This document shows positions 1 through 64,000 of a DNA stretch of 64,000 bases, one piece after another. A program made the position numbers and the translations under genes. The stretch is from positions 1 to 64,000 of the forward strand of contig JBCCEW010000021.1 of assembly GCA_039030075.1 (NCBI GenBank). The letters run 5' to 3'. A model generated the notes under the pieces. It saw only the letters and a program-made list of their open reading frames with translations. It was not told the DNA's origin and searched no databases. Numbering within the stretch: the stretch's first letter is position 1; the number at the start of each line of letters is the position of its first letter. Source of the DNA: Myxococcota bacterium. Its GTDB lineage: Bacteria; Myxococcota_A; UBA9160; SMWR01.

Positions 1-215
1 CCCTGCCGCTGCCTCCGCCGCTCCTGCATCGGCTGGCCTACCTCCCGTCCCAGGGGCAGACCGGCGATCCACCGGCCGCGTTCTACGATTACCTCCGCTA
101 CGGGTGGGTCGCCGACGGGCGACGCGCCTGGGAAGCGTTCGGCACGCCGCACTACACCACGAAGGAAGCCTGGAGCTCCTTCGTGTCCGCGCAGCGCTTG
201 CAGAGCTACACCTGA
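1..215 (+). CDS. C-terminal fragment of a probable NAD-dependent epimerase/dehydratase (SDR family)
   Basis: Only the last 70 codons are present, read in the frame ending at the TGA at 213-215. The fragment carries the pattern FYDYLRYGWVADGRRAWEAF followed by a Tyr-Thr-Thr-Lys-Glu-Ala stretch. That resembles the tail of extended SDR proteins, in which a short helix bearing a final substrate-contact segment follows the Rossmann domain. The Rossmann fold itself lies outside the window, so the family call is inferred. The next gene starts three bases after the stop, so the two are surely co-transcribed; an epimerase-like protein beside a PlsC-like acyltransferase fits a lipid or envelope role. 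It could be another Rossmann enzyme. Confidence 0.5.
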   Translation, partial: LPLPPPLLHRLAYLPSQGQTGDPPAAFYDYLRYGWVADGRRAWEAFGTPHYTTKEAWSSFVSAQRLQSYT

Positions 216-218
216 GCC

Positions 219-1274
219 ATGAGCGAGACACCCCCCATCGCGCGCAACCGAGCGCCCTCCGACGTCGCTGACGATCCCTGGGAACGCCTGCCCGGCGACG
301 CCGACGACCTGCGCGCGCTGCGCGAGGCCCTCGAAGATCTGCGCAGCGAAATCCGCACGCGCTTCGGCGCGGTGGCGCGCCGCGAGGAGACGCCTCCGGC
401 GCGACCGACACCGGCGATCGACTGGGACGGGATGTTCTCCCAGCTGCGCCGGCGCCTCGCCACCTTCGGGATGCGTGAGTACTCGGGCGAGGTGGACGCC
501 TTCGGGTTCGACGCCGACGCGCTCGAATCGGTCCGACCGGTGCTCGACTTCCTCTACGAGACCTATTGGCGTGTCGCACTGCAGGGCGATTCGCAGCTGC
601 CCGAAGAAGGTCCGGCGCTGCTGGTCGCGAACCGCGCGGGTCTCCTCCCCTACGACGCCTTCATGGTCGGGCACGCCGTCGAGCGCGCGTGCGGTCGCGA
701 CGCGCGACCGCGGATCGCGCTCGGCGACGACTGGATGACCTTGCCCATCGCGCAATCGCGGCTGACCCGGCTCGGCGCCGTGCGCGCTTGTCCGGAGAAC
801 GTCGAGCGGCTGCTCGAGGCCGGCCACCTCGTGTTGGTCTTTCCCGAGGGCGCACAGGGCGCGACCAAGGAGTTCGGCGATCGCTATCGGCTGCAGCGCT
901 TCGGGCGCGGCGGCGTGATGCGCGTCGCCCTGGAGCAGCGCGTCCCGGTGATCCCGATCGGTGTCGTCGGCTCGGAAGAAGCCCAGCCGCTGCTCCACAA
1001 GAGCCGCACTCCGGCGCAGGTGTTGGGGCTGCCCTTCGTGCCGCTCACCGCGACCTTCCCGTGGCTCGGACCGCTCGGCGTCTTGCCGCTGCCGACCCAG
1101 TGGACGATCCGGGTGGGCGCTCCGTTCGCGCTCGACGGCCTGCATGCGGATGCGGTCCGCGACGAGCTGCTGTTGTCGCGGCTGACCGAGGAGCTGCGCG
1201 CTGCGGTGCAGGCGCTCGTGCACGACGCCCTCGGCGAGCGCGGGTCGGTCTTCGGGTTCGGCGACGAGAGCTGA
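219..1274 (+). CDS. PlsC-like lysophospholipid acyltransferase family protein with altered catalytic motif
   Basis: A 351-residue protein of the 1-acyl-glycerol-3-phosphate acyltransferase superfamily, which moves acyl chains onto glycerolipids at the inner membrane. Residues 1-90 are charged and probably disordered or helical; the acyltransferase domain spans about 120-320. Motif III is FPEG at 208-211, followed by a Gly-rich segment and the VPVIPIG motif IV. Motif I reads NRAGLLPYD at 138-146: Arg139 sits where the catalytic His of the His-Asp pair is expected, and Asp146 is kept. The Arg codon is CGC, one base from CAC. It may be inactive on the usual substrate, or motif I may be read differently in this subfamily. 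It starts three bases after the upstream SDR-like gene. Confidence 0.8.
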   Translation: MSETPPIARNRAPSDVADDPWERLPGDADDLRALREALEDLRSEIRTRFGAVARREETPPARPTPAIDWDGMFSQLRRRLATFGMREYSGEVDAFGFDADALESVRPVLDFLYETYWRVALQGDSQLPEEGPALLVANRAGLLPYDAFMVGHAVERACGRDARPRIALGDDWMTLPIAQSRLTRLGAVRACPENVERLLEAGHLVLVFPEGAQGATKEFGDRYRLQRFGRGGVMRVALEQRVPVIPIGVVGSEEAQPLLHKSRTPAQVLGLPFVPLTATFPWLGPLGVLPLPTQWTIRVGAPFALDGLHADAVRDELLLSRLTEELRAAVQALVHDALGERGSVFGFGDES

Positions 1275-1313
1275 GCCGCGTCGCGCTGAGCCGGCACGCG
1301 ATCCGGGAGGCGG

Positions 1314-2039
1314 CTAGCTGGCGAGGGCCGGCGCCCCTTCCGAGCGGACCTGGGCGTACTCGGGCGGCGCCCCCAGGCGCAGCTGGGCCCGGACGGCTTC
1401 GAGCGGCTGTTCGAGCAGGTCTTCCCAACGCTGCTCCGGCAGCCAGGCCGCGTCACGCCCGCGCCGGTAGCCGTCGCGGATCACCGGACGCGCGTGCATC
1501 GAGTCCTCCTTCGCCTTCCAGTACGCGGCCGCCACGATCAACCCGATCCCCGGGTTGCGGGTCTGGGCGTAGGTGAAGGCGAGCAGGGCGGCTTCGCCGA
1601 CGAGGTCGCGCTCGTAGCCCGTGACGACGTGCCAGAGATCGTGCATGTCGCGCAGGCGATCGCCGAACCAGCGCTCTTCGGGGCTGGCATTCGGATTGCG
1701 CTGCTCTTCGCTGGCTTCCACGAGACCGTCTGCGTCGATCTGCTCGCGGTTCATGAACTCGGCGTAGGTGCGGCCGAGGGAGCCGGGCGGCAGCGCGAGC
1801 AGGGCCTCGCGATCACTGAGCCGGGCCAGCAGGTCGGGTCGCGCCTCGAGCAGGGCGGGGCCGTTCGGCCGCTTGCGGAACTTGCGCAGCACCCGAGTGC
1901 GCGTCGGGCCCGAGAGGGCCTCGATCACGTCGAAGACCTTCGCCGTGTCGTCGGGGTCCCGGAGCAGCGCGCGGAGCGCGCGCAGGGCCGCCATCGGTTG
2001 GATGCGGGAGGAGGCGGGCGTGGCGCTGCGGTCGGTCAT
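1314..2039 (-). CDS. coq4: Coq4 family ubiquinone biosynthesis protein
   Basis: A 241-residue protein with the metal-binding signature HDLWH (His133, Asp134, His137) followed after eleven residues by Glu149, the HDxxH-x11-E motif that defines Coq4. In eukaryotes Coq4 is needed for ubiquinone synthesis and has been linked to decarboxylation and hydroxylation at ring carbon C1, on membranes. Length and motif order fit the family. The gene is divergent from a TetR regulator, and the promoter reading into it overlaps twin operator-like palindromes at 2085-2121, so it is probably the regulator's target. No other ubiquinone genes lie nearby. The family call is strong; the exact reaction in this organism is inferred. 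Confidence 0.85.
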   Translation of the reverse strand: MTDRSATPASSRIQPMAALRALRALLRDPDDTAKVFDVIEALSGPTRTRVLRKFRKRPNGPALLEARPDLLARLSDREALLALPPGSLGRTYAEFMNREQIDADGLVEASEEQRNPNASPEERWFGDRLRDMHDLWHVVTGYERDLVGEAALLAFTYAQTRNPGIGLIVAAAYWKAKEDSMHARPVIRDGYRRGRDAAWLPEQRWEDLLEQPLEAVRAQLRLGAPPEYAQVRSEGAPALAS

Positions 2040-2084
2040 GGCGTCGATCTCCCTGTGCTCGGTGTCCCGGGGCGATTCTTCGTA

Positions 2085-2121
2085 TTGACAACACTGTAAA
2101 TAGTGCTGACAGGATTGTCAA
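2085..2121. promoter_or_regulatory. Twin operator-like palindromes between coq4 and tetR
   Basis: There are two 16-base dyads of the same form. TTGACA-acac-TGTAAA lies at 2085-2100 and CTGACA-ggat-TGTCAA at 2106-2121. Their centres are exactly 21 bases apart, two turns of B-DNA, so two dimers would sit on the same face of the helix. The outermost arms TATTGACAA (2083-2091) and TTGTCAATA (2115-2123) also pair. The geometry fits TetR-family operators, and the adjacent gene encodes a TetR protein. The sites are seen directly; binding is inferred. Confidence 0.6.
2093..2121 (-). promoter_or_regulatory. Probable sigma-70 promoter for coq4
   Basis: On the minus strand, TTGACA (2121 to 2116) is followed after 17 bases by TACAGT (2098 to 2093), which matches the -10 consensus at four of six positions. 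The start of transcription would fall near 2086, about 47 bases upstream of the coq4 ATG. The -35 lies inside the second palindrome and the -10 overlaps the first, so a bound repressor would block polymerase. Confidence 0.5.
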
Positions 2122-2149
2122 TAGAAGGGCATCGCACCACACTGGAGCC

Positions 2150-2830
2150 ATGGCCCAGCGAAGCGGAGAAGCGGGGGTGCGCCCGGATGCTCCCGGACCC
2201 ACCGGCAAGCGGGTGCGGCGCAGCGCCGAGGAGGCCCGGCGGGTGATCCTCGATGCAGCCGAGGCGCGCCTGCGCGCGGGCGGACCCGAGGCCCTGCGTC
2301 TCCAGGACATCGCCGCCGACGTCGGGATCTCCCACCCCGCCATCCTGCACCACTTCGAGAGCCGCGATGGGCTGATCGATGCCCTCGAGAATCGCGCCAT
2401 GCAGCGCCTCGAAGACGAACTCGTCGAGATCCTGCGCGATGCCCCCGCGAACGAGGACACCGTCCTCGGATTGCTGGAGCGGGTCTTCGCGACCCTGGGC
2501 GACGCAGGCCACGCGCGGGTGCTGGCCTGGCGGGTGCTCGGGCTCGACCGGCCTCGGGCCGACGAGGGCGGGCGTAACCTTCTCCGGGCGATCGCCGACC
2601 TCGTGCACGTCCGGCAACGCGAGCTCGCCGAACGCGCGGGGCGTCCCGTCCCCGCGCCGGAAGCGGCCGAGTTCCGCGTTCGCCTGTGCGCGATGGCGAT
2701 GCTGGGCGAAGGCGTCTTCGGCCCGTTCATCGATGCGGACTTCGACCGCGAAGACGACTCGGACTACCGCCGGCGCTTCCGCGCCTGGTTCGCGCATCTC
2801 CTGATGGACGAGGCGTCCGGGTCGGATTGA
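2150..2830 (+). CDS. TetR/AcrR family transcriptional regulator
   Basis: A 226-residue regulator. The N-terminal helix-turn-helix (about residues 24-70) has the typical pattern: an Arg-rich lead, a helix ending in ALRLQDIAADVGIS, then HPAILHHFESRDGLIDAL. The C-terminal two thirds form the all-helical ligand-sensing and dimerisation domain, which names no ligand. Translation starts at an ATG shortly after the twin palindromes at 2085-2121, which are good candidates for its own operators. The likely function is repression of coq4 and of itself. Ubiquinone intermediates, acyl-CoAs or aromatic acids are possible ligands, but nothing in the sequence chooses among them. Confidence 0.9.
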   Translation: MAQRSGEAGVRPDAPGPTGKRVRRSAEEARRVILDAAEARLRAGGPEALRLQDIAADVGISHPAILHHFESRDGLIDALENRAMQRLEDELVEILRDAPANEDTVLGLLERVFATLGDAGHARVLAWRVLGLDRPRADEGGRNLLRAIADLVHVRQRELAERAGRPVPAPEAAEFRVRLCAMAMLGEGVFGPFIDADFDREDDSDYRRRFRAWFAHLLMDEASGSD

Positions 2831-2840
2831 CGCCGGCTCG

Positions 2841-3395
2841 CTAGTCGCGCGAGAGCGGCTCGGCGCCGCGGGCGCCCTCGAGGCGCTCCAGCGCCTTCGC
2901 GACCCGCTCGAGGTTCTCGTTGAGCGCGTCGATGTCACGACGCCGCGGCAGATCGAGGGCCTGGAACACCCGCTCGACGGCGCCCTGGAGGCGGTCGTCC
3001 CAATCGGCGCGGGCTCCTTCGAGCGAGTCGCGCCAGCGCTGGGCCTCTTCTTCGCGGCTGCGAACGGCCTTTCGCAGGTTCTTCTGCAGCTCTTCGATGC
3101 CGTCCTGGGCGTCGCCGACCCCGCGCTTAAGCGCACCGTAGAGCGCGTCGCCGCTCTTCTGGATCAGGTCGGAGAGCACGCCGCGCGGAACCGTGCCCGA
3201 GCCCGGGTTACGCTCGTTGTCGACCAGGATCTGCGAGAGCGCGACCGAGGTGATGTCCTCGCCAGTCTCGTTGTCGATCACACGGACTTCCTGGCCCTGC
3301 TCGATGAGCTCGGCGATGCCCTTGAGCGTGATGTAGCGGCTCGTGTCCGTGTTGTAGAGCTTGCGATTCGCGTAGCGCTTGATGAGGACGGTCAT
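2841..3395 (-). CDS. phaR: Polyhydroxyalkanoate synthesis regulator PhaR
   Basis: A 184-residue protein. The first 62 residues form the PHA/PHB accumulation regulator DNA-binding domain: IKRYANRKLYNTDTSRYITL, then a Val-Arg-Val-Ile-Asp core, Thr-Gly-Glu-Asp-Ile-Thr, and a Leu-Ser-Gln-Ile-Leu helix. The rest is long charged helix, probably coiled coil, in place of the usual accumulation-regulatory domain. PhaR proteins bind both DNA and PHA granules and repress phasin genes. No PHA synthase or phasin is in the window. The gene closes a leftward operon with two ArsA-like ATPases and an unknown protein, and it faces the tetR gene tail to tail with a ten-base gap. Confidence 0.85.
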   Translation of the reverse strand: MTVLIKRYANRKLYNTDTSRYITLKGIAELIEQGQEVRVIDNETGEDITSVALSQILVDNERNPGSGTVPRGVLSDLIQKSGDALYGALKRGVGDAQDGIEELQKNLRKAVRSREEEAQRWRDSLEGARADWDDRLQGAVERVFQALDLPRRRDIDALNENLERVAKALERLEGARGAEPLSRD

Positions 3396-3442
3396 TGGGG
3401 GTGTCTTCCTCTGCGTCGCGATCGACGCGGCGTGTCAAAACG

Positions 3443-3979
3443 CTAGCTCGGCTCCGGCGCTGGTGCTCCACCTTCGACGGGTACACGCTCGACCCGGCGC
3501 GCCGGACGCGACCGGGGCGTCGGCTCCGCCGGGGTGTTGCGGGGGGAGGACGCCTCGCTCCGGCCGACGCCGAGTTCCCAGAGCAACTCGCGCAGCCCGA
3601 GGAACGCGCGCAGTACGGCGCGCGCCTCGTCGTCGTTGCGCGCCTGGTCTTCCCAGCGACGGATCTCGGCGTCCAGCGCTTCGGCGAGCGCGACACCGAG
3701 CTCGCTCGCCAGCGGGGCACGGTCGCGGAGCTCGCGTTGTCGCGACGCCACCCAGGCGTCGGCCGTCGCGAACAAGGGGTGCTCGGCGGCACCGACTCCC
3801 GACGTCGCCAGCGCCGCGGCATCGAGCAGTGCGCGCCCGGCGAGGAGCGCCTCGGAGAGCGCCTGAGCCGCGTGTCGACGCGCGCGGGCCAGCGCCGCGT
3901 CCATCGCGGCGCGGCTGGAGCCGTTGCCTTCAGCCATTGCGCGGGCCCGCGTCGGTGGGGGAGGAAGCCATCGCGTCAA
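3443..3979 (-). CDS. Unknown Ala-rich helical protein in the ArsA-PhaR operon
   Basis: I do not recognise this protein. From the TTG at 3979-3977 it has 178 residues. That start overlaps the upstream ATPase stop as TTGA and has AGGA just before it; an ATG at 3937 (giving 164 residues) is the alternative. The body is strongly helical and rich in Ala, Arg and Glu, with a conserved-looking WEDQARNDDEARAVLRAFLG segment near residue 115. The tail is Pro- and Arg-rich and probably disordered. There is no signal peptide or clear membrane helix. Its place between an ArsA-like ATPase and PhaR suggests a granule- or phasin-linked role, perhaps like the PHA synthase subunit PhaE, but only context supports that. 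Confidence 0.65.
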   Translation of the reverse strand: MTRWLPPPPTRARAMAEGNGSSRAAMDAALARARRHAAQALSEALLAGRALLDAAALATSGVGAAEHPLFATADAWVASRQRELRDRAPLASELGVALAEALDAEIRRWEDQARNDDEARAVLRAFLGLRELLWELGVGRSEASSPRNTPAEPTPRSRPARRVERVPVEGGAPAPEPS

Positions 3980-5163
3980 TCATCCTGACCGGGTTCGTCG
4001 GCGGTCGCCACCAGCGTCAGCGCCCCGGCGACGCGTCCGATACCGCCGAGGTCATGGACCTCGGCCGAGAACTCGGGCACCTGGCGGAAGAAGGCGCCGC
4101 GCCGCTCGGCTTCGCCCCGCAGCTCGCGGACGGCGTCGTCGTCCCGGGCCACCAGCGCGGCGTAGCGCCGGGCGGCGCCGAGCGCTGCCTCGGCCGCTTC
4201 GTCTGCCGGGAAGTCCGCCCCCCGCTGCTCGCGCAACGCGTCGACGAGCGGCGTCGGGTCGACCGCGGAGAGATCCGGGTCGAGGGGCGCTTCGTTCCCC
4301 GGCCACGCGCGAACGCGATTGGCGACGATGCCCGCGGCGTGCAGCTCGGTCGCTTCCAGTCGTTCGAGAAAGCGTCGGGCCTGGGCGACGGATTCGGTCT
4401 CGGGGCCGGCGATCAACACGAAGGCCGCGTCGGGCCCGCGCAACAGGGCGCTCACTTCCCGCGCGTGGCGTCGGAAGCCCTCGGACATCTCTTCGAAGGC
4501 GAGCAGGAACTCGGAGACGTCTTCCAGAAACCCGAGGCCCGTGATCCGCTCGATCAGGGAGAGCGCGCGACGCGTGCCCCACTGAAACCAACGCACGCCC
4601 GCACGGCCGGCCGCGAAGGCCGGATGGATCCACATCTGGACCAGCCGGCTGTCGAGGAACTGCAGAATGCGCTCCGGGGCGTCGAGGAAATCGAGCGCAT
4701 GCTGCGACGGGGGCGTGTCGACGACGATCGTGTCGAAGGCGTCGCTCTGCGCCATCTCGTACACCTTCTCCATCGCCGAGTACTCGACGCTCCCCGACAA
4801 CGCGTCCGAGACGTGCTGGTAGATCGGATTCGCGAGGACGCGATCGCGCGTGTCCGGGCTCGAGGCGAGCCGCTCGACGAGATCGTCGAAGGTGCGCTTC
4901 ATGTCGAGCATCATCGCCGACAGCGCACCCGAAGCCGGCACTCCGAGTCGATCGAGCACCTCGCGCGGGATCGCCTCTGGCTGGTTGCCGAGGGCCTCGA
5001 CACCGAGCGCGTCGGCGAGACGCCGTGCCGGGTCGATCGTGAGCACGAGCGCGCGGCGGCCCGCCTGCGCCGCCTGCAAGGCCACCGCCGAGGCCACCGT
5101 GGTCTTGCCGACGCCACCGCAGCCGACACACACGATCACCCGACGCTTCAGCGCGGGCAGCAT
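3976..5163 (-). CDS. ArsA/Get3-like ATPase, paralogue 1
   Basis: A 395-residue P-loop ATPase of the ArsA/Get3 group within the deviant Walker A (SIMIBI) class. The P-loop is GCGGVGKTT at residues 14-22, with Cys15 in place of the signature lysine that reaches across the dimer in Get3, ArsA and MinD. Switch II is DTPPSQH starting at Asp149, against DTAPTGH in classical members. It starts with ATG at 5163, sharing one base with the stop of the second paralogue (TGATG). The known roles of the family are arsenite export and tail-anchored protein delivery; no ArsB or arsenic regulator is nearby, so arsenic resistance is unlikely. Heterodimer formation with the next gene is inferred. Confidence 0.85.
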   Translation of the reverse strand: MLPALKRRVIVCVGCGGVGKTTVASAVALQAAQAGRRALVLTIDPARRLADALGVEALGNQPEAIPREVLDRLGVPASGALSAMMLDMKRTFDDLVERLASSPDTRDRVLANPIYQHVSDALSGSVEYSAMEKVYEMAQSDAFDTIVVDTPPSQHALDFLDAPERILQFLDSRLVQMWIHPAFAAGRAGVRWFQWGTRRALSLIERITGLGFLEDVSEFLLAFEEMSEGFRRHAREVSALLRGPDAAFVLIAGPETESVAQARRFLERLEATELHAAGIVANRVRAWPGNEAPLDPDLSAVDPTPLVDALREQRGADFPADEAAEAALGAARRYAALVARDDDAVRELRGEAERRGAFFRQVPEFSAEVHDLGGIGRVAGALTLVATADEPGQDD

Positions 5164-6125
5164 CAGGATGGAGCTCCGAGCAGGGCTTCGGACAGCGTGT
5201 CGAGATCCGCCGGGCCGCGCAGGCCGTTCGGCAGGTAGGGCAGCTCGGTGATCGGCAGCTCGGTCTCGTCGGCGATCTCGGCGACGTAGCGCGCGTTCAG
5301 CGAAGCGCGGTCACGCAAGAGCGCGCCGCACTCGGCGAGCCAGCCCGGCGAGGGCAGGTTGCCGAAGTCGCGATCGCCGGGCAACGCCGCCAGCGTCGTC
5401 TCGAGCCCTTCGAACGCGGGCGGGTAGGGCGGGGCGTGAACCGCATTGACCACCACCCGCTCGAGGCCGATGTCGAGTTCGCCGTGCACGCGCTGCACGA
5501 GCTCGATGGTTTCGCGGGCGGGTAGCTCCTCGCCGATGGCGACGGGCAAGAGCACCGAGCGCGTGCGGTCGCCGATCAACGTTTCGACCGCCTCGGTGTG
5601 CTGGCGCAGAGGGCCCGCGCGCACCGCGCTCACCACGACGCGCGGCACGTCGAGGAAGGTGAGCCCGTGCCCGGTCGCGGGCGCGTCGACGACGATCAGG
5701 TCGTAGCGGGGGCGGCGACCCTCCTCCATCTGCTCCAGGTGCCACACTTTCCCGAGCGTGATCAGGTCGCGCCAGCCGGGTGCGGCCATCAGGAACTGCT
5801 GGAAGGCCTTCTGGCGGATCACCGGGTCGACGAGTCGACGCGTTCCGAGTTGGAGACCCAGATACTCGCTGAGCGCTTCGAAGGGCTCGATGTGGCAGAA
5901 CGCCACTCCGCCCGCCTGGACGGGCGTGTAGGTCAGCTTGGCGCGCGGGGCGCCCAACAGGCCGCCGAGGCGGGCGTCGGGATCGACTGCCGCGAGCAGC
6001 ACGCGGCGTCCGCGGGCCGCGGCTCCATGGGCGAGCGCCGCGGCGACGGTGGTCTTCCCGGTGCCGCCCTTGCCGGTCACGATCACGAGCCGGCGATCCA
6101 GCAGCCCAGCTTTCGGTCCCGTCAA
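5163..6125 (-). CDS. ArsA/Get3-like ATPase, paralogue 2
   Basis: A 320-residue protein, first gene of the leftward operon. It has an intact deviant Walker A, GKGGTGKTT at residues 18-26 with signature Lys19, and a switch II of DAPATGH close to the classical DTAPTGH. There is no ArsA-type second half, so each protein supplies one half of a probable dimer. It ends in a one-base overlap with paralogue 1. The two genes diverge in length (320 and 395 residues) and only this one keeps the signature lysine. The 149 bases upstream are shared with the divergent zinc-ribbon gene and must hold both promoters; I see no convincing boxes there. Confidence 0.85.
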   Translation of the reverse strand: MTGPKAGLLDRRLVIVTGKGGTGKTTVAAALAHGAAARGRRVLLAAVDPDARLGGLLGAPRAKLTYTPVQAGGVAFCHIEPFEALSEYLGLQLGTRRLVDPVIRQKAFQQFLMAAPGWRDLITLGKVWHLEQMEEGRRPRYDLIVVDAPATGHGLTFLDVPRVVVSAVRAGPLRQHTEAVETLIGDRTRSVLLPVAIGEELPARETIELVQRVHGELDIGLERVVVNAVHAPPYPPAFEGLETTLAALPGDRDFGNLPSPGWLAECGALLRDRASLNARYVAEIADETELPITELPYLPNGLRGPADLDTLSEALLGAPS

Positions 6126-6274
6126 GCGATCTCCACCCCGGCCCCCTCAAGCGCACCTGTGCGGGCTCCGAAACGTTCTGGGAACCCGAGTCGCTGCTCC
6201 CCCAAAGGGGCATCGCGGGCGGGTTCGTCTCCAATCCGACTCTTCGACCTCGACTGTAACGGGAGAACGGTAGC

Positions 6275-7621
6275 GTGATCGTTACCTGCGAGCGCTGCGC
6301 CACGCAGTTCCAACTCGACGACACCCGCGTGCCCGTCGACGGGGTGCGTGTGCGCTGTTCGCGCTGCAAGCACGCCTTCATGGTCGAGCCGATCGCGAAG
6401 ACCGAGATCGACCGCGTCCACCAGGCGGCGCGTCGCGCCCTGCGCGAGGAGGCGTTCCCCGGAGTCACCGAGGACATGCCCGAAGGCGAGGCGGCCGAAG
6501 CGGCCGCGCCGGCGGACGCACTCGACGACAGCTGGGACGACGAAGAGAGCGATTGGGAGTTCAACGACGATCTGCCCGAGGACTTCGCCGACGAGGATCC
6601 GGCGCCGGCCTCGGAGGACGACCCGCCGGCGCTCGGTGAGGTCGGCTTCGCCGACGACGGACCGGTGCCCGACCTGGCGAGCGACCCGTTGCCGCCGTTG
6701 GCGGACGAAGGAACTCCGGCGGCGAGCGAGGCTCCGACACCGGTCGAAGCCGCCGCGCCGGTCTCCGCTGAAACGGCCCCGATCGACACGGACGCCGAGA
6801 ACGACGCCGGTGAGAGCGTGCTGACCGAGGCCGAACTCGACGCGGGTCTCGGCCTGGGGCCTGCGTCGTCGGACGCACCCGCGGCGTTGCCCGACCTCGA
6901 GCCGCCATCCGCGGAACCCGCGGCACCGGCGCCGCTCCCCGAAGCCAAGCCCGAGGCGCTGCCTCCTGCGCCCGCGGAAGCGCTGCGCGATCGGAACGAC
7001 GATTCGAGTGACGAACTCGGCAGTCCGGTGGACTGGGACATCTTCGACGAGGCCCCGGCTGCGGCGCCCGTTCGCGAGCAGCGCGCGGCCGCTCCCATCG
7101 AGGTGGTCCAGGACGATGCCGACGGCGAACTCCAGCTCGACGACGACGACTCGGGGCGCTTCGCCGCTCGACTCGGAGCGGGCGTCGGCTGGTGCGCCAC
7201 ACTCGCGCTGGTCGCGGTCGGTCTGTTCGCCGGCCTGTACGCACCCCAGCCGCCGCTCGGCGACGTCGAACTCGCGCCGGGCGTGATGCTCGAGAACGTC
7301 GAGCACCGCTGGGTCGACCACGCCTCCTTCGGTCCCGTCTTCGTCGTCTCGGGTGTGCTTCGGAACGCCAGTGATGGATCGCTCGCGGTTCCCGACTTGG
7401 CGCTCGAATTGCGCGATGGCGCGGGGAACGGGGTGGGCCGCGCGCTTCCGCTCGGCGCGCCGCGCTCTTCGCGGGTACTGCGCCAGGGAGATCGCGACGC
7501 GCTGCGGAGCGCCGGGAGCTTCCGACGCCCGCTCGGGCGCGGAGAATCGCGGGCCTTCGAGGTGGTCGTGCAGCCCCTGCCCGAGAAGGCCGCTCGCTTC
7601 GTGGTGCGCGATCAGCGCTAG
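6275..7621 (+). CDS. MJ0042-type zinc-ribbon membrane protein with DUF3426-like C-terminus
   Basis: A 448-residue protein starting at GTG. Residues 1-40 hold a zinc ribbon of the MJ0042 type with two CxxC knuckles (CERC at 5-8 and CSRC at 28-31). Residues 60-300 are acidic, Pro/Ala-rich and probably disordered. A single membrane helix spans about 301-322, followed by a DUF3426-like beta domain with the pattern VSGVLRNASDGSLAVPDLAL. The architecture places the zinc ribbon in the cytoplasm and the C-terminal domain outside. Similar proteins are common in proteobacteria without a settled function. It is divergent from the ArsA-like operon, so the two may share regulation. Confidence 0.8.
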   Translation: MIVTCERCATQFQLDDTRVPVDGVRVRCSRCKHAFMVEPIAKTEIDRVHQAARRALREEAFPGVTEDMPEGEAAEAAAPADALDDSWDDEESDWEFNDDLPEDFADEDPAPASEDDPPALGEVGFADDGPVPDLASDPLPPLADEGTPAASEAPTPVEAAAPVSAETAPIDTDAENDAGESVLTEAELDAGLGLGPASSDAPAALPDLEPPSAEPAAPAPLPEAKPEALPPAPAEALRDRNDDSSDELGSPVDWDIFDEAPAAAPVREQRAAAPIEVVQDDADGELQLDDDDSGRFAARLGAGVGWCATLALVAVGLFAGLYAPQPPLGDVELAPGVMLENVEHRWVDHASFGPVFVVSGVLRNASDGSLAVPDLALELRDGAGNGVGRALPLGAPRSSRVLRQGDRDALRSAGSFRRPLGRGESRAFEVVVQPLPEKAARFVVRDQR

Positions 7622-7634
7622 TCCCGCGCTCGTG

Positions 7635-7832
7635 CTAGCGGGTCGTCCCGGAATCGCCCTCGGTGACTTCCTCGTTCTTCGGGGTCACGTCGAGCTCGTC
7701 CTTGCCGGACAGCCCTGCCTTGAAGTTCTTGATCGCCTTGCCCACCCCGGAGCCGAGCTCCGGAAGACGTCGGGCGCCGAAGACCACGACGACGATGGCG
7801 AGCAAGATGAGGAGCTCTTGCGTTCCGAACAT
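7635..7832 (-). CDS. tatA: Sec-independent (Tat) translocase protein TatA/E
   Basis: A 65-residue protein with the full TatA layout: a short polar start MFGTQE, one membrane helix LLILLAIVVVVFG, the hinge and amphipathic helix with FGARRLPELGSGVGKAIKNF, and a charged tail. TatA oligomerises in the inner membrane to let folded proteins cross with TatBC. No tatB or tatC is adjacent, so those must lie elsewhere. It faces the zinc-ribbon gene tail to tail. Confidence 0.93.
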   Translation of the reverse strand: MFGTQELLILLAIVVVVFGARRLPELGSGVGKAIKNFKAGLSGKDELDVTPKNEEVTEGDSGTTR

Positions 7833-7916
7833 GGCAGGCCTCGCGAGACCGCGGACGGCGGGGGATCCGGTCCGTGGCAGTGGGCGGTCAGGGACCGCGA
7901 AAGGACGCTCTAGAGA

Positions 7917-9008
7917 TTACTCGGCCGCGGCGGCGGGCGCCGCGGCTGCCAGTTCTTCTCGGATGATTTCCTCGAAAACTTCTGTGGGTTGCAGCCCGAA
8001 CAGAACGATTCCGTTCACGACGAAACCGGGCGTTCCGGTGATCCCCACGCGGGCTGCCTCGACCGCGTCGGCCTGCACCTTCTGGGCGTGCCGGCGCTCG
8101 GCGTAGCAGGCGTCGAAGCGCTCGAGGTCGACCTCGAGCTCCTCGGCGTAGCGTCGCAGGTCTGCGTCGGCGAGCGCGCGCGGATTCTCGAAGACCGTGT
8201 CGTGGTACTCCCAGAAGCGCCCCTGTTCGGCGACGCATTCCGAGGCCTCGGCGCTGGCCCGGGCGCGATCGTGGGAGTCGAGGGGCAGGTGGCGGTAGAC
8301 GACCCGAACCTGGTTCGGGAAGCGTTCGACCAGGTCCTTCATGACGGGACCGGCACGACGGCAATACGGGCACTGGAAGTCGCTGAACTCGACGATCGTG
8401 ACCGGTGCGTCGTCGGGGCCGATCGACGGACCGCTGCCCGTGACGGAAACGCGCGGACGCTCCAGTTCGGTCTCGATGCCCGCGGCATCGATGAGCGCGC
8501 GGACCGCGTCGCGGCGCCGCTCGTTCTGGAGGTGATTGCGGATCTGGGGCTCGACCTGGTCGAGGGTGGCGCCGCCCATCTGGGCGCGGTTCTCGGTATA
8601 GAAGGTCGCGACTTCCTGCATCGTGACCTCGCCGAGCTTCGCCGCTTCGGCGTCGACGAGCGCGTCGGCCGTCAGGCCCTGCGCCGCGGCGGCACCATCG
8701 AGCACGCGTTGCGCGGAGAGCTGTTGCAGCGCCCGGCTGCGGATTTCGTAGAGCCGCGACTCGTTCCCGCCGCGGGTCTCGCGGCGGAACAGATCGTCCT
8801 TCACGAAGTCATCGAGCTCTTCGAGGGTGATGACCTCGTCGCCGATGCGCGCGGCGATTGCGGCGTCCTCGTCCGGCGCTTCGGATGTGGGGGTCTGGCA
8901 GGCGACGACCAGGCCCGCGAAGGCCAGGGCCCCGAGCGTCCAGAGTGCGCGATGGAACGACCGATGGCGAAGCCCGTTGCGCGAGCACCCTGTCATCGAA
9001 GCGATCAT
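7917..9008 (-). CDS. DsbA-family thioredoxin-fold lipoprotein with SurA-like N-terminus
   Basis: A 363-residue lipoprotein. I chose the ATG at 9008 because GGAGG lies six bases before it; longer readings lack such a site. The signal peptide ends in the lipobox LVVAC (Cys37). Next comes a segment with AARIGDEVITLEELDDF, resembling the N-terminal helical region of SurA/PpiC-type chaperones. From about residue 195 there is a DsbA-like domain with CPYC at 213-216 and a cis-Pro loop GITGTPGFVV. The probable role is a periplasmic thiol oxidoreductase, either a disulfide oxidase or an isomerase. The very end is an Ala-rich tail. Confidence 0.85.
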   Translation of the reverse strand: MIASMTGCSRNGLRHRSFHRALWTLGALAFAGLVVACQTPTSEAPDEDAAIAARIGDEVITLEELDDFVKDDLFRRETRGGNESRLYEIRSRALQQLSAQRVLDGAAAAQGLTADALVDAEAAKLGEVTMQEVATFYTENRAQMGGATLDQVEPQIRNHLQNERRRDAVRALIDAAGIETELERPRVSVTGSGPSIGPDDAPVTIVEFSDFQCPYCRRAGPVMKDLVERFPNQVRVVYRHLPLDSHDRARASAEASECVAEQGRFWEYHDTVFENPRALADADLRRYAEELEVDLERFDACYAERRHAQKVQADAVEAARVGITGTPGFVVNGIVLFGLQPTEVFEEIIREELAAAAPAAAAE

Positions 9009-9075
9009 GAGACCTCCGTTGGCTGACATCCACGAGGCGAGCGTCCCAGCGAACACGCTGGCCGTCCGGCGGCCC

Positions 9076-9095
9076 CCCCGAGGTCGGGGAGTATA
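9076..9095 (-). promoter_or_regulatory. Possible -10 box and start-site dyad for the DsbA-like gene
   Basis: On the minus strand TATACT (9095 to 9090) matches five of six -10 positions. Immediately downstream is a perfect dyad CCCCGA-GG-TCGGGG (9076-9089) that would cover the transcription start, about 75 bases before the ATG. No good -35 is visible, so an activator or an alternative sigma factor might be needed. The remaining bases up to 9285 contain no gene I can support. Confidence 0.3.
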
Positions 9096-9285
9096 GGAAG
9101 CCCCTGCGGTGCGCGCGGCCTCGTCCAGAGGGCATCTCATCGACCCCGACCGAGACAGGGGCCCGAGTTCGGCCCGAGGTCGAGGCGCGAAATCGCAGGC
9201 ATAGCGCCGCTACGGCGAGGTTTCGCAACGAAGAGATCGGGGCGATGACGGGTGCCTGGCGACCGAGGGGTTGTTGAGATGCCCT

Positions 9286-10065
9286 CTACGCGCGACCGAG
9301 CAGAGTCTCGGCGAGGAACCGACCCATCTGCTCCGCGACCTCGCGGGGCAGCGCACCGTTGCGCACCTCGGTATCGAGGCGCCGCGCCGAGCCCTCGGCC
9401 GCCGCGTGGAGGGCGTCTCCGGAGCCCACGGGGTCGCAGACAACCAGCAACGGCCGCGGGGCGATGCGACCGACGAAGTGGCGCGGATCGGCGGGATCCG
9501 GAAGTGGCTCGTTCCCTGGAAGGGCCAATACGACCGCTCCCGCGCGGGCATCGAGGGCACAGAAGGCGGCTCCGAGCCGGGCGCCCAAGCCGAACCCGAC
9601 GTAGCCGACCCGCTCGTGGTCGATCCAATCGCGGGTCATCAGCGCGTCGAGCCCGTGCTCGAGATCGACGATGGCCTGCCGCGCGAACTCGAGCTGCAGG
9701 TCGTCGCGGAGGGGCGAGGGCGTCTCGCTCCACAGCCAGCTGCGGAGCTTCGCCTCCGAGCGTTGTCCGTGGAGCGGAAAGTCGATCGAGGCGACCGCCA
9801 TGCCCTGTTGGGCCCACACGCCGCCCATCGCTTCGATCGATGCGTCGTGGGCCGAGCCGCCGAGGCCGTGCTGGAGGAGGACCAACGGGTAGGGGCCGCC
9901 ACCCTCGGCGGGTAGCAGGACGCGGCCGGTGACGCGGTCACCGCGACTCGAGTACTCGATCTCCTCGACCCGCAGCGTCGGATGCGACGCGACGCGGGGA
10001 CTCGGCCGGGTCCACAGTCCGAGCGCTTCGCGGTAGCCGGACAGTCGCAGCTCGTCGGTGGGCAC
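9286..10065 (-). CDS. Alpha/beta-hydrolase-fold protein lacking the nucleophile serine
   Basis: A 259-residue single-domain protein of the dienelactone hydrolase/acyl-peptidase-like group, starting at GTG. The oxyanion region is LVLLQHGLGGSAHD (from residue 61), followed by a SIDFPLHGQR strand-turn. The nucleophile elbow reads GFGLG at 157-161, with Gly159 in place of Ser (GGC, one base from AGC). A later Asp-containing strand RPLLVVCDPVGSGD is present. Without a nucleophile it is probably not a normal esterase; it may bind a ligand or partner, or use another residue. It lies 34 bases downstream of the ECF sigma factor on the same strand, so it may belong to that transcript. Confidence 0.8.
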   Translation of the reverse strand: MPTDELRLSGYREALGLWTRPSPRVASHPTLRVEEIEYSSRGDRVTGRVLLPAEGGGPYPLVLLQHGLGGSAHDASIEAMGGVWAQQGMAVASIDFPLHGQRSEAKLRSWLWSETPSPLRDDLQLEFARQAIVDLEHGLDALMTRDWIDHERVGYVGFGLGARLGAAFCALDARAGAVVLALPGNEPLPDPADPRHFVGRIAPRPLLVVCDPVGSGDALHAAAEGSARRLDTEVRNGALPREVAEQMGRFLAETLLGRA

Positions 10066-10099
10066 GCGCCCGAGGATAGGAGGCTGGTTGGCTTCGCGC

Positions 10100-10678
10100 T
10101 CAGCGCGCGAGGAGCATCTTGCGCGCGCGGTAGAGGTTCGACTTCACGGCGTCCTCGCTCTTGTCGAGGAGCTGGGCGATGTCGGCGATCGGGCGATGCT
10201 CGACGTGGTGAAGCACGAACAGGCGGCGCTGTTCCTCGGAGAGCTTTTCGGCTGCCGTCTCGAGTCGCGTCAAGCGCTCGCGGAGCTCGTAGACCTCGAG
10301 CGGTGTCGCGGCTCGATCCCCGCCTACCATCGGCTCCCCGGAGAGTTCTCCGTCCTCGTCCAGATCGAACGGCACCGTCGGGTGCTGCTTCTTCTTGAAG
10401 CGGCTCGCGATGGTGAAGCGCGCGATCCCCAGCACCCAGGCGGCGAAGGGCGCCTCGGCGCGGAACGAATCGAGCGACGAGAACACCGCCGCGAAGACCT
10501 CTTGGGTGGTCTCCTCGGCGTCGGCGCGGTTGTGAAGACGCTTCTCGACGAAGCGGTACACGCGACCCACGTAGCGGTCGTAGAGCGTGTCGAAGGCCTC
10601 GGCGTCGCCCGCCAGGACCGCGGTGACCAGCTGCTCGTCACTCAGAGCGGGTGCGGAGCACGCAGCTGCAGCAGACAT
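10100..10678 (-). CDS. ECF-type RNA polymerase sigma factor
   Basis: A 192-residue sigma factor with region 2 (about residues 25-95, including FDTLYDRYVGRVYRFVEKRL and the -10-binding helix FAAWVLGIARFTIASRFKKK) and region 4 (about 135-190, with the helix-turn-helix IADIAQLLDKSEDAVKSNLY). Regions 1.1 and 3 are absent, as in ECF factors. No anti-sigma gene is next to it. The gene follows the ParA-CBM48 operon on the same strand, behind a perfect 12-base inverted repeat. The downstream hydrolase-like gene may be a target or a partner. Confidence 0.92.
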   Translation of the reverse strand: MSAAAACSAPALSDEQLVTAVLAGDAEAFDTLYDRYVGRVYRFVEKRLHNRADAEETTQEVFAAVFSSLDSFRAEAPFAAWVLGIARFTIASRFKKKQHPTVPFDLDEDGELSGEPMVGGDRAATPLEVYELRERLTRLETAAEKLSEEQRRLFVLHHVEHRPIADIAQLLDKSEDAVKSNLYRARKMLLAR

Positions 10679-10795
10679 CCCAATCCCTCCAATCCCAGGT
10701 CCGAGAGCGGGCCCGGAGGCCGCATCCCCGCCGAGGTCGGACCCCAGAGTCCGGCCCTCGTGGTGGAAGTGGGATCGAAGGCTAAAGAGGTGTTG

Positions 10796-10822
10796 AAATT
10801 TTCTGCGGTGCGCAGAAAATTT
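10796..10822. repeat. Perfect 12-base inverted repeat upstream of the ECF sigma gene
   Basis: AAATTTTCTGCG (10796-10807) and CGCAGAAAATTT (10811-10822) pair perfectly across a three-base loop, GTG. The AT-rich arms stand out in this G+C-rich DNA. The repeat lies 45 bases past the end of the leftward unknown gene and 118 bases before the sigma gene start. It could act as a terminator-attenuator between the two (an AAAATTT run follows the GC part of the stem) or as an operator for a dimeric regulator. Apart from this repeat, 10679-10866 shows nothing I can name. Confidence 0.7.
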
Positions 10823-10866
10823 CCCCCTCGGGGGGCGAAGGCGGGTTCAGGGCCGTCGGCCGCCGC

Positions 10867-11475
10867 TCAGCGCCTCGGCTCGAACTCCGCGTATTCCTCG
10901 GCGGAGAGGCCCAGGTCCTCGGCCGAGAGACCGGTCCGGAACGGCGAATCGGAGCCCGCGGGCTCGTGGCCGGGCGGGGCATCCTCTGCCGGACCCGCGA
11001 CCTCGGGGGCCGCCGCGGACCGGGGAGCGCCCAACGCCTCGAGCAGGGCCACCAACCCGGACCCATTCTGCGCGAACCGCACCTCGGCCAGGCGGATCCC
11101 CTGGCTCGCCACCGAGTGGCTGGCGCTGCGCGCCGCATCCGTGTGTTCCGGCGCGATCAGCCAGCTGGTGATCCCGGCTTCGGATCGCAGACCCGCGGCA
11201 GGCACCAGCTGCGCCCAATCGGCGATCCGCGCGAACAGCCAGGCCTGGTGCGCGAGGGCCTGGCCGATCAGCGGCAGCGTGTCGCTCTCGGTCGCGCACA
11301 GCACGAGCACGAGGCGTCCGCGCCCGTCGTGTCCCACCCAGTCGATCCGATGGTCTGCGGCGAGCACCTGGGCGGCGAGCGGTGTCCAGGTGGACTCGAG
11401 CTGGGACAGCGCGCGCTCGATCGCGCGGCGGCGATCGCCATCGGGGATGCGGGCAGCGGGGCGGAGGTCAGCCAA
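10867..11475 (-). CDS. Unknown protein, third gene of the ParA-CBM48 operon
   Basis: A 202-residue protein that I do not recognise with confidence. It starts at a TTG overlapping the end of the upstream gene by eight bases. Residues 1-115 look like a compact alpha/beta domain containing DHRIDWVGHDGRGRLVLVLC and a following helix with GQALAHQAWLFARIADW. This Asp-x2-Gly / hydrophobic-strand arrangement is reminiscent of the PD-(D/E)XK nuclease-like core found in DUF91 and NucS-type proteins, but the catalytic pattern is not complete by eye. The C-terminal 60 residues are Pro/Ser/Glu-rich and probably flexible. It is probably cytoplasmic and works with the ParA-like proteins encoded just upstream. 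Confidence 0.6.
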   Translation of the reverse strand: MADLRPAARIPDGDRRRAIERALSQLESTWTPLAAQVLAADHRIDWVGHDGRGRLVLVLCATESDTLPLIGQALAHQAWLFARIADWAQLVPAAGLRSEAGITSWLIAPEHTDAARSASHSVASQGIRLAEVRFAQNGSGLVALLEALGAPRSAAAPEVAGPAEDAPPGHEPAGSDSPFRTGLSAEDLGLSAEEYAEFEPRR

Positions 11476-12235
11476 GGTTCATCTTCAGCGCGTCTTGCCA
11501 GAGCATTCCGGCGACGTCGCCGACGGCGCGTGCAGCCCGCGACTGCGGATGGAGCAATCCGATCGGACGCCCCTCGGCGGTGGCGCGGTAGACCTGCAGG
11601 TCGTCGACGACCAGACCGTAGCTCACCGGACTGCGCGACAGATGCCGACGGGCCGTGCCCGCAATGCGGGCGAAGGCGCTACGCGCGTCACTCGCGTCGC
11701 GGGCGCCGTGCACCACCAGACCGATCCGCGCGTCGTTCCCTTGCAGCCAGGCGCGCTTCGCGAGGGCGTAGTTCTGTCTCAGATCGGGCAGGTCGGGCGT
11801 GCTCCACAGCAAGAGCCAGCGCAGGAGCGGCCGTGGCAACGTCTCGTGTTGGAGCCACTCGCGCGGCAGAGCCACCAGCACCAGTCCCCCGTCGCTGGCG
11901 ACGGCGGCCTGCTCGACCGCGAGATCGATCGCGGCGTGGGCCAGGGCGGATGCGTCGTGGGCGGGGGCGTAGTGCACCTGGCAACCGAGGGGGCCCGGGC
12001 CTGCCTCGGGCCACAGCGGGGCCAGCGCGCGGTCGCGCGGCGCCACCAGGACACTGCGGGCACCGCGCCGAGCCCACTCGACTCCGAGGTTCCAGGCCAG
12101 GCCCGCGCGCACCGCGTCGTCCGGCGCGAGCGGCACGGTCAGCAGAGGCAGCGCGGCCGGGTTCGGGCGGGTCGATTCCTCTTCCTGCGCGGGCGGCAGG
12201 AAGTAGTCGAGTACGTCGTCCAGATTGCGGGGCAA
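11468..12235 (-). CDS. Degenerate ParA/MinD-like protein without a P-loop
   Basis: A 255-residue protein starting at TTG 12235, five bases past the end of the ParA-CBM48 gene (MPRNLDDVLDYF). After a Pro-rich leader, the segment LPLLTVPLAPDDAVRAGLAW sits where a ParA-type protein has its Walker A loop. The fold pattern (strand, helix, then ARRGARSVLVAPRD) is kept, but no Gly-Lys-Thr remains. A late segment SYGLVVDDLQVYRATAEGRP resembles the C-terminal helix region of MinD/FleN-like ATPases. It is probably a non-ATP-binding partner of the active ParA upstream. The reading frame extends upstream inside parA, so an earlier start cannot be excluded. Confidence 0.65.
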   Translation of the reverse strand: MPRNLDDVLDYFLPPAQEEESTRPNPAALPLLTVPLAPDDAVRAGLAWNLGVEWARRGARSVLVAPRDRALAPLWPEAGPGPLGCQVHYAPAHDASALAHAAIDLAVEQAAVASDGGLVLVALPREWLQHETLPRPLLRWLLLWSTPDLPDLRQNYALAKRAWLQGNDARIGLVVHGARDASDARSAFARIAGTARRHLSRSPVSYGLVVDDLQVYRATAEGRPIGLLHPQSRAARAVGDVAGMLWQDALKMNLG

Positions 12236-12239
12236 GGCC

Positions 12240-13316
12240 TCAGCGCACCACGAGCACCGAGTTGCGGCCGCCGTTCTGGTTGGTGACGGCGTCCGGGTTC
12301 TCGGGGTCGTCCCGCCACTCCCCGTCGACGACGTAGCGGTACTGGTATCGGCCGGGCGACAGCTGAAGGATCTTCGTCCACACGCGATCGTCGCCTTCGG
12401 CTTCGACCAGTGAGCGCACGCCGCGATCGGGAACCCAGCCGTTGAAGTCGCCCGCGATCCGAACGTCGTGCGCGCGGCTCTCCCGGAATCGCACGACCAC
12501 CTCGCGCGAACTCGCCACGGCCGGTTCGGGTGTGGCTTCGTAGACCTCGGGGGCGTCGACGGCCACTTCGATCGCAAGTGCGGCGTAGTCGTGGGTTCCG
12601 TTCGCCGTGCGCGAGATCGCGTTGATCGGCTTGCCGCGGCTCGCGGCTTCGCGGAGCTTCACGTTCTGACGGATCACCGTGTCGAAGCAGAGATCCTTGA
12701 AGAGCTCGCGGATCTCGCCGAGCGTCTGCCGCGCATAGCGCGTTCGCCCGTCGAAGAGGGTGGGCAGGATGCGCACCGAGAGCTCGTGGCCGATGCGTTC
12801 GGAGAGCAGGGCGATCGTCTCGAGCAGCTTCTGCACGCCGTGGATCGCGAAGTAGCTCGTCTCGAGGGGAACGATGACTTCGCGGGCGGCGCGCAGCGCG
12901 TTGAAGGTGAGGAGACCGACGTTGGGCGCGCAGTCGATCAACACGAAGTCGTAGCGGTCCTCGAGTGCCTCGATGGCGCGGGTCAGTCGCTCGGTGCGCG
13001 TCTCTACGGGCTCGGTCGCGAGCTTCTGTTCCAGGGCGGAGAGCACGATGCCCGACGGGGCGACGTCGAGGCCTTCGCGAACCGCGACGCAGACGTCCGG
13101 CAGCCGCGTAGCTCCGCTGGCATCGGCGAAGACCTCGTACAGGTTCTCGTCGAGCCGCTCCGGATCGGCACCGAGGGCGAGGGTCGCGTGGGCCTGCGGA
13201 TCGAGGTCGACGACCAGGACGCGATGCCCGTCGGCGCAGAGCGCACCGGCCAGGTTGACGGCCGTGGTCGTCTTCCCGCATCCCCCCTTCTGGTTGACGA
13301 TGGCGATCACGCGCAT
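12240..13316 (-). CDS. ParA family ATPase fused to a CBM48/AMPK-type glycogen-binding domain
   Basis: A 358-residue protein starting at ATG 13316 with GGGGGAA upstream. Residues 1-255 are a ParA/Soj-type ATPase: the deviant Walker A QKGGCGKTT at 9-17 with signature Lys10, Walker A' VLVVDLDPQAHAT, and Walker B FVLIDCAPNVGLLTFNAL. Residues 272-358 form an immunoglobulin-like CBM48/AMPK1-CBM domain: VRIAGDFNGWVPD (Trp294), LSPGRYQYRYVVDGEWRDDP (Trp334) and GGRNSVLV (Asn352), which match the sugar-binding Trp, Trp and Asn positions of AMPK beta. ParA ATPases position DNA or large cargoes; the fused domain suggests a glycogen-like polysaccharide as cargo or signal. The family calls are firm; the role is inferred. 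Confidence 0.85.
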   Translation of the reverse strand: MRVIAIVNQKGGCGKTTTAVNLAGALCADGHRVLVVDLDPQAHATLALGADPERLDENLYEVFADASGATRLPDVCVAVREGLDVAPSGIVLSALEQKLATEPVETRTERLTRAIEALEDRYDFVLIDCAPNVGLLTFNALRAAREVIVPLETSYFAIHGVQKLLETIALLSERIGHELSVRILPTLFDGRTRYARQTLGEIRELFKDLCFDTVIRQNVKLREAASRGKPINAISRTANGTHDYAALAIEVAVDAPEVYEATPEPAVASSREVVVRFRESRAHDVRIAGDFNGWVPDRGVRSLVEAEGDDRVWTKILQLSPGRYQYRYVVDGEWRDDPENPDAVTNQNGGRNSVLVVR

Positions 13317-13422
13317 GGGCAGTTCCCCCTTGTGGAATCCGGACGAATCGATCGGGGGGGCTGCTGCGGAGGATGCGGAGGAGAAACGGGGCGGAAACGG
13401 TGGAGGGCGGAGCGGAGTCGGG

Positions 13423-13911
13423 TCACGGCACGCGCGCCGAGGCGTTGCCGAGAGAGGGGCGTGGAGCGGTTCGGCGCGTGGAGTCGCGCCGGGCTTCGGC
13501 CGAAGCCTGCTTCTCGCGATGCGCGTCCACCGCACGCTGGAGCTCGGCCACCTCGAAGATCCACTCTTGACCGGTGATGGCTTCGAAGGCGGTCCCATCC
13601 TTGAACGCGAGCACGACGTCGCCGGTCGCGACCAGCACGACCTCGGAGAGGGGGCGGCGGACGGCCGGGAGCATCTCGCGCAGGGCCCGGATCGAGCGAC
13701 GGATCCGCTGCAGCGAAACGCCGGCGTCGATCAGTCGCTTCGTGGCCCGCAGCGCCACGAGATCCTCGAACGCGTAGCGTGCGTGGCCCCCGCGGGTGCG
13801 ACGGCTGGGCTGGACCAGGTCGGTCTCAGACCAGTACTGCAGCTGACGTCGGGAGACCCCAATGATCTCCACCACGTCGCCGACGCGATACAGGTCGGAC
13901 GATGCCGTCAT
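13423..13911 (-). CDS. MerR family transcriptional regulator
   Basis: A 162-residue protein starting at ATG 13911. The MerR winged helix-turn-helix fills residues 7-75: LYRVGDVVEIIGVSRRQLQY, then the wing RTRGGHARYAFEDL and a helix with AGVSLQRIRRSIRALRE. The C-terminal part (EVVLVATGDVVLAFKDGTAF) is a small effector domain with no Cys or other metal pattern. It lies 106 bases upstream of the ParA-CBM48 gene on the same strand and probably heads or regulates that operon. The 17-base dyad at 14005-14021 is a candidate operator. The ligand is unknown. Confidence 0.88.
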   Translation of the reverse strand: MTASSDLYRVGDVVEIIGVSRRQLQYWSETDLVQPSRRTRGGHARYAFEDLVALRATKRLIDAGVSLQRIRRSIRALREMLPAVRRPLSEVVLVATGDVVLAFKDGTAFEAITGQEWIFEVAELQRAVDAHREKQASAEARRDSTRRTAPRPSLGNASARVP

Positions 13912-14004
13912 GTCCGTGGCGGACCCCCCTGTCCACTGGACGATGGAAGCGTAAGGCGGTGTTCGGGGGCCAGTCAACCCACCGGGCCTCGGGAATCGTC
14001 TGAT

Positions 14005-14021
14005 TTTCCACCCATTGGAAA
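14005..14021. promoter_or_regulatory. Dyad in the divergent merR / 2PGK-like intergenic region
   Basis: TTTCCA-cccat-TGGAAA is a perfect six-base dyad with a five-base spacer. It is the clearest symmetric site in the 184 bases between the MerR gene and the divergent kinase-like gene, and so a candidate MerR-family operator. On the minus strand TTGACT (13977 to 13972) with TACGCT (13953 to 13948) makes a weak promoter for merR. Binding is inferred. Confidence 0.35.
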
Positions 14022-14095
14022 TCGGGAGGGCGGAATCCGTCCCGCTGCGGAGGCGATTGTCCAGCGAGGGGTAGCAGGGGTAGGGTCCAGCGATC

Positions 14096-15322
14096 GTGTC
14101 GACCCGTGAGGACGAACTCCGCCGCCCGAATGGGGCCTCGGGGCGCTCCGCCGAGAGTGCCGAAACGGGCTCCGACGGCCGCCTTTGGGTGGAGCAGGCG
14201 GGCGTCCGGCGTCCGTTCATGCGGGGCATCATGATCCACTCGCTGATGGCGCGGGGGGTGCCCTTCGACGAAGCGAACCGCACGGCCAACATCGTGCGCG
14301 ATCGGCTGAGGCCCCAGGGGGTGGTCGCGAAGGTCGACATCGTTCACGTCCTGCACGAGCTGCTGGACCCCGCGCTCTTCGACGGCGAGCACCTTTCGGC
14401 CCAGGGCGTGGAGGTGATCGTCGAAGGCGACGGCAAGAGCGCACCCTTCTCGAAGGGCGTGTTGTCCCAATCGCTGCTGGCCGCCGCGATCGATCCCGAC
14501 GACGCCTTCGAGGTCGCGCGCGACATCGAGACCGAACTGCGTCAGCGGGCCGTGCGCTCGATCGAGCGGTCGGAGCTACGCCGCCTGGCTTTCCATACCG
14601 TGACACGGCGGGTCGGGCCGAAGTCGGGCGAGCGCTACCTGGTCTGGCGGCACTACGAGGAACCCGAGCGTCCCGTGATCCTGTTGCTCGGGGGCGCCGC
14701 CGGGGTTGGCAAGACCTCGCTCGCCCTCGAGGTCGCCCACCGGCTCGGCATCGGACGGGTGCTCTCGACCGATTCGATCCGCCAGATCATGCGATTGATG
14801 CTGTCCGAGGAGCTCGCACCGGCGATCCACGGCTCGTCCTACGACGCGCATCAGAACTTCGCCGCGGGGGCCCTGGGCAGCGACCCGGTCGTGGAAGCGT
14901 TCCGCGCACAGGCGACCACCGTGTCGGTGGGCGTGAAGGCGTCGATCGAGCGCGCCATCGACGAGAACACCCATCTGGTCATCGACGGCGTGTCGCTCTT
15001 CCCAGGCAGCCTCGACCTCGACGCCTACGTCGATCGGGCCGACGTGATCTTCCTGGTGGTCGCGACCCTGGATCCCGGCGCCTTCCCCGCTCGGTTCGCG
15101 GCCCGCGAGACCACGGGTGGGGGAATCCGGCCGGCCCACCGCTACGTCCAGAACCTCGATGCGATCCTGCACATCCAGGACGCGATCCTGGACGCGGCCG
15201 AACGCCTCGACGTGCCGATCGTCGACAACGAGAGCTTCGACCGGGCGGTCCTCCTGGTGATCCGCCACCTGACCGAGGCGTTGCGTGAGCGGCCGGGCTT
15301 CGATCCGCAGGGCATGATCTAG
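14096..15322 (+). CDS. 2-phosphoglycerate kinase-like protein with two ATP-cone domains
   Basis: A 408-residue protein starting at GTG. Two ATP-cone-like modules lie in tandem: residues 29-72 (LWVEQAGVRRPFMRGIMIHS) and 104-150 (VIVEGDGKSAPFSKGVLSQS). The kinase domain follows, with a P-loop GGAAGVGKTS at 199-208, STDSIRQIMR and a hydrophobic Asp-Gly-Val-Ser-Leu-Phe-Pro-Gly segment. The order cone-then-kinase is that of archaeal 2-phosphoglycerate kinases, which make the precursor of cyclic 2,3-diphosphoglycerate; those I know have a single cone. The substrate here is unproven and a different small-molecule kinase is possible. It is divergent from merR and the ParA-CBM48 operon. Confidence 0.75.
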   Translation: MSTREDELRRPNGASGRSAESAETGSDGRLWVEQAGVRRPFMRGIMIHSLMARGVPFDEANRTANIVRDRLRPQGVVAKVDIVHVLHELLDPALFDGEHLSAQGVEVIVEGDGKSAPFSKGVLSQSLLAAAIDPDDAFEVARDIETELRQRAVRSIERSELRRLAFHTVTRRVGPKSGERYLVWRHYEEPERPVILLLGGAAGVGKTSLALEVAHRLGIGRVLSTDSIRQIMRLMLSEELAPAIHGSSYDAHQNFAAGALGSDPVVEAFRAQATTVSVGVKASIERAIDENTHLVIDGVSLFPGSLDLDAYVDRADVIFLVVATLDPGAFPARFAARETTGGGIRPAHRYVQNLDAILHIQDAILDAAERLDVPIVDNESFDRAVLLVIRHLTEALRERPGFDPQGMI

Positions 15323-15369
15323 CCGTCGGCGGGTTTGACCCGGGCGGGCCGTCGGCCGATAGGGAAGCC

Positions 15370-16203
15370 ATGGAGAGACGCGCTTCGGATCGACGCGGGG
15401 GGCTCGCGAAGGGGTTGGGCTGGGTCCTGGTCGCGCTGCTGGCGACCGCCGCCTGCGGAACGCTCTCCGTCACCGAGGAGGAGGAGCTCGGTGCCGACGC
15501 GGCGCGCTCCCTGCGCCGCGAGCTCGACTTCGTCCGCGACGAACGCGTCCGCACCTACGTCGAGGAGATCGGCGCGCGGATCGTCGCGGCCGCCGGCTCG
15601 CAGCCCTACGACTTCCGCTTCCACGTGGTGAACGACGAGAGCCTCAATGCCTTCGCGCTGCCCGCCGGTCACATCTACATCCACACCGGCATCATCCTCG
15701 AATCGGCCGACGTCAGTGAGCTGGCCGGGGTGATCGCCCATGAGATCGGCCACGTCACCGAGCGCCACGTCGCGCGCAACTACCGGCGTCAGCGCAACAC
15801 GGGCATCTTCTACCAGCTCGCCGCCATCGCTGCGTCGATCTTCGTCGGGGGGCAGGCCGCCGCCGGAGGGCAACTCCTCGGTGAGCTCGCCGCGGTCGCC
15901 TTCGTCAACACCTTCACCCGCGAAGCCGAGGACGAAGCCGATGCCTTCGCCGTCGAGGTGCTCCCGCGCGCCGGCTACGACCCGCACGGCCTCGTGTCGT
16001 TCTTCGAGACGCTCGAAGCGCAGGGTTCGGCGAACGTGCCCGAGTTCCTCTCGAGCCATCCGACCACCGAGAACCGCATCGAACGTACCCGGGCGCTGTT
16101 GGTCGAGGCCGATTTGCCCGAGGGCCTGATCACACGCGACGACGGGAAGCTCCAGATCGTGCAGCGGCGCATCGAGTTGTTGCAGCGATCTCGCCGTCGC
16201 TGA
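15370..16203 (+). CDS. M48 family metallopeptidase lipoprotein (BepA-like)
   Basis: A 277-residue lipoprotein. The signal peptide ends in the lipobox LATAAC (Cys29). The zinc-binding motif is HEIGH at 124-128, with a later Glu in the TREAEDEADAFAV helix as third ligand. The fold follows BepA/YfgC and LoiP-type periplasmic proteases, which degrade or help assemble outer-membrane proteins, but the TPR domain of BepA is missing, so it is nearer to LoiP in size. TTGACC at 15335-15340 and a weak GATAGG 17 bases later would put transcription start almost on the ATG; this is suggestive only. Confidence 0.9.
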   Translation: MERRASDRRGGLAKGLGWVLVALLATAACGTLSVTEEEELGADAARSLRRELDFVRDERVRTYVEEIGARIVAAAGSQPYDFRFHVVNDESLNAFALPAGHIYIHTGIILESADVSELAGVIAHEIGHVTERHVARNYRRQRNTGIFYQLAAIAASIFVGGQAAAGGQLLGELAAVAFVNTFTREAEDEADAFAVEVLPRAGYDPHGLVSFFETLEAQGSANVPEFLSSHPTTENRIERTRALLVEADLPEGLITRDDGKLQIVQRRIELLQRSRRR

Positions 16204-16257
16204 GGCCGCTTCCGGCGTAGGGCAGTATCATGGCCGCCTCTGTACCGAGGAGAGCCG

Positions 16258-17673
16258 ATGCCGCCCCAGCCCCCCGAGCCCACCACCCTGGGCGCCCTGC
16301 GCAACAGCGGGGCCGCGCCCTTGCGGAGCGTGCGAGAGGAAATCCGCACGAACCTGCTGGACCGCCTCCGCAACGGTAAGCAGATCTTCCACGGCGTCCT
16401 CGGCTACGAAGACACGGTGATTCCGGCGGTCGAGAACGCGCTCTTGTGCGGACACGACCTGATCTTTCTCGGCGAGCGGGGGCAGGCGAAGACGCGGATG
16501 ATCCGTCAGCTCACCCAGCTCCTCGACGAGTGGGTCCCGGCGATCGAGGGCAGCGAGATCCACGATGATCCCCGCCAGCCCGTGTCGGCATTCGGGCGCG
16601 CCCGCGTCGCCGAGCTGGGCGACGACACGCCCGTCGTGTGGGTGCATCGGGATGCGCGCTACGTGGAGAAGCTCGCCACCCCCGACGTGTCGATCGCCGA
16701 CCTGATTGGCGACGTGGATCCGGTGAAGGTCGCGGCCGGCCGGACGCTGGCCGACGAAGACACCATGCACTTCGGCCTGGTCCCCCGGACCCACCGCGGG
16801 ATCTTCTGCATCAACGAACTGCCGGACCTGACGGAAAAGGTGCAGGTCGGCCTCTTCAACGTGATGGAAGAGCGCGACGTCCAGATCAAGGGCTACCGGA
16901 TCCGCCTGCCCATCGACGTACTCGTCGTCGCGAGCGCCAACCCCGAGGACTACACCAGCCGCGGCCGCATCATCACGCCGCTGAAGGACCGCTACGCCGC
17001 CCAGGTGCGCACCCACTACCCGCCCACCCCCGAGCTCGAGCTCGAGGTGGTGCGTCAGGAAGCGGACCTGCCCGAGGTGCCGGGTGTCGAACTCGCCGTC
17101 CCCGACTACATGCAGGAGATCCTCGCCGAGATCACCTTTCAGGCGCGCGCGAGTCCGGACGTGAACCAGGCTTCGGGCGTGTCGGTGCGGATGTCGATCG
17201 CGAACTACGAGACGCTCGCGGCGAACGCCGCGCGGCGCGCGCTGGCCGAGGGCGAGGCCTTCGGGGTGCCGCGCATCTCGGATCTCGGCGCCCTCGAGAC
17301 GTCGACCCTGGGCAAGCTCGAACTCGAGTACGCCGGTGGCGATCGCTCGGAGTCCGAGGTCGCGCGCGACCTCGCGCGGCGCGCGTGCAAGGCGGTGTTC
17401 GAGCGCCGCTGCGACCCCGATGCGCTCGCGCCGCTGGTCGCGGCCTTCGACGAGGGGTGGAAGGTCGAGGTCGGCGCGTTCCTGCCGTCGCCCGAGTACC
17501 TGGCCGGCCTCGAACAGATCGGACCGCTGGCCGACGCCGCGCGCGACCTGGCCGGACGCGAGGAGCCGGCGTTCATGGCGGCGGCGATCGAGTTCCTGCT
17601 CGAGGGCCTGCATCTCTCCAACCGCCTCAACAAGACCGACCACGAGCGCGGCGCGCGCTACGCGCGAGGCTGA
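16258..17673 (+). CDS. AAA+ ATPase of the MoxR / magnesium-chelatase ChlI type
   Basis: A 471-residue ATPase with GAGGAG before its ATG. After 60 residues of leader, the P-loop is GERGQAKT (about 78-85), Walker B is RGIFCINELPDL, and the sensor region is DVLVVASANPEDYTSRGRII. The C-terminal half is a helical lid and extension. The next gene encodes a VWA-domain protein, which makes the classic AAA-plus-VWA chaperone pair used for metal insertion or protein remodelling. There is no chlorophyll gene nearby, so chelatase function is not implied. The pair is followed by SppA and TrmB in one overlapping transcript. Confidence 0.85.
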   Translation: MPPQPPEPTTLGALRNSGAAPLRSVREEIRTNLLDRLRNGKQIFHGVLGYEDTVIPAVENALLCGHDLIFLGERGQAKTRMIRQLTQLLDEWVPAIEGSEIHDDPRQPVSAFGRARVAELGDDTPVVWVHRDARYVEKLATPDVSIADLIGDVDPVKVAAGRTLADEDTMHFGLVPRTHRGIFCINELPDLTEKVQVGLFNVMEERDVQIKGYRIRLPIDVLVVASANPEDYTSRGRIITPLKDRYAAQVRTHYPPTPELELEVVRQEADLPEVPGVELAVPDYMQEILAEITFQARASPDVNQASGVSVRMSIANYETLAANAARRALAEGEAFGVPRISDLGALETSTLGKLELEYAGGDRSESEVARDLARRACKAVFERRCDPDALAPLVAAFDEGWKVEVGAFLPSPEYLAGLEQIGPLADAARDLAGREEPAFMAAAIEFLLEGLHLSNRLNKTDHERGARYARG

Positions 17674-17684
17674 CGGACGCGCTC

Positions 17685-19319
17685 TTGGCCCACGCGACCA
17701 CCCACGTCTACTCCCGCTGGGACGGATCCCAGGAGGAGTTCCGTCTCGATCCCGAGCAGGCCCTCGACGCCCTCTCGGATCTGATGATGGAAGGGCTCGA
17801 CGCCCGCGAGGCCCTCGAGTGGATGCGGCAGCACGGCTTCGAGATGGCCGGAATGCAGATGCGGGTGATGGGCACGGAGGAGCTGCGCCAGGAGCTGCAG
17901 CAGGAGATCCGCGCCCTCGAAGAGCAGTACCATCTCGAGCACGCCACCGAAGACATGGCGCAGCGCTTCGAGGAGGCGCTCGCGCGCGAGCAGCAGGCGC
18001 TGGAACACCAGCACGGCTACGAGTCGGCGCGTCTGAACGATTTCCTCGAGCGGCGCCACCGCGACTCCGAGACCCTCGCCGATGCCATCGAGGCGTTTCG
18101 CGATCACGAGTTCGCCGACGAGGAGGCGGGCGAGACGATGCGCGCGCTGCTCGAAGAACTCGATCGGCTGCGCGCCCTCGAGGAGTTTCGACAGGAGCGC
18201 GGCGAACGATTTCGCGGGAACGAGGCCGCCGACTACGAGACAGCCCAGCAGATTCGCGAGCAGATCCAGGCCCTCGAGCAGCTCCGCCAGGATCTCGCGG
18301 ACGGGAATCTCTCGGAGATCTCCCCCGAACAGCTCCGCGAGTGGCTGGGCGACGACGCTGCGCGATCGATCGTGCTCTTGCGCGACCTCGAGTCGACGCT
18401 GGAGGGGGGCGGCTATCTCCGGCCGGGCGACCCGCAGCTGACGCCGCGCGCCATTCGTCGCATCGGGGCGCAGGCCCTGGCCGAGGTGTATGCGAGCCTC
18501 CGCAAGGGGCGTCCCGGCGCGCACGAGGTGGATACGCGCGGGGCGGCGCTGCCGCGACCCGACGAGACGAAGCCCTTCGAGTTCGGCGATCCACTCGATC
18601 TCGACGTGGTCCAGACCGTGCTCGCGAGCGTGAAGCGCCACGCCCGCGCCCACCCCGGTGAGGCGCTGCCGATGCCGGTGCCGATGGATGTCGAGGACTT
18701 CGCGCTGCGTGAGCGCGACTTCAACACCCAGACCACGACCGTGCTCCTGCTCGACATGAGCTGGTCGATGTCGTGGGCCGGTCGCTTTCCCGCTGCGAAG
18801 CGGGTCGCGCTGGCGCTCGATCACCTGGTACGCACCCGCTACCCGCGCGATCACTTCTTCGTGGTCGGCTTCTCGACCCGGGCGCGCGAGCTCAAGCCGA
18901 GCGAGCTCCCCGAAGTGAGCTGGGACATGGGCGATCCCTTCACCAACCTCCAGGAGGGGCTGATGATCGCGGAGAAGCTGATCGTCAAACATCCTTCGGG
19001 TAGCCCGCAGATCCTGGTGGTCACCGACGGCCAGCCAACGGCCTACTACCAGGACGGCGATCTGCGAGTCGAGTGGCCGATGGGCTTCGGCGGCGTGTCG
19101 CCCCACGCAGTGGCCGAGACGATGAAGCAGGTGAGAAGCGTGACGCGCCGTGGTGTGACCATCAACACGTTCATGCTCGACGATGCGCCGGAGCTGGTGG
19201 GCTTCGTCGAGCGCATGACCCAGACCAACCGCGGACGGGCCTTCTTTACCAGCCCCGAATCCCTCGGTTCGTTCCTGATGGTCGACTACCTCCGTGGGGG
19301 GAAGAGGCGCCGCAGCTGA
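17685..19319 (+). CDS. VWA domain protein, partner of the upstream AAA+ ATPase
   Basis: A 544-residue protein. The best start is TTG 17685 (MAHATTHVYSRWDG), twelve bases after the ATPase stop; a CTG at 17670 is less likely. Residues 1-330 are charged, Glu-rich helices, probably coiled coil. From about 345 there is a von Willebrand factor A domain with the MIDAS motif DMSWS (Asp357, Ser359, Ser361), a conserved Thr in DPFTNLQEG and an Asp in VTDGQPT. It is probably a cytoplasmic co-chaperone that delivers targets to the ATPase. The stop overlaps the sppA start as TGATG. Confidence 0.85.
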   Translation: MAHATTHVYSRWDGSQEEFRLDPEQALDALSDLMMEGLDAREALEWMRQHGFEMAGMQMRVMGTEELRQELQQEIRALEEQYHLEHATEDMAQRFEEALAREQQALEHQHGYESARLNDFLERRHRDSETLADAIEAFRDHEFADEEAGETMRALLEELDRLRALEEFRQERGERFRGNEAADYETAQQIREQIQALEQLRQDLADGNLSEISPEQLREWLGDDAARSIVLLRDLESTLEGGGYLRPGDPQLTPRAIRRIGAQALAEVYASLRKGRPGAHEVDTRGAALPRPDETKPFEFGDPLDLDVVQTVLASVKRHARAHPGEALPMPVPMDVEDFALRERDFNTQTTTVLLLDMSWSMSWAGRFPAAKRVALALDHLVRTRYPRDHFFVVGFSTRARELKPSELPEVSWDMGDPFTNLQEGLMIAEKLIVKHPSGSPQILVVTDGQPTAYYQDGDLRVEWPMGFGGVSPHAVAETMKQVRSVTRRGVTINTFMLDDAPELVGFVERMTQTNRGRAFFTSPESLGSFLMVDYLRGGKRRRS

Positions 19320-20905
19320 TGGCCGCCCCGCTCGATACCGCCCGCCGCGTCGTCGGCGGCCTGTCGCGTTGGGCGCGCGGCGGGATCGCACGCCGGGCGC
19401 TGCGAAGCGACGCGCCGGTCTGGGCCCACTGGGAACTCGATGCGCCGCCGGCCGAGCTACCGCTGCCGGGACCGCACGGGCTCGAAGGGCTGTTGCCGGT
19501 GCTGCGCGAACTGGAGATCGCCGCCGACGCGGACACCGCGGGCCTGCGCCTCGAGCTGCGCGCCCCGGTCGGTGGGCTGGCGTGTGCCGAAGCGCTGCGT
19601 CGCGCGCTCGATGCCTGGCGCGATCGCGGCAAACCGATCGTGGTGTGGGCCGAGATGCTCGATCTCGCGTCGCTCTACGTCGCCGCCGTCGCCGATCGCT
19701 TGTGGATGCCCGAGACCGGGCGACTCTCGCTCTACGGACTGCGGGCCGAGGGGTTCTATCTGAAGGACGCTCTCGACCGCTGGGACGTGAACCCGGAGGT
19801 CGTGCGCATCGGAACCCACAAGAGCGCGGGCGAGATGTTCACGCGGCGTGACATGTCGGACGCCCAGCGCGAGCAGCTCGACGGGCTGCTCGACGTGTCC
19901 TTCGACACGCTGACCCACGGCATCGCGTCCGGACGCGACCTCGATCCGGCGGCGGTGCGCGGGGCGATCGATGCCGCGGTCTCGGGCGCGCGCGATGCGC
20001 GAGAGCTGGGCTTGATCGACGACCTCGTGTACCGCGACGCGTGGGATGCGTCTTTCGAAGCCGAGGCGCCCAGGCTGGCACGTTCGGCGGGTCGGCCGGT
20101 CTTCCAGCCCCTGGCGCGGGTCGCGGCCGGTGGGGCGGCACCGCCCGCGCGGGACGCCTGGCGCGAGCCGCTGCGGCTCGCCTACCTGGTGGCCGAGGGG
20201 TCGCTCGGACGCGGCGAAGGCGCGCGGGGGATCGCGTCGGAGACCTGGGAGGCGCGCCTCGCCGGCCTGGCGGCCGACCCGCAGGTGCGGGCCGTGGTGT
20301 TGCGCATCGACAGCCCCGGCGGCGATGCCCTGGCGTCGGACCTCTTGTGGCGCGCGCTGCGCGCCCTGCGTCGCGAGAAGCCGCTCGTGGCTTCGATCGG
20401 CGGGGTGGCCGCCTCTGGTGGGTACTACCTGGCCTGCGCGGCCGACCAAATCTTTGCCGAGCGCACCTCGGTGACGGGCTCGATCGGAGTCATCGGCGGG
20501 AAGCTCGATCTCTCCGGGCTCTACGAGCGTCTCGGGATCGGACGCGACGGGGTCGAACGCGGCGCGCGCGCGGGAATGCTGAGCGAGACGCGGGGCTTCC
20601 GCGATGACGAGCGCGAGGCCGTCGCCGCCGAGATGCAGGAGCTCTATCGGATCTTCCTGGAGCGGGTTGCGGAAGGGCGCGGCACGACGGTGGATGCGAT
20701 CGCGCCGATCGCGGAGGGACGCGTCTACGCCGGCGCCGACGCCCTGAAACTCGGACTCGTCGATCGCCTCGGCGGGCCTCTGGAGGCGATCGCCGAGGCG
20801 CGGCGCCTGGCCGGGGTTCACGCCGGCGAGCCCCTCGCGATCGAGGTGCACCCGAAGCCGACGCCCTGGGCGTCGCTGGCCGCCTGGTCTCGTCGGATCG
20901 TCTGA
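19319..20905 (+). CDS. sppA: Signal peptide peptidase SppA (tandem S49 type, no membrane anchor seen)
   Basis: A 528-residue S49 peptidase with two tandem domains, as in the long E. coli type. The general base Lys168 lies in THKSAGEMFTR of the first domain and the nucleophile Ser366 in ASGGYYLACAAD of the second, the Lys-Ser dyad split between domains that is known for SppA. The N-terminus (MAAPLDTARRVVGG) lacks the membrane helix of E. coli SppA, so the enzyme may be cytosolic or peripherally bound. It overlaps both neighbours as TGATG and is tightly coupled to the AAA-VWA pair. Confidence 0.88.
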   Translation: MAAPLDTARRVVGGLSRWARGGIARRALRSDAPVWAHWELDAPPAELPLPGPHGLEGLLPVLRELEIAADADTAGLRLELRAPVGGLACAEALRRALDAWRDRGKPIVVWAEMLDLASLYVAAVADRLWMPETGRLSLYGLRAEGFYLKDALDRWDVNPEVVRIGTHKSAGEMFTRRDMSDAQREQLDGLLDVSFDTLTHGIASGRDLDPAAVRGAIDAAVSGARDARELGLIDDLVYRDAWDASFEAEAPRLARSAGRPVFQPLARVAAGGAAPPARDAWREPLRLAYLVAEGSLGRGEGARGIASETWEARLAGLAADPQVRAVVLRIDSPGGDALASDLLWRALRALRREKPLVASIGGVAASGGYYLACAADQIFAERTSVTGSIGVIGGKLDLSGLYERLGIGRDGVERGARAGMLSETRGFRDDEREAVAAEMQELYRIFLERVAEGRGTTVDAIAPIAEGRVYAGADALKLGLVDRLGGPLEAIAEARRLAGVHAGEPLAIEVHPKPTPWASLAAWSRRIV

Positions 20906-21594
20906 TGTCCCGCACGCTCAAGACGGACATCCCCGGCCCGGATCACCGGGTGGGGCTCGAGGAGATCCACGAGCGCGGCTTCCAGGACATCTTCGCCGGG
21001 CGCGTGCCCGAGGCCGGGCCGCTCGTGGTCGAGATCGGTTTCGGGCGTGGGGAATTCCTGCGCGGTCTGGCCGAGGCCGAGCCCGAACAGCCCTTCGTCG
21101 GGATCGAACTGTCCTACAAGCGCGTCCTCAAGATGGCGCGGCGCCTGGCGGTCAGTCCGATCCGCAACGTGGTGCTCGTCGAGGGTCACGCCGAGGAGAT
21201 CCTCCGCGAGGGGTTCGCCGACGGAAGCGTCGCGGGCTTCTGGTTGAACTTCCCGGACCCCTGGCCGAAGAAGCGCCACGCGCGACGCCGCTTCGTGCAG
21301 GCCGAGAGCCTGGCCTGGATCACTCGGCGCCTTCGGCCCGGCGGATGGTTTCGCGCCGCCACCGACGATCCGACCTACGCCGAGTGGATCGACGAGCACC
21401 TGCGCGCCACGCAGGGGCTGCGCAACGCCTACGCACCCGACCCGTGGCGTCCGGCGGTGGAGGGGCGCCAGCCGACCGCCTACGAGCTCGAGTGGCGCGC
21501 CCTGGGCCGCAGCTTCCACTTCTTCGAGTACGTCCGCACCGAGCCCTCCGAGGTCTCCAGTGGGGCCGACACCGCGGAGGCGCCCGCGAGCTAA
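20905..21594 (+). CDS. trmB: tRNA (guanine-N7-)-methyltransferase
   Basis: A 229-residue methyltransferase that makes m7G46 in tRNA using SAM. It has the SAM-binding motif VEIGFGRGEFL, the acidic strand FVGIELSYKRVLKMARRL, and the TrmB signature WLNFPDPWPKKRHARRRF. A C-terminal extension of about 35 residues follows the usual end. It starts with an ATG overlapping the sppA stop, so it is translated from the same message, while its role is ordinary tRNA modification. Confidence 0.95.
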   Translation: MSRTLKTDIPGPDHRVGLEEIHERGFQDIFAGRVPEAGPLVVEIGFGRGEFLRGLAEAEPEQPFVGIELSYKRVLKMARRLAVSPIRNVVLVEGHAEEILREGFADGSVAGFWLNFPDPWPKKRHARRRFVQAESLAWITRRLRPGGWFRAATDDPTYAEWIDEHLRATQGLRNAYAPDPWRPAVEGRQPTAYELEWRALGRSFHFFEYVRTEPSEVSSGADTAEAPAS

Positions 21595-21605
21595 GCTCCG
21601 CGCCC

Positions 21606-22640
21606 ATGGCCGAGCCCTGGCACATCAAGGACCACTCCCTGGACGGGCTGCGAGCGCGGCTCGCCGAGCTGGGGGAGCGTCCCTATCGCGCCGAGCAGAT
21701 CGCGGCCTGGTTGTATCGCCGCGGGATCGAGGATCCCGACCGCATGACCGACCTGGGCCAGGATCTCCGCGCGCGCCTCGGCAGCGACTGGCGGCTGCGC
21801 GCACTCGAGGTCGAGCGCGTCGACCGTTCGCGCGACGGCACCTGCAAGGCCGCGTTGGTCGCCGAAGATGGCGAGCGCGTCGAGGCAGTACTGATTCCGG
21901 AAGAAGACCGCATGACCCTCTGCGTCTCCACCCAGGTGGGTTGCTCGATGGCCTGCGACTTCTGCGCCACCGGGTTCATGGGGTTTCGACGCAACCTGCG
22001 CGCGGCCGAGATCGTCGACCAGGTGTGTCGCATGCGCGAGCTCGCTCCAGACGACCAGCCCATCAGCAACGTCGTCTTCATGGGCATGGGCGAGCCGCTC
22101 CTCAATCTGCCCGCCGTCGTCGAAGCGATTCGACTGCTCATCGACCCGAAGGCCTTCGCGATGGCGCCGCGGCGCGTGACCGTGTCGACCGTCGGGCTGG
22201 TCTCGAAGATTGGCGAGCTCCTCGAGCAGGTTCCCGTGAACCTCGCCGTGAGCCTGCACGCCACCACCGACGCGATCCGCGATCGGCTGGTTCCCCTGAA
22301 CCAGCGCTACCCCCTCGAGAAACTGCTCGACACCCTGCGAGGCACCCCCCAGATCACCCCCCGGCGCCCGGTGTTCTTCGAGTACACCCTGATCGAGGGC
22401 GTGAACGATCGGGAAGAAGACGCGAAGCGGCTGCCGGGACTGCTGCACGGCATTCCTTCGAAGCTGAACCTGATTCCGATGAACCCGCACCCGGACAGCC
22501 CCTACGGGCCGCCCTCCGATGCGGTGACCGATCGCTTCCTGCGGACGTTGGCCGCTCGAGGGATGACCGTGACGCTGCGGCGCAGCCGCGGTCCGGACAT
22601 CCAGGCGGCCTGCGGCCAGCTCGCGCTACGACCCTCCTGA
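21606..22640 (+). CDS. rlmN: Dual-specificity 23S rRNA / tRNA adenine-C2 methyltransferase RlmN
   Basis: A 344-residue radical SAM enzyme that methylates A2503 of 23S rRNA and A37 of some tRNAs. The cluster motif is CSMACDFC (Cys113, Cys117, Cys120). The two extra catalytic cysteines are Cys106 in LCVSTQVG and the late Cys in IQAACGQL. The glycine-rich VFMGMGEPLLN and the VSLHATTD segment are typical. It starts twelve bases after trmB. Confidence 0.96.
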   Translation: MAEPWHIKDHSLDGLRARLAELGERPYRAEQIAAWLYRRGIEDPDRMTDLGQDLRARLGSDWRLRALEVERVDRSRDGTCKAALVAEDGERVEAVLIPEEDRMTLCVSTQVGCSMACDFCATGFMGFRRNLRAAEIVDQVCRMRELAPDDQPISNVVFMGMGEPLLNLPAVVEAIRLLIDPKAFAMAPRRVTVSTVGLVSKIGELLEQVPVNLAVSLHATTDAIRDRLVPLNQRYPLEKLLDTLRGTPQITPRRPVFFEYTLIEGVNDREEDAKRLPGLLHGIPSKLNLIPMNPHPDSPYGPPSDAVTDRFLRTLAARGMTVTLRRSRGPDIQAACGQLALRPS

Positions 22641-22710
22641 GCGCCCCCGTCGTGGGGTTCGTCCTTCAGCGGGCACCGCGTTCCGCCGAAGACGACCCCT
22701 GGGGAACTCA

Positions 22711-23388
22711 TTGCTCTACGCAGTTGGTGACATTCACGGCGAGCGCGACCAGCTCGAAGCCCTGCTGGCGGCGCTGCCGCTCCTGCCGGAGGACCGGCTG
22801 GTGTTCCTCGGGGACTACGTCGACCGCGGACCCGATTCGAAGGGGGTCGTCGACCTCCTGCTGCGTCTCGACCAGGACTACGACTGCACCTTCCTGCTCG
22901 GGAACCACGAGTCGATGATGCTCGACTTCCTGGGCTGGCAGGACGACGCCTATTTCGCCGGAGACGCATTCCTCGCGAACGGCGGCGATCGCACCCTCGC
23001 GAGCTACGGCTACTTCGACATGCCGGTGCCCGAGCCGGGACAGTTCGATCTGCCTCCCGAACACGAGAAGTTCTACCGCGAGCTGAAGCTCTTCCATCGC
23101 GAGGGCGACTACCTCTTCGTGCACGCGGGGCTCGGTCACGCGCTGCTGAAGGAAACCGACCTCGAGTTCGCCCTGCGCCGCGCGAAGTCCGAGGACCTCT
23201 TGTGGGACCGGTCGACCCTCGAGGCGCCGCACTCCCTCGGTGTCAGCATCGTGTACGGTCACACCCCGAGCCCCGACTTCGGCGTGCGCTGGAACAAGCC
23301 CTTCAGCATCGGCATCGATACCGGCGCGGTCTACGGCGGGGTGCTCACCGCCATTCGCCTGCCCGACGAGACGATCTTTCAGGTCTAG
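22711..23388 (+). CDS. Metallophosphoesterase (serine/threonine protein phosphatase-like)
   Basis: A 225-residue enzyme with all the calcineurin-like metal motifs: GDIHG at 6-10, GDYVDRGPDSKG, GNHESMM, and late His residues in HAGLGH and YGHTP. It resembles the PrpA/PrpB and bacteriophage lambda phosphatase group and diadenosine tetraphosphatases, so a phosphoprotein or dinucleotide substrate is possible. The start is TTG at 22711, immediately before the conserved first strand LYAVGDIHG. It faces the transglycosylase gene tail to tail. Confidence 0.9.
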   Translation: MLYAVGDIHGERDQLEALLAALPLLPEDRLVFLGDYVDRGPDSKGVVDLLLRLDQDYDCTFLLGNHESMMLDFLGWQDDAYFAGDAFLANGGDRTLASYGYFDMPVPEPGQFDLPPEHEKFYRELKLFHREGDYLFVHAGLGHALLKETDLEFALRRAKSEDLLWDRSTLEAPHSLGVSIVYGHTPSPDFGVRWNKPFSIGIDTGAVYGGVLTAIRLPDETIFQV

Positions 23389-23445
23389 TCCGGGCGCCCC
23401 GGACTTCGCGCAGCTCGGCCGCGTCGCGCGCGAACGCGCCGGCCG

Positions 23446-25662
23446 TCAGCTCGAGCGCCGCTCCACCACCGGCACGACCATCGCCGTCCCGGCCGGCAAC
23501 GACGCGAAGTCGAGGTCCGGGTTGTACTGGCGCAGCAGCCACACGGGCACCCGGTACTTTCGCTTCGCGAGGTACCAGAGCGACTCCCCACGGCGGAGCA
23601 CGTGGCGTTCGGTGCCGGTCACGACGAAGGCGTCGAAGAACTCGTTCTGCAGCGACTGGTGGTGCTCCAGTCGCCGTCGTTCGAACTCCTGGGGCGTGAC
23701 CCGGGCGAAGTCGAGTCGCAGGCGCTGCCCGATCACGACCGGCTGCTCGAAGCGCATCCGGTTCAGCTGACGCAGGCGGCTGGCGCGCACTTCGAGCCAA
23801 TCGGCGTAGTGCCCGAGGGTCTCGGCCGCCTGCACGCGGATGCGGTTGCCGTGGACCGCGTAGTCCGACGGATCCGGGCGCGTCGACGGATCTCCCACCG
23901 CCGCCGGCGGCGGCTCGGGCTTCGACTCCGGGGCGGGTTCGGTGGCCGGCTCGGCCGCGGGCGTCGGCGGCGGGGTCGGCTCGGCGGGCGGAGCGACCTC
24001 CGGCTTCGGTTCGGGCACCGGCGCTGCCGCAGTCTCGGCGGGCTTCGCAGTCTCGGCCGGCGCGCTCGGGGCGGGCTTCGGCGAGGGCTTCGCGGCTGCG
24101 GGCTTCGCTTCCGGCGCCGGCGGCTTCGGTGCCGCGGGAGCGGGTGCCGGCTTGGCCGATGCGACCACGGTCGTCGCGCCGGGGATGCGCAGACGCTGGC
24201 CGACTGCGATGCGGTTGCGGTTGCGGATCCCGTTCTCGCGCTGGAGGGCGCGTTCGCTCACGCCGAAGCGCTTCGCGATGATCGACAGGGTGTCGCCCCG
24301 GCGCACCCGGTACTGGCCGCTGGCGGGCACCGGCTCGCGCGCGACGCTGACCGAGCCACCGCTGCCGCCAGGCAGCACGAGCACCTGGCCTACGCGAATC
24401 CGGTGGCGGCTGCGGAGGTTGTTGATGGCGACGAGCTCGCGCTCGCGAACGCCGTAGCGCTTGGCGATCCGCGACAGCGTCTCCCCGCGCCGGACCTTGT
24501 GGTAGCGGTCGCGGTGCTGCTGGCTGTGACGCGCCTGGGCCGGGACCTTCGCGATCAGGACGTCGGTCGACTGGTGCAGCGTGCCCTGCGGAACCTTCAG
24601 CGTGAAGTTCGCGGGGATGTGCTTGTTGCCGTTCCAGACCGCCGGACGCAACGCCGGGTTCGATTCCTTGAGCACGCGCGTGTCGATGCCGAGGGCGCGG
24701 GCCAGCTCGGACGCCGGCGTGAACCAGGGCAGCTTGATCTCCGTGTACTGGCGCGGGGACTGGAACTGCACCTTCCCGAAGTGGCGGGTGGGGTCCTTGT
24801 CGACGTTCGATGCGGCCTGGAAGGAGGCGTAGAAGTTGCGCGACGCGAAGCCGAAGGTGCGGCTCTTGTAGCGACGCACGATCTCGCCCATGTCCTTCGT
24901 GCCGAGCTTCTTCGACGCGCGCCGCATGCCCGCAGCGCCGTGGTTGTAGGCGGTGATCGCGAGCGGCCAGGCGCCCGTGATCTGGTAGTTCTTCTTCAGC
25001 AGGCGCGCCGCCGACTCGGTGGCGATGTACGGGTCGAGGCGCTCGTCGACGACACTGTCGATGCGCATGAACAGGCGACCCGTCGAGCGCGTGAACTGCC
25101 ACATGCCCGCGGCGCCCACACTGGAGTAGGCCTTCGGGTTGTAGGACGACTCGACGTGCGGCAGGGCAACCAACTCTTCGGGCACGCCGTGGCGGTCGAG
25201 GGCCTTTTCGATGTGGCTGCGCCAGATGCCCGACCGCTCGAGGCCGGCGCGGAAGCGGTTGGAGAGCCCGAGCTGGAAGCGCACCTGGTCGGCGGCCTTG
25301 CGCAGCGTCGCGTTGCTCACGTTCTTCGGCCACTGGGCGAGCACCCGCGACTGCATCGACGTGAGGCCGGTCCGCTTCCCCTTCGCGAGGGCGAGCAGGG
25401 CGGCCCGGATCTTCTTCTTGGTCTTCTCGTTGCGGCGTTCGCGCGCCCGGTAGGAAATGCCCTCCGGGAACCGCACGGTCTCGTAGACCACGCCGAGGTT
25501 CACCGAGTCGTGGATCAGTCCCGAGTTGGTATCCACCTCGGTGTAGATCCGCGTCCAGAACCGGACGGCCGGAACCAGGCTCGGCGGAGTCGGCAGCTTC
25601 TCCGCCAGAGCGGTCGAAGCCATCAGCAGGATCAGCAGTGCAGCGGCAATCGGTCGAAACAT
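23446..25662 (-). CDS. MltD-like membrane-bound lytic transglycosylase with LysM repeats
   Basis: A 738-residue secreted protein starting at ATG 25662 with the signal peptide MFRPIAAALLILLMASTALA. The SLT domain (about 145-270) carries catalytic Glu171 in LPHVESSYNPKA and the AAGMWQFTRSTG and ITAYNHGAAGM motifs. Two clear LysM domains follow (YHKVRRGETLSRIAKRYGV and YRVRRGDTLSIIAKRFGV). Then come a Pro/Ala/Glu-rich linker, a weaker LysM-like segment and a last LysM (HVLRRGESLWYLAKRKYRV). It cleaves peptidoglycan and remains wall-bound. It is encoded 106 bases downstream of ffh on the same strand. Confidence 0.92.
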   Translation of the reverse strand: MFRPIAAALLILLMASTALAEKLPTPPSLVPAVRFWTRIYTEVDTNSGLIHDSVNLGVVYETVRFPEGISYRARERRNEKTKKKIRAALLALAKGKRTGLTSMQSRVLAQWPKNVSNATLRKAADQVRFQLGLSNRFRAGLERSGIWRSHIEKALDRHGVPEELVALPHVESSYNPKAYSSVGAAGMWQFTRSTGRLFMRIDSVVDERLDPYIATESAARLLKKNYQITGAWPLAITAYNHGAAGMRRASKKLGTKDMGEIVRRYKSRTFGFASRNFYASFQAASNVDKDPTRHFGKVQFQSPRQYTEIKLPWFTPASELARALGIDTRVLKESNPALRPAVWNGNKHIPANFTLKVPQGTLHQSTDVLIAKVPAQARHSQQHRDRYHKVRRGETLSRIAKRYGVRERELVAINNLRSRHRIRVGQVLVLPGGSGGSVSVAREPVPASGQYRVRRGDTLSIIAKRFGVSERALQRENGIRNRNRIAVGQRLRIPGATTVVASAKPAPAPAAPKPPAPEAKPAAAKPSPKPAPSAPAETAKPAETAAAPVPEPKPEVAPPAEPTPPPTPAAEPATEPAPESKPEPPPAAVGDPSTRPDPSDYAVHGNRIRVQAAETLGHYADWLEVRASRLRQLNRMRFEQPVVIGQRLRLDFARVTPQEFERRRLEHHQSLQNEFFDAFVVTGTERHVLRRGESLWYLAKRKYRVPVWLLRQYNPDLDFASLPAGTAMVVPVVERRSS

Positions 25663-25768
25663 GGACGCGACGTGAATCGGCAAGCTCCCCCCAAAACCTG
25701 TGCCGGATCCGCTCACGAATCCCACTCCAGGATCCCCCGAACCGCCGCAACTGTGTTCCCCGTGGGGA

Positions 25769-27271
25769 TCAGCGCTTCCGGTTCTTCTTCCGGGATTTCC
25801 GGGCCTGCTTCCGCTTCTTGTTCTGCTGGGTGCGGCGCTTCGCCAGGGTCCGCTGATTGGGCCCCGACGCCCGGCCACCCCCACCGCCGAGCAGGGCGCT
25901 GGGATCCAGCCCCCCGGCCCCGGCCAGTTGGCCCATTCCCGGAATCTTCGACAGCAGGCCCCCGCCCGAACCCAGTGCCGACATCATCTCGCGCATCTCG
26001 CCGAAGCGCTTCAAGAGCTCGCGCACGTCCGAGCTGCGGCGTCCGCAGCCCCGCGCGATCCGCCGCGCCCGACTCTTGTCGATGATGTCGGGCTGCTTGC
26101 GTTCGCCGGGGGTCATCGAGCCGATGATCGCCTCGACCCGCTTGAGCTGGGATTCTTCGACCTGGTCGGCCAGCTGCCCGAACATCGGCAGCTTCGACAC
26201 CACTTCGCGAAGTGGCCCCAGCTTCTGGACCATCTTCAGCTGCTTGAGCAGGTCGTCGAGCCCGAACTTACCCTTCAACAGCCGCTCGGCGTCGGCTTCT
26301 GCCTCCTTCTCGTCGACGACCTCTTCGAAGTCCTTGACGAGGCCGACGATGTCGCCCATCCCGAGGATGCGCGACGCCAACCCTTCGGGTCGGAACTCCT
26401 CGAGCCGGTCGAGGGTCTCGCCGGTTCCGAGGAACTTGATGGGGACGCCGGTGACCGACTTGATCGCGAGGGCGGCGCCGCCACGGGCGTCGCCGTCGAG
26501 CTTGGTGAGGATCAGCCCGTCGAGGGAGAGCCGTTCGGAGAACGCCTTCGCGACGTTGACGGCGTCGCGGCCCATCAGCGAGTCGCACACCAACAGCGTG
26601 TTCGCCGGCTCGGTGGCGCCCGTGATCTCCTCGAGCTCCTCCATCAGGGCGTCGTCGATCGCGAGACGTCCGGCGGTGTCGTAGATGATCGCGTTGAAGC
26701 CTTCCGACTTCGCGCGCGCGGCGCCGGCGGCGCAGATCGCGGCGGGCTTCTCGCCCTCGGCACCGGCGTGCACCGGCACCCCGAGCTGTTTGCCGAGCGT
26801 CTGGAGCTGTTGGACGGCCGCCGGGCGGTAGACGTCCGCCGCGACGAGCAGCGGGCGACGGCCGCCCTTCTCGAGGTGGCGAGCGAGCTTGCCGGCGATG
26901 GTCGTCTTGCCGACGCCCTGCAGGCCGACCAGCATGATCGAGGTGGTGCCACGCTCCCGTGCGAGGGAGGTGTCCACCGGCCCCATCAGCGCGACGAGCT
27001 CTTCTTCGCAGGCGCGGACGAAGTGCTGGCTCGGGTTGACCTTGACCAACTTCCCCGCGGCGTTGCGGACCCGGGTCTCGACCTTCTCGCCGAGAGCGCG
27101 CTCCTTCACACGGGCGAGGAAGTCGCGCACCACCGACAGGTCGACGTCGGCTTCCAGCAGCGACATGCGGACGTCCCGCAGCGCGTCCGAGATGTTCTCC
27201 TCGCTGAGTTCGCGGACGCCGGAAAGACGTTCGCGCGCAGCGGTGAACCCTTGGGTGAGGGTCTCGAGCAT
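25769..27271 (-). CDS. ffh: Signal recognition particle protein Ffh
   Basis: A 500-residue SRP54 GTPase starting at ATG 27271 (MLETLTQGF). The N domain is followed by the G domain with P-loop GLQGVGKTT, DTAGRL and TKLDG. The Met-rich M domain includes GMTPGERKQPDIIDKSRARR and a GXG-rich tail. The C-terminus ends in a strongly basic run (KRKQARKSRKKNRKR) likely to touch RNA. With 4.5S RNA it targets nascent membrane proteins to FtsY. The usual neighbour rpsP is absent. The 134 bases upstream are shared with the divergent biotin-carrier gene. Confidence 0.97.
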   Translation of the reverse strand: MLETLTQGFTAARERLSGVRELSEENISDALRDVRMSLLEADVDLSVVRDFLARVKERALGEKVETRVRNAAGKLVKVNPSQHFVRACEEELVALMGPVDTSLARERGTTSIMLVGLQGVGKTTIAGKLARHLEKGGRRPLLVAADVYRPAAVQQLQTLGKQLGVPVHAGAEGEKPAAICAAGAARAKSEGFNAIIYDTAGRLAIDDALMEELEEITGATEPANTLLVCDSLMGRDAVNVAKAFSERLSLDGLILTKLDGDARGGAALAIKSVTGVPIKFLGTGETLDRLEEFRPEGLASRILGMGDIVGLVKDFEEVVDEKEAEADAERLLKGKFGLDDLLKQLKMVQKLGPLREVVSKLPMFGQLADQVEESQLKRVEAIIGSMTPGERKQPDIIDKSRARRIARGCGRRSSDVRELLKRFGEMREMMSALGSGGGLLSKIPGMGQLAGAGGLDPSALLGGGGGRASGPNQRTLAKRRTQQNKKRKQARKSRKKNRKR

Positions 27272-27405
27272 GGGGGCGGAGAGTAGCGCGGCGAGGCTAT
27301 GCTGGGTGACCACTCCAAACCGTCCCGGAACGGCGCGAAACGCGTCGTGACGGCGAACACGAGCCAGTGCGGTGCCGCGCTGCGAAACGGGGAACGGTCA
27401 GCGGG

Positions 27406-27621
27406 ATGCCCACGGAAGTCGAAGCCGAGATCGCTGGAAACGTCTGGAAACTCGAGACCGCAGTGGGAGCATCGGTCGAGGAGGAGGACGTGCTGCTGAT
27501 CCTCGAGTCGATGAAGATGGAGATTCCCGTCGAGGCGCCCTGCGCGGGACGGGTCGCCGAGATCCGGGTGGCCGAGGGCGACAGCATCGAAGAGGGTGCG
27601 GTGCTGGTCGTGCTGGACTGA
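27406..27621 (+). CDS. Small biotin/lipoyl carrier protein
   Basis: A 71-residue single-domain carrier starting at ATG 27406. The attachment motif is ESMKMEI in the tight turn between the two beta halves; biotin (or lipoate) would be bound to that lysine. Its length matches the stand-alone BCCP-like carriers used by acyl-CoA carboxylases. No carboxylase or transcarboxylase subunit is in the window, so the partner enzyme is elsewhere. A GNAT gene follows after nine bases. Confidence 0.85.
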   Translation: MPTEVEAEIAGNVWKLETAVGASVEEEDVLLILESMKMEIPVEAPCAGRVAEIRVAEGDSIEEGAVLVVLD

Positions 27622-27630
27622 GGCACGCGC

Positions 27631-28482
27631 GTGATCGCGGATTGGAAGATCCGCTCGCTCACTGCGGCCGGCCTCCCCGCCGCCGTCGCGCTGCTCCAGG
27701 GGCGGGCTCGCGACAACCTGCTGCTCCTCGATCTGGTGCGCCGTTTCGGCGAGGCCCCGGCGCCCGGAGAGATGGCCGCCGAGCTGCTCGGCCTGTACGC
27801 CGGTGCCGAACTCGTCGGAGTCGCCGCGCTGCGTCCGATCGTGGCCGTCGATGCGGACTTCCCGGGCGCCGCCCTCGACCTGTTGGCTCCCTACCTCGAG
27901 GACCTCCAGGTCGGCTTGCTGAAGGGCGATCCGGCGCCGATCGAGCGGCTGTGGTCGTTCATCCGACGGCGCCGGCGCCACCGGATCTGGGTGGACCGAC
28001 TCGAGACCTGCTTTGCGGTCGATCCCAACTCGGCATGTCTCAGCCCGGCCTCGCCCGAGGCGATCGCCCGCGGAGCCGACTCGCGCGATCTCGATGACCT
28101 GGTCTTCGCCGCGCGCGAGAGCCTGCGCGAAGAGGGGCGTCCCGACCCCTTCCGCGGCGACGCCCGGGGCTTCCGCCGCTGGGTGGCGGGCCGCGTGGCC
28201 CGAGCGCGATTGCTCGAGACCGAGGCCGGCGTGGTGTTCGTGGGCTACGCGGACGTGCGCTCCGCCGAGGGCTGGCTTCTGCAGGGCATCTACACCTGGC
28301 CCGAGGCGCGCCGTCAGGGATTCGCCGCCCTCGGCACGTCGGCCCTCTGCCGCGAGACCTTTGCTGCCGGCGGCGACCACGTGCAGTTGGCGGTCGTCGA
28401 CGGCAACGACCCCGCGCGCCGGCTCTACGAGGGGCTCGGTTTCAAGCCCTACGGGCGGCTGCGCACGATCCTCTTCACCTAG
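27631..28482 (+). CDS. GNAT family N-acetyltransferase
   Basis: A 283-residue protein starting at GTG. The C-terminal GNAT domain (about 150-283) holds the acetyl-CoA-binding helix pattern QGIYTWPEARRQGFAALGTS and the late strand-helix LAVVDGNDPARRLYEGLGF. The N-terminal half has a weaker GNAT-like pattern, so this may be a two-domain member. The substrate is unknown. It is co-transcribed with the small biotin carrier. Confidence 0.85.
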   Translation: MIADWKIRSLTAAGLPAAVALLQGRARDNLLLLDLVRRFGEAPAPGEMAAELLGLYAGAELVGVAALRPIVAVDADFPGAALDLLAPYLEDLQVGLLKGDPAPIERLWSFIRRRRRHRIWVDRLETCFAVDPNSACLSPASPEAIARGADSRDLDDLVFAARESLREEGRPDPFRGDARGFRRWVAGRVARARLLETEAGVVFVGYADVRSAEGWLLQGIYTWPEARRQGFAALGTSALCRETFAAGGDHVQLAVVDGNDPARRLYEGLGFKPYGRLRTILFT

Positions 28483-28552
28483 GCCCGGCCTTTCGGCTTC
28501 TCCGCTGCGCGCTTCTCGGCTAGTGTGCGCCGAAACGAAGACGGAGGCGCAC

Positions 28553-29419
28553 ATGGGTTGGCTCGACGGCAAAGTGGCGATCGTGACGGGAGCCGGTGGT
28601 GGCATCGGGCGGGAGCATGCACTCGCGCTCGCCGGTGAAGGCGCCTCGGTGGTCGTGAACGATCTCGGCGGTTCCCGTGACGGGACCGGCGCCGGTAGCG
28701 CGATGGCCGACCAGGTGGTCGAAGAGATTCGCGCCGCGGGCGGCGAGGCGGCCGCGAACTACGACGACGTCTCGACCGTCGAGGGGGGGCAGAACATCCT
28801 TCAGGCCGCGGTGTCCGCGTTCGAGCGCGTCGACGTTCTCGTGAACAACGCCGGCATCCTGCGCGACAAGTCCTTCGCGAACACCACCGAGGACCTCTGG
28901 GACATCGTCGTGAAGGTCCACCTGAAGGGTACCTACTGCGTGACCCATGCGGTCTACAACCACATGAAGGAGAGCGGGCAGGGCGGGGTGATCATCAACA
29001 CCTCCTCGACCTCGGGGCTCAACGGGAACTTCGGCCAGTGCAACTACGGCGCCGCGAAGGCGGGCATCGCGGGCTTCTCGCGCTGCCTGGCGATCGAGGG
29101 GCAGAAGTACGGCGTGCGTGTGCACATCCTCGCCCCGGTGGCGCTGACCCGACTCACCGACGATCTGCCGGGCTTCAAGGACAACGAGTCGATGAAGGCG
29201 AAGATGAACCCGGGGCTCGTCTCGCCGCTGATCGTCTACCTGGCCAGCGATCGGGCGAAGGATCTCACCGGAAAGACCTTCTACGTCGGCGGCGGCCGGA
29301 TCGCCGAGATGAAGGTGGTCACCCACACGGGTAAGACGAAGGACACCGACGGTGGGCTCTGGACGCCGGAGGAGATCGCAGCGGACATGAAGCCCGGGGA
29401 GATCCTGCTGCCCGAGTAG
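28553..29419 (+). CDS. Short-chain dehydrogenase, (3R)-hydroxyacyl-CoA dehydrogenase-like
   Basis: A 288-residue SDR starting at ATG 28553 with ACGGAGG before it. The cofactor motif is TGAGGGIG, and NDLGGSRDGTG resembles the dehydrogenase part of peroxisomal multifunctional enzyme type 2. The active site is the Ser in NTSSTSGL with the Tyr and Lys of YGAAK, and NNAG is present. The tail past residue 240 (PEEIAADMKPGEILLPE) is longer than in simple SDRs. It is probably an enzyme of fatty acid or steroid side-chain beta-oxidation; the substrate is inferred. Confidence 0.85.
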   Translation: MGWLDGKVAIVTGAGGGIGREHALALAGEGASVVVNDLGGSRDGTGAGSAMADQVVEEIRAAGGEAAANYDDVSTVEGGQNILQAAVSAFERVDVLVNNAGILRDKSFANTTEDLWDIVVKVHLKGTYCVTHAVYNHMKESGQGGVIINTSSTSGLNGNFGQCNYGAAKAGIAGFSRCLAIEGQKYGVRVHILAPVALTRLTDDLPGFKDNESMKAKMNPGLVSPLIVYLASDRAKDLTGKTFYVGGGRIAEMKVVTHTGKTKDTDGGLWTPEEIAADMKPGEILLPE

Positions 29420-29429
29420 GGACGGGCAG

Positions 29430-29464
29430 CGCGTGCTGCACGGCGGGAATCGCCCGTGCACGCG
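29430..29464 (+). terminator. Terminator-like hairpin after the SDR gene
   Basis: CGCGTGCTGCACGGCG and CGCCCGTGCACGCG can pair with a small bulge across a short loop, eleven bases after the SDR stop. No T-run follows, so it is a hairpin or a Rho-assisted site rather than a proven intrinsic terminator. Confidence 0.35.
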
Positions 29465-29486
29465 TAGGGTCCGCTAGCTTCCCTCC

Positions 29487-32156
29487 ATGCCGGAACACGC
29501 TCCCGGTTCCGCGCCTCCCGACGCGGAGGCTCCGGACTCCGAAGCCCTCGAGACGCCGTCGCCGCGCACGTCCGCGTCGGAGGAAGGCCCGCGCGCCGAT
29601 CCTCTGACGGCGATGACGCCGCGCTTCAATCTGTTCTTCCGCTTCTTCGCGAAGCGCTTCTTCGAGCGCTTCGACCTGGACGAGGGGACCGTCGCGACGC
29701 TGCGAGACCTCGAGAGTCGGGGCGCCGTCGTGTACGTGATGCGCTACGCGAGTCGGCTCGACTACTTCCTGTTCAACACGTTGTTCCGCCACGAAGGGCT
29801 GCGGCTCTCGAGCTTCGCCAACGGCATTCGCTTCTGGTACTACCGCCCGCTGCGCGACGCATGGCGGACCCTGCGTGGCCGTCCCCGCGGCGTACCCCAG
29901 GACGTCGAACTCGTCCGGGCGCGTGAGTACTGTCGGGAGCTGACGCGAGAGGGCGGCTCCTTCTTCCTGTTCCTGCGCACGGCGCGACTGCAGCCGCGGT
30001 TGCGTGGACGACAGGGCGCCATCGAGCAGAGCCGTCAGGAGCGCGATCTGCTGACCGAGGTGGTGGCCGCCGCCCAGAGTTCGGGCCGGCCCGTTCACGT
30101 GGTGCCGCTGGCGCTCTTCTGGCGCAAGGGGCCGCGCGCCCGTCGGCGCTTCCTCAACCTCTCCTACGGAGCGCTCACCCGTCCCAACGACGTGGCGAAG
30201 GTGCTGTCGTTCCTGACCACCTACCGCGGCATCCACGTGAAGGTGGGCGAAGCGATCGACGTGCCGGCCTTCCTGGCCACGCGCAGCGAGCCCACGCCGC
30301 AGGCGTTGGCCCGGGTCATCCGGCGCACGCTGCTCTCCTACCTGTATCGCGAGGAGCGCGTCGTCGAGGGTCCCGTGCTGCAGCCCCTCTACCGCGTGCA
30401 GGACACGGTGGTGCGTTCTCCCGCCGTGCGCGCTGCGGCCGCCGAGTACGCCGCAGAGAACAAGGTCTCGGAGGAACGCGCGCAGGTCCAGGCCGAGAAG
30501 CTCTTCCGCGAAGTCGCGGCCAACATGAGCTCCACCTTCCTCGCGATCCTCGACATCCTGGTCGGCGCGGTGATCAAGCGCCTGTTCGTGCAGGTGGAAG
30601 ACTCGGGGATGGAGAAGGTGCGCGAGGCGTCGCGCCGGGATCCGATCGTCCTGGTGCCGACGCATCGGTCCTACTTCGACTTCCTCATCATCTCGGTGCT
30701 CTTCTACCGTCGCCACATGGTCCCGCCCCACATCGCGGCGCGGGACAACATGGCCTTCGGCCCCTTCGGCTTCCTGTGGCGCCGGGCGGGCGCCTTCTTC
30801 CTGCGCAAGTCCTTCGACGACCCGCTCTACAAGGCGGTGTTCCGAACCTACGTCTCGTATCTCATCAAGGAAGGCTTCACCCAGGAGTTCTTCATCGAGG
30901 GCGGACGCTCGCGCACCGGGAAGACGCTGCCGCCGCGCCTCGGCATGCTCGCCTGGGACGTCGAGGCCTTCCTGGCGAGTGGCCGTCGCGATCTGCTCTT
31001 CGTTCCCCTGGCGCTCACCTACGAGCGGCTGGTGGAAGAAGGGGCGATGGTCGGCGAGCTGGAAGGCGCCGAGAAGTCCGAAGAGAGCATGCTCGGTCTG
31101 GTGCGGGCCTGGCGTTTCCTGCAGCGACGCTTCGGGTCGGTCTTCGTGAACGTCGGCGAGCCGATTTCATTGGCGGACGCGATGGGCGATCGCCGCGCGC
31201 TGATCGCGCGTGAGGACGACGCCGGCGTCCAGGCTCGTCGCGACTTCGTCGTGACCCTCGGCAACGAGATCGTCGAGGGCATCAATCGCTCGGTGGTTCC
31301 CCACGCGACCAGCGTCGCGGCCTGTGCGCTGCTCGGCGACGAACGCCGCGGTCTCTTCCGCGAGGATCTCGCGCTGCGGATGCAGCAGCTGGTGGACGTG
31401 CTGCGCATCATGGACGTGAAGCTCACGCCGTCCCTGCTGCGCGACGAAGGCGACTTTTCGGTGTCGATCGCGTCGCTCCTGCGCATGGACCTGATTCGCA
31501 AAGCCGAGGACGCCCGCGGCGAGATCCTGTTCTTCGAGCCGGGCCGTCGCCGCGCGCTCGACATCTACCGCAACACGATCCAGCACTTCCTCGCCGTGCC
31601 GAGCTTCCTCGCCCGGGAACTCGGGGTCGGGGGCAGCCGCGCCGAGATCGACGCCCGTCTCGACGCGTGGCTCGACCTCTTCTACGGCGAGTTCTTCGCG
31701 CGGCGTGATCCCCGCACCTGCGAGCACATCGATCTGCTGCTCCGGCAGTTCGCGGACCGCGGCTGGATCCAGGACGATGGCGGCGCCTGGCGGGCCACCG
31801 AGGCCGGCGCGTCGCATCTGGCGTTCCTGGCCGAGCAGACGCGCTCGGTGGTCGAGGGCTACCAGGTCGCCTTCGCGGCAATCGCGCGACTCGACGAGCC
31901 GATCGGTCGGAAAGCCCTACGCAAACGCATCTCCGAGCAGTTCGAGCGCTCCGAGCTCTTGGGCGAAGCGGGCATGCCCGAGGCGAGCAACCCGGTGACT
32001 TTCGGCAATGCCGTCGACCTGCTCCTGCGCCGCGGCATCCTGGCGGCCGCCGAGGGCGCGCCGACTGCGCGCGATCCGCTCTACGAGCGCGGGCCGCAGT
32101 GGGATCAGCTGGCCGCGCTGCGCGAGCAGTTGGCGACCGCGCTCCCCTCCCGGTAG
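29487..32156 (+). CDS. plsB: Glycerol-3-phosphate 1-O-acyltransferase PlsB
   Basis: An 889-residue protein, the full length of the E. coli-type PlsB family, which makes lysophosphatidate at the inner membrane. The acyltransferase core has PTHRSYFDF (His393, Asp398), the AARDNM segment, EGGRSRTGK and a late FVPLALTYERL strand. The N-terminal 340 residues show a second acyltransferase-like pattern (VMRYASRLDYFLFNTLF), as in known PlsB structures. The first 40 residues are acidic and Pro-rich. It is encoded just downstream of the SDR gene, behind a hairpin. Confidence 0.95.
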   Translation: MPEHAPGSAPPDAEAPDSEALETPSPRTSASEEGPRADPLTAMTPRFNLFFRFFAKRFFERFDLDEGTVATLRDLESRGAVVYVMRYASRLDYFLFNTLFRHEGLRLSSFANGIRFWYYRPLRDAWRTLRGRPRGVPQDVELVRAREYCRELTREGGSFFLFLRTARLQPRLRGRQGAIEQSRQERDLLTEVVAAAQSSGRPVHVVPLALFWRKGPRARRRFLNLSYGALTRPNDVAKVLSFLTTYRGIHVKVGEAIDVPAFLATRSEPTPQALARVIRRTLLSYLYREERVVEGPVLQPLYRVQDTVVRSPAVRAAAAEYAAENKVSEERAQVQAEKLFREVAANMSSTFLAILDILVGAVIKRLFVQVEDSGMEKVREASRRDPIVLVPTHRSYFDFLIISVLFYRRHMVPPHIAARDNMAFGPFGFLWRRAGAFFLRKSFDDPLYKAVFRTYVSYLIKEGFTQEFFIEGGRSRTGKTLPPRLGMLAWDVEAFLASGRRDLLFVPLALTYERLVEEGAMVGELEGAEKSEESMLGLVRAWRFLQRRFGSVFVNVGEPISLADAMGDRRALIAREDDAGVQARRDFVVTLGNEIVEGINRSVVPHATSVAACALLGDERRGLFREDLALRMQQLVDVLRIMDVKLTPSLLRDEGDFSVSIASLLRMDLIRKAEDARGEILFFEPGRRRALDIYRNTIQHFLAVPSFLARELGVGGSRAEIDARLDAWLDLFYGEFFARRDPRTCEHIDLLLRQFADRGWIQDDGGAWRATEAGASHLAFLAEQTRSVVEGYQVAFAAIARLDEPIGRKALRKRISEQFERSELLGEAGMPEASNPVTFGNAVDLLLRRGILAAAEGAPTARDPLYERGPQWDQLAALREQLATALPSR

Positions 32157-32199
32157 GCTCCGCCGCCCCGCTTTCGGGGCGCGAAACCACAGGGTGCAT

Positions 32200-33096
32200 A
32201 TGGTCAAGGCAAGGAAGGGAGCCGGTACGGTGCTCCGCCTCGGACTTCCGAAGGGAAGTCTCCAGGAGACGACGCAGAAGCTCTTCTCGCTGGCGGGTTT
32301 CGACCTCCGCATCCAATCGCGCTCCTACTACCCGGACATCGACGATCCCGAGATCGAGTGCGTCCTGATCCGCGCCCAGGAGATGGCGCGCTACGTCCAG
32401 CAGGGCGTGCTCGACGCGGGCATCACCGGGATCGACTGGACCCTGGAGAACCGGGCGAAGGTGAAGGAGGTGGCCGACCTCCGCGCGCCGTGGCCGAACT
32501 ACAACCCGGTGCGCTGGGTGGTCGCGGTCAAAGAGGGCTCGCCGATCAAGAATCCGAAGGATCTCGACGGCAAGCGCATCGCGACCGAGGTCATCAACCT
32601 CACGAAGCGCTACCTGCGGCAGCACAAGGTGAAGGCCGAGGTGGAGTTCTCCTGGGGCGCGACCGAGGTGAAGCCGCCGCTGTTGGCCGACGCGATCGTC
32701 GACGTCACCGAAACGGGTTCGAGCCTCCGCGCGAACAACCTGCGCGTGATCGACACGGTGCTCGAGAGCACGCCGCGTTTCATCGCCAACCGCGACGCCT
32801 GGGCCGACGACGCGCGCCGCGCCGTGATGGAGCGGGTGGTGTTGCTGCTCAAGGGCGCCATCACGGCCGCGGATCGGGTCGGTCTGATGATGAACGTGCC
32901 TCAGGCGAAGCTCGAGACGATCCTTTCGCTCCTGCCCGCGTTGGGAACGCCGACCGTCTCGACGTTGGCCGACGACCGCTGGACCGCGATCAACACGGTG
33001 ATCGAGGAGCGTCAGGTGAAGGAGCTGCTGCCGCGGCTCCGCGAGGCCGGCGCTCGCGGCATCGTCGAATACCCCCTGTCGAAGATCATCGACTGA
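32200..33096 (+). CDS. hisG: ATP phosphoribosyltransferase, long form
   Basis: A 298-residue HisG starting at ATG 32200. It catalyses the first step of histidine synthesis (ATP plus PRPP). It has the family start LRLGLPKGSLQETTQKLF, the AGITGIDWTLEN loop, and the PRPP-binding DAIVDVTETGSSLRANNL. Residues 220-298 form the regulatory ACT-like domain of the long, histidine-inhibited type, so HisZ is not needed. No other his genes are present. A hairpin GCCCCG-CTTT-CGGGGC at 32165-32180 separates it from plsB without a T-run. Confidence 0.95.
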   Translation: MVKARKGAGTVLRLGLPKGSLQETTQKLFSLAGFDLRIQSRSYYPDIDDPEIECVLIRAQEMARYVQQGVLDAGITGIDWTLENRAKVKEVADLRAPWPNYNPVRWVVAVKEGSPIKNPKDLDGKRIATEVINLTKRYLRQHKVKAEVEFSWGATEVKPPLLADAIVDVTETGSSLRANNLRVIDTVLESTPRFIANRDAWADDARRAVMERVVLLLKGAITAADRVGLMMNVPQAKLETILSLLPALGTPTVSTLADDRWTAINTVIEERQVKELLPRLREAGARGIVEYPLSKIID

Positions 33097-33103
33097 CGCC
33101 GCG

Positions 33104-33724
33104 ATGGGGCGTGGGGCCCGGCTCGCCGCCTGTCTGCCGAGCTACCTGAGGCTCGCCTGGTGGGGGCTCGTCTCGCCGCGCGTCGAGCGGGATCCGCTGA
33201 CCGTGCACCAGGCCGTCGTGCTCGGTCCCGAGGGCGTCTTGCTCACCGTGCGCCACGATCTCCAGGGCTGGGAGCTGCCCGGTGGCGCGGCGCTGCCGGG
33301 AGAGACGACCGCCGAGGCCGTGCAGCGCGAGGTGCGCGAGGAGACCGGGCTCGAGGTGGAGGCCATCGCCCACGTCGGTGACTACCACCGGAGCGGATTT
33401 CGGCCCCACTGCGCGCGTGTCCACCGCTGCGAGGTGAGGGGAGGCGAACTCGCGCCGAGCGCCGAGACCCCCGCGCTCGCCTGGTTCTCGCCGAACGCGC
33501 TGCCGCCGACCCTGTTCCCCTGGTATCGCGGGCCGCTCGCCGATGCGCTGGCCGCGCGGCCCGAGCCGGTCGAGCAGCACGAGCACCAGGGCTGGCGTCA
33601 CATCCTCGCCGGGATGGCGATCGATCTCGCCATGCGCTGGCGAGGCCCCGAACGAGATACGCCCCCGAGCCTGGGCTCGGGGGCGCTGGGATCGGACTCG
33701 GCAGGACGCGCCAGCAGGCCCTAG
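33104..33724 (+). CDS. Nudix hydrolase
   Basis: A 206-residue protein beginning seven bases after hisG. The Nudix box is present: Gly, five residues, Glu, seven residues, then REVREETGL (about residues 65-87). An N-terminal amphipathic stretch (LPSYLRLAWWGLVS) may touch the membrane. The substrate, a nucleoside diphosphate linked to another group, cannot be told. The coding end contains a strong 12-base hairpin at 33660-33685, and the stop codon shares the palindrome CTAG with the convergent gene's stop. Confidence 0.88.
   Translation: MGRGARLAACLPSYLRLAWWGLVSPRVERDPLTVHQAVVLGPEGVLLTVRHDLQGWELPGGAALPGETTAEAVQREVREETGLEVEAIAHVGDYHRSGFRPHCARVHRCEVRGGELAPSAETPALAWFSPNALPPTLFPWYRGPLADALAARPEPVEQHEHQGWRHILAGMAIDLAMRWRGPERDTPPSLGSGALGSDSAGRASRP
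33660..33685. terminator. Strong hairpin inside the 3' end of the Nudix gene
   Basis: CGCCCCCGAGCC and GGCTCGGGGGCG pair perfectly across a two-base gap at 33660-33685. It lies within coding sequence, 39 bases before overlapping convergent stop codons. It could end transcription from both sides, but neither side has a T-run. The structure is certain; the function is inferred. Confidence 0.45.
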
Positions 33725-34218
33725 CGCTGGTCCTCACGGAGGCCACTGGCCTCCCACTCGCGCGAGAGCTGCTCGAGCTTCCGCGAGAAGTCCTCGAAGG
33801 GCTCATCGAAGGACAGGATGATCTCGGTGGTCCGCGGGATGTCGTCCCCGTTCAGCAGACCGCGGTACCGGTTGAGGTTCGCGAGGATGGCCTCGGCGAC
33901 CTTCAGGGCCCGCTTCTCCGTCTTGATGAGGGGCGACTGGAGCGTGTAGACGTTGTTGCGTCCCCACAGACTCTCGTCGCGGACGATCGCGATCTCGCGG
34001 TACACGCTGTTGATCGGATCGAAGTTGTACTCGACGCGGACCTCTTTGAAGATGTCCGTGTTGCCCGTGTAGAACCCGCGTTCCTTCTCGACCTTGCCCA
34101 GCTGCCGGCAGCGCGGGCAATAGAAGGTGTCCCCGTGGTTCAGGAGGAATACGCCCTTGGCGTAGTCCTCACAGTCGGTGTTCTCGCAGTACCCGACGCC
34201 TCGCTTCATGCTTGCCAT
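33721..34218 (-). CDS. Unknown zinc-ribbon protein
   Basis: A 165-residue protein that I do not recognise. It starts at ATG 34218 with GAGG six bases ahead, or at ATG 34209. Residues 8-40 form a probable zinc ribbon with Cys in CENTDC and CPRC. The rest (YNFDPINSVYREIAIVRDES, then a helical C-terminus) looks like a compact, well-conserved domain rather than disordered sequence. It has no signal peptide. It stands alone, convergent with the Nudix gene and preceded by 530 bases without a gene that carry a good promoter for it. A nucleic-acid-binding role is possible but unproven. Confidence 0.8.
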   Translation of the reverse strand: MASMKRGVGYCENTDCEDYAKGVFLLNHGDTFYCPRCRQLGKVEKERGFYTGNTDIFKEVRVEYNFDPINSVYREIAIVRDESLWGRNNVYTLQSPLIKTEKRALKVAEAILANLNRYRGLLNGDDIPRTTEIILSFDEPFEDFSRKLEQLSREWEASGLREDQR

Positions 34219-34748
34219 CCCTTGCCTCGGGCCGCCTCCTGGGGGGTTGGGCCCTGGGTGCCGCAGCGCCTGTGCACTGCGGAGAAATCATCGAACCCCA
34301 CTCGGGCCCTTGCGGAGGGGGATTCGCAAGCCATGTGCCAAAGCCTGGTGGAGGCCGCCCGGCAGAGCTCGAAACGAGGCGATACCACCCCTCTAGAAGG
34401 GGATCTGCGGGAAGCTTGCGTGCTCGTGAGCAGGGGACATCAGGAGCAAGGATGGCGGTGGCCCGACTCGGGTGGGAAGGCCTCTACCGTGTTCTGCCGC
34501 CTGGATCTTCGAAGCGTGAAGAAAATGTCTCAGTGAGAGCACACGCGCCCCCGGAGGGGGGTGGGGTTGGCGTCGCCTCCAGTCGGTCCGTGCGTGGGTG
34601 GGTCGCTACCAGATCTTGGGTCCGAAAGGACTAACCGGGTGTTTACTTCCGCTGTCACGGCGTTGTCAACCGCCATCTTGCGCAGTGCGGAGGTGCGCAT
34701 CCAACACCGGGAACGCACAACACTTTTCGCGCAGCCGTCGCGCGTGAC
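34219..34748. other. 530-base gene-poor region with hairpins, possible leader or small RNA
   Basis: No protein gene is convincing here. Visible structures are GTCC-GAAA-GGAC (34620-34631), CCCCT-CTAGA-AGGGG (34388-34402), and CTTGCG / CGCAAG (34309-34314 with 34325-34330). With the promoter at 34640-34669, the minus-strand transcript would carry a leader of about 415 bases into the zinc-ribbon gene. I compared it by eye with tmRNA, RNase P, SRP and 6S RNAs and found no match to their conserved sequence blocks. Confidence 0.4.
34640..34669 (-). promoter_or_regulatory. Sigma-70 promoter reading toward the zinc-ribbon gene
   Basis: On the minus strand, a perfect TTGACA (34669 to 34664) is followed after 18 bases by TAAACA (34645 to 34640). 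Transcription would start near 34633, directly at the GTCC hairpin. It lies about 80 bases beyond the end of ccmB, so it is independent of that operon. Confidence 0.5.
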
Positions 34749-35414
34749 TCACTCGTCCAGCACGTAGTCGAAGCCCAGGAAGGACAGAATCACGAACGCC
34801 GTATCAGTAATGAGCAGGAGCTGCAGGGGTTCGAAGGGGATCGATCCGCTCTCGAGCAGGCCGCTGGTGGCCCGGACGGCTCCAGAGATCACGGGAACCA
34901 ACAGCGGAAGCAGCAGGAGAGGCAACATCACCTCGCGATAGCGGGTGCGCACGGCCATCGCGCCGAACAAGGTGCCTACGCTGCACAGGCCGAGCGCGCC
35001 CAGCGCCCCGATGCCCGCCAGGGGCAGTGCCACCGGCCGCCAGTCGAGGTTGAAGAAGAGCGCGAACACGGTGGCGGCAAGCACCTGAACGACAAACAGG
35101 ATCAGGAAACTCGCAGCCGCCTTCCCCAGGCCGACCCAGCCCCGGTCGGCGGGCACCAGGGCGAGCGCCGACAGCGCGTCGTTCTCAAGCTCCATCGCGA
35201 AAGCGCGGTTCAGACCCAACAGGGCGGCGAACACGCTGGTCACCCACAAGAGCGCAGGGGCCAGCGCCTGGTTCTGGGGCCGGGCGCCGCCCGGGAGGGC
35301 GAACTGCAGGATCACCACCACGAGCATCGCGAACATCGCCATCGCGATGGCGCGATCGCGGCTGCGCCATTCCGTGACAAGGTCCTTCCAGAGAATCGCC
35401 CAGAAGACGTTCAC
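34749..35414 (-). CDS. ccmB: Heme exporter membrane protein CcmB
   Basis: A 221-residue protein with six probable membrane helices, starting at a GTG that overlaps the ccmA stop by four bases. The N-terminal pattern FWAILWKDLVTEWRSRDRA and the VTSVFAALLGLNRAF helix are those of CcmB. With CcmA it forms the ABC complex that supplies ATP-driven release of heme-loaded CcmE. The usual next gene, ccmC, is absent: the operon ends here and about 80 bases later an unrelated promoter begins. Confidence 0.93.
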   Translation of the reverse strand: MNVFWAILWKDLVTEWRSRDRAIAMAMFAMLVVVILQFALPGGARPQNQALAPALLWVTSVFAALLGLNRAFAMELENDALSALALVPADRGWVGLGKAAASFLILFVVQVLAATVFALFFNLDWRPVALPLAGIGALGALGLCSVGTLFGAMAVRTRYREVMLPLLLLPLLVPVISGAVRATSGLLESGSIPFEPLQLLLITDTAFVILSFLGFDYVLDE

Positions 35415-36118
35415 GCGGCGCGCCCCCGCTCGAGGGCCGCCTCGAACGCGCGCTCGAGCTCCCCGGACCGGGCGGCGCCGGTCCAGACCAGCCGCCCCGT
35501 CTCGAGCACCGCGGCGTTGTCGGCGAGGGCCTGGACCGCGTCGAGGTCATGGGTCACCAGGACCGCCGTGACGCCCGCTTCGCGCAGCTGCCCGAGCCGC
35601 TGGGTCAGCTGCGCCGCAGCGCCGCGATCGAGGCCGGTGTAGGGCTCGTCGAGCAGCAGGACGCTGGGCTCGTGGACCCGGCTCCGCGCGATCGCCGCGC
35701 GCTGGGCCTGCCCGCGCGAGAGGGCGTCGGCGCGGCGAGCCGCGATGTCGGCGAGCGCGTCGCTCTCGAGCAGCGCCGCGACCCGCTCGTCGGGGCATGG
35801 GACCCCATAGAGTCGGGCGGTGAAGAGCAGGTTCTCCCGCACCGTGAGCGGTGGCGACAGCAGCGATGCGTGGCCGAGGTAGCCCACCCGGGCGCGCGAT
35901 TCGCGATGGGTGGCCGGCAGGTCCGCCACCCGGGCCTCGCCGCTGCTGGGACGCGCCAGGCCGGCCCACAGCCGCAGGAGAGTCGACTTCCCGGCACCGT
36001 TGGGGCCGACCACGGCGAGGCAGCTTCCGGGCGGCACCTCGAGATCGATCTCTCGCAGTGCGGCGGCGCGCCCGAAGCGCTTCGTCACGCCCCGCGCTGC
36101 CAGTGCCGCTTCGCTCAC
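35411..36118 (-). CDS. ccmA: Heme exporter ATP-binding protein CcmA
   Basis: A 235-residue ABC ATPase starting at GTG 36118, overlapping the preceding stop as GTGA. Walker A is GPNGAGKST, the signature is LSRGQAQR (the second Gly of LSGGQ replaced by Arg) and Walker B is LLLDEPYTGLD. Position and sequence fit CcmA, which hydrolyses ATP to release holo-CcmE from CcmC. The identity also rests on the adjacent ccmB. Confidence 0.92.
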   Translation of the reverse strand: MSEAALAARGVTKRFGRAAALREIDLEVPPGSCLAVVGPNGAGKSTLLRLWAGLARPSSGEARVADLPATHRESRARVGYLGHASLLSPPLTVRENLLFTARLYGVPCPDERVAALLESDALADIAARRADALSRGQAQRAAIARSRVHEPSVLLLDEPYTGLDRGAAAQLTQRLGQLREAGVTAVLVTHDLDAVQALADNAAVLETGRLVWTGAARSGELERAFEAALERGRAA

Positions 36119-37892
36119 GCGTCTCCCGTCACACTCAACGAGGTACCGCACTGGCTGCAGAAGCGCGCGTCTGGGGCGACCGTGGCCCCACAGGCCGGAC
36201 ACTCCGTGGTTTTCGGCGCGACCGAAGCGGCGGGGGGCTGGCGTTCGAGCAAGAGGGCCGCGGCGCGCGCGCGCAGTCCCTGCCGCATGACCGCGTGGTC
36301 CTCTTGGGTCAGTTTGCCGGTCTCGAGGTCTTCGTCGAGGTCCTCGAGGGAACGCTGGATCGCCTCGCGCTCGAGTTCGCGGGAGTCGTCTTCCTGCTGA
36401 TCGCGTGCTGCGAGGACGCTCGCTTCGGCGCGCAGCGGGCCCGCCAGGAACCCGAACGCGGCGAGTCCGGCGAGTAGGGCGAAGCCCGTGGCGGCCCAGC
36501 GTCCACCGCCCGTCTTCGGTGTCGTGCGGCGCAAGCCGAGCTCGAGGGTCTCGCCCGCTTCCAGGGCGAAGGCCTCGAGGTGGAGGTAGAGGCGGTCGCC
36601 CGAGCGGATCGAGCGGCGTCGGTGCAGCCGATCGGTGTCCGCAATCACGCCGGTGTCCGCGACCAGGACCGACAGCAGCGGCAGGTCGCGATCGAAGCGG
36701 CGCTGGATCTCGCCGCCGCGCGCCGTCGCGGGCAGCCGGTAGCTGAGTGCCCACTGGCGGGTGCCCGACGGAAGCGGACCGTGGAGCGCGAGCGCGCCGC
36801 CCGGATCGCGACGCAGGCCCGCTTCGAGCAGGTCGTTCGAGAAGCGCAGGCCGGTGGCCTCCCGCGGCAGCGCCAGGCAGAAGAGCGGGGACCCGGGTGA
36901 TGCCGGGAGCCCGGCGTCGTCGTCGACCTCCACTTCGAGTCGCTCGTTCACCTCGAGGCTCGCGTCGTCCACCTCGATCCACCATTCCGAGCGGGTCGTT
37001 CGCAGCGCGGACTGGGTCGCTTCGCCGAGGCCCAGCGCCACGCGGAGCGTGGCGCGCGCGTCGAGGCCCGGGGCGCTCTGAACCTCGTAGGGTGCGCCCT
37101 CGAGCTCGACCGGAGCGCCCGGGATGAAGCCGTCTGCGCGGGCATCGACCACGCCCTGCGGTGTCAGGATCTGCACCGGCGGGGCGCCTGCCGGAAACCC
37201 GAGCTCCCAGGTGGTGGTGTCGAGGGGCAGGCCGTAGCCGAAGGGAATCTCCTGGTTGCCCGGATACAGCGGTCCCCAGAACTGCACGCGCGTGCCGTCG
37301 CGCTCCAGCCCCGAACGCTCGAGCAGCGACTCGAAGCCGCGGGCATCCGCGGGGATCGCGGCCTCGAAGAGCGGTCGGGTACCCGAGCGCGCCGTCTCGG
37401 GAACGAAGATCACCGCGTCGGTCGGGTTCACGACGGTGTAGCTGTGCACCAGTCGCAGCTCGTCGCAGGCACGGTCGACGCGCAGATCGAGGCGCTTCAC
37501 CGCCGCGGCGCCCGCGTCGCTGCTCGGGTCCGACAGCGTCAGGTTCAGGCGGTGCTCGGTGCTTCCCGCCTCGAAGCGAAAGCGTTCGCCGAAGGGCACG
37601 TCGCCAGGACGCGCACCCACCAGGTACACGACACCCGGCGCGTTCGAGATGCCCTCGAAGGCGAAACGCCCCTCGGTGTCGGTGCGGGTTTGGCGCAGGC
37701 CAGCGCTCCCGTCGTCGGACAGCGCGTAGAGCACGACGTCCACTTCGGCGGTGGCGTCGGGGCGCGTGTCGTGGAGCAGCTGCCCGACGACGCGGGCCGG
37801 CCCGGCCGGGACGTCGGCGGGGCCCTGGGCGCTCGCCACCGAAGCACCGAGCAGCGCGAGCGCAGCGAGGGCCGCGCAGCAGACGACGCGCG

Positions 37893-37896
<4 letters not shown>
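36115..37896 (-). CDS. Unknown exported zinc-ribbon protein inside the ccm operon
   Basis: A 593-residue protein between ccmF and ccmA, overlapping both by four bases. The signal peptide is within MTRVVCCAALAALALLGASV. Residues 30-130 resemble a carboxypeptidase-regulatory-like beta domain (TEGRFAFEGISNAPGVVYLV). A long beta-rich region to about 480 follows, then a membrane helix (about 490-510), a helical segment with DLDEDLETGKLTQEDHAVMR, and a C-terminal zinc ribbon (CPACG and CSQCG). The large domain is thus outside and the ribbon in the cytoplasm. The helical segment faintly recalls the short CcmI/CcmH-type tails. I do not know its function; context makes a role in heme delivery or apocytochrome handling likely. 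Confidence 0.75.
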
Positions 37897-39845
<1,949 letters not shown>

Positions 39846-39955
39846 GCCGCTCCTGGCTCACTCACTGCGCTCACGGGGGGCGGGAGGGAGTCGAGCAGAC
39901 ATCCCGCTCGACGGGCGTGGACAAGGCCTGGGCTATGTGGACGCGGGGTGCGGTC

Positions 39956-40411
39956 CTAGCTCTCGGTCGACGGCGGTCCGCCTTCCTGGCCTTCGAACTT
40001 CGAGGGGCACTTCGCCAACAGCTTGTCGGCGTGGACGCGCGCGATGCTGCCCTCCCGCAGCAGTCGTCCCTCGAGCACGACCTCGGCCCCGTCCTTGAAG
40101 AGGTCGGGGGTCTCGAGGCTCGCGAACACTACGTCCATCGCGCCTTCGGACGAGCCCCCGCCGTGGGGCGGCTCGTTCTGGACGGCGAAGCGGACGCTGC
40201 GGCTTCCGACGTCGCGCTCGATCGTGCCCTCGCTGACGTAGCCGTGCACACGGGCGGGCTGGCCCGCCTGGGCATCGACCGAGGCGGTGAACTCTTCGAG
40301 CGATTGGTAGTAGGTGAAGGAGGCACCCGCTTCGAGATTGCTCAGCGCGTACCAACCGAGGAGCAGCGCGATCAGCGTCGCGCCCCCCGCTACCTGGAAC
40401 CCCTTCGACAT
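39956..40411 (-). CDS. ccmE: Heme chaperone CcmE, Cys-type variant
   Basis: A 151-residue protein with one N-terminal membrane helix (GGATLIALLLGWYAL) and the OB-fold of CcmE. Where classical CcmE has the heme-binding His of HxxxY, this protein has LLAKCPSKF, with Cys135 in that place and Phe139 where Tyr is usual (TTC, one base from TAC). The Cys form is known from the variant System I of some deltaproteobacteria and archaea, which lacks CcmH; the Phe is unusual to me. It is the first gene of the operon. Confidence 0.9.
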   Translation of the reverse strand: MSKGFQVAGGATLIALLLGWYALSNLEAGASFTYYQSLEEFTASVDAQAGQPARVHGYVSEGTIERDVGSRSVRFAVQNEPPHGGGSSEGAMDVVFASLETPDLFKDGAEVVLEGRLLREGSIARVHADKLLAKCPSKFEGQEGGPPSTES

Positions 40412-40482
40412 CGAGGTCGAGCATATCCGAGGTGTCTCGCTCCAGCAAAACGAGGCCGGTCCAGAAACCTACGAAAAACAAG

Positions 40483-40494
40483 CACTTGCAAGTG
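40483..40494. promoter_or_regulatory. Perfect 12-base palindrome between ccmE and the aminotransferase gene
   Basis: CACTTGCAAGTG is perfectly self-complementary and lies near the middle of the 125 bases between two divergent genes. TTGACA follows at 40503-40508 on the plus strand, but no good -10 fits before the ATG at 40537. It may be an operator for one or both genes. Confidence 0.35.
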
Positions 40495-40536
40495 GGCCGC
40501 CGTTGACACGCAGAACCCGCGCAGCTACCCGGAGGT

Positions 40537-41691
40537 ATGCGCCCGAAGCCCGCCCAGCGGCTCGCCGAAATCCAGCCCTTCCTGGCGATGGACGTCATGG
40601 AGCGGGCCTTCGCCATGGAGCGGGACGGCGCCGAGGTGCTCCACCTCGAGGTCGGCGAGCCCCAGTTCGCGCCGCCGCCGGCCGCCGTGGCCGCCTGCCA
40701 CGCCGCCCTCGACGCGGGGGAGACCCAGTACACGGACAGCCGCGGCCTCCACGAGCTGCGCTGCGCCATCGCGCGGGACGCCGAGGAGCGCCACGGCGTG
40801 GCCGTCGATCCCGACCGCGTCCTGGTGACGAGCGGCACCTCGCCCGCGATGCTGCTCGTGTTCTCGGCCCTCATCGATCCCGGCGACGAAGTGGTGATGG
40901 GGACGCCCCACTACCCCTGCTACCCGACCTTCGTGCGCTCCTGCGGCGGGGTTCCGGTGTTCGTGCCCACCGATCCGGAGCGGGGCTACGCCCTCGACGT
41001 CGACGCGGTCGCCGAGGCGATCACGCCGCGCACGAAGGCGATCATCGTCGGGTCCCCGGCGAACCCGACTGGTGCGATCCAGAGCGCCGACGCACTGCGC
41101 GGGCTGGCCGGGCTCGGGCCGCCGCTGGTGTCCGACGAGATCTACGACGGGCTGGTCTACGACGGGGTCCGCACGACGTCGGCGCTGACCATCACCGACG
41201 ACGCCTTCGTCCTCGACGGCTGTTCGAAGCGCTACGCGATGACCGGCTTCCGGCTCGGGTGGGTGATCGCTCCCGAGGGCGCGATGCGCGACCTCCAGGT
41301 GTTACAGCAGAACCTCTTCATCTCCGCGAATCGCTTCGTGCAGCACGCGGGCATCGGTGCCCTCGAGGGTGGCGCGGACACCACCGCTGCGATGTGCGCG
41401 GCCTTCGCCGCGCGCCGCGATCGCCTGGTCGGCGGCTTGCGCGAGCTCGGCTTCCGGATTCCCCAGGCGCCGGTCGGCGCCTTCTACGTGTTCGCTGACG
41501 CGCGCGCGTTTGGATCCAGGTCGGTCGACCTGGCCTTCGCCCTGCTCGAGCGCGCCCAGGTCGGGGCCGGTCCCGGGCTCGACTTCGGCGAGGCCGGTGA
41601 GGGGTGGCTGCGTTTCTCCTTCGCGGTGTCCGAGGCGACCGTCGACGGCGCCCTGGAGCGGCTGGCGGGCGTGATGCCGGAGTTCGCGTGA
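40537..41691 (+). CDS. PLP-dependent aminotransferase, class I/II
   Basis: A 384-residue fold-type I aminotransferase. The PLP lysine is Lys231 in CSKRYAMTGFRLGW; GSPANPTGA and the final Arg in GWLRFSFA contact cofactor and substrate carboxylate. The N-terminus (QPFLAMDVMERA, then LEVGEPQFAPP) is typical of the aspartate/alanine aminotransferase group. The substrate amino acid is unknown. GGAGGT lies directly before the ATG, closer than usual for a ribosome site. The stop overlaps the engB start as GTGA. Confidence 0.9.
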   Translation: MRPKPAQRLAEIQPFLAMDVMERAFAMERDGAEVLHLEVGEPQFAPPPAAVAACHAALDAGETQYTDSRGLHELRCAIARDAEERHGVAVDPDRVLVTSGTSPAMLLVFSALIDPGDEVVMGTPHYPCYPTFVRSCGGVPVFVPTDPERGYALDVDAVAEAITPRTKAIIVGSPANPTGAIQSADALRGLAGLGPPLVSDEIYDGLVYDGVRTTSALTITDDAFVLDGCSKRYAMTGFRLGWVIAPEGAMRDLQVLQQNLFISANRFVQHAGIGALEGGADTTAAMCAAFAARRDRLVGGLRELGFRIPQAPVGAFYVFADARAFGSRSVDLAFALLERAQVGAGPGLDFGEAGEGWLRFSFAVSEATVDGALERLAGVMPEFA

Positions 41692-42368
41692 GCGCGCGGC
41701 GCAAGAAGGACGCGCGTCCGAAGCTACGGGTGAAGCAGGCCGAGCTCCTGACGAGCGCCGCAAAGCCCTCCGGCTTTCCCGCGCCCGGTCCGCCGGAGGT
41801 CGCGTTCCTCGGGCGTTCGAACGTCGGGAAGTCCAGCTTGCTGAACGCCCTCGTCGGCCGCAAAGCCCTGGCCCGTACCTCGTCGACGCCGGGGAAGACC
41901 CGCCTGCTCAACTGGTTCCGCGTGGAGCGCACGAGTGGCGAGCTGTGGTTCGTGGATCTCCCGGGCTACGGGTACGCAAAGGTCGCGCGCACCGAACGCG
42001 CCCAGTGGAAGGACTGGATCGAGGCCTACCTCGACCAGCGCGAGACCCTGCGCCTCGCCGTGCTGCTCCAGGATCTGCGCCGCGACCCGGGCGAAGACGA
42101 GACGCTGCTGCTCGAGTGGCTGCGCGAGCGCGAGGTGCCCAGCCTCGTCGCGCTCACGAAGTGCGACAAGCTGAAGCCGATGCGCCGCGCCCAGCGGGTG
42201 CGCGTGTTGAAGGGGGCGAAGGAGCTTCCGGCCGATCGTATCGTCGCCACCTCCGCCCAGGCCGGAATCGGGCTCGTCGACCTGTGGCGTGCGATCGACG
42301 AGGCGACTGGGCTCGGTTCCGCCGCCGATCGCTCGAGCGCCCCCCCCACCGACCCGCCGGCGGAGTGA
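41688..42368 (+). CDS. engB: Ribosome-biogenesis GTPase EngB (YsxC/YihA)
   Basis: A 226-residue GTPase starting at GTG 41688. G1 is GRSNVGKSS, G2 lies in TSSTPGKT, G3 is DLPGYGYAK and G4 is TKCDK, all as in EngB, which helps assemble the 50S subunit. There is a short basic leader and an acidic Pro-rich tail. Its end is three bases from the end of the convergent cofE gene, with no room for a separate terminator. Confidence 0.95.
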   Translation: MSARRKKDARPKLRVKQAELLTSAAKPSGFPAPGPPEVAFLGRSNVGKSSLLNALVGRKALARTSSTPGKTRLLNWFRVERTSGELWFVDLPGYGYAKVARTERAQWKDWIEAYLDQRETLRLAVLLQDLRRDPGEDETLLLEWLREREVPSLVALTKCDKLKPMRRAQRVRVLKGAKELPADRIVATSAQAGIGLVDLWRAIDEATGLGSAADRSSAPPTDPPAE

Positions 42369-42371
42369 GCG

Positions 42372-43118
42372 CTAGCGAAAGAGGTCTTGGGACGGGTCGC
42401 GCAGGGTGTCGGCGAGTCGGCCGTCGCCTTGAGGCGTGCGCCCCGTGATCCACACGGCCGGGATGCCGGCGTCCTTCACCATCAGCAGTCCCGCTGCGGC
42501 CGCGAGCTGATCCGCAGTCGCGGTCGTCGTGACCTCGAGCGGGCGGCCGGTCCAGTCTTCGCCGCCGCGCAGGTCCTCGATGGGCGCAATGCCCGCGCTC
42601 CCGAGGGCGACGTCGACGAGTCCTTCGCGCCAGGGTCGGCCGAAGGTGTCGCTGACGATCACCGCGACGTCTTTCGCGCCGCCGGAGAGCAGCCCGTCGC
42701 GCAGCGCCCGCGCCGACGCGTCCGGGTCCTCGGGCAACAGAATCGCCGTGTCGGCGGCGCCGGCGTTCGAGAGATCGACGCCGGCGTTCGCGCACACGAA
42801 GCCATGGCGGGTCTCGCTGATCAGCACGCGATGGCCGCGCCGGACGACGCGCGCCGACTCGCGCAGCACCACCTCGACGTGGCGCGGATCCTTGTCGTCC
42901 TCGCGCGCGATGCGCTCCGCCTCGGCCGACGGGGTGACGTCCGCCAGCGCGACGATGCGACCCTCGGCCTTCGACACGATCTTCTGGCAGACGACCAGCA
43001 CGCCGTCGGACAGCGAAACCCCCTGGGCGCCCGCCGCGACGCGCAGCAGCGCCGCGAGGTCGTCACCAGGCTTCACCGCGGGCACCTGCTCGAGGGCGGT
43101 CAGCACGAGCGGATTCAT
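42372..43118 (-). CDS. cofE: Coenzyme F420-0:L-glutamate ligase
   Basis: A 248-residue protein with the F420 ligase pattern: LVVCQKIVSKAEGR, the RHGFVCANAGVDLSN segment, and the VIVSDTFGRPWREGLVDVAL core. It adds glutamates to F420-0. It has only the CofE domain, without the C-terminal nitroreductase-like domain of the FbiB fusion. The ATG overlaps the cofC stop as ATGA. It is the last gene of a leftward cofD-cofC-cofE series. Confidence 0.93.
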   Translation of the reverse strand: MNPLVLTALEQVPAVKPGDDLAALLRVAAGAQGVSLSDGVLVVCQKIVSKAEGRIVALADVTPSAEAERIAREDDKDPRHVEVVLRESARVVRRGHRVLISETRHGFVCANAGVDLSNAGAADTAILLPEDPDASARALRDGLLSGGAKDVAVIVSDTFGRPWREGLVDVALGSAGIAPIEDLRGGEDWTGRPLEVTTTATADQLAAAAGLLMVKDAGIPAVWITGRTPQGDGRLADTLRDPSQDLFR

Positions 43119-43744
43119 GAGCGCTCCCAGACTTCGAGGATGGCGCGCGTGGCGGGGCCGAGGCTTTCGACGTCCAGCGCCGAACGCGCGTCTTCGACGA
43201 AATCGATGTCGATGGCCAGCGAGGGCAGGGTGCATTCGACATACGGCACGCCCGCCGCGAGGGCCGCATCGCGGTGGCGCGCGGCGCTGTCGCGGCCGAA
43301 GCGCGCCGGGATCACGTCGGGCGGTCGGCGAAACAGGGCGGAGGTCCCGCCGTCGTTCGAGGGCGCGAGGCTCACCCCGTGTTCCGGACCGGCTTCCAGG
43401 AGTGCGTGGATGTCGTCCGGCGCCGCCGCCGCGACGTCGCCGAGGACGACCAGCACCCCGTCGCTGGGCCCGGCGAGCTGATGGCAAGCGGCTTCGATCG
43501 CCGCGTTGAGCCCCGGATCGTCGCGCAGCAGCGGCTCGGCCCCCGCCTGCTTCGCGGCGTCGGCGACGCGGGCATCGGGGGTGGTCACGGCGACGCGGTC
43601 CAGTTCGGGGACGGCACACAGGCAGCGCACCAGATCGCTCATCATCGCGAGGGAGAGCGCCTCGAGTTCTTCGCGCGCGCGCTCGGGGAACATGCGCGAC
43701 TTCGCGTCGTCGAGACCCTTCACCGGAACCACGGCGGAGATCAC
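43115..43744 (-). CDS. cofC: F420 precursor guanylyltransferase CofC
   Basis: A 209-residue nucleotidyltransferase with the start MISAVVPVKGLDDAKSRM and the acidic metal motif VLGDVAAAAPDD. CofC/FbiD activates 2-phospholactate, phosphoenolpyruvate or 3-phosphoglycerate with GTP; which of these applies here cannot be read by eye. GTG start, overlapping cofD by four bases. Confidence 0.9.
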   Translation of the reverse strand: MISAVVPVKGLDDAKSRMFPERAREELEALSLAMMSDLVRCLCAVPELDRVAVTTPDARVADAAKQAGAEPLLRDDPGLNAAIEAACHQLAGPSDGVLVVLGDVAAAAPDDIHALLEAGPEHGVSLAPSNDGGTSALFRRPPDVIPARFGRDSAARHRDAALAAGVPYVECTLPSLAIDIDFVEDARSALDVESLGPATRAILEVWERS

Positions 43745-44697
43745 GCGAGCGACCGCGCGAGTGCGAGCGCTTCTTCGGAGAGGGACTGGGCGATCTCGGG
43801 TGTTCGCATCAGGGTCTCGGTGACCCGCGTCGCCGGTCCGGTGGCGCCGATGGCGGCGGCGAGGTCCGCGTCGCGCTGGTCGATCACGTACCCGTCGAGC
43901 AGGTCGCCGTAGAAGCGCGCCACGCCGGCGGCGGACACCTCGTGGCCCAGCCCGCGCAGCAACCGATCGGCCGGGCCCTTGACCGGCGCGCCGCCGATGA
44001 TCGGGGACACGGCCACGACCGGGGCTCGGGCGGCGCGGACGGCGTCACGGATGCCGGGTACCGCGAGGATCGGTCCGATCGAGACCACCGGGTTGCTCGG
44101 CGCGAACAGGATCACGTCGGCGTCGGCGAGGGCCTCGAGGACGCCGGGCCCGGGCGTCGCGACTTCGGCCGCGGAGAGGTCGACCCCCACCACTTCGTCC
44201 GGCGCACCGTCTCGCGCCAGGTACTCCTCGAAGTGGAGCTGCCGTCCGCCGCGCAGCGACACCAGGGTGGGGCACGGGTCCTCGGACATCACGAGGATGC
44301 GTGTCGCAACGCCCAGGGCCCGGCGCAGGCCGTCGCTGATCTCGCCGAGGCCGACACCCCGCGCGAGCTCGCGTGTGCGGTGGTGGGAGTGGGCGAAGTC
44401 TGCGTCGCCGAGTCGGAACCAGGTCTCGTAGCCGAGGGTTCCGAGCGCATCGATCACCGACGTCGTGTCGCCTTCGAGGCCGTAGCCGCGCGAACGATTC
44501 ACCCGACCCGCGAGGGTGTAGGTCACGATGTCGACGTCGGGCGATACGTGGACGCCGTAGAACTCCATGTCGTCGCCGGTGTTCACGATCGCCGTGACCT
44601 GCTCGGGCGGAACGGCGCGCACCACGCCCGAAAGGAACCGGGCGGCTCCCACGCCCCCGGCGAGGACGGCCACGCGCGGCGGAGCGGCCGTGGTCAC
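43741..44697 (-). CDS. cofD: 2-phospho-L-lactate transferase CofD
   Basis: A 318-residue enzyme that joins the activated phospho-acid to Fo. It starts at GTG 44697 and has the family motifs VLAGGVGAARFL, IVNTGDDMEFYG, DTTSVIDALGTLGYETWFRL and FAPSNPVVSIGPIL. With cofC and cofE it completes the steps after Fo, while Fo synthase (cofG/cofH or fbiC) is not in the window. The start overlaps the stop of the DUF4124 gene as GTGA. Confidence 0.94.
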   Translation of the reverse strand: MTTAAPPRVAVLAGGVGAARFLSGVVRAVPPEQVTAIVNTGDDMEFYGVHVSPDVDIVTYTLAGRVNRSRGYGLEGDTTSVIDALGTLGYETWFRLGDADFAHSHHRTRELARGVGLGEISDGLRRALGVATRILVMSEDPCPTLVSLRGGRQLHFEEYLARDGAPDEVVGVDLSAAEVATPGPGVLEALADADVILFAPSNPVVSIGPILAVPGIRDAVRAARAPVVAVSPIIGGAPVKGPADRLLRGLGHEVSAAGVARFYGDLLDGYVIDQRDADLAAAIGATGPATRVTETLMRTPEIAQSLSEEALALARSLA

Positions 44698-45233
44698 GGG
44701 GTCGGCGCGTCGCTGGCGCCGCGCTGCTGGAGCAGATCCTGCAGCTCGGCCTGACGGCGCGGGAGTCGTTCGGCGACCGCCCGGAACTCGTCGGTCGAGC
44801 GGAGCTCCTTCGCGCGCTCGGGATCGCTGATGGCCTCTTCGAGCCAGCGCTCGTCGGCGGCGATCGCGGTCTCGAGCGCGAGGATGCGCTCTTCCAGCGC
44901 GGGGTCGGGCGCGGGCGCGTCGACCGGGGCCGCGGCTTCCACGGCGGGCAAGGCATCCGAGTACTTCGCGTCCTCGTCGGTCACGACGTTCCGACCCAGC
45001 GGACGCGCACCCCGCGCGAGTGCGGCGTTGTGGAAGGCGTCGTGGCCCGGCTCGATCTCGCGCACGCGCTCCTGGTAGGCGTCGGGGATGCGATCGCGGT
45101 CGGTCGTGTAGCGAACGTTCCCGTCCTCGTCCGACCACTGGTAGACGGGGTCGCGTGGACCTGCCGGGGAGGCAGACGCGGTCCCAACGAGGGCGATCGC
45201 GAGGGCGAGAGCAGCGGCGCGCGAGGTGTTCAC
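44694..45233 (-). CDS. DUF4124 domain protein, exported
   Basis: A 179-residue protein from the GTG at 45233, which gives a clean signal peptide (SRAAALALAIALVGTASA). A reading from 45269 adds twelve residues ahead of it. Residues 30-55 hold the DUF4124 motif VYQWSDEDGNVRYTTDRDR. The C-terminal half is Glu/Ala-rich helix, probably coiled coil, and contains no Cys. DUF4124 proteins are exported envelope proteins of unknown function. It is the first gene of the F420 operon by a four-base overlap, which may be only shared transcription. Confidence 0.8.
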   Translation of the reverse strand: MNTSRAAALALAIALVGTASASPAGPRDPVYQWSDEDGNVRYTTDRDRIPDAYQERVREIEPGHDAFHNAALARGARPLGRNVVTDEDAKYSDALPAVEAAAPVDAPAPDPALEERILALETAIAADERWLEEAISDPERAKELRSTDEFRAVAERLPRRQAELQDLLQQRGASDAPTP

Positions 45234-45419
45234 GGGACCGAGTCTTGGAGAGGCCGACCGGAGCGTCAAGCGACGGCCGGGGACCGCCGTTCACGCCGCC
45301 GCGGTCCGGCCCGGTCACGCCGCGGTCGGGGCCGTTCCGCGGGGCGCCGCCAACCCCGCGATCCGGCTCGACTGCGGCGGCACGCAGCCCTCGGCACACG
45401 CCTTGCTCTTCCGCGGCGC

Positions 45420-47081
45420 ATGCATGCGCGCGGTGGTAAGCAGGCGAGCCGACGGGTGTCGCACCGACGGGTCCGGTGCTCCCGCCGCATCCGGCGATGG
45501 AGCTGCGGGATCGCCCTCGCTGGGCTGCTCGTCGACCCGGCTGCGGGCGCATCTCCCGACGCGAGCGTCGCCTGGGAACGCAGGGCGCTCCCGGCCGGCC
45601 TGGAGCGCGCGACGGCCGTCGCACTCGTGGTGCCGACCGACGCATCCCAGGCGGCGGCCTGGGCCATCGGGGGGGATCGTGGGGTGGCGGTGGGTGGGCG
45701 CGGCATGGAGGTGGCGCAGGCGGGCCCCGCGGGCCGGGTGCTGTCGCGGGGGCCGGTCCGGTTCCTGCATTTCGACGCGGCCACCCCTGCGCTCTGGATC
45801 GCCGGCGCGACGGGGTTGTTGCGCGCAGACGGGTCCACGATTCGCACCGAACGGGTCGGGACGGGCGAAGCCGCGCGGGTGGTGCACGCCATCGACACCC
45901 AGGGCGACCGACTCGCCGTCGCGACCGACGCCGGCGTGTTCTGGCGTCCCACACCCGATGCCGCCTGGCGCTTGCTCCAGGCGCTTCCATCGGGCGCGGT
46001 GACGCGCGCGATCTGGGATGCCCGGGGTGCCGGGATCTGGGCGCGTGTCGAGGGCGCGCTGTGGTGGGGTGGCACCGACGGAACCCGCCGCCGCGTCGTC
46101 TGGTCGGGCGTCGCCGAAGGCGCGGGCGTCCTGGACATCAGCCGCAACGCTTCCGGGGAGCCGCTGGTCTTGTGGTCGCGCGCGATCGCCGAACGCGTGG
46201 CCGGACGCTGGCGACACGTACCCCTGGACCTGCCGCCCGGCACTCAGCCCGCGTGGCTCCGTGCTTCCGCCGGCCGCTATTGGCTGGCCACGGATGCGGG
46301 GCTGCTCTCGTCCGCGCAGCTCGACGGACCTTGGCTGCGTGCACGGGCGCCCCTCGGTCACGTCGCCGTGTCGGGCCTGGCGGCTGCGGGCGATCGCGTC
46401 CTCGTCGCGCTGCGCTACGGCGTGTGGCTCGGCCGTGTCGGTGAAGAAGAGTCGCCCCGTGTCGGCCCCGGTCCCGCCGCGGTTCGCGTCGAACTGCAGC
46501 GCGTCGGCCTGCCGTCCTCGGATCCACCGATCCGAGCCGTCCAGCGGCGCGCACTCCGCTACGCCGGGCTCGAGCCCGACCATCTCGCGTCGCTTCGGCG
46601 CGCCGCCATGCAGCGAGCCTGGCTCCCCGAAGTGCGACTGCGGCTCGGCCACGGCCGCGATCGCGACCGGCTCCGGGACCACGACGAGGCCTATCTCTCG
46701 AGCGGAAGACGCACCCTGATCGACCGGGAGCGCCGCAGCGGCGAGGGCAGTGACGCCTCGCTGGAACTCTCCTGGGATCTCGCGGGCCTGGTCTACGAGC
46801 CCGAGAGCCTGGACGTGTCGCGCGAAGCGCGCCTCGTGATCCAGCTGCGCGATGACGTCCTGGACGAGGTCAACCAGCTCTACTTCGAACGCCAGGCGCT
46901 GCTCGGTGAGCTGGTGCGGGGAGCCGCCGAGGACCCCGCGCGGGTGCGTCTGCGTGCGGCCGCGCTCGCCGCCGCCCTCGACGCCTGGACCGGCGGTTGG
47001 TTCAGCTCGACATCGATCCCGGGCGTGGCCCCGGATCGCGATTCCGGTCCCGCCCACCCCGCACAGGAAGACCTCCCATGA
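45420..47081 (+). CDS. Exported beta-propeller protein with helical C-terminal domain
   Basis: A 553-residue protein from ATG 45420; a GTG at 45456 is the alternative. The Arg-rich leader RRVRCSRRIRRW precedes a hydrophobic segment with an Ala-x-Ala-like end, a plausible signal peptide. Residues 40-370 show repeating blades of the form TDAGVFWRPTPDAAWRLL and TDAGLLSSAQLDGPWLRA, as in propeller sensors. The C-terminal 170 residues contain PEVRLRLGHGRDRDRLRDHD, LELSWDLAGLVYEPE and DDVLDEVNQLYFERQALLGE, a helix-rich domain I have met in deltaproteobacterial envelope proteins but cannot name. It overlaps the PEP-CTERM gene as ATGA. Confidence 0.7.
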   Translation: MHARGGKQASRRVSHRRVRCSRRIRRWSCGIALAGLLVDPAAGASPDASVAWERRALPAGLERATAVALVVPTDASQAAAWAIGGDRGVAVGGRGMEVAQAGPAGRVLSRGPVRFLHFDAATPALWIAGATGLLRADGSTIRTERVGTGEAARVVHAIDTQGDRLAVATDAGVFWRPTPDAAWRLLQALPSGAVTRAIWDARGAGIWARVEGALWWGGTDGTRRRVVWSGVAEGAGVLDISRNASGEPLVLWSRAIAERVAGRWRHVPLDLPPGTQPAWLRASAGRYWLATDAGLLSSAQLDGPWLRARAPLGHVAVSGLAAAGDRVLVALRYGVWLGRVGEEESPRVGPGPAAVRVELQRVGLPSSDPPIRAVQRRALRYAGLEPDHLASLRRAAMQRAWLPEVRLRLGHGRDRDRLRDHDEAYLSSGRRTLIDRERRSGEGSDASLELSWDLAGLVYEPESLDVSREARLVIQLRDDVLDEVNQLYFERQALLGELVRGAAEDPARVRLRAAALAAALDAWTGGWFSSTSIPGVAPDRDSGPAHPAQEDLP

Positions 47082-47722
47082 AGCATCGAACCGTGACCGC
47101 GTGGATGCGCGGCAGCATCACACTCGGGTGTGTCATCGTCGGCGCTGCGGGCGCACCCGCCGCGCCCCTGATCTCCGAGGTGTTCTACGACGCCTCGGGG
47201 TCGGATAACGGCAAGTCCTTCGTCGAGCTCTACGCGCCGGCGGGGTTCGTCCTCGACGGTCTGGTCGTCGAGGGCATCAACGGCGCCAACGGCCAGGTGG
47301 CCGGCAGCGTCACGCTCTCCGGCACGGTCGGCGCGTCGGGGCTGTTCGTGTTGGCCGACGACCAGGGCGACGGGTCGAGTCTGGTGCTCGGCGCCGACCA
47401 GATCGCGAACTTCGACTTCCAGAACGGACCCGACTCGATCGTTCTCCGGGACGACATGGGTGTGCTCGACGCCCTGGGCTACGGCGACTTCGCTGGCGGC
47501 GCGGTCTTCGCGGGAGAGGGCACTCCTGCTCTCGACGCCCCCGCCGACTCAGCGCTCGCCCGCGTGTTCGCCGATCTGGACACGGACGACAACGCGACGG
47601 ACTTCGAAGTGGCGATGCCGACGCCGGGCGCGGCCGCCTTCGCGGTTCCCGAGCCTGGATCCGGGTGGTTGCTCGGTCTGGGGCTCGCCGCGCTGGCCTT
47701 CCCGCGCAGGCGAAACCGCTAG
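47078..47722 (+). CDS. Lamin-tail domain protein with PEP-CTERM sorting signal
   Basis: A 214-residue exported protein. A signal peptide is followed by a lamin-tail-like (LTD) domain (LISEVFYDASGSDNGKSFVE, then LYAPAGFVLDG). The C-terminus is a full PEP-CTERM signal: VPEPGSG, a hydrophobic helix LLGLGLAALAFP and RRRNR. That signal is normally cut by an exosortase and anchors proteins for surface or matrix export. No exosortase gene is in the window. AGGAAG lies ahead of the ATG, and the start overlaps the propeller protein's stop. Confidence 0.85.
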   Translation: MKHRTVTAWMRGSITLGCVIVGAAGAPAAPLISEVFYDASGSDNGKSFVELYAPAGFVLDGLVVEGINGANGQVAGSVTLSGTVGASGLFVLADDQGDGSSLVLGADQIANFDFQNGPDSIVLRDDMGVLDALGYGDFAGGAVFAGEGTPALDAPADSALARVFADLDTDDNATDFEVAMPTPGAAAFAVPEPGSGWLLGLGLAALAFPRRRNR

Positions 47723-47757
47723 CGGCGGCCCCCTCCCTCCCATCACATGGCCGCCGC

Positions 47758-47791
47758 GGCCCCGGCGCGCTCGCACTCGCGCGCCGGGGCC
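47758..47791 (+). terminator. 13-base GC hairpin after the PEP-CTERM gene
   Basis: GGCCCCGGCGCGC (47758-47770) and GCGCGCCGGGGCC (47779-47791) pair perfectly around an eight-base loop, 36 bases after the stop. No T-run follows. It is a probable transcription stop or mRNA end for the propeller/PEP-CTERM operon. Confidence 0.45.
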
Positions 47792-47830
47792 CTTCGCCGC
47801 CGCGATCCCAGCGCTACGCTGCCGGCGCCG

Positions 47831-48457
47831 ATGGACATCCACCGCGTCTATCGACCGCTCCTGCGTCGGTCTCGCCGGCGTCGCATGCAGCGTTTCGCCG
47901 AACGCTTTCGGCCCGACGCCGCGACGCGGATCCTCGACGTCGGCGGCACCGCCTTCAACTGGGAATTCCTCGCCGAGCGGCCCGAGGTGACGCTCCTCAA
48001 CCTGGCCTCGGGTGACGAGGCCTTGCCCTCGCGATTCTCCCGGGTGACTGCCTCGGGGGTCGCGTTGCCCTACGCCGATGCGAGCTTCGACATCGTCTTC
48101 TCGAACTCGGTGATCGAGCACGTCGGCGACCTCGAGGCCCAGCGCGCGTTCGCGGCCGAGCTGCGGCGGGTCGCCCCGCGCGTCTGGGTCCAGACCCCCG
48201 CCCGCGGGTTCTTCTTCGAGCCCCATCTCTTGACCCCGTTCTTCCACTACCTCCCGCGGCGCTGGCAGCGGCGGTGGGCCCACTGGGGGACGGTCTGGGC
48301 CTGGCTCACCGGCGCGAGCCGGGAGCAGGCGGCGCGCTTCGTCGATGGGACCCGGCTGCTCGACGCGGCCGAGTTCGCGTCGCTCTTCCCGGATTGCACC
48401 CTCCAGCGGGAGCGGTTCCTGGGCTGGACGAAATCCTACGTGGTCGTCCGGGATTGA
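47831..48457 (+). CDS. Class I SAM-dependent methyltransferase
   Basis: A 208-residue enzyme. The SAM motif is ILDVGGTAFNWEFL (about 35-48), and the acidic and post-II segments ADASFDIVFSNSVIEHV and FAAELRRVAPRVWVQ match the Methyltransf_11 family. The substrate is unknown. I use ATG 47831; a longer start at 47747 would run through the terminator hairpin and is unlikely. The 224 bases after the gene, to 48681, hold no recognised feature. Confidence 0.88.
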   Translation: MDIHRVYRPLLRRSRRRRMQRFAERFRPDAATRILDVGGTAFNWEFLAERPEVTLLNLASGDEALPSRFSRVTASGVALPYADASFDIVFSNSVIEHVGDLEAQRAFAAELRRVAPRVWVQTPARGFFFEPHLLTPFFHYLPRRWQRRWAHWGTVWAWLTGASREQAARFVDGTRLLDAAEFASLFPDCTLQRERFLGWTKSYVVVRD

Positions 48458-48681
48458 GGCGGCGGCCGGGCGTGCGGGCGGATCGTGCCCCGGGGGGATC
48501 GCTCAGGTTGCAGCCCCAAGCGCCCGAAACGAAGCGCGATGAGGGTTTGGTGCGCACCGTCACGCAGCGCGCCCGCCTGCGGCGTGGAGCCGTCCTGGTG
48601 GGGGGCGCATCGGTTCGGTCGACAAGCCCGGGCCGGCACGGGAAACTGGCGCTTCGCACGAGACGCGGCTGGGGGGCTCGC

Positions 48682-49254
48682 ATGATCACGGGAGCGAACA
48701 CGAACGTCCGCTACCGGGGCATCCAGTTCCACGTCCAGACCGAGGACAGTGGTCGCTCCAACCCTCACATCATCAGTCACCTCTACCACGGTGGCACGAT
48801 CCTCGGTTCGCAGAAGACCGACTACTCGGAACACCTGGATTCCGATGAGTTGATCCTCGTCGTGCGCGGCCTGATCGATCAGCAGCACGTGGCGATGGTC
48901 GAGAAGCTGCAAGCCGGCGGCTTCGACGACGTGATCGCCGAGCGTCTCGGGGAAACGGCCGCGGAAGCCGGGTTCGCCGCGCCGAGCGAGGTGTCGAAGC
49001 CCGACACCGAGCCCGAGCTCGATGGGCCGCTGCCGCCTCCCCAGCAGACCGAGGCCGACACAGAGGTGGATCACGCCGAGCGTCCCCAGGCCGGCTTCGG
49101 AAGTGCCGAACCCCAGCGTGGTTTCGGTGAAGGGATCATGGGCGCCGAGAAGCCGCTCGACGAGGTGATCCTCGACTACCTCGCCGAGAAGGCACGCGCG
49201 CGCGGTCCGGAGCGCGACTCGGCTGCCGCGCGCAAGATCCGCTCGGGAGGGTGA
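48682..49254 (+). CDS. Unknown conserved protein, first gene of the ftsEX operon
   Basis: A 190-residue protein with GGGGGG ahead of its ATG. The N-terminal 85 residues look highly conserved: MITGANTNVRYRGIQFHVQT, SNPHIISHLYHGGTILGS and a helix VRGLIDQQHVAMVEKL. I associate this pattern with a short unknown family in myxobacteria. The second half is Pro/Glu-rich, then a helix PLDEVILDYLAEKAR. No signal peptide or membrane helix is seen, so it is cytoplasmic. Its TGA overlaps the ftsE GTG. A regulatory role in division or in the FtsEX complex is plausible but unproven. Confidence 0.75.
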   Translation: MITGANTNVRYRGIQFHVQTEDSGRSNPHIISHLYHGGTILGSQKTDYSEHLDSDELILVVRGLIDQQHVAMVEKLQAGGFDDVIAERLGETAAEAGFAAPSEVSKPDTEPELDGPLPPPQQTEADTEVDHAERPQAGFGSAEPQRGFGEGIMGAEKPLDEVILDYLAEKARARGPERDSAAARKIRSGG

Positions 49255-50003
49255 AGGCCGCGCTGCAACGCTTCTGGGGCGGGCGCGGCCAGGCCGAGCC
49301 CCGCGCCGGCATGGGCGAAGCGGCAGCGCAGCTCTTCCACGTCTCGAAGTCCTACGTCGCCGGCAGCTACGCGCTGCGCGACGTCACCCTCGAGTTCGCG
49401 CGCGGCGAGTTCGTGTTCCTGACCGGGCCGAGCGGCGCCGGCAAGACCTCGCTGCTGCGCCTGGTGTTCGCAGAGGAGCGCCCCAGCGAAGGGCAGATCG
49501 TCGTCCTCGGGCGCAACGCTTCACGCTTGTCGCCGCGTTCGGTGCCCGCCCTGCGGCGCCGCATCGGCGTGGTCTTCCAGGACTTCAAGCTGCTGTCCCG
49601 GCGCACGGTCGAAGAGAACGTCGCGGTGGCGCTCGATGTCGTGGGCGTCCCGCGTCGCGCGGCCCGAGCGCGCGTGTTCTCGGTGTTGAAACAGGTAGGG
49701 CTGCATCACCGCCGCTATCAGAACCCGCTGTCGCTCTCGGGTGGCGAGCAGCAGCGCGTGGCGATCGCGCGCGCGCTGGTCAACGAGCCCGACATCCTGC
49801 TCGCAGACGAGCCCACGGGAAACCTCGACCCCGATCTGACCCTCGAGATCATGGACCTGATCGCGAGCACCGCGACGCGCGGGACCGCCGTGATCGTGGC
49901 CACCCACGACCACAGCGTGTTGCAGCGCTATCGCAAGCGCACGATTCGCCTCGAGGGTGGCAAGATCGTCGACGACCGCCCCGCGGCCGGGATCTCACCG
50001 TGA
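49251..50003 (+). CDS. ftsE: Cell division ATP-binding protein FtsE
   Basis: A 250-residue ABC ATPase (GTG 49251; ATG 49311 would give 230 residues, the more usual size). Walker A is GPSGAGKTS, the signature [13 protein letters not shown] and Walker [13 protein letters not shown]-loop and FtsE-specific motifs ([14 protein letters not shown]) are present. With FtsX it uses ATP to control peptidoglycan hydrolases at the septum. The 20-residue N-terminal extension overlaps the upstream gene. Confidence 0.95.
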
Positions 50004-50905
50004 TCGCCCCTCTGGGCCGCGCCGTCTATTTCCTGCGCACTGCGCTGCGCGGGTTGGCGGCGACGCCGGGGACGGCGGTCACGGCGACGCTCACGATCGC
50101 CGTGGCGCTGCTCCTGATCGGTGTGTTCGCGCTGCTCCTGCTCAACATGCAGCGACTGGTGACGGACTTCGGCGAAGCGCTGCAGGTCACTGCCTTTCTC
50201 GAGCCCGGGCTCGAGGCGAAGGAGCGAGATGCGTTGTTGGCGAAGGCGAACGCGCTCGACGGTGTCGAGCGTGCGCGGCTCGTCACCGAGGACGAAGCGC
50301 TCGAGCGCTTTCGCAGCGGGGTCGGGCGCGGCTTCGATCTGCTCGAGGGACTGGAGTCGAATCCGCTTCCCGCGTCCCTCGAGCTGACGCTCGCGTCGGA
50401 GCTGCGCTCGGCGGCGGGCATGGAGCAGATCGCCGAGACGGTGCGTGGCTGGCCCGGGGTCTCCGAGTTAGGGAACAGCGGCGCCTGGGTCGAGGGCTAT
50501 GTGCGCGCGATCGGCCTGGTGCGTGGCGTCGCGATCGGGCTCGGAGGCATCCTGGCCCTGGCCACGCTCTTGATCGTCGCCAACACGATCCGCCTGGCCG
50601 TGGTCTCGCGGCGCAATGAGCTCGAGATCCTGGCGCTGGTGGGTGCGTCACGTGGCTTCGTGAACACCCCGTTCCTGATCGAGGGCGCGTTGCAGGGTCT
50701 GTGCGGCGGATTGCTCGCATGGGCCACGCTGTACGGCCTGTTCCGCCTGGTGCTGCCGAGCTTCGAGTTCGGGCTCGCGCTGCTGCTGGGAGGCGAGTCG
50801 CCCCGCTTCTTCGAGGGCAGCGAGGCGGCGGGGCTCTGGGCCGGCGGCATGTTGCTCGGGCTGATCGGTTCCTCGCTGGCCGTGACCGCCGAGGGTCGAC
50901 GGTGA
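50000..50905 (+). CDS. ftsX: Cell division protein FtsX
   Basis: A 301-residue membrane protein with four helices: one near residues 25-50, a periplasmic domain to about 170, then three helices at the end (GVAIGLGGILALATLLIVAN, FLIEGALQGLCGGLLAWATL, LWAGGMLLGLIGSSLAV). This FtsX layout sends conformational change from FtsE to the periplasmic activator. GTG start overlapping ftsE; its own stop overlaps the EnvC-like gene. Confidence 0.95.
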   Translation: MIAPLGRAVYFLRTALRGLAATPGTAVTATLTIAVALLLIGVFALLLLNMQRLVTDFGEALQVTAFLEPGLEAKERDALLAKANALDGVERARLVTEDEALERFRSGVGRGFDLLEGLESNPLPASLELTLASELRSAAGMEQIAETVRGWPGVSELGNSGAWVEGYVRAIGLVRGVAIGLGGILALATLLIVANTIRLAVVSRRNELEILALVGASRGFVNTPFLIEGALQGLCGGLLAWATLYGLFRLVLPSFEFGLALLLGGESPRFFEGSEAAGLWAGGMLLGLIGSSLAVTAEGRR

Positions 50906-52062
50906 AGCGCGCCACCCGCGCCATGGGGGTGGGACTGGCCGTCCTGGTGGTGGCGACTTCACTCGGCGCCGAGACTGATCTCGAGCGGCTGCGCGGTGCG
51001 ATCGACGCGAGTCGCGACCGCGTCGCGGCGTTCGAAAGCGAGGAGCGCGGTCTGCTCGAAGCGATCGAGGCGATCGACGAGAGCGCGGAGCTGCTGCGCG
51101 TGGAGGCGCGCCGCGCGAAGCAACAGGCGCAGGACATGCAGGAGGCGCTCGGCGCGGCAGAGTCCAACGCGGCGGACGTGCTGGCGCGGCTGGCGAAGCT
51201 CGAGGCGTCGCTCTCGTCGCGCGCCGTGGCGCTCTACCGCGCGGGCGAGCTCGGTGCGGTCCGCATGCTGTTCGGGTCGAGGGATCTCGAGCAGTTCTTC
51301 AGCCGCGTGCAGACCCTGCGCTTCCTGGTCGAACACGACAGCGCGCTGATCGCGGCGCACCGCGAGGAATCGCGCGCCCTGCTCGAAGCCCGGCGCCGCG
51401 TGGCCGAAGCGAGTGAAGACGCACGGCTCGCCGAAGAGACGCTGGCCGAGCGCACCGCGGCATTGGCGACCGAGCGTGAGCGCAAACGCGAACTCGCGCG
51501 TCAGCTGTCGCGCAATCGGGCGCTCGAGCGTTCTGCACTCGGCGAACTCGAGGTCGCCGCGCGCGCGCTCGAGGAGACCGTCTCCGCGTGGGGGGAGCGC
51601 ACCCAGGCCGCAGTGCCGGTCGTCGACGGGCCGGCCTTCACGAGCCTGGCGGGGAAGCTCCCCGACCCGGTCCGAGGCAAGCTGGCCGGGCGCTTCGGCA
51701 AAGTGGTGGACCGGGCGTCGCGAACCGCGACCTTTCGCAAGGGTGTGCGCTGGAGCGCCGCGCGTGGCACGCCGGTGCACGCAGTGGCCGCCGGACGCGT
51801 CCGTTTCGCCGGGCGCTTTCGCGGCTATGGGAACGTCGTGATCCTCGACCACGGGGAGGACCACTTCACCGTCTCGGCGCATCTGGACGAGGTGGCGGTC
51901 GGCCTGGGCGAGAACGTCGCGGCCCGGGAGCGGATCGGCGCGGTAGGAGACAGCGGGTCTCTGGACGGGACCCAGCTCTATTTCGAGGTACGCCGCGGGG
52001 CCGAGGCGCTGGACCCGGCCAGCTGGCTGCGCGCGCTCGGCGGGCGCCGGGCCAAGCGGTAG
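50902..52062 (+). CDS. EnvC-like murein hydrolase activator (degenerate M23 domain)
   Basis: A 386-residue exported protein starting at GTG 50902. The signal peptide is followed by a long coiled coil (about 30-230) and a LytM/M23 domain (about 280-386). The metalloprotease residues are largely lost: the first His/Asp site reads RKGVRWSAARGTPV, and the final HxH site reads LYFEVR with Tyr for His. This is the EnvC pattern: an activator of amidases that is itself gated by FtsEX, not a hydrolase. The operon order (ftsE, ftsX, this gene) supports it. Confidence 0.9.
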   Translation: MKRATRAMGVGLAVLVVATSLGAETDLERLRGAIDASRDRVAAFESEERGLLEAIEAIDESAELLRVEARRAKQQAQDMQEALGAAESNAADVLARLAKLEASLSSRAVALYRAGELGAVRMLFGSRDLEQFFSRVQTLRFLVEHDSALIAAHREESRALLEARRRVAEASEDARLAEETLAERTAALATERERKRELARQLSRNRALERSALGELEVAARALEETVSAWGERTQAAVPVVDGPAFTSLAGKLPDPVRGKLAGRFGKVVDRASRTATFRKGVRWSAARGTPVHAVAAGRVRFAGRFRGYGNVVILDHGEDHFTVSAHLDEVAVGLGENVAARERIGAVGDSGSLDGTQLYFEVRRGAEALDPASWLRALGGRRAKR

Positions 52063-52203
52063 ACTGGGTCCCAGCGTCAAGGCGCCGGCCTGGCAGACCG
52101 AAGACATCACAAAAGGTCGCCGTTTCGTCGCCTTGGCCGAGGTGTTTGCACCCAGCGCGAAGCGCGCGTGACCGTCCGCACGACCGGGAGATCCAGAACG
52201 CCC

Positions 52204-53607
52204 ATGCAACCCCAGCGCCTCCGGTTCCTCTTGACCTTCCTCGCCGGAGTGATCGCGTCCGCAGGCGGGCTCACCGTCGTCGCGGGTTTCACGAACGTGG
52301 CCGCCGCCACCCGCTACGACGATCTCGGGCTCTTCACGAACGTCTTGAACCTGGTGCGACGCAACTACGTCGAGCCGGTCGACGAGAGCTCGCTCCTGCG
52401 CGGCGCAGTGCGGGGCATGCTCGCCGAGCTCGACCCCCACTCCTCTTTCCTCGACACCGAGGCCTACCGCGAGATGCAGGTGGATACGCGCGGCGAGTTC
52501 CACGGCCTCGGCATCGAGATCAGCAAGCGCCGCGACGGCTTCATCGAGGTGGTCGCGCCGATCGAGGGAACGCCGGCTTTCAACGCGGGCATCCGTGCCC
52601 GCGACAACATCGTCGCGATCTGCCCGACCGAAGTCCCGGACGACTGGACCGAGGACTGCCGCAGCAGCAAGACGATGACCCTCTTCGAGGCGGTGCAGCT
52701 GATGCGCGGGAAGCGCGGTACGGAGATCACGATCGAGATCTTCCGCGACGGCTTCGAAGAGCCGAAGCCCTTCAAGATCCGCCGCGACGTCGTCAAGATC
52801 CAGTCGGTCTCCGGGCGGATGGTCGAGCCCGGCTACGCCTACGTGCGGATCCGCGCCTTCCAGGAGACGACGATCGACGATCTCGAAGACGTCATCGAGC
52901 GGCTCCGAGAAGAGGAAGAGGGGAAGCCCTTCGACGGGCTGGTCCTCGACATGCGCGACAACCCGGGCGGGTTGCTCGATCAGGCCGTGAAGGTCTCGAA
53001 CGTCTGGCTCGAGGACGGTCTCGTCGTCTACACGAAGGGCCGCGTCGACAACCAGCGTCAGGACTACCGCGCCCAGGCCGAGGGCACCGAGCCCGACTAC
53101 CCGATCACCGTCCTCGTGAACGACGGTACGGCGAGCGCTTCCGAGATCGTCGCGGGCGCGCTGCAGGACCAGCACCGCGCGCTGGTGCTCGGCGAGAAGA
53201 CCTTCGGCAAGGGCTCCGTGCAGACCGTCTACCCGCTCGACCGGGGCGCCGGCCTGCGCCTGACGACGGCCCTCTACTACACGCCGAGCGGCCGATCGAT
53301 CCAGGAAGTGGGGATCACCCCCGACATCGCGGTCAATCCCGAGGCGCCCGAAGCCGCCAGCGACGGCGGGCGGCGGATTCGCGAGAGCGATCTCGAAGGG
53401 CACATTCGCCACAACGAGACCGACGATCCGGACGAGTCCGAGAACAGCGCCGAGGCAGACGGCCCGGCGCCGCTCGGGACCGACGGAGACATCCAGCTCT
53501 CGCGCGCTGTCGAGGTCTTGAAGAGCTGGGCGTACTTCGAGCGCTTGCGCGGCGCACCGTCGCAGCTCCAGGCCACCGCGCCGGAATCCGACACCGCGGT
53601 CGAGTAG
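52204..53607 (+). CDS. ctpA: Carboxy-terminal processing protease CtpA/Prc-like (S41 family)
   Basis: A 467-residue periplasmic protease from ATG 52204 (MQPQRLRFLLTFLAG); GTG 52168 adds twelve residues. It has an N-terminal signal-anchor, a PDZ domain at about 95-190 and the S41 protease domain. The catalytic pair is Ser311 in NDGTASASEIV and Lys336 in TFGKGSVQT, 25 residues apart as in the family. The PDZ domain has an inserted loop with two cysteines (CPTEVPDDWTEDC), which could form a disulfide and is not usual. It follows the EnvC-like activator by 141 bases and may process envelope or division proteins. Confidence 0.93.
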   Translation: MQPQRLRFLLTFLAGVIASAGGLTVVAGFTNVAAATRYDDLGLFTNVLNLVRRNYVEPVDESSLLRGAVRGMLAELDPHSSFLDTEAYREMQVDTRGEFHGLGIEISKRRDGFIEVVAPIEGTPAFNAGIRARDNIVAICPTEVPDDWTEDCRSSKTMTLFEAVQLMRGKRGTEITIEIFRDGFEEPKPFKIRRDVVKIQSVSGRMVEPGYAYVRIRAFQETTIDDLEDVIERLREEEEGKPFDGLVLDMRDNPGGLLDQAVKVSNVWLEDGLVVYTKGRVDNQRQDYRAQAEGTEPDYPITVLVNDGTASASEIVAGALQDQHRALVLGEKTFGKGSVQTVYPLDRGAGLRLTTALYYTPSGRSIQEVGITPDIAVNPEAPEAASDGGRRIRESDLEGHIRHNETDDPDESENSAEADGPAPLGTDGDIQLSRAVEVLKSWAYFERLRGAPSQLQATAPESDTAVE

Positions 53608-53609
53608 CC

Positions 53610-54851
53610 GTGACCCAGAGCGCTGCGGCGCCGCGGGTCTACCCCGTCGGGGCAGTGGTCGCCGGCGTGCGCCGACTGCTCGAGGAGCGGGTCGGACGAC
53701 TCTGGGTGGTCGGTGAAGTGAGCAACTTCCGGCGCCCCGGGTCCGGGCACTGCTACTTCACGCTGAAGGACGGAGACGGCCAGCTGCGCGCCGCCCTGTT
53801 CCGAAGCCAGGCCGCCCGCCTCGCCTTCGAGCCCGAAGACGGCATGGAGGTGCTCGCCTACGGCGACCTCACGGTCTACGAGGCGCGCGGGGAGATGCAG
53901 CTCGTCGTCCGTCAACTGGAACCGCGCGGCGTCGGCGCACTCCAGCTCGCCTTCGAACAGCTGAAGGCGAAGCTCTCGGCGGAGGGGCTCTTCGACGCCG
54001 ATCGGAAGCGCGAACTTCCGGCGCTGCCGCGACGGGTCGGGGTAGTCACGTCGTCGAGCGGCGCCGCCTTGCGCGATGTCCTCGAGGTCTCGCGCCGTCG
54101 CTTCCCGAGCCTCCCGCTGCGTCTGGCGACCTGTCGGGTTCAAGGCGTGGGCGCCGAGACCGAGGTGGCCGGGGCCTTGAACGCGCTGGCCCGCGACGGT
54201 GACTGCGACGCGATCCTGCTGGTGCGCGGGGGAGGCTCGCTGGAAGACCTGCAGCCCTTCAACACCGAGACCCTGGCGCGGGCGATCGCGGACTGCGCGG
54301 TGCCCGTCGTCAGTGGCGTCGGACACGAGACCGATCTCACGATCGCCGACTGGGTGAGCGATGCGCGGGCGCCCACACCGTCGGCCGCCGCCGAACTCGC
54401 GATTCCCGACCGCCGCTCACTCGCGGCCCAGGTGGCGCGTCAACGTCAGCGACTCGGGATGGCGCTTCGCTCGGAGCTCGCCCACGCCGAGTCCCGCTGG
54501 CAGACGCTGGCGCGCGCGCTCCAGGCCCAGGCACCACACCAGCGTGTGTCTTCCGGACGCGAGCGTTGGTCCACCCTCGCGCGAGATCTCCAGCGCGCCC
54601 TCGACGCGCACGTCGAACGGGCGCGTGCCGCGCTCGGTGAGGGCGCCGCCCGGCTCGAGGCGCTCTCGCCTCTGGCGGTGCTCGGACGTGGCTACGGGCT
54701 CGTCCGCCGCGAGTCGGACGCGGGCATCGTGCGGAGCGCGGCCGATGCGCCGCCCGGCGAACGTCTCGACGTCCGGGTGGCTCGCGCGCGCCTCGTCGCG
54801 CGAGTCGAGTCGAGCCGGGATGATCCCGGAAGCCCTACGGAAGAGCCGTAG
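53610..54851 (+). CDS. xseA: Exodeoxyribonuclease VII large subunit
   Basis: A 413-residue protein starting at GTG 53610. Residues 1-105 form the OB-fold nucleic-acid-binding domain (VVGEVSNFRRPGSGHCYFTL). The catalytic region has RRVGVVTSSSGAALRDVLEV, the acidic-metal loop VRGGGSLEDLQPFN and VSGVGHETDLTIADW. A coiled-coil helical region follows. With XseB it degrades single-stranded DNA. It is the first gene of the conserved xseA-xseB-ispA-dxs series. Confidence 0.96.
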   Translation: MTQSAAAPRVYPVGAVVAGVRRLLEERVGRLWVVGEVSNFRRPGSGHCYFTLKDGDGQLRAALFRSQAARLAFEPEDGMEVLAYGDLTVYEARGEMQLVVRQLEPRGVGALQLAFEQLKAKLSAEGLFDADRKRELPALPRRVGVVTSSSGAALRDVLEVSRRRFPSLPLRLATCRVQGVGAETEVAGALNALARDGDCDAILLVRGGGSLEDLQPFNTETLARAIADCAVPVVSGVGHETDLTIADWVSDARAPTPSAAAELAIPDRRSLAAQVARQRQRLGMALRSELAHAESRWQTLARALQAQAPHQRVSSGRERWSTLARDLQRALDAHVERARAALGEGAARLEALSPLAVLGRGYGLVRRESDAGIVRSAADAPPGERLDVRVARARLVARVESSRDDPGSPTEEP

Positions 54852-54941
54852 CTCCGAACGACACGCAAAAGCGCTTTGAAAACAAAGAGTTCGTCGCTCT
54901 TCGCGTTTGCGGCGCCGACGCCGCGCAGCTAGCTTCGGCAA

Positions 54942-55241
54942 GTGAGCAACCCCCACGACGCGGGCACCGCCCCGGACGGCGCGGGTGCCCCCGACGACCT
55001 CAGCGAGTTGGAATTCGAGGGGGCCCTCGACTCCCTCGAGAACGTCGTCGATCGTCTCGAAGCGGGTGAGCTGAGTCTCGAGGAGGCGCTCGCGACCTAC
55101 GAGCGTGGTGTCGCCCTGTCGCGCCGCTGCGAAGCGCTCTTGTCCCGTGCAGAGCGTCGCATCGACGAACTGGTCACCAGCGCCGAGGGCAGCGAGCTGC
55201 GTCCCTTCGACGCCGAAGAGGAAGAAGACGAAACCGCATGA
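54942..55241 (+). CDS. xseB: Exodeoxyribonuclease VII small subunit
   Basis: A 99-residue GTG-start protein, all helical, with the XseB core LEFEGALDSLENVVDRLEAG and the ELSLEEALATYERGV turn. The tail is acidic. Ninety bases separate it from xseA; they contain a ten-base palindrome AAAGCGCTTT (54869-54878). The stop overlaps ispA. Confidence 0.95.
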   Translation: MSNPHDAGTAPDGAGAPDDLSELEFEGALDSLENVVDRLEAGELSLEEALATYERGVALSRRCEALLSRAERRIDELVTSAEGSELRPFDAEEEEDETA

Positions 55242-56074
55242 ACGCGCCCCGCTATCTCGAAGCGTGCCAGCCCCTGGTCGAAGCGGCCCTGGACGCGGCC
55301 TTGCCGCCCGAGGGGGAGCCGCCGGCTCGGCTCCACGCCGCGATGCGGCACCTCGTGTTCCCGGGTGGAAAGCGCCTGCGGCCTGCACTGGCGTTGGCGG
55401 CTGCCGAAGCGGTCGGCGGCAAGCGCGAGGCGGCATTGCCGGCGGCGGTGGCCGTGGAGCTCGTCCACGTCTACTCCTTGATTCACGACGACCTGCCGTG
55501 CATGGACGACGACGTCGAGCGGCGCGGTCGCCCGACGGTGCACGTGGCGTTCGACGAGGCGACCGCGGTCCTGGCCGGCGATGCGCTCTTGACGCGCGCC
55601 TTCGGCGTACTGGTCGAAGACGCTGGCGACGACGACTTCGCGCGGCGGCTCGATGCGGTGCGCACACTCTCGGACGCGGCCGGTGCCGCCGGGTTGGTCG
55701 GCGGACAGGTCGACGACCTCGCGGGCGACGCAAAGGACACGGCCTCGGTCGAGAGCGTGCACGCGCGAAAGTCGGCGGCCCTGATCGCGGCTTCGATCAC
55801 CTGCGGTGCGCGGCTGGCCGGCGCCGACGGCACGCGACTCGCCACCCTGCACGAGGCGGGTCTGGCGGCCGGTATCGCCTTCCAGATTGCGGATGACTTG
55901 CTGGATGCCGAGGACGAAGAGGACTGCTCGCTGGTCCCCGTGCTCGGCGCGGATGGGGCCCGCGCCCGTGCGACCGAGCTGTTGGCGAATGCACTCGACC
56001 CGCTAGACCGGATGGGGGAACCCGCCGAGCCGCTGCGGGGTCTGCTTCGTTACGCCGTGGAGAGAGAGATTTGA
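55238..56074 (+). CDS. ispA: Farnesyl diphosphate synthase
   Basis: A 278-residue short-chain polyprenyl synthase. The first Asp-rich motif is LIHDDLPCMDDD and the second FQIADDLLDAED. GGKRLRPALAL is the isopentenyl-binding segment. Synthesis of farnesyl (possibly geranylgeranyl) diphosphate is the normal role between xseB and dxs. The start overlaps xseB by four bases. Confidence 0.94.
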   Translation: MNAPRYLEACQPLVEAALDAALPPEGEPPARLHAAMRHLVFPGGKRLRPALALAAAEAVGGKREAALPAAVAVELVHVYSLIHDDLPCMDDDVERRGRPTVHVAFDEATAVLAGDALLTRAFGVLVEDAGDDDFARRLDAVRTLSDAAGAAGLVGGQVDDLAGDAKDTASVESVHARKSAALIAASITCGARLAGADGTRLATLHEAGLAAGIAFQIADDLLDAEDEEDCSLVPVLGADGARARATELLANALDPLDRMGEPAEPLRGLLRYAVEREI

Positions 56075-57963
56075 GCGAACGCTTCCTCGATGCGATTCGA
56101 ACCCCCGCCGACCTCCGGGAGCTCGGCCCCGAGCAGGCAGCCCAGGTGGCCGAAGAGATCCGATCCGAGATCATCGACACGATCTCGCGCACCGGCGGTC
56201 ACCTCGCTTCGAGCCTGGGCAGCGTCGACCTGATCACGGCGCTCCACTACGTGTTCGAGACGCCGCGCGACCGACTCGTCCTCGACGTCGGACACCAGGG
56301 CTACGCGCACAAGCTCCTGACAGGGCGTCGTGACGAGTTCGAGACCCTCGGCCAGGAGGGCGGCATCGCGAAGTTCCTGCGCCGCTCCGAATCCGAGTTC
56401 GACCACTTCGGTGCCGGACACGCGGGTACGTCGATCTCCGCGGCGCTCGGAATGGCCCAGGCGATGCACCAGCAGGGCCGCGATGGCTGCGCAATCGCGC
56501 TGATCGGCGACGGATCCATGACCGCGGGCATGGCCTTCGAGGCGCTCAACCACGCCGGCGATCTGCCGCGCAAGAACCTCGTCGTCGTCCTCAACGACAA
56601 CGAGATGTCCATCTCGCCGAACGTGGGTGCCTTGTCCTCGTTTCTGTCGACGAAGATGTCCGCACCCACGGTGCGACGCGTGAAGGGCTGGGCGAAGGAC
56701 TTCCTGCGGTCGCTGCCGGCGGATGCGCTCCACTGGGCCCAGAAGACCGAGGAATCACTGAAGGTCTTCTTCTCGCCGGGCCTGCTCTTCGAGGCCCTCG
56801 GGTTCCGCTACGTGGGGCCTGTTCAGGGCCATCGGATGGAAGTGCTGATCGAGACCTTCGAGAACGTGAAGCAGATGCTCGCGGCCGGAGATGGTCCGGT
56901 GCTGGTCCACGCGGCGACCACGAAGGGGCACGGCTACGAGCCCGCCGAACAGGATCCCTTCCGCTACCACGGCGTGGGGAAGTTCGAGGTTTCGACCGGC
57001 GCGTTCCCTCCGGGCAAGCCCGGGCCGCCGAAATACCAGGACGTCTTCGCGGACACCTTGATCCGCCTCGCCGAGGAAGACGAGCGCATCGTCGGCATCA
57101 CTGCCGCAATGGCCGACGGCACCGGACTCGATCGCTTCCAGAAGGTCTTCCCCGAGCGCTTCTTCGACGTCGGCATCGCCGAGCAGCACGCCGTCACCTT
57201 CGCGGCCGGTCTGGCGAGCGAGGGGATGAAGCCGGTCCCGGCGATCTACTCGACGTTCCTGCAGCGGGCCTACGACCAGGTCGTGCACGACGTCTGTCTC
57301 CAGAACCTGGACGTCACCTTCGCCCTCGATCGAGCCGGCATCGTCGGAGCCGATGGCGCCACCCATCAGGGGCTCTTCGACTTCGCCTACCTGCGCACGC
57401 TGCCCAACATCGTCGTCATGGCACCGAAGGACGAGAACGAGCTGCAGCGCATGGTGCGCACGGCGGTCGAACACCCCGGCCCGGCGGCCGTGCGTTTCCC
57501 GCGCGGGTCGGGCCAGGGCGTTCCCCTGGACCCGGATCCGAAGTCGCTGCCGATCGGCGAAGCGGAGTTGCTGCGCGATGGCGATGACGTCGCGCTCCTG
57601 GCGATCGGCTCGATGGTGGCGCCGGCCATCGCTGCTGCCGAGTCGCTGGCCGAAGAGGGCATCTCCGCGGCAGTCCTGAACGCACGCTTCGTGAAGCCTC
57701 TGGATGCGACGCGGATCCAGGCGCTCGCGCGGCGCTGCGGCGCGCTGGTCGCCGCAGAGGAGCACAGCGGGATGGGCGGTTTCGCGAGCGCCGTGCTGGA
57801 GGCCCTTGCCGACGGCGGCGTCCAGGTGCCCTTGCGCCGTGTGGCGGTCCCCGATCAGCTGATCGAGCACGGCGATCCCGGTCGGCTGAAAGGCCAGCTC
57901 GGACTCGACGCGAAGGGCATCGCCGACGCGGCCCGCGCGGCCCTCGCGGATCGCGCGTCCTGA
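56071..57963 (+). CDS. dxs: 1-deoxy-D-xylulose-5-phosphate synthase
   Basis: A 630-residue thiamine diphosphate enzyme of the MEP isoprenoid pathway. TTG start overlapping the ispA stop (TTGA). The ThDP motif is GDGSMTAGMAFEALNHAG with NDNEMSISPNVG; the pyrimidine domain has AEQHAVTFAAGLA; the C-terminal domain has the expected transketolase fold (VLNARFVKPLDATRI). Gene order makes isoprenoid precursor supply and use one operon. Confidence 0.97.
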   Translation: MSERFLDAIRTPADLRELGPEQAAQVAEEIRSEIIDTISRTGGHLASSLGSVDLITALHYVFETPRDRLVLDVGHQGYAHKLLTGRRDEFETLGQEGGIAKFLRRSESEFDHFGAGHAGTSISAALGMAQAMHQQGRDGCAIALIGDGSMTAGMAFEALNHAGDLPRKNLVVVLNDNEMSISPNVGALSSFLSTKMSAPTVRRVKGWAKDFLRSLPADALHWAQKTEESLKVFFSPGLLFEALGFRYVGPVQGHRMEVLIETFENVKQMLAAGDGPVLVHAATTKGHGYEPAEQDPFRYHGVGKFEVSTGAFPPGKPGPPKYQDVFADTLIRLAEEDERIVGITAAMADGTGLDRFQKVFPERFFDVGIAEQHAVTFAAGLASEGMKPVPAIYSTFLQRAYDQVVHDVCLQNLDVTFALDRAGIVGADGATHQGLFDFAYLRTLPNIVVMAPKDENELQRMVRTAVEHPGPAAVRFPRGSGQGVPLDPDPKSLPIGEAELLRDGDDVALLAIGSMVAPAIAAAESLAEEGISAAVLNARFVKPLDATRIQALARRCGALVAAEEHSGMGGFASAVLEALADGGVQVPLRRVAVPDQLIEHGDPGRLKGQLGLDAKGIADAARAALADRAS

Positions 57964-57998
57964 GCACCCGCGCGGGAGCGCGCGGACGCCGAGGTGAC

Positions 57999-58769
57999 TT
58001 GCGCCTCGACGAGCGGCTCTGCGAAGAGGGCCTCGCGGAATCCCGCAATCAGGCCCAGGCCTTGATTCGCGCCGGCCAGGTGTTGGTCGACGATGTGCCT
58101 TCCGACAAGCCGGGGACGCGCGTTCCGGCGGCCGCCGCGGTGCGGCTGCGCAAGGGCGCGCGTCGTATTTTTGTGTCACGCGGCGGGGAGAAGCTGGCGG
58201 GCGCCCTCGACGCGCTCGGCGTCGACCCGAGCGGGCGCGCCTGCCTCGACGTCGGCGCCTCGACCGGTGGCTTCACCGATTGCCTGTTGCAACGCGGCGC
58301 TCGCTCGGTCGTGGCGGTCGACGTCGGCTATGGCCAGCTGCATCCGCGTCTGCGAGAGGATGCGCGCGTTCACGTGCGCGAGAAGACCAACGCGCGAAGC
58401 CTGACGCCCGAGCTGCTTCCCGAACCCGTGTCGCTGGTGGTGGTGGACGTGTCCTTCATCTCGGCCCGGCTGCTGGTCCCCGCGCTCGCTGCCTGTGCAC
58501 CCGAGGCGGCCTGGCTCCTGATGGTCAAACCCCAGTTCGAGGTAGGGAAGGAGCGGGTCGGTGCGGGCGGGGTGGTCCGTGACGACGCGCTGCGCGCCGA
58601 GGCCGCTGATGCCGTGGTGGCAGCCGCGGCCGAGGCCGGGTGGCGGGAGCAGGGCCGCGCCGACAGCGTCCTGGCGGGCCCCAAGGGGAACCGCGAGATC
58701 TTCGTCCACTTCGACCCCCCGGGTGTCGATGAGGGGAAGACGGGTAGGGAGGACGGCTCGGCGGCTTGA
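57999..58769 (+). CDS. tlyA: TlyA family rRNA 2'-O-methyltransferase
   Basis: A 256-residue protein from TTG 57999 (GAGGTGA precedes it). An S4 RNA-binding domain (MRLDERLCEEGLAESRNQAQ) is followed by an FtsJ-like SAM domain with CLDVGASTGGFTDCLLQ and VVVDVSFISARLL. TlyA proteins methylate 16S and 23S rRNA and have also been annotated as hemolysins. Linkage to dxs is common in bacteria. Its stop lies inside the promoter-like -35 of the next gene. Confidence 0.92.
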   Translation: MRLDERLCEEGLAESRNQAQALIRAGQVLVDDVPSDKPGTRVPAAAAVRLRKGARRIFVSRGGEKLAGALDALGVDPSGRACLDVGASTGGFTDCLLQRGARSVVAVDVGYGQLHPRLREDARVHVREKTNARSLTPELLPEPVSLVVVDVSFISARLLVPALAACAPEAAWLLMVKPQFEVGKERVGAGGVVRDDALRAEAADAVVAAAAEAGWREQGRADSVLAGPKGNREIFVHFDPPGVDEGKTGREDGSAA

Positions 58770-58793
58770 CGGCCGGGGTCTCGACCCTATGTT
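58766..58793 (+). promoter_or_regulatory. Probable promoter for the A-type Fe-S carrier gene
   Basis: TTGACG (58766-58771) and TATGTT (58788-58793) are 16 bases apart, and transcription would start near 58800, ahead of CAGGAG and the ATG at 58823. The -35 overlaps the tlyA stop. No IscR-like dyad is visible. Confidence 0.4.
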
Positions 58794-58822
58794 CTCGTGG
58801 AATTCGGACTCAGGAGTACAGT

Positions 58823-59155
58823 ATGCCGTTGATCGAGGTCACCGAGCCCGCCGCCGAGCGGATTCGCGAGCTGCTCGACAAAGAGGGCAAGGCCGAGAGC
58901 CACGGCCTGCGCATGAAGGTGGTCGGCGGGGGCTGCTCTGGGCTCCGCTACGAGCTGGCCTTCGACGACGACATCCGCGACATCGATACGACCATCGAAG
59001 TCTGCGGCGTCCGCCTGATCCTCGACGAGAAGAGCGCGCTCTACCTGGCCGGGACCACCCTCGACTTCGTCGACACGCTGCAGGAGTCCGGCTTCAAGAT
59101 GGAGAACCCGAACGCGTCGTCGACCTGCGGCTGCGGGGAATCCTTCAGCGCCTGA
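58823..59155 (+). CDS. erpA: A-type iron-sulfur cluster carrier (ErpA/IscA-like)
   Basis: A 110-residue protein starting at ATG 58823 with CAGGAGTA ahead. The three cluster ligands are the Cys of GGGCSGLRYEL and the pair in STCGCGESF. It delivers clusters to apoproteins. The choice between ErpA and IscA is uncertain. It is followed by a cysteine desulfurase that may supply it with sulfur. Confidence 0.9.
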   Translation: MPLIEVTEPAAERIRELLDKEGKAESHGLRMKVVGGGCSGLRYELAFDDDIRDIDTTIEVCGVRLILDEKSALYLAGTTLDFVDTLQESGFKMENPNASSTCGCGESFSA

Positions 59156-59218
59156 CGCCGCGCACCTCTAGGGACCCGGTGCCCCGGAAGCGTGGAGCCG
59201 CCGCGGACCGAGGACCCG

Positions 59219-60400
59219 ATGAAGCGTCCGATCTATCTCGATCATCACGCGACGACCCCGGTCGACCCGCGCGTGGTCGAGGCCATGGCGCCGTACTGGA
59301 CCGAGGATTTCGGGAATCCGTCCAGCAGTACCCATGCCTATGGCTGGCGCGCCGAGGCGGCCGTCGAAGTAGCCCGCGAGACCCTGGCCGAGGCCATTGG
59401 GGCTGCCGATCCGAGCGAGATCGTCTTCACCAGCGGCACCACGGAGAGCGACAACCTCGCGCTCGCCGGGCGCGTGCGGCGCGTGGCGAACGCACACCTC
59501 GTCACCACGGCGATCGAGCATCCCGCCGTCCTCGACACGGCGCGGGCATTGGCGAGCGAGGGAGCCCACCTCGTCGAGTTGCCCGTCGACGGCGCGGGAC
59601 GGGTCGATCCGTCGCGCGTTGCCGACGCCCTGACCCCCGAGACCCAGCTGGTTTCGGTCGGGGCCGCCAACAGCGAGATCGGGACGATCCAGCCCCTCGC
59701 CGAGATCGCGGCCGTCTGTCGCGACGCGGGCGTTCCGTTTCACAGCGACGCGGCCCAGGCGGTCGGCAAGGTGCCCCTCGACGTCGGGGCCGCCGGGATC
59801 GACCTGCTGAGCTTCTGCGCGCACAAGGTGTATGGGCCGAAGGGAATCGGTGCTCTCTACCTTCGCGGGGCGGGCCGCAACCCGCGCCTGGCCCCGCAGC
59901 TCCATGGGGGAGGCCACGAGCGGGGCCTCCGGTCGGGGACCCTCCCCGTTCCTCTGATCGTGGGCTTCGCCGAGGCGGTCCGGATCGCGGTCGCCGAACT
60001 CGCGACCGAGGTCGAGCGCCTCGCTGGGCTGCGCGAGCGTCTCTGGGCGTTGCTGCGCGAGAAGCTCCCTGGAGTCCAGCGGAACGGCAGCGATGCCCAC
60101 CGGCTGCCCGGCAATCTCCACGTCTCCTTCCCCGGCGTCGATGCGGGGATGCTGCTCGGTGCCCTCCACGACGTCGCGCTCTCGGCCGGGTCGGCCTGCG
60201 CGTCGGCGCGAGGGGAGCCCAGCCACGTCCTGCAGGCGATCGGGCTCTCCGCGGAGGCGCTGCGCGGAGCACTTCGCTTCGGGATCGGCCGTGGAAATAC
60301 GGCCGACGACATCGATCGCGCCGCGGAGCGGGTCATCGAAGAGGCCGAGCGGGCCCGGGTACCGGGTGGCGGCGCGCGCCAGGTCGCCCGAGGCGGCTGA
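59219..60400 (+). CDS. Cysteine desulfurase (NifS/IscS class)
   Basis: A 393-residue PLP enzyme starting at ATG 59219 after CGAGGA. The PLP lysine is Lys203 in CAHKVYGPKG, and the persulfide cysteine is Cys327 in SAGSACASARGEPSHVL. The start IYLDHHATTPVDPRV is typical. It removes sulfur from cysteine for Fe-S clusters or tRNA. The C-terminus (GGGARQVARGG) is not the IscU-binding tail of IscS, so it is nearer to NifS or other class I desulfurases. Confidence 0.93.
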   Translation: MKRPIYLDHHATTPVDPRVVEAMAPYWTEDFGNPSSSTHAYGWRAEAAVEVARETLAEAIGAADPSEIVFTSGTTESDNLALAGRVRRVANAHLVTTAIEHPAVLDTARALASEGAHLVELPVDGAGRVDPSRVADALTPETQLVSVGAANSEIGTIQPLAEIAAVCRDAGVPFHSDAAQAVGKVPLDVGAAGIDLLSFCAHKVYGPKGIGALYLRGAGRNPRLAPQLHGGGHERGLRSGTLPVPLIVGFAEAVRIAVAELATEVERLAGLRERLWALLREKLPGVQRNGSDAHRLPGNLHVSFPGVDAGMLLGALHDVALSAGSACASARGEPSHVLQAIGLSAEALRGALRFGIGRGNTADDIDRAAERVIEEAERARVPGGGARQVARGG

Positions 60401-60505
60401 GCGGTCGCTTGGCGCTACTCTCCTCGTCCGGATCGGACGGCGGCGCCGAAGCGCGGCCCCTCATCGGGCACGCCCCTTTCCGACGGGTCCCGCAGCCTTC
60501 CAACC

Positions 60506-60556
60506 CGAGACACCCAGGACCGCGAGACATCCCGGATCGCGAGACACCCCGGACCG
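60506..60556. repeat. Three tandem 17-base repeats upstream of cysC
   Basis: CGAGACACCCAGGACCG (60506-60522), CGAGACATCCCGGATCG (60523-60539) and CGAGACACCCCGGACCG (60540-60556) follow each other without gaps. They lie 63 bases before the cysC start, in the 218-base gap after the desulfurase gene. They may be repeated regulator sites, or only replication slippage. I see no promoter match to them. Confidence 0.7.
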
Positions 60557-60618
60557 ATTCTCATCCCAGCTTGGGCCCGTTCCATCCTGATTCACCGCTT
60601 CGAGAGGGAGACCCCCGC

Positions 60619-61233
60619 GTGACTGAGCAGAAAGCCACCAACATCACCTGGCACCAGACCCAAGTGGCGCGATCCGACCGTGAGCAGTCGCTCGGGCAGC
60701 GCGGGTGCACCATCTGGCTCACTGGGCTTTCCGGGTCCGGCAAGTCCACCGTGGCCGTGGCGGCCGAGAAGGCGCTCGCCGATCGCGGGCGCCACGCCTA
60801 CGTCCTGGACGGCGACAACATCCGCCACGGACTGAACAAGAACCTCGGATTCTCTCCCGAGGACCGCACCGAGAACATCCGCCGGATCGGCGAGGTGTCG
60901 AAGCTCTTCACCGATGCCGGGATGATCGTGATGTCGTCGTTCATCTCGCCCTACCGCGCCGATCGCGACCAGGTCCGCGGGATCATGGAGCCGGGCGACT
61001 TCGTCGAGGTCCACGTCGATGCCACGGTCGAGACCTGCGAGGGCCGCGACGTGAAGGGCCTCTACAAGAAGGCGCGGGCCGGCGAGATCCCCGAGTTCAC
61101 CGGAATTTCGGCGCCCTACGAGGCTCCCGAGAAGCCCGAGCTGGTGCTCGACACGAACGTCCAGTCCGTCGAGGAGAGCGTCTCCGCGCTGATCTCCTAT
61201 CTCGAGGAGAAGGGGTACCTGAGCCGTCCCTAG
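60619..61233 (+). CDS. cysC: Adenylylsulfate (APS) kinase
   Basis: A 204-residue kinase starting at GTG 60619. The P-loop is GLSGSGKST (residues 36-44). DGDNIRHGLNKNLGFSPEDR, a Ser-containing SSFISPYRADR, and KARAGEIPEFTGISAPYEAP are signature APS-kinase motifs. It makes PAPS for sulfation or sulfate reduction. There is no cysN or cysD nearby, and the enzyme is not fused to sulfurylase. A GGGAG site and three 17-base repeats lie upstream. Confidence 0.95.
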   Translation: MTEQKATNITWHQTQVARSDREQSLGQRGCTIWLTGLSGSGKSTVAVAAEKALADRGRHAYVLDGDNIRHGLNKNLGFSPEDRTENIRRIGEVSKLFTDAGMIVMSSFISPYRADRDQVRGIMEPGDFVEVHVDATVETCEGRDVKGLYKKARAGEIPEFTGISAPYEAPEKPELVLDTNVQSVEESVSALISYLEEKGYLSRP

Positions 61234-61277
61234 CACGACTCACCACGCAGGCCTCCTCTCGGGGGCCCGGGTGGACG

Positions 61278-63068
61278 ATGGAGACGACGAGGACTTTTCG
61301 ATTGGTGATCGCGAATCCCCACACCCCGATGCTCCGCGCCGCGCTGGCGGTCGGCGGCCTGCTGGCCGCCCTGGGCACGGGGTGCGCATCATTCGCACCG
61401 GCCGTCGAGGGCCCGGGGCGCGAGGTACGCCCCGGTGCACCGCCGGAATACGACGTGCTGGTGTTCCACCACCACCTGTCGGAAGGGCGGATGCCCGAGG
61501 CGTTGGCCGCCCTCGAGCGCGCCGTGGCCAAGGACGACGAGTCCGCCTACCTGCACCGCCTGCTCGGCGAGCTCCTCGCCCGCAACAACGAACTCGACCG
61601 CGCCGTCGAGCACGCCCAGCAGGCGTACGAGCTCGCGCCCGAGGACCCGGACGTCACCGGCTTCCTCGCCCAGCTCTACCGGATCCAGAAGAACCGTTCC
61701 GGTGCCGAGGCCCTGCTCCTCGACGAGGAAGGTGCGCCGATCAACGCGGATGCCGCGTTCTCGCTGTACCAGCTCTACCTCGAACAGGAAGACTTCGAGG
61801 CCGCACTGGCGATCGGTCAGTGGATGGCCGACGACGACCCCGGTGAGCTCCGCGGTTGGCTCGCAGTGGCGAACGCGCATCAGCGCATGGGTCGTCCGAA
61901 GGAGGCCGAGGCGGCGCTCCGGCGTTCCTTGGACGTCGCGCCGAGCAACCTGCGCGTGTACGGATTGTTGGCCCGCTCGATGCGCGAGCGCGGCGACCCG
62001 GAAGGGGCGATCGCCGTCTACCGGGAGATGCTCGCCCAGGAGCCCGACGACCACGGCACGCTCGTGGCACTTGCGGAAGCCCAGATGGGCGACGACGACC
62101 TCGAAGGCGCGATCGAGACCTTCGAGCGCATCGAGGCGAGCTACCCCAACGACCTGCAGTCGGTGACCCGACTCGGGTTCCTCTACTACGAGGCACGCCG
62201 CACCGAGGACGCGATCGAGCGCTTCGGTCGCGTCCTCGAGCGCTCGCCCCGTCAGCACGAGGTCGCCTTCTTCTACGGGGTTGCCCAGCGGCAGGTCGGC
62301 AACGAGAAGGCGGCCGAGCCCGCACTGGCCGGCATTCCGGCACACCACGAGTACTACGCCCAGGCCCGCACCCAGCTCGCGGCGATCCACGAACGTCACG
62401 GTCGCTACGGGGAAGCCCTGGTCGAGATCGAGCGGGCGCTCGAGGCCGAGCCGAGCCGCCAACTCGAGCTCTACAGCGCCACGCTGCGCTCGAAGACCGG
62501 CGACTTCGAAGGCGCGGTCGCCTATCTCGAGAACCTGCTGCGCGACTCGCCCGACGACGACGAGCTGCTCTACAACCTCGGCGTCGTCTACGAGGAAGGT
62601 GACCGCACCGAGGAAGCGATCGAGTTCATGGAGCGCGCGCTCCAGATCAACCCCGAGAACGCAGACGCGCTGAACTTCATCGGCTACGTGTGGGCCGAGC
62701 GCGGCGAAAACCTCGAGCAGGCCGAGGAGTACATCGTGCGGGCCCTCGAAGTGAGTCCGGACAACGGGTTCATCGTCGACAGTCTGGGTTGGGTCTACTA
62801 CATGCGCGCGCGTCCGTTGATCGAGTCGGGCAAAGTCGTGGCGGGACGGAGATGGTTGAAGCGCGCGCTTTCGGAACTCGAGCGCGCGAACGAACTCACT
62901 GGCGGTGACCCGGTGATTTCCGAGCATCTAGGCGATGCCTATCTCCTCCTGGACCAGCGCCGCCGCGCCCTCGACAAGTTCGAGGAGGCCGCGCTGATGG
63001 GCCCGCGCCCCGACGAGCAACCGCACCTGCACGAGAAGCTGGAAACCCTGCGACGCGAGTTCGAATAG
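61278..63068 (+). CDS. TPR-repeat lipoprotein
   Basis: A 596-residue protein from ATG 61278, or 579 from ATG 61329, which gives a shorter signal peptide (LRAALAVGGLLAALGTGC, lipobox Cys). About ten tetratricopeptide repeats fill most of the rest; clear ones include LYNLGVVYEEGDRTEEAIEF and DALNFIGYVWAERGENLEQA. The last repeats resemble the TPR proteins encoded beside LolB-like lipoproteins in other proteobacteria. It probably scaffolds envelope assembly. The next gene starts two bases later. Confidence 0.85.
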   Translation: METTRTFRLVIANPHTPMLRAALAVGGLLAALGTGCASFAPAVEGPGREVRPGAPPEYDVLVFHHHLSEGRMPEALAALERAVAKDDESAYLHRLLGELLARNNELDRAVEHAQQAYELAPEDPDVTGFLAQLYRIQKNRSGAEALLLDEEGAPINADAAFSLYQLYLEQEDFEAALAIGQWMADDDPGELRGWLAVANAHQRMGRPKEAEAALRRSLDVAPSNLRVYGLLARSMRERGDPEGAIAVYREMLAQEPDDHGTLVALAEAQMGDDDLEGAIETFERIEASYPNDLQSVTRLGFLYYEARRTEDAIERFGRVLERSPRQHEVAFFYGVAQRQVGNEKAAEPALAGIPAHHEYYAQARTQLAAIHERHGRYGEALVEIERALEAEPSRQLELYSATLRSKTGDFEGAVAYLENLLRDSPDDDELLYNLGVVYEEGDRTEEAIEFMERALQINPENADALNFIGYVWAERGENLEQAEEYIVRALEVSPDNGFIVDSLGWVYYMRARPLIESGKVVAGRRWLKRALSELERANELTGGDPVISEHLGDAYLLLDQRRRALDKFEEAALMGPRPDEQPHLHEKLETLRREFE

Positions 63069-63070
63069 GC

Positions 63071-63886
63071 GTGCGCGCACGGGCGCTCGGGGGGGCTCTG
63101 TTGGTCTTGGCGATGGGATGCGCGTCCCTCACGCCACGTGTCCCCCTGTCGCCGGATGACCCGCGGCCTGCATCGCTTCTCGAGAGCTGGAAGTCGCGGG
63201 CCGCCGAGCGCGACGCCCTGCAGGCGCTCGCGCGCTTCGCGGTCGACGCGCCCGGGTCGGGCATCGGCGGCGAAGATCTCGCCCTCCGCATCAAGCAGCG
63301 CGTCTGGTTGGCGCGTCCCGCCAGTCTCCGGGTCGAAGTGCTCGGCTTCCTCGGAACGACCCTGGCCGTGTTGACGACCGACGGTGAGGAGTACGCGCTG
63401 CTCCAGGCCGAAGATCGGCGCTTCGATTCCGGCCCCGTCTACGACGGACTCCTGTGGGACGCGGCTCGCCTCGACCTCACGCCCGAAGAGGCCGTCGAGG
63501 TGATGCTCGGCGCGCCCCAGCCCGACGCCGATCTCGTGCGCGGCCGTGCGTTCGCCGAGGACGATCGGGTTGCGATCGAATTGCTCGACGCGGACGGTGC
63601 CGTGCGCCGGGTGGTCGTGTTCGGGGCCGACGGCCTGCTCGTGCGACTAGAAGAGCGCGGTCGCGATGGCGCGCGCCCGTGGCGCGCTCACTTCGACGAC
63701 TACATCGAGGTCGCGGGCGTGCCGTTCGCACGCGATGTCTCTCTCGAGAGTGCCTCCGACGCTCGGGTCGTGGTGCGTCTCAGCGACGTGCAGCTCAACC
63801 CGCGCCTCGAACCCGAACTCTTCCAGCTGGCGCCGCCGTCCGAATCCGACGCGCGCGCCGTCCCACCAGAAGGGAACCGGGGATGA
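63071..63886 (+). CDS. LolB/DUF4292-like outer-membrane lipoprotein
   Basis: A 271-residue GTG-start lipoprotein with lipobox LAMGC. The body has a beta-rich pattern of alternating strands (RIKQRVWLARPASLRVEVLG, then TTLAVLTTDGEEYALLQAED) that fits the LolA/LolB half-barrel that binds lipid. DUF4292 is the closest family label. It may receive lipoproteins or bind another lipid at the outer membrane; no LolA is in the window. The stop overlaps the next gene as ATGA. Confidence 0.7.
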   Translation: MRARALGGALLVLAMGCASLTPRVPLSPDDPRPASLLESWKSRAAERDALQALARFAVDAPGSGIGGEDLALRIKQRVWLARPASLRVEVLGFLGTTLAVLTTDGEEYALLQAEDRRFDSGPVYDGLLWDAARLDLTPEEAVEVMLGAPQPDADLVRGRAFAEDDRVAIELLDADGAVRRVVVFGADGLLVRLEERGRDGARPWRAHFDDYIEVAGVPFARDVSLESASDARVVVRLSDVQLNPRLEPELFQLAPPSESDARAVPPEGNRG

Positions 63887-64000
63887 GCCGAGGGCGCTTC
63901 GGGGGGAGGGCGCTCGGCTGGGGATGCCTGTTCGGCGTCACGCTGGCGTTCGTGGCGTGCACGAACAACCCGTACCCGGACTCGGACGACGGCGTGAAGG
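63883..64000 (+). CDS. Start of a probable peptide-type ABC transporter substrate-binding lipoprotein
   Basis: Only 39 codons are present: a signal peptide with Cys in FVACTNNP and the segment NNPYPDSDDGVK. That short motif recalls the N-terminus of family 5 (OppA-like) solute-binding proteins, but the fragment is too short to prove it. It overlaps the LolB-like gene by four bases. Confidence 0.5.
   Translation, partial: MSRGRFGGRALGWGCLFGVTLAFVACTNNPYPDSDDGVK

Follow-up and report, generated by a model that had tools for sequence, protein, structure and literature searches.

The window, the whole 64,000-nucleotide stretch analyzed here, encodes a complete ParA ATPase fused to a CBM48 domain of the AMPK-beta type, here called ParA-CBM. 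The fusion is real, and the pairing is an ancient, deeply conserved family. As far as literature searches show, it is an undescribed, widely conserved ParA-type variant: nothing relevant was found on ParA with CBM48, a glycogen-binding domain, a glycogen granule, or the isoamylase early set domain. Acting through partner proteins, ATPases of the ParA/MinD group arrange chromosomes, plasmids, carboxysomes, flagella, and chemoreceptors in the cell. In ParA-CBM, a candidate module for cargo or ligand is part of the ATPase itself, and the combination has been kept in about ten phyla. We propose, with a probability of about one half, that ParA-CBM is an ATPase for positioning or switching that has a glycan-binding arm and is activated by a ParB-like partner. 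Two questions become testable: whether some ParA system acts on a sugar polymer, and what ligand is bound by an AMPK-type sugar site in a cell without detected glycogen enzymes.

The fusion gene and its two domains

The features of the locus are listed in Table 1. AlphaFold predicted two confident domains (overall pLDDT 91.6) with a disordered linker between them (residues 259 to 267, pLDDT below 50), and linker pN/pS was approximately 1 in several pairs of sequences. Foldseek matched the ATPase part to 8ray (M. xanthus ParA) and 2bek (Soj) with E values of 1e-23 to 1e-25. For the C-terminal part, Pfam AMPK1_CBM (PF16561) spans residues 274 to 357 with 46.9 bits (cut-off, 26.8). The top PDB sequence match was 4y0g (E 5.9e-9), along with 1z0n (E 2.6e-8), both AMPK-beta; plant glucan phosphatases and a pullulanase ranked behind them, weakly. 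Therefore, Pfam, the PDB sequence matches, and AlphaFold confirm what had been read from the sequence alone, that a complete ParA is joined to a CBM48 domain. The same reading held that two sugar-binding tryptophans and Asn352 are kept, and all three line up with their counterparts in the AMPK-beta glycogen-binding domain.

Table 1. Features of the ParA-CBM locus in the window
Feature	Residues	Position	Strand	Basis or remark
ParA-CBM48 ORF	1-358	12240..13316	(-)	ATG at 13316
ParA/Soj-like ATPase domain	1-252	12561..13316	(-)	Pfam AAA_31, 172.8 bits; Foldseek
Walker A, QKGGCGKTT	9-17			
Unconstrained linker	253-270	12507..12560	(-)	Low pLDDT; pN/pS
AMPK-beta-type CBM48 (E-set) domain	271-358 + stop	12240..12506	(-)	PF16561; PDB matches
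CBM residue Trp294	294	12435-12437		
CBM residue Trp334	334	12315-12317		
CBM residue Asn352	352	12261-12263		
P2, predicted partner		11468..12235	(-)	N-terminal MPRNLDDVLDYFLPP, then degenerate ParA-fold body without Walker A
P3, PD-(D/E)XK-like (NucS/EndoMS-like) fold		10867..11475	(-)	AlphaFold and Foldseek
MerR-family HTH protein, just upstream of fusion		13423..13911	(-)	MerR_1, 63.1 bits

The deviant Walker A, Walker A', and Walker B motifs are present, and the signature Lys10, Asp39, and Asp128 were invariant in all aligned rows. The Arg191 position was basic in 53 of 54 aligned fusions, and that of K220, which corresponds to the DNA-binding Arg238 of M. xanthus ParA, was basic in 47 of 54. 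These basic residues predict that the fusion binds DNA nonspecifically. Equivalents of the ParB-binding pocket residues of M. xanthus ParA (PMC12462528) are partly conserved (Tyr60, Val133, Leu135, Phe138, and Leu170). Counting against a ParB-like activation, only part of the acidic cluster that accommodates the arginine of ParB is kept: the equivalents of D110 and E117 are not conserved, and V116 is replaced by Gln. ParA-CBM thus shares with chromosomal ParA/Soj (8ray and T. thermophilus Soj) the fold, the Walker motifs, the signature lysine, the basic DNA-binding positions, and a partner with a short N-terminal motif, but it has no adjacent ParB and carries the extra C-terminal CBM48 domain.

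The sequence-only reading had also held that no described system ties a ParA to a polysaccharide. That overlooked BcsQ (YhjQ), a ParA/MinD-like ATPase of cellulose secretion, which was present among the structural matches. The fusion scores above the Pfam cut-off for PF06564 and matches BcsQ in Foldseek, but it reaches only 63.6 bits against NCBIfam BcsQ TIGR03371, below the equivalog cut-off of 157.85. Both are ParA-like ATPases with a link to polysaccharide, a predicted one in the case of the fusion, and BcsQ has no CBM. No cellulose genes were recognized beside the fusion.

The family is widespread and old

In the same order, 54 of 61 genomes matched the fusion at E 1e-60 or better, mostly at full length. 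A few matches ended near residues 252 to 289, and at least two of these (G032 and G036) have the CBM as a separate match behind. The search for the same fusion in other genomes, which had been suggested as a check, was productive: 80 loci came up when a species-level genome collection was scanned, and the CBM was present on about 75 contigs, which belong to about ten phyla outside its own. The phyla in the scan were Myxococcota, Desulfobacterota, Rokubacteria, Eisenbacteria, Krumholzibacteriota, Omnitrophota, Planctomycetota, Nitrospirota, Acidobacteriota, Auribacterota, and Gammaproteobacteria. The fusion is not an artifact, since most members of the order, along with about ten further phyla, have fusions of the same length.

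Phylum groups mostly cohere in the tree. Five ParA proteins without a CBM require two changes, which may be losses. Two Nitrospirota ParA proteins (L104 and L113; 7989-8900) lack the CBM yet retain MerR, P2, and P3 neighbors. A plasmid origin was rejected, as no plasmid record covered 80% of the query.

The CBM site is maintained by selection

Trp294, Trp334, Phe291, Gly322, Tyr326, and Asp337 were invariant across the 54 aligned fusions. Position 327 was Arg or Lys in 52 of 54, and position 352 was Asn or Asp in 51 of 54. The domain is therefore not confined to proteins that have lost the site, an outcome that the sequence-only reading had named as evidence against sugar binding. The CBM is under purifying selection (omega 0.07 to 0.33) and is about as slow to change as the ATPase domain, whereas the linker is free. 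Furthermore, in 20 species without GlgA or a CBM48-type GH13, the aromatic site was unchanged and Asn352 was retained in 18. Therefore, selection maintains the CBM even where nothing points to glycogen in the cell.

Compared with AMPK-beta, the domain shares the E-set fold, both stacking tryptophans, a basic residue at the Lys126 position, and Asn or Asp at the Asn150 position. It differs in being fused to ParA, in lacking the region that binds AMPK alpha and gamma, and in occurring in genomes where no glycogen enzymes were detected. The fusion is the sole AMPK1_CBM match in its own genome.

Glycogen genes do not track the fusion within the order

A look for nearby glycogen genes had been suggested as a check, and a glycogen granule had been proposed as a possible cargo. 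A GH57 gene lies near the fusion at 12 loci, mostly in Omnitrophota. The window's own genome is 95% complete and had no match to GlgA (PF08323), CBM_48 (PF02922), GH13 (PF00128), or GH57 (PF03065); each of these families had matches in 9 to 13 of the 14 control genomes. Within the order, 24 of 54 genomes with the fusion had GlgA or a strong match to CBM_48, as did 2 of the 7 that lack the fusion (Fisher P = 0.69). This test covered GlgA and CBM_48, with GH57 searched, among genomes of the order, in the window's own genome only. Thirty of the 54 carriers had neither GlgA nor a CBM48-type GH13, and 19 of these were at least 90% complete. The fusion is thus independent of glycogen genes in its order, and a glycogen cargo in its own organism was rejected on the missing enzymes. 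What the CBM binds in this clade is probably something other than glycogen, and no glycan pathway that would name it was found in the genome.

Outside the order, we sampled 50 genomes, of which 48 carry the fusion and 2 have CBM-less kin. All 50 matched PF08323 (four weakly), 49 matched PF02922, and 48 had GH57. In a gammaproteobacterial order used as a control, GlgA was found in 19 of 20 genomes and was almost ubiquitous whether or not the fusion was present. Therefore, the co-occurrence with GlgA outside the order cannot be separated from phylogeny and is uninformative. Just upstream of ParA-CBM, Omnitrophota loci have a GH57 gene and a gene for a membrane protein (L071, 5701-7984, and others), and there may be an alpha-glucan link in this phylum and in other phyla that keep glycogen enzymes. 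The membrane protein has a conserved cytoplasmic N terminus, KKEIYEHLAxIYLD, and related loci have an alginate-export-like porin gene further upstream.

P2 is a putative ParB-like partner

ParA-CBM and P2 form an operon in which P2 starts with TTG 4 bases past the ParA stop codon. P2 matched no Pfam or NCBIfam family, but a P2 profile reached ParA-CBM proteins at E ~1e-14. Its N terminus carries a motif that recurs in the next gene elsewhere, for example as LGRGLEDVSHLFLS. The partner motif occurred within 260 bases 3' of ParA at 57 of 100 loci compared with 2.15% of random windows; a small number of these 57 are matches by chance. In M. xanthus ParB, the ParA-binding motif comprises L11, R13, L15, L18, and I19 (PMC12462528). 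We checked P2-type partners for the ParB-like motif L-x-[RK]-x-L-x-x-L; the register [RK]x[LIVM]xx[LIVM] was found in 27 of 31, with the spacing of the M. xanthus motif, and P2 of the window and the ParB of its own genome have the fuller pattern in common. The likeness to the ParB peptide is one of spacing and may not reflect homology.

Behind the motif is a degenerate ParA body in the window and in most of a set of 57 further loci. Other bodies are a helix-turn-helix (L054), a helix-turn-helix with RodZ_C (L056), and, in Rokubacteria, the P3 domain itself. In L056, a single partner (1614-2966) combines the N-terminal motif, the helix-turn-helix, and the RodZ C-terminal domain. ParA/MinD partners in general have variable bodies and a constant N terminus that acts on the ATPase (PMC10241942). 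P2 is therefore predicted to be a ParB-like activating partner of ParA-CBM. There is no ParB beside the fusion, where the neighbors are MerR, P2, and P3; the ParB of this genome adjoins another ParA on a separate contig. McdA/McdB and other ParA/MinD cargo positioners likewise pair an ATPase side by side with a small partner that has a basic N terminus, but their partner families are different and here the candidate cargo-binding domain is within the ATPase.

P2 was missing from nearly all Omnitrophota loci. The membrane protein upstream in this phylum was considered as a motif carrier, but the motif profile did not support it (P = 0.47). Most Omnitrophota and Planctomycetota loci have the CBM with no P2 detected, and the two Nitrospirota loci described above have P2 and no CBM. 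Each is found without the other, and the idea that the CBM is a mere dock for P2 was rejected.

Proposed mechanism and alternatives

We suggest that ATP-bound ParA-CBM would dimerize and bind the nucleoid through its conserved basic residues. The N-terminal motif of P2 might then dock at the dimer edge like the ParB peptide and set off hydrolysis of the bound ATP, which would let the ATPase cycle on the nucleoid. Meanwhile, the CBM48 arm on its flexible linker could bind or sense a sugar polymer or a sugar-decorated cargo. The residues of the binding site do not vary even in genomes where no glycogen enzymes were detected, so the CBM may still sense or tether a sugar; an arm that binds or senses glycan is the best remaining account of it. 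A broader version is more tentative: an ancient ParA would bind polysaccharide itself, a ParB-like motif would have been grafted onto unrelated bodies, and the system would position or sense, in this clade, a glycan other than glycogen or a body coated with such a glycan and, outside it, alpha-glucan.

Other explanations use the same domain differently. By tethering storage glycogen to a ParA gradient, the CBM might serve to distribute granules and secure their inheritance. Its nearest relatives are AMPK-beta glycogen-binding domains, carriers and kin outside the order have PF08323, PF02922, and GH57, and a GH57 gene adjoins the fusion in Omnitrophota. However, the enzymes are missing from the window's genome, 30 of 54 carriers in the order lack GlgA and a GH13 with CBM48, and the co-occurrence elsewhere says little where GlgA is near universal, which makes granule positioning very unlikely. 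A soluble sugar or oligosaccharide bound to the CBM might instead alter ATPase cycling or MerR, with no cargo. AMPK-beta is a precedent for sugar sensing, AlphaFold predicts a flexible linker, and MerR homologues lie directly upstream of the fusion in Myxococcota, Nitrospirota, and Gammaproteobacteria. Such a switch seems unlikely, as the domains show no sign of being directly coupled and MerR is absent from most phyla that have the fusion. That purifying selection acts where no glycogen synthesis was detected would also suit an E-set domain that is now a protein-protein module, its aromatic residues serving a protein partner or the fold. This is rather improbable, because the sugar-binding residues of AMPK-beta are invariant over ten phyla with differing neighbors, and P2 is not that partner, given that the two occur apart.

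Other neighbors of the fusion

P3 homologues were found at 49 loci. The AlphaFold model of P3 (pLDDT 86) has an alpha-beta-beta-beta-alpha-beta order, and its Foldseek similarity to NucS/EndoMS is weak (2vld, E 2.9e-6, TM just 0.4). The catalytic E and K are apparently missing, and P3 is probably not a nuclease. An ECF-type sigma factor gene (10100-10678, minus strand) lies directly 3' of P3, a position conserved in several Myxococcota loci. On the other side, a gene for an ATP-cone and P-loop kinase-like protein (14096-15322, plus strand) diverges from the MerR gene, and homologues occupy the equivalent position in several Myxococcota loci. Two adjacent ArsA/GET3-like ATPase genes (3976-5163 and 5163-6125, minus strand; ArsA_ATPase, 91.0 and 79.6 bits) are also in the window. 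Finally, 17 loci encode a lysine-rich protein of 120 to 170 amino acids (cluster c2) with a conserved C-terminal GxITHYFPHVxAxVIKL, located approximately 1.1 to 1.5 kb 3' of the ParA start in L053, L067, L071, L077, L093, and others.

Follow-up and report, generated by a model that had tools for sequence, protein, structure and literature searches.

The stretch of DNA that was analysed (the window, 64,000 nucleotides) carries two overlapping genes which would make, with a probability of roughly 0.55, an outer-membrane oligomer, that is, a channel with periplasmic propellers, and a surface lamin-tail protein as its partner or cargo. The first gene encodes a beta-propeller joined to a C-terminal domain that resembles one TolC-type repeat (half-TolC), and the second encodes a lamin-tail-like protein with a PEP-CTERM tail. 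Together they may represent a type of outer-membrane assembly that has not been described before. The features are:

45420..47081, + strand: propeller and half-TolC gene, 553 amino acids, open frame from ATG 45420 to TGA 47081
45567..46439, + strand: beta-propeller, residues 50-340, about seven blades (AlphaFold, Foldseek)
46524..47018, + strand: C-terminal domain, residues about 369-533, probable single OEP/TolC-type repeat (hhalign, Pfam OEP in relatives, AlphaFold)
46629..46772, + strand: predicted outer-membrane beta-hairpin, residues 404-451, with a charged/polar loop (AlphaFold, alternating hydropathy)
46800..46919, + strand: long helix, residues 461-500, containing the most conserved stretch, LRDDVLDEV.QLYFER (alignments, AlphaFold)
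47078..47722, + strand: lamin-tail-like PEP-CTERM gene, 214 amino acids, ATG 47078 to TAG 47722
47153..47485, + strand: lamin-tail-like domain, residues 26-136 (PF00932, E 2e-4, below cut-off)
47642..47719, + strand: PEP-CTERM tail, residues 189-214, with VPEP, a hydrophobic helix and RRRNR (PF07589, TIGR02595)

The propeller protein and its C-terminal domain

Residues 50-340 of the first protein form about seven strand groups in the AlphaFold model (counted by eye), with pLDDT mostly above 90. The ring of four-stranded blades that defines a beta-propeller was found with AlphaFold and Foldseek, and the top Foldseek rows are propellers, virginiamycin B lyase first and sensor propellers of the BT4673 type also among them. 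The propeller of the initial annotation is thereby borne out. The Pfam families found in 67 relatives at E 0.1 are Reg_prop (21), VPS10 (16), PSII_BNR (12) and BNR (12). For the protein itself, searches at E 1 of Pfam, NCBIfam and the PDB sequences returned nothing, so that no named family for the whole protein was found in these three collections. Its propeller fold is shared with periplasmic sensor propellers (Reg_prop, BT4673-type) and with the BNR/VPS10/YCF48 types; unlike the sensor propellers, it is without a kinase or other signalling domain and carries an outer-membrane-type repeat. GTG 45456 is an alternative possible start of the gene. The leader-like start, read by eye, makes the protein look secreted.

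The C-terminal domain had been described as helical and impossible to name. It resembles instead a single repeat of the TolC/OEP type, in which helices flank a beta-hairpin, and the assignment as a single OEP-type repeat is fairly secure, the models and profiles giving good but not final confidence. The structure prediction proposed in the initial annotation gave an element order like that of an outer-membrane factor (OMF) repeat. The full-protein model has a helix at 386-401, strands at 404-426 and 429-451, and helices at 461-500 and 506-524. The order helix, helix, strand, strand, long helix, helix is the same in the full-protein model (mean pLDDT 82.6, 67 sequences) and in the model of the domain alone (78.5, 36 sequences). 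The strands differ in length, 23 residues in the former and 10 in the latter, where they cover just 404-413 and 442-451 and the loop has low confidence.

When 36 domain sequences were compared by hhalign with 23 OEP repeats from the window's order, the probability was 88.9 and the score 44.9 over 97 columns, a span that takes in the long helix and the two strands. Of an initial 32 OEP repeats, nine had been dropped because their loci were cut. Sixty column shuffles of the OEP alignment scored at most 17.8, the reversed alignment 17.6 and the propeller part 8.7. The probability was 20 for the 19 Omnitrophota-side rows alone and 90.5 for the other 17 rows. The Pfam family OEP (PF02321) was matched at E 10 or below by 6 of 27 domain members and by 9 of 36 (best E 2.2e-4), and was the commonest family, the next being matched by 3 of 36. 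Only 5 of the 67 full-length relatives matched OEP at E 0.1, and the window protein itself gave no Pfam OEP match. A profile of 27 domains found no PDB sequence at E 10.

The two strands show a pattern that fits an outer-membrane hairpin, with hydropathy alternating along 405-410 and 446-454. Averaged over the 36 sequences, hydropathy in strand 1 is 3.9, 3.8 and 1.5 at positions 405, 407 and 409, and -1.6, -2.2 and -2.4 at 406, 408 and 410. In strand 2 one face has 3.9, 3.6 and 3.5 (448, 450 and 454), the other -1.0, -1.0, -1.1 and -3.5 (447, 449, 451 and 453). One face is thus polar or small, with an invariant Trp 452 on the other, and an invariant Pro precedes strand 1 in the domain alignment.

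Foldseek with the domain model found nothing at E below 0.001; its 27 rows, with probabilities of at most 0.23, comprise 14 TolC-type chains and 10 phage portals. Counted as TolC-type are 5azo and 5azs, titled only as P. aeruginosa membrane protein, which we take to be Opr channels. VIA-align superposed one half of TolC-type chains on 149-170 of the 199 residues, with Z 4.7-5.2 and rmsd 5.8-7.0. Its top row, tied for the highest Z, is a phage portal (Z 5.2) that covers 62 residues. A common helix arrangement also gives values of this size (Z near 5, rmsd 5.8-7.0).

A TolC chain consists of two repeats with four strands, and the OMF trimer forms a 12-stranded barrel; OMF proteins act together with an adaptor in the periplasm and a transporter in the inner membrane. 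The window protein has one hairpin per chain, and the second repeat expected of an OMF member is not found, residues 50-340 being a propeller in the AlphaFold model. Shared with TolC/OprM (Pfam OEP, PF02321) are the order of elements in the repeat, the profile similarity and the amphipathic strands; in contrast to TolC/OprM, the repeat is joined to a propeller and has a lamin-tail gene as neighbour. The OMF repeat described in section 6.2 of PMC8277102, a helix, two strands, a long helix and a helix, matches the order in the model. The long helix has 40 residues, compared with 67 in OprM (PMC8277102).

The lamin-tail-like protein and conservation of the pair

The frames of the two genes overlap, as stated in the initial annotation, and share the 4 bases ATGA. 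The lamin-tail identity of the second protein is a sub-threshold match. The LTD family PF00932 scored 22.1 bits, under the cut-off of 34.3, and for this reason the protein is called lamin-tail-like here; a scan of the whole genome for LTD at E 0.001 found none. Bacterial LTD proteins likewise have this domain in an exported protein; the window protein differs from them in falling below the Pfam cut-off and in being tied to a half-TolC gene. The start, read by eye, is leader-like, and the protein looks exported. The PEP-CTERM tail already noted was confirmed by PF07589 (23.4 bits, cut-off 20.7) and TIGR02595 (19.7 bits, cut-off 16).

The surface export proposed for the pair had been made to depend on an exosortase in the genome (5.76 Mb, 55 contigs). 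Four exosortase matches were found on other contigs, two of them over the TIGR02602 cut-off. The genome also has 67 PEP-CTERM matches over cut-off, two of them only with neighbours in frame. The second protein is therefore one of many PEP-CTERM proteins, and is unusual in keeping a fixed neighbour. It shares with the PEP-CTERM/exosortase system the tripartite tail and a genome with exosortases and dozens of PEP-CTERM matches, but differs from other PEP-CTERM proteins in being kept beside one neighbour across the order, and in having lamin-tail counterparts elsewhere with lipobox-like starts. The features of PEP-CTERM systems used here are those given in PMC1569441, which also names exopolysaccharide genes in the genome.

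P[EQ]P occurs within the last 60 residues in 47 of 56 rows of relatives; among these rows are three repeated loci, a further one with an open end, and some fragments. An exosortase was detected at E 0.001 in 54 of 60 genomes, in 49 over cut-off. Exosortase and the lamin-tail orthologue occur together in 46 genomes, exosortase alone in 8, the lamin-tail gene alone in 3 and neither in 3. This co-occurrence is weak (Fisher p 0.07), and the lamin-tail gene was not found to depend strictly on exosortase. Among draft genomes with no exosortase detected, G032 (L012/L036) retains a lamin-tail gene whose product has a VSEP tail, and G036 and G040 have VPEP tails. In G037 (L021/L041), also with no exosortase detected, the propeller gene is present and the lamin-tail gene absent. 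Because of the weak co-occurrence, and because the lamin-tail neighbour in other families is lipoprotein-like, PEP-CTERM would be one solution for the anchor and not the core of the system.

Of the 60 genomes searched, 50 have a homologue of the propeller protein (own genome included) and 52 a match to the lamin-tail protein, so the two frames are not chance; 49 of the latter were accepted as orthologues, and the remaining 3, weak matches with E 1e-4 to 3e-6, were not. Both genes occur in 48 genomes and neither in 9, joint absence being due in part to gaps in draft assemblies. Only the propeller gene was found in G001 (a fragment) and G037, and only the lamin-tail gene in G028. Co-occurrence, proposed earlier as a check, holds for the propeller and lamin-tail genes and is weak for exosortase. 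The lamin-tail gene lies directly downstream of the propeller gene in 51 of 53 clade loci; these are the 56 window-side loci (titles mostly Myxococcota or Deltaproteobacteria) less three with too little downstream sequence, L147-L150 being outside the 56. The two loci without an adjoining lamin-tail gene are L099 and L119, the latter apparently the G010 contig, which is equal to it in length and has its lamin-tail gene elsewhere. Conservation of the 4-base overlap was rejected: with start codons picked by a script, just 13 of 51 loci show it.

Among 20 larger regions from relatives, 18 contain a lamin-tail match and 19 a homologue of the frame at 43741-45990, the one with the CofD-like gene; an FtsE match is present in only 15, one of them (L038, G017) out of order. 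The neighbourhood is less telling in the window's order because the pair sits in this conserved block. G017 (L038) keeps the pair together without most of the usual block genes, and in L045 several kilobases part the pair from ftsE. On the minus strand at 42372-45269, divergent to the pair and likewise conserved in this order, are likely F420 genes, presumably CofE/CofC/CofD, and a DUF4124 protein. At 48274-52062 on the plus strand there is a conserved protein with a YRGIQFHVQTED motif, followed by ftsE-, ftsX- and envC-like genes (named by eye), an arrangement conserved in many of the order's regions; we take FtsEX, beside the EnvC-like gene, to be an ABC system. As a clue to cell division the ftsEX-envC link is weak, given that the synteny is order-wide and that outside the order different genes flank the half-TolC gene.

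The half-TolC domain outside the order

In a set of 282 genomes from the window's phylum, 190 have a match to the C-terminal domain. Among named genomes a scan detected it on the window's side and in at least 20 loci titled Omnitrophota/Omnitrophica, Kiritimatiellales, Pontiellaceae or Lentisphaerae (L125-L144), and the Omnitrophota-side loci inspected likewise couple it to a propeller. L125 and L137 have in common, by eye, an HTH-cupin-like regulator upstream in divergent orientation. The first alignment left out L006, L032 and L033 of 35 loci, and A1 used 27 of the remaining 32. From the 77 loci L071-L147, the exclusion of L072, L096, L116 and L145 (and of the fragments L148-L150) left 73, of which 66 and the window make up A2; A3 consists of 35 loci, hand-picked for spread, and the window. 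In the domain tree the Omnitrophota-side rows form one well-supported group and the window-clade rows another of lesser support (93/80), and the C-terminal domains of upstream propeller genes lie on very long branches. Five upstream-gene rows were dropped from this tree as too short, and its A/B labels misassign L224, L225 and L228.

Outside the window's class many loci have a two-gene form, in which a propeller gene whose end weakly matches the domain is followed by a half-TolC gene of 200-290 amino acids, which consists of the domain only or has an HhH domain ahead of it. The N-terminal HhH domain was found in L210, L211, L212, L215, L216 and L147, with Pfam HHH_3 confirmed only for L210, L211 and L147; this HhH_3 domain is presumably ComEA-like. 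A guaA-like gene follows the HhH half-TolC gene in L211, L212, L215 and L216. In two f18 loci (L230:863-1378 and L232:794-1411) the half-TolC gene is preceded by a short gene with no Pfam match and no propeller, which by eye looks like a second bare beta-hairpin. With two genes, each pair of proteins would supply four strands, as many as a TolC chain.

A lamin-tail protein is encoded directly after the half-TolC gene in 8 of 36 loci outside the window's order (L210-L245): all five f18 loci examined (L223, L229, L230, L232 and L233; more f18 genomes match the domain), two of three in f27 (L213 and L214, none at L219) and the single f40 locus (L220). Pfam LTD was found in all eight, over cut-off in six and below it in L229 and L233. 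A lipobox-like Cys seen by eye makes these eight likely lipoproteins; the lipoprotein profile was built from the same eight proteins that it found and tests for further ones only. In the sister family f12, of the same class as the window, a PEP-type relative comes next at L224, and ftsE instead at L225. No lamin-tail gene adjoins the domain in 27 of the 36 loci, some of which have short flanks (at most about 1.5 kb each side for L230-L245). Among the 20 loci L210-L229, six have guaA downstream (read by eye), and a PilZ-domain gene or prfB (by eye) is found in others listed. The two lamin-tail profiles found none in 20 Omnitrophota-side loci, whose flanks extend no more than about 3 kb in either direction. 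Other classes have many lamin-tail matches (1 to 47 per genome in 43 of 45 searched), and Pfam-detectable LTD occurs in 15 of 40 genomes of the window's order. Direct adjacency in three families nevertheless looks unlikely by chance, on an informal estimate, because there are a few dozen lamin-tail genes among several thousand.

A putative assembly and its alternatives

The surface or matrix export set of the initial annotation is retained as regards the conserved pair, the exosortases and the many PEP-CTERM proteins, but is now read as an outer-membrane channel or scaffold with a surface partner. Both proteins would reach the periplasm, judging from their leader-like starts. The hairpin of the TolC/OEP-type repeat would fit the outer membrane with its helices pointing into the periplasm, which agrees with the model and the sequence pattern. 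Since each chain gives two strands, compared with four per TolC chain, several copies, most simply six, would close a 12-strand barrel, and the propellers would form a periplasmic collar. The tail motif and the exosortases in the genome suggest that the lamin-tail protein is sorted to the surface by its PEP-CTERM tail; its anchor would depend on exosortase processing in the window's clade and elsewhere is likely that of a lipoprotein. The conserved neighbourhood makes it a likely partner of the half-TolC protein, and as partner or cargo it might be passed through the assembly or held on top. Gene order, its conservation, the likeness of the domain and the strand pattern are what was observed; export, membrane insertion, oligomer number and contact with the lamin-tail protein, like the pore and the function of the assembly, are put forward here as what we infer.

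The hairpin might anchor the domain in the outer membrane with no open pore, giving an oligomeric scaffold that would display the propeller towards the periplasm and arrange the surface lamin-tail protein. This alternative is possible, if less than probable: helices of 40 residues leave little of the OMF tunnel, no efflux or type 1 adaptor gene was noticed by eye beside the pair, and the propeller type is usual in sensors (Foldseek). However, on the inner face of the two strands the residues are small or polar, as those lining a water-filled barrel are, and the closest profile by hhalign is a channel family. A rather improbable view, the least favoured of those considered, takes the C-terminal domain as a soluble helical dimerisation module whose hairpin is a periplasmic beta-arm, with the OEP likeness due to convergence of long amphipathic helices. 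The weak Foldseek scores, the matches to phage portal helices and the low model confidence of the hairpin loop agree with it, but the hhalign match spans both strands and the long helix at a score far above the shuffles, and a likeness of helices alone would not yield the strand alternation or the invariant Pro before strand 1.

The two proteins might also be unrelated, both exported and brought together by synteny in a conserved block flanked by F420 genes and ftsEX-envC. A large part of this block is shared throughout the order, the propeller protein of Omnitrophota-side genomes lacks lamin-tail neighbours, and guaA (by eye) rather than LTD is downstream in six of the 20 loci L210-L229, with ftsE next in L225. 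We consider this unlikely, as the G017 pair lies outside the block and, in three families where the other neighbours differ, a lamin-tail gene again stands immediately after the half-TolC gene. The distribution in genomes (48 with both and 9 with neither, against 2 and 1 with a single gene) also speaks against it, allowing that assembly gaps remove neighbours together.

If the channel reading is true, lamin-tail surface proteins gain a defined outer-membrane partner; to our knowledge their role in these bacteria is unclear. No description of this gene pair was found in the open-access literature on half or single-repeat TolC proteins and on lamin-tail proteins with exosortase or ComEC, and no report of a natural single-repeat member of the OMF/TolC family. 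The structural repeats of OMF channels are described as products of a gene duplication (PMC8277102), and multi-chain barrels are discussed, in PMC6340704, as possible ancestors of outer-membrane proteins, efflux barrels being a separate group. A single-repeat family would make the assembly before duplication testable, or show how an OMF can shrink. More tentatively, and with considerable doubt, single-repeat TolC relatives might build channels from twice as many chains, resemble the state before duplication and serve a lamin-tail surface protein, and in some versions the cargo could be DNA. A hint of DNA in some families comes from the HhH_3 domain and metallo-beta-lactamase neighbours, neither of which was seen in the window's pair. 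The metallo-beta-lactamase-fold protein (Pfam Lactamase_B), encoded directly after the lamin-tail gene at L213:6966-8084 and L214:2428-3651, reads ComEC-like by eye.
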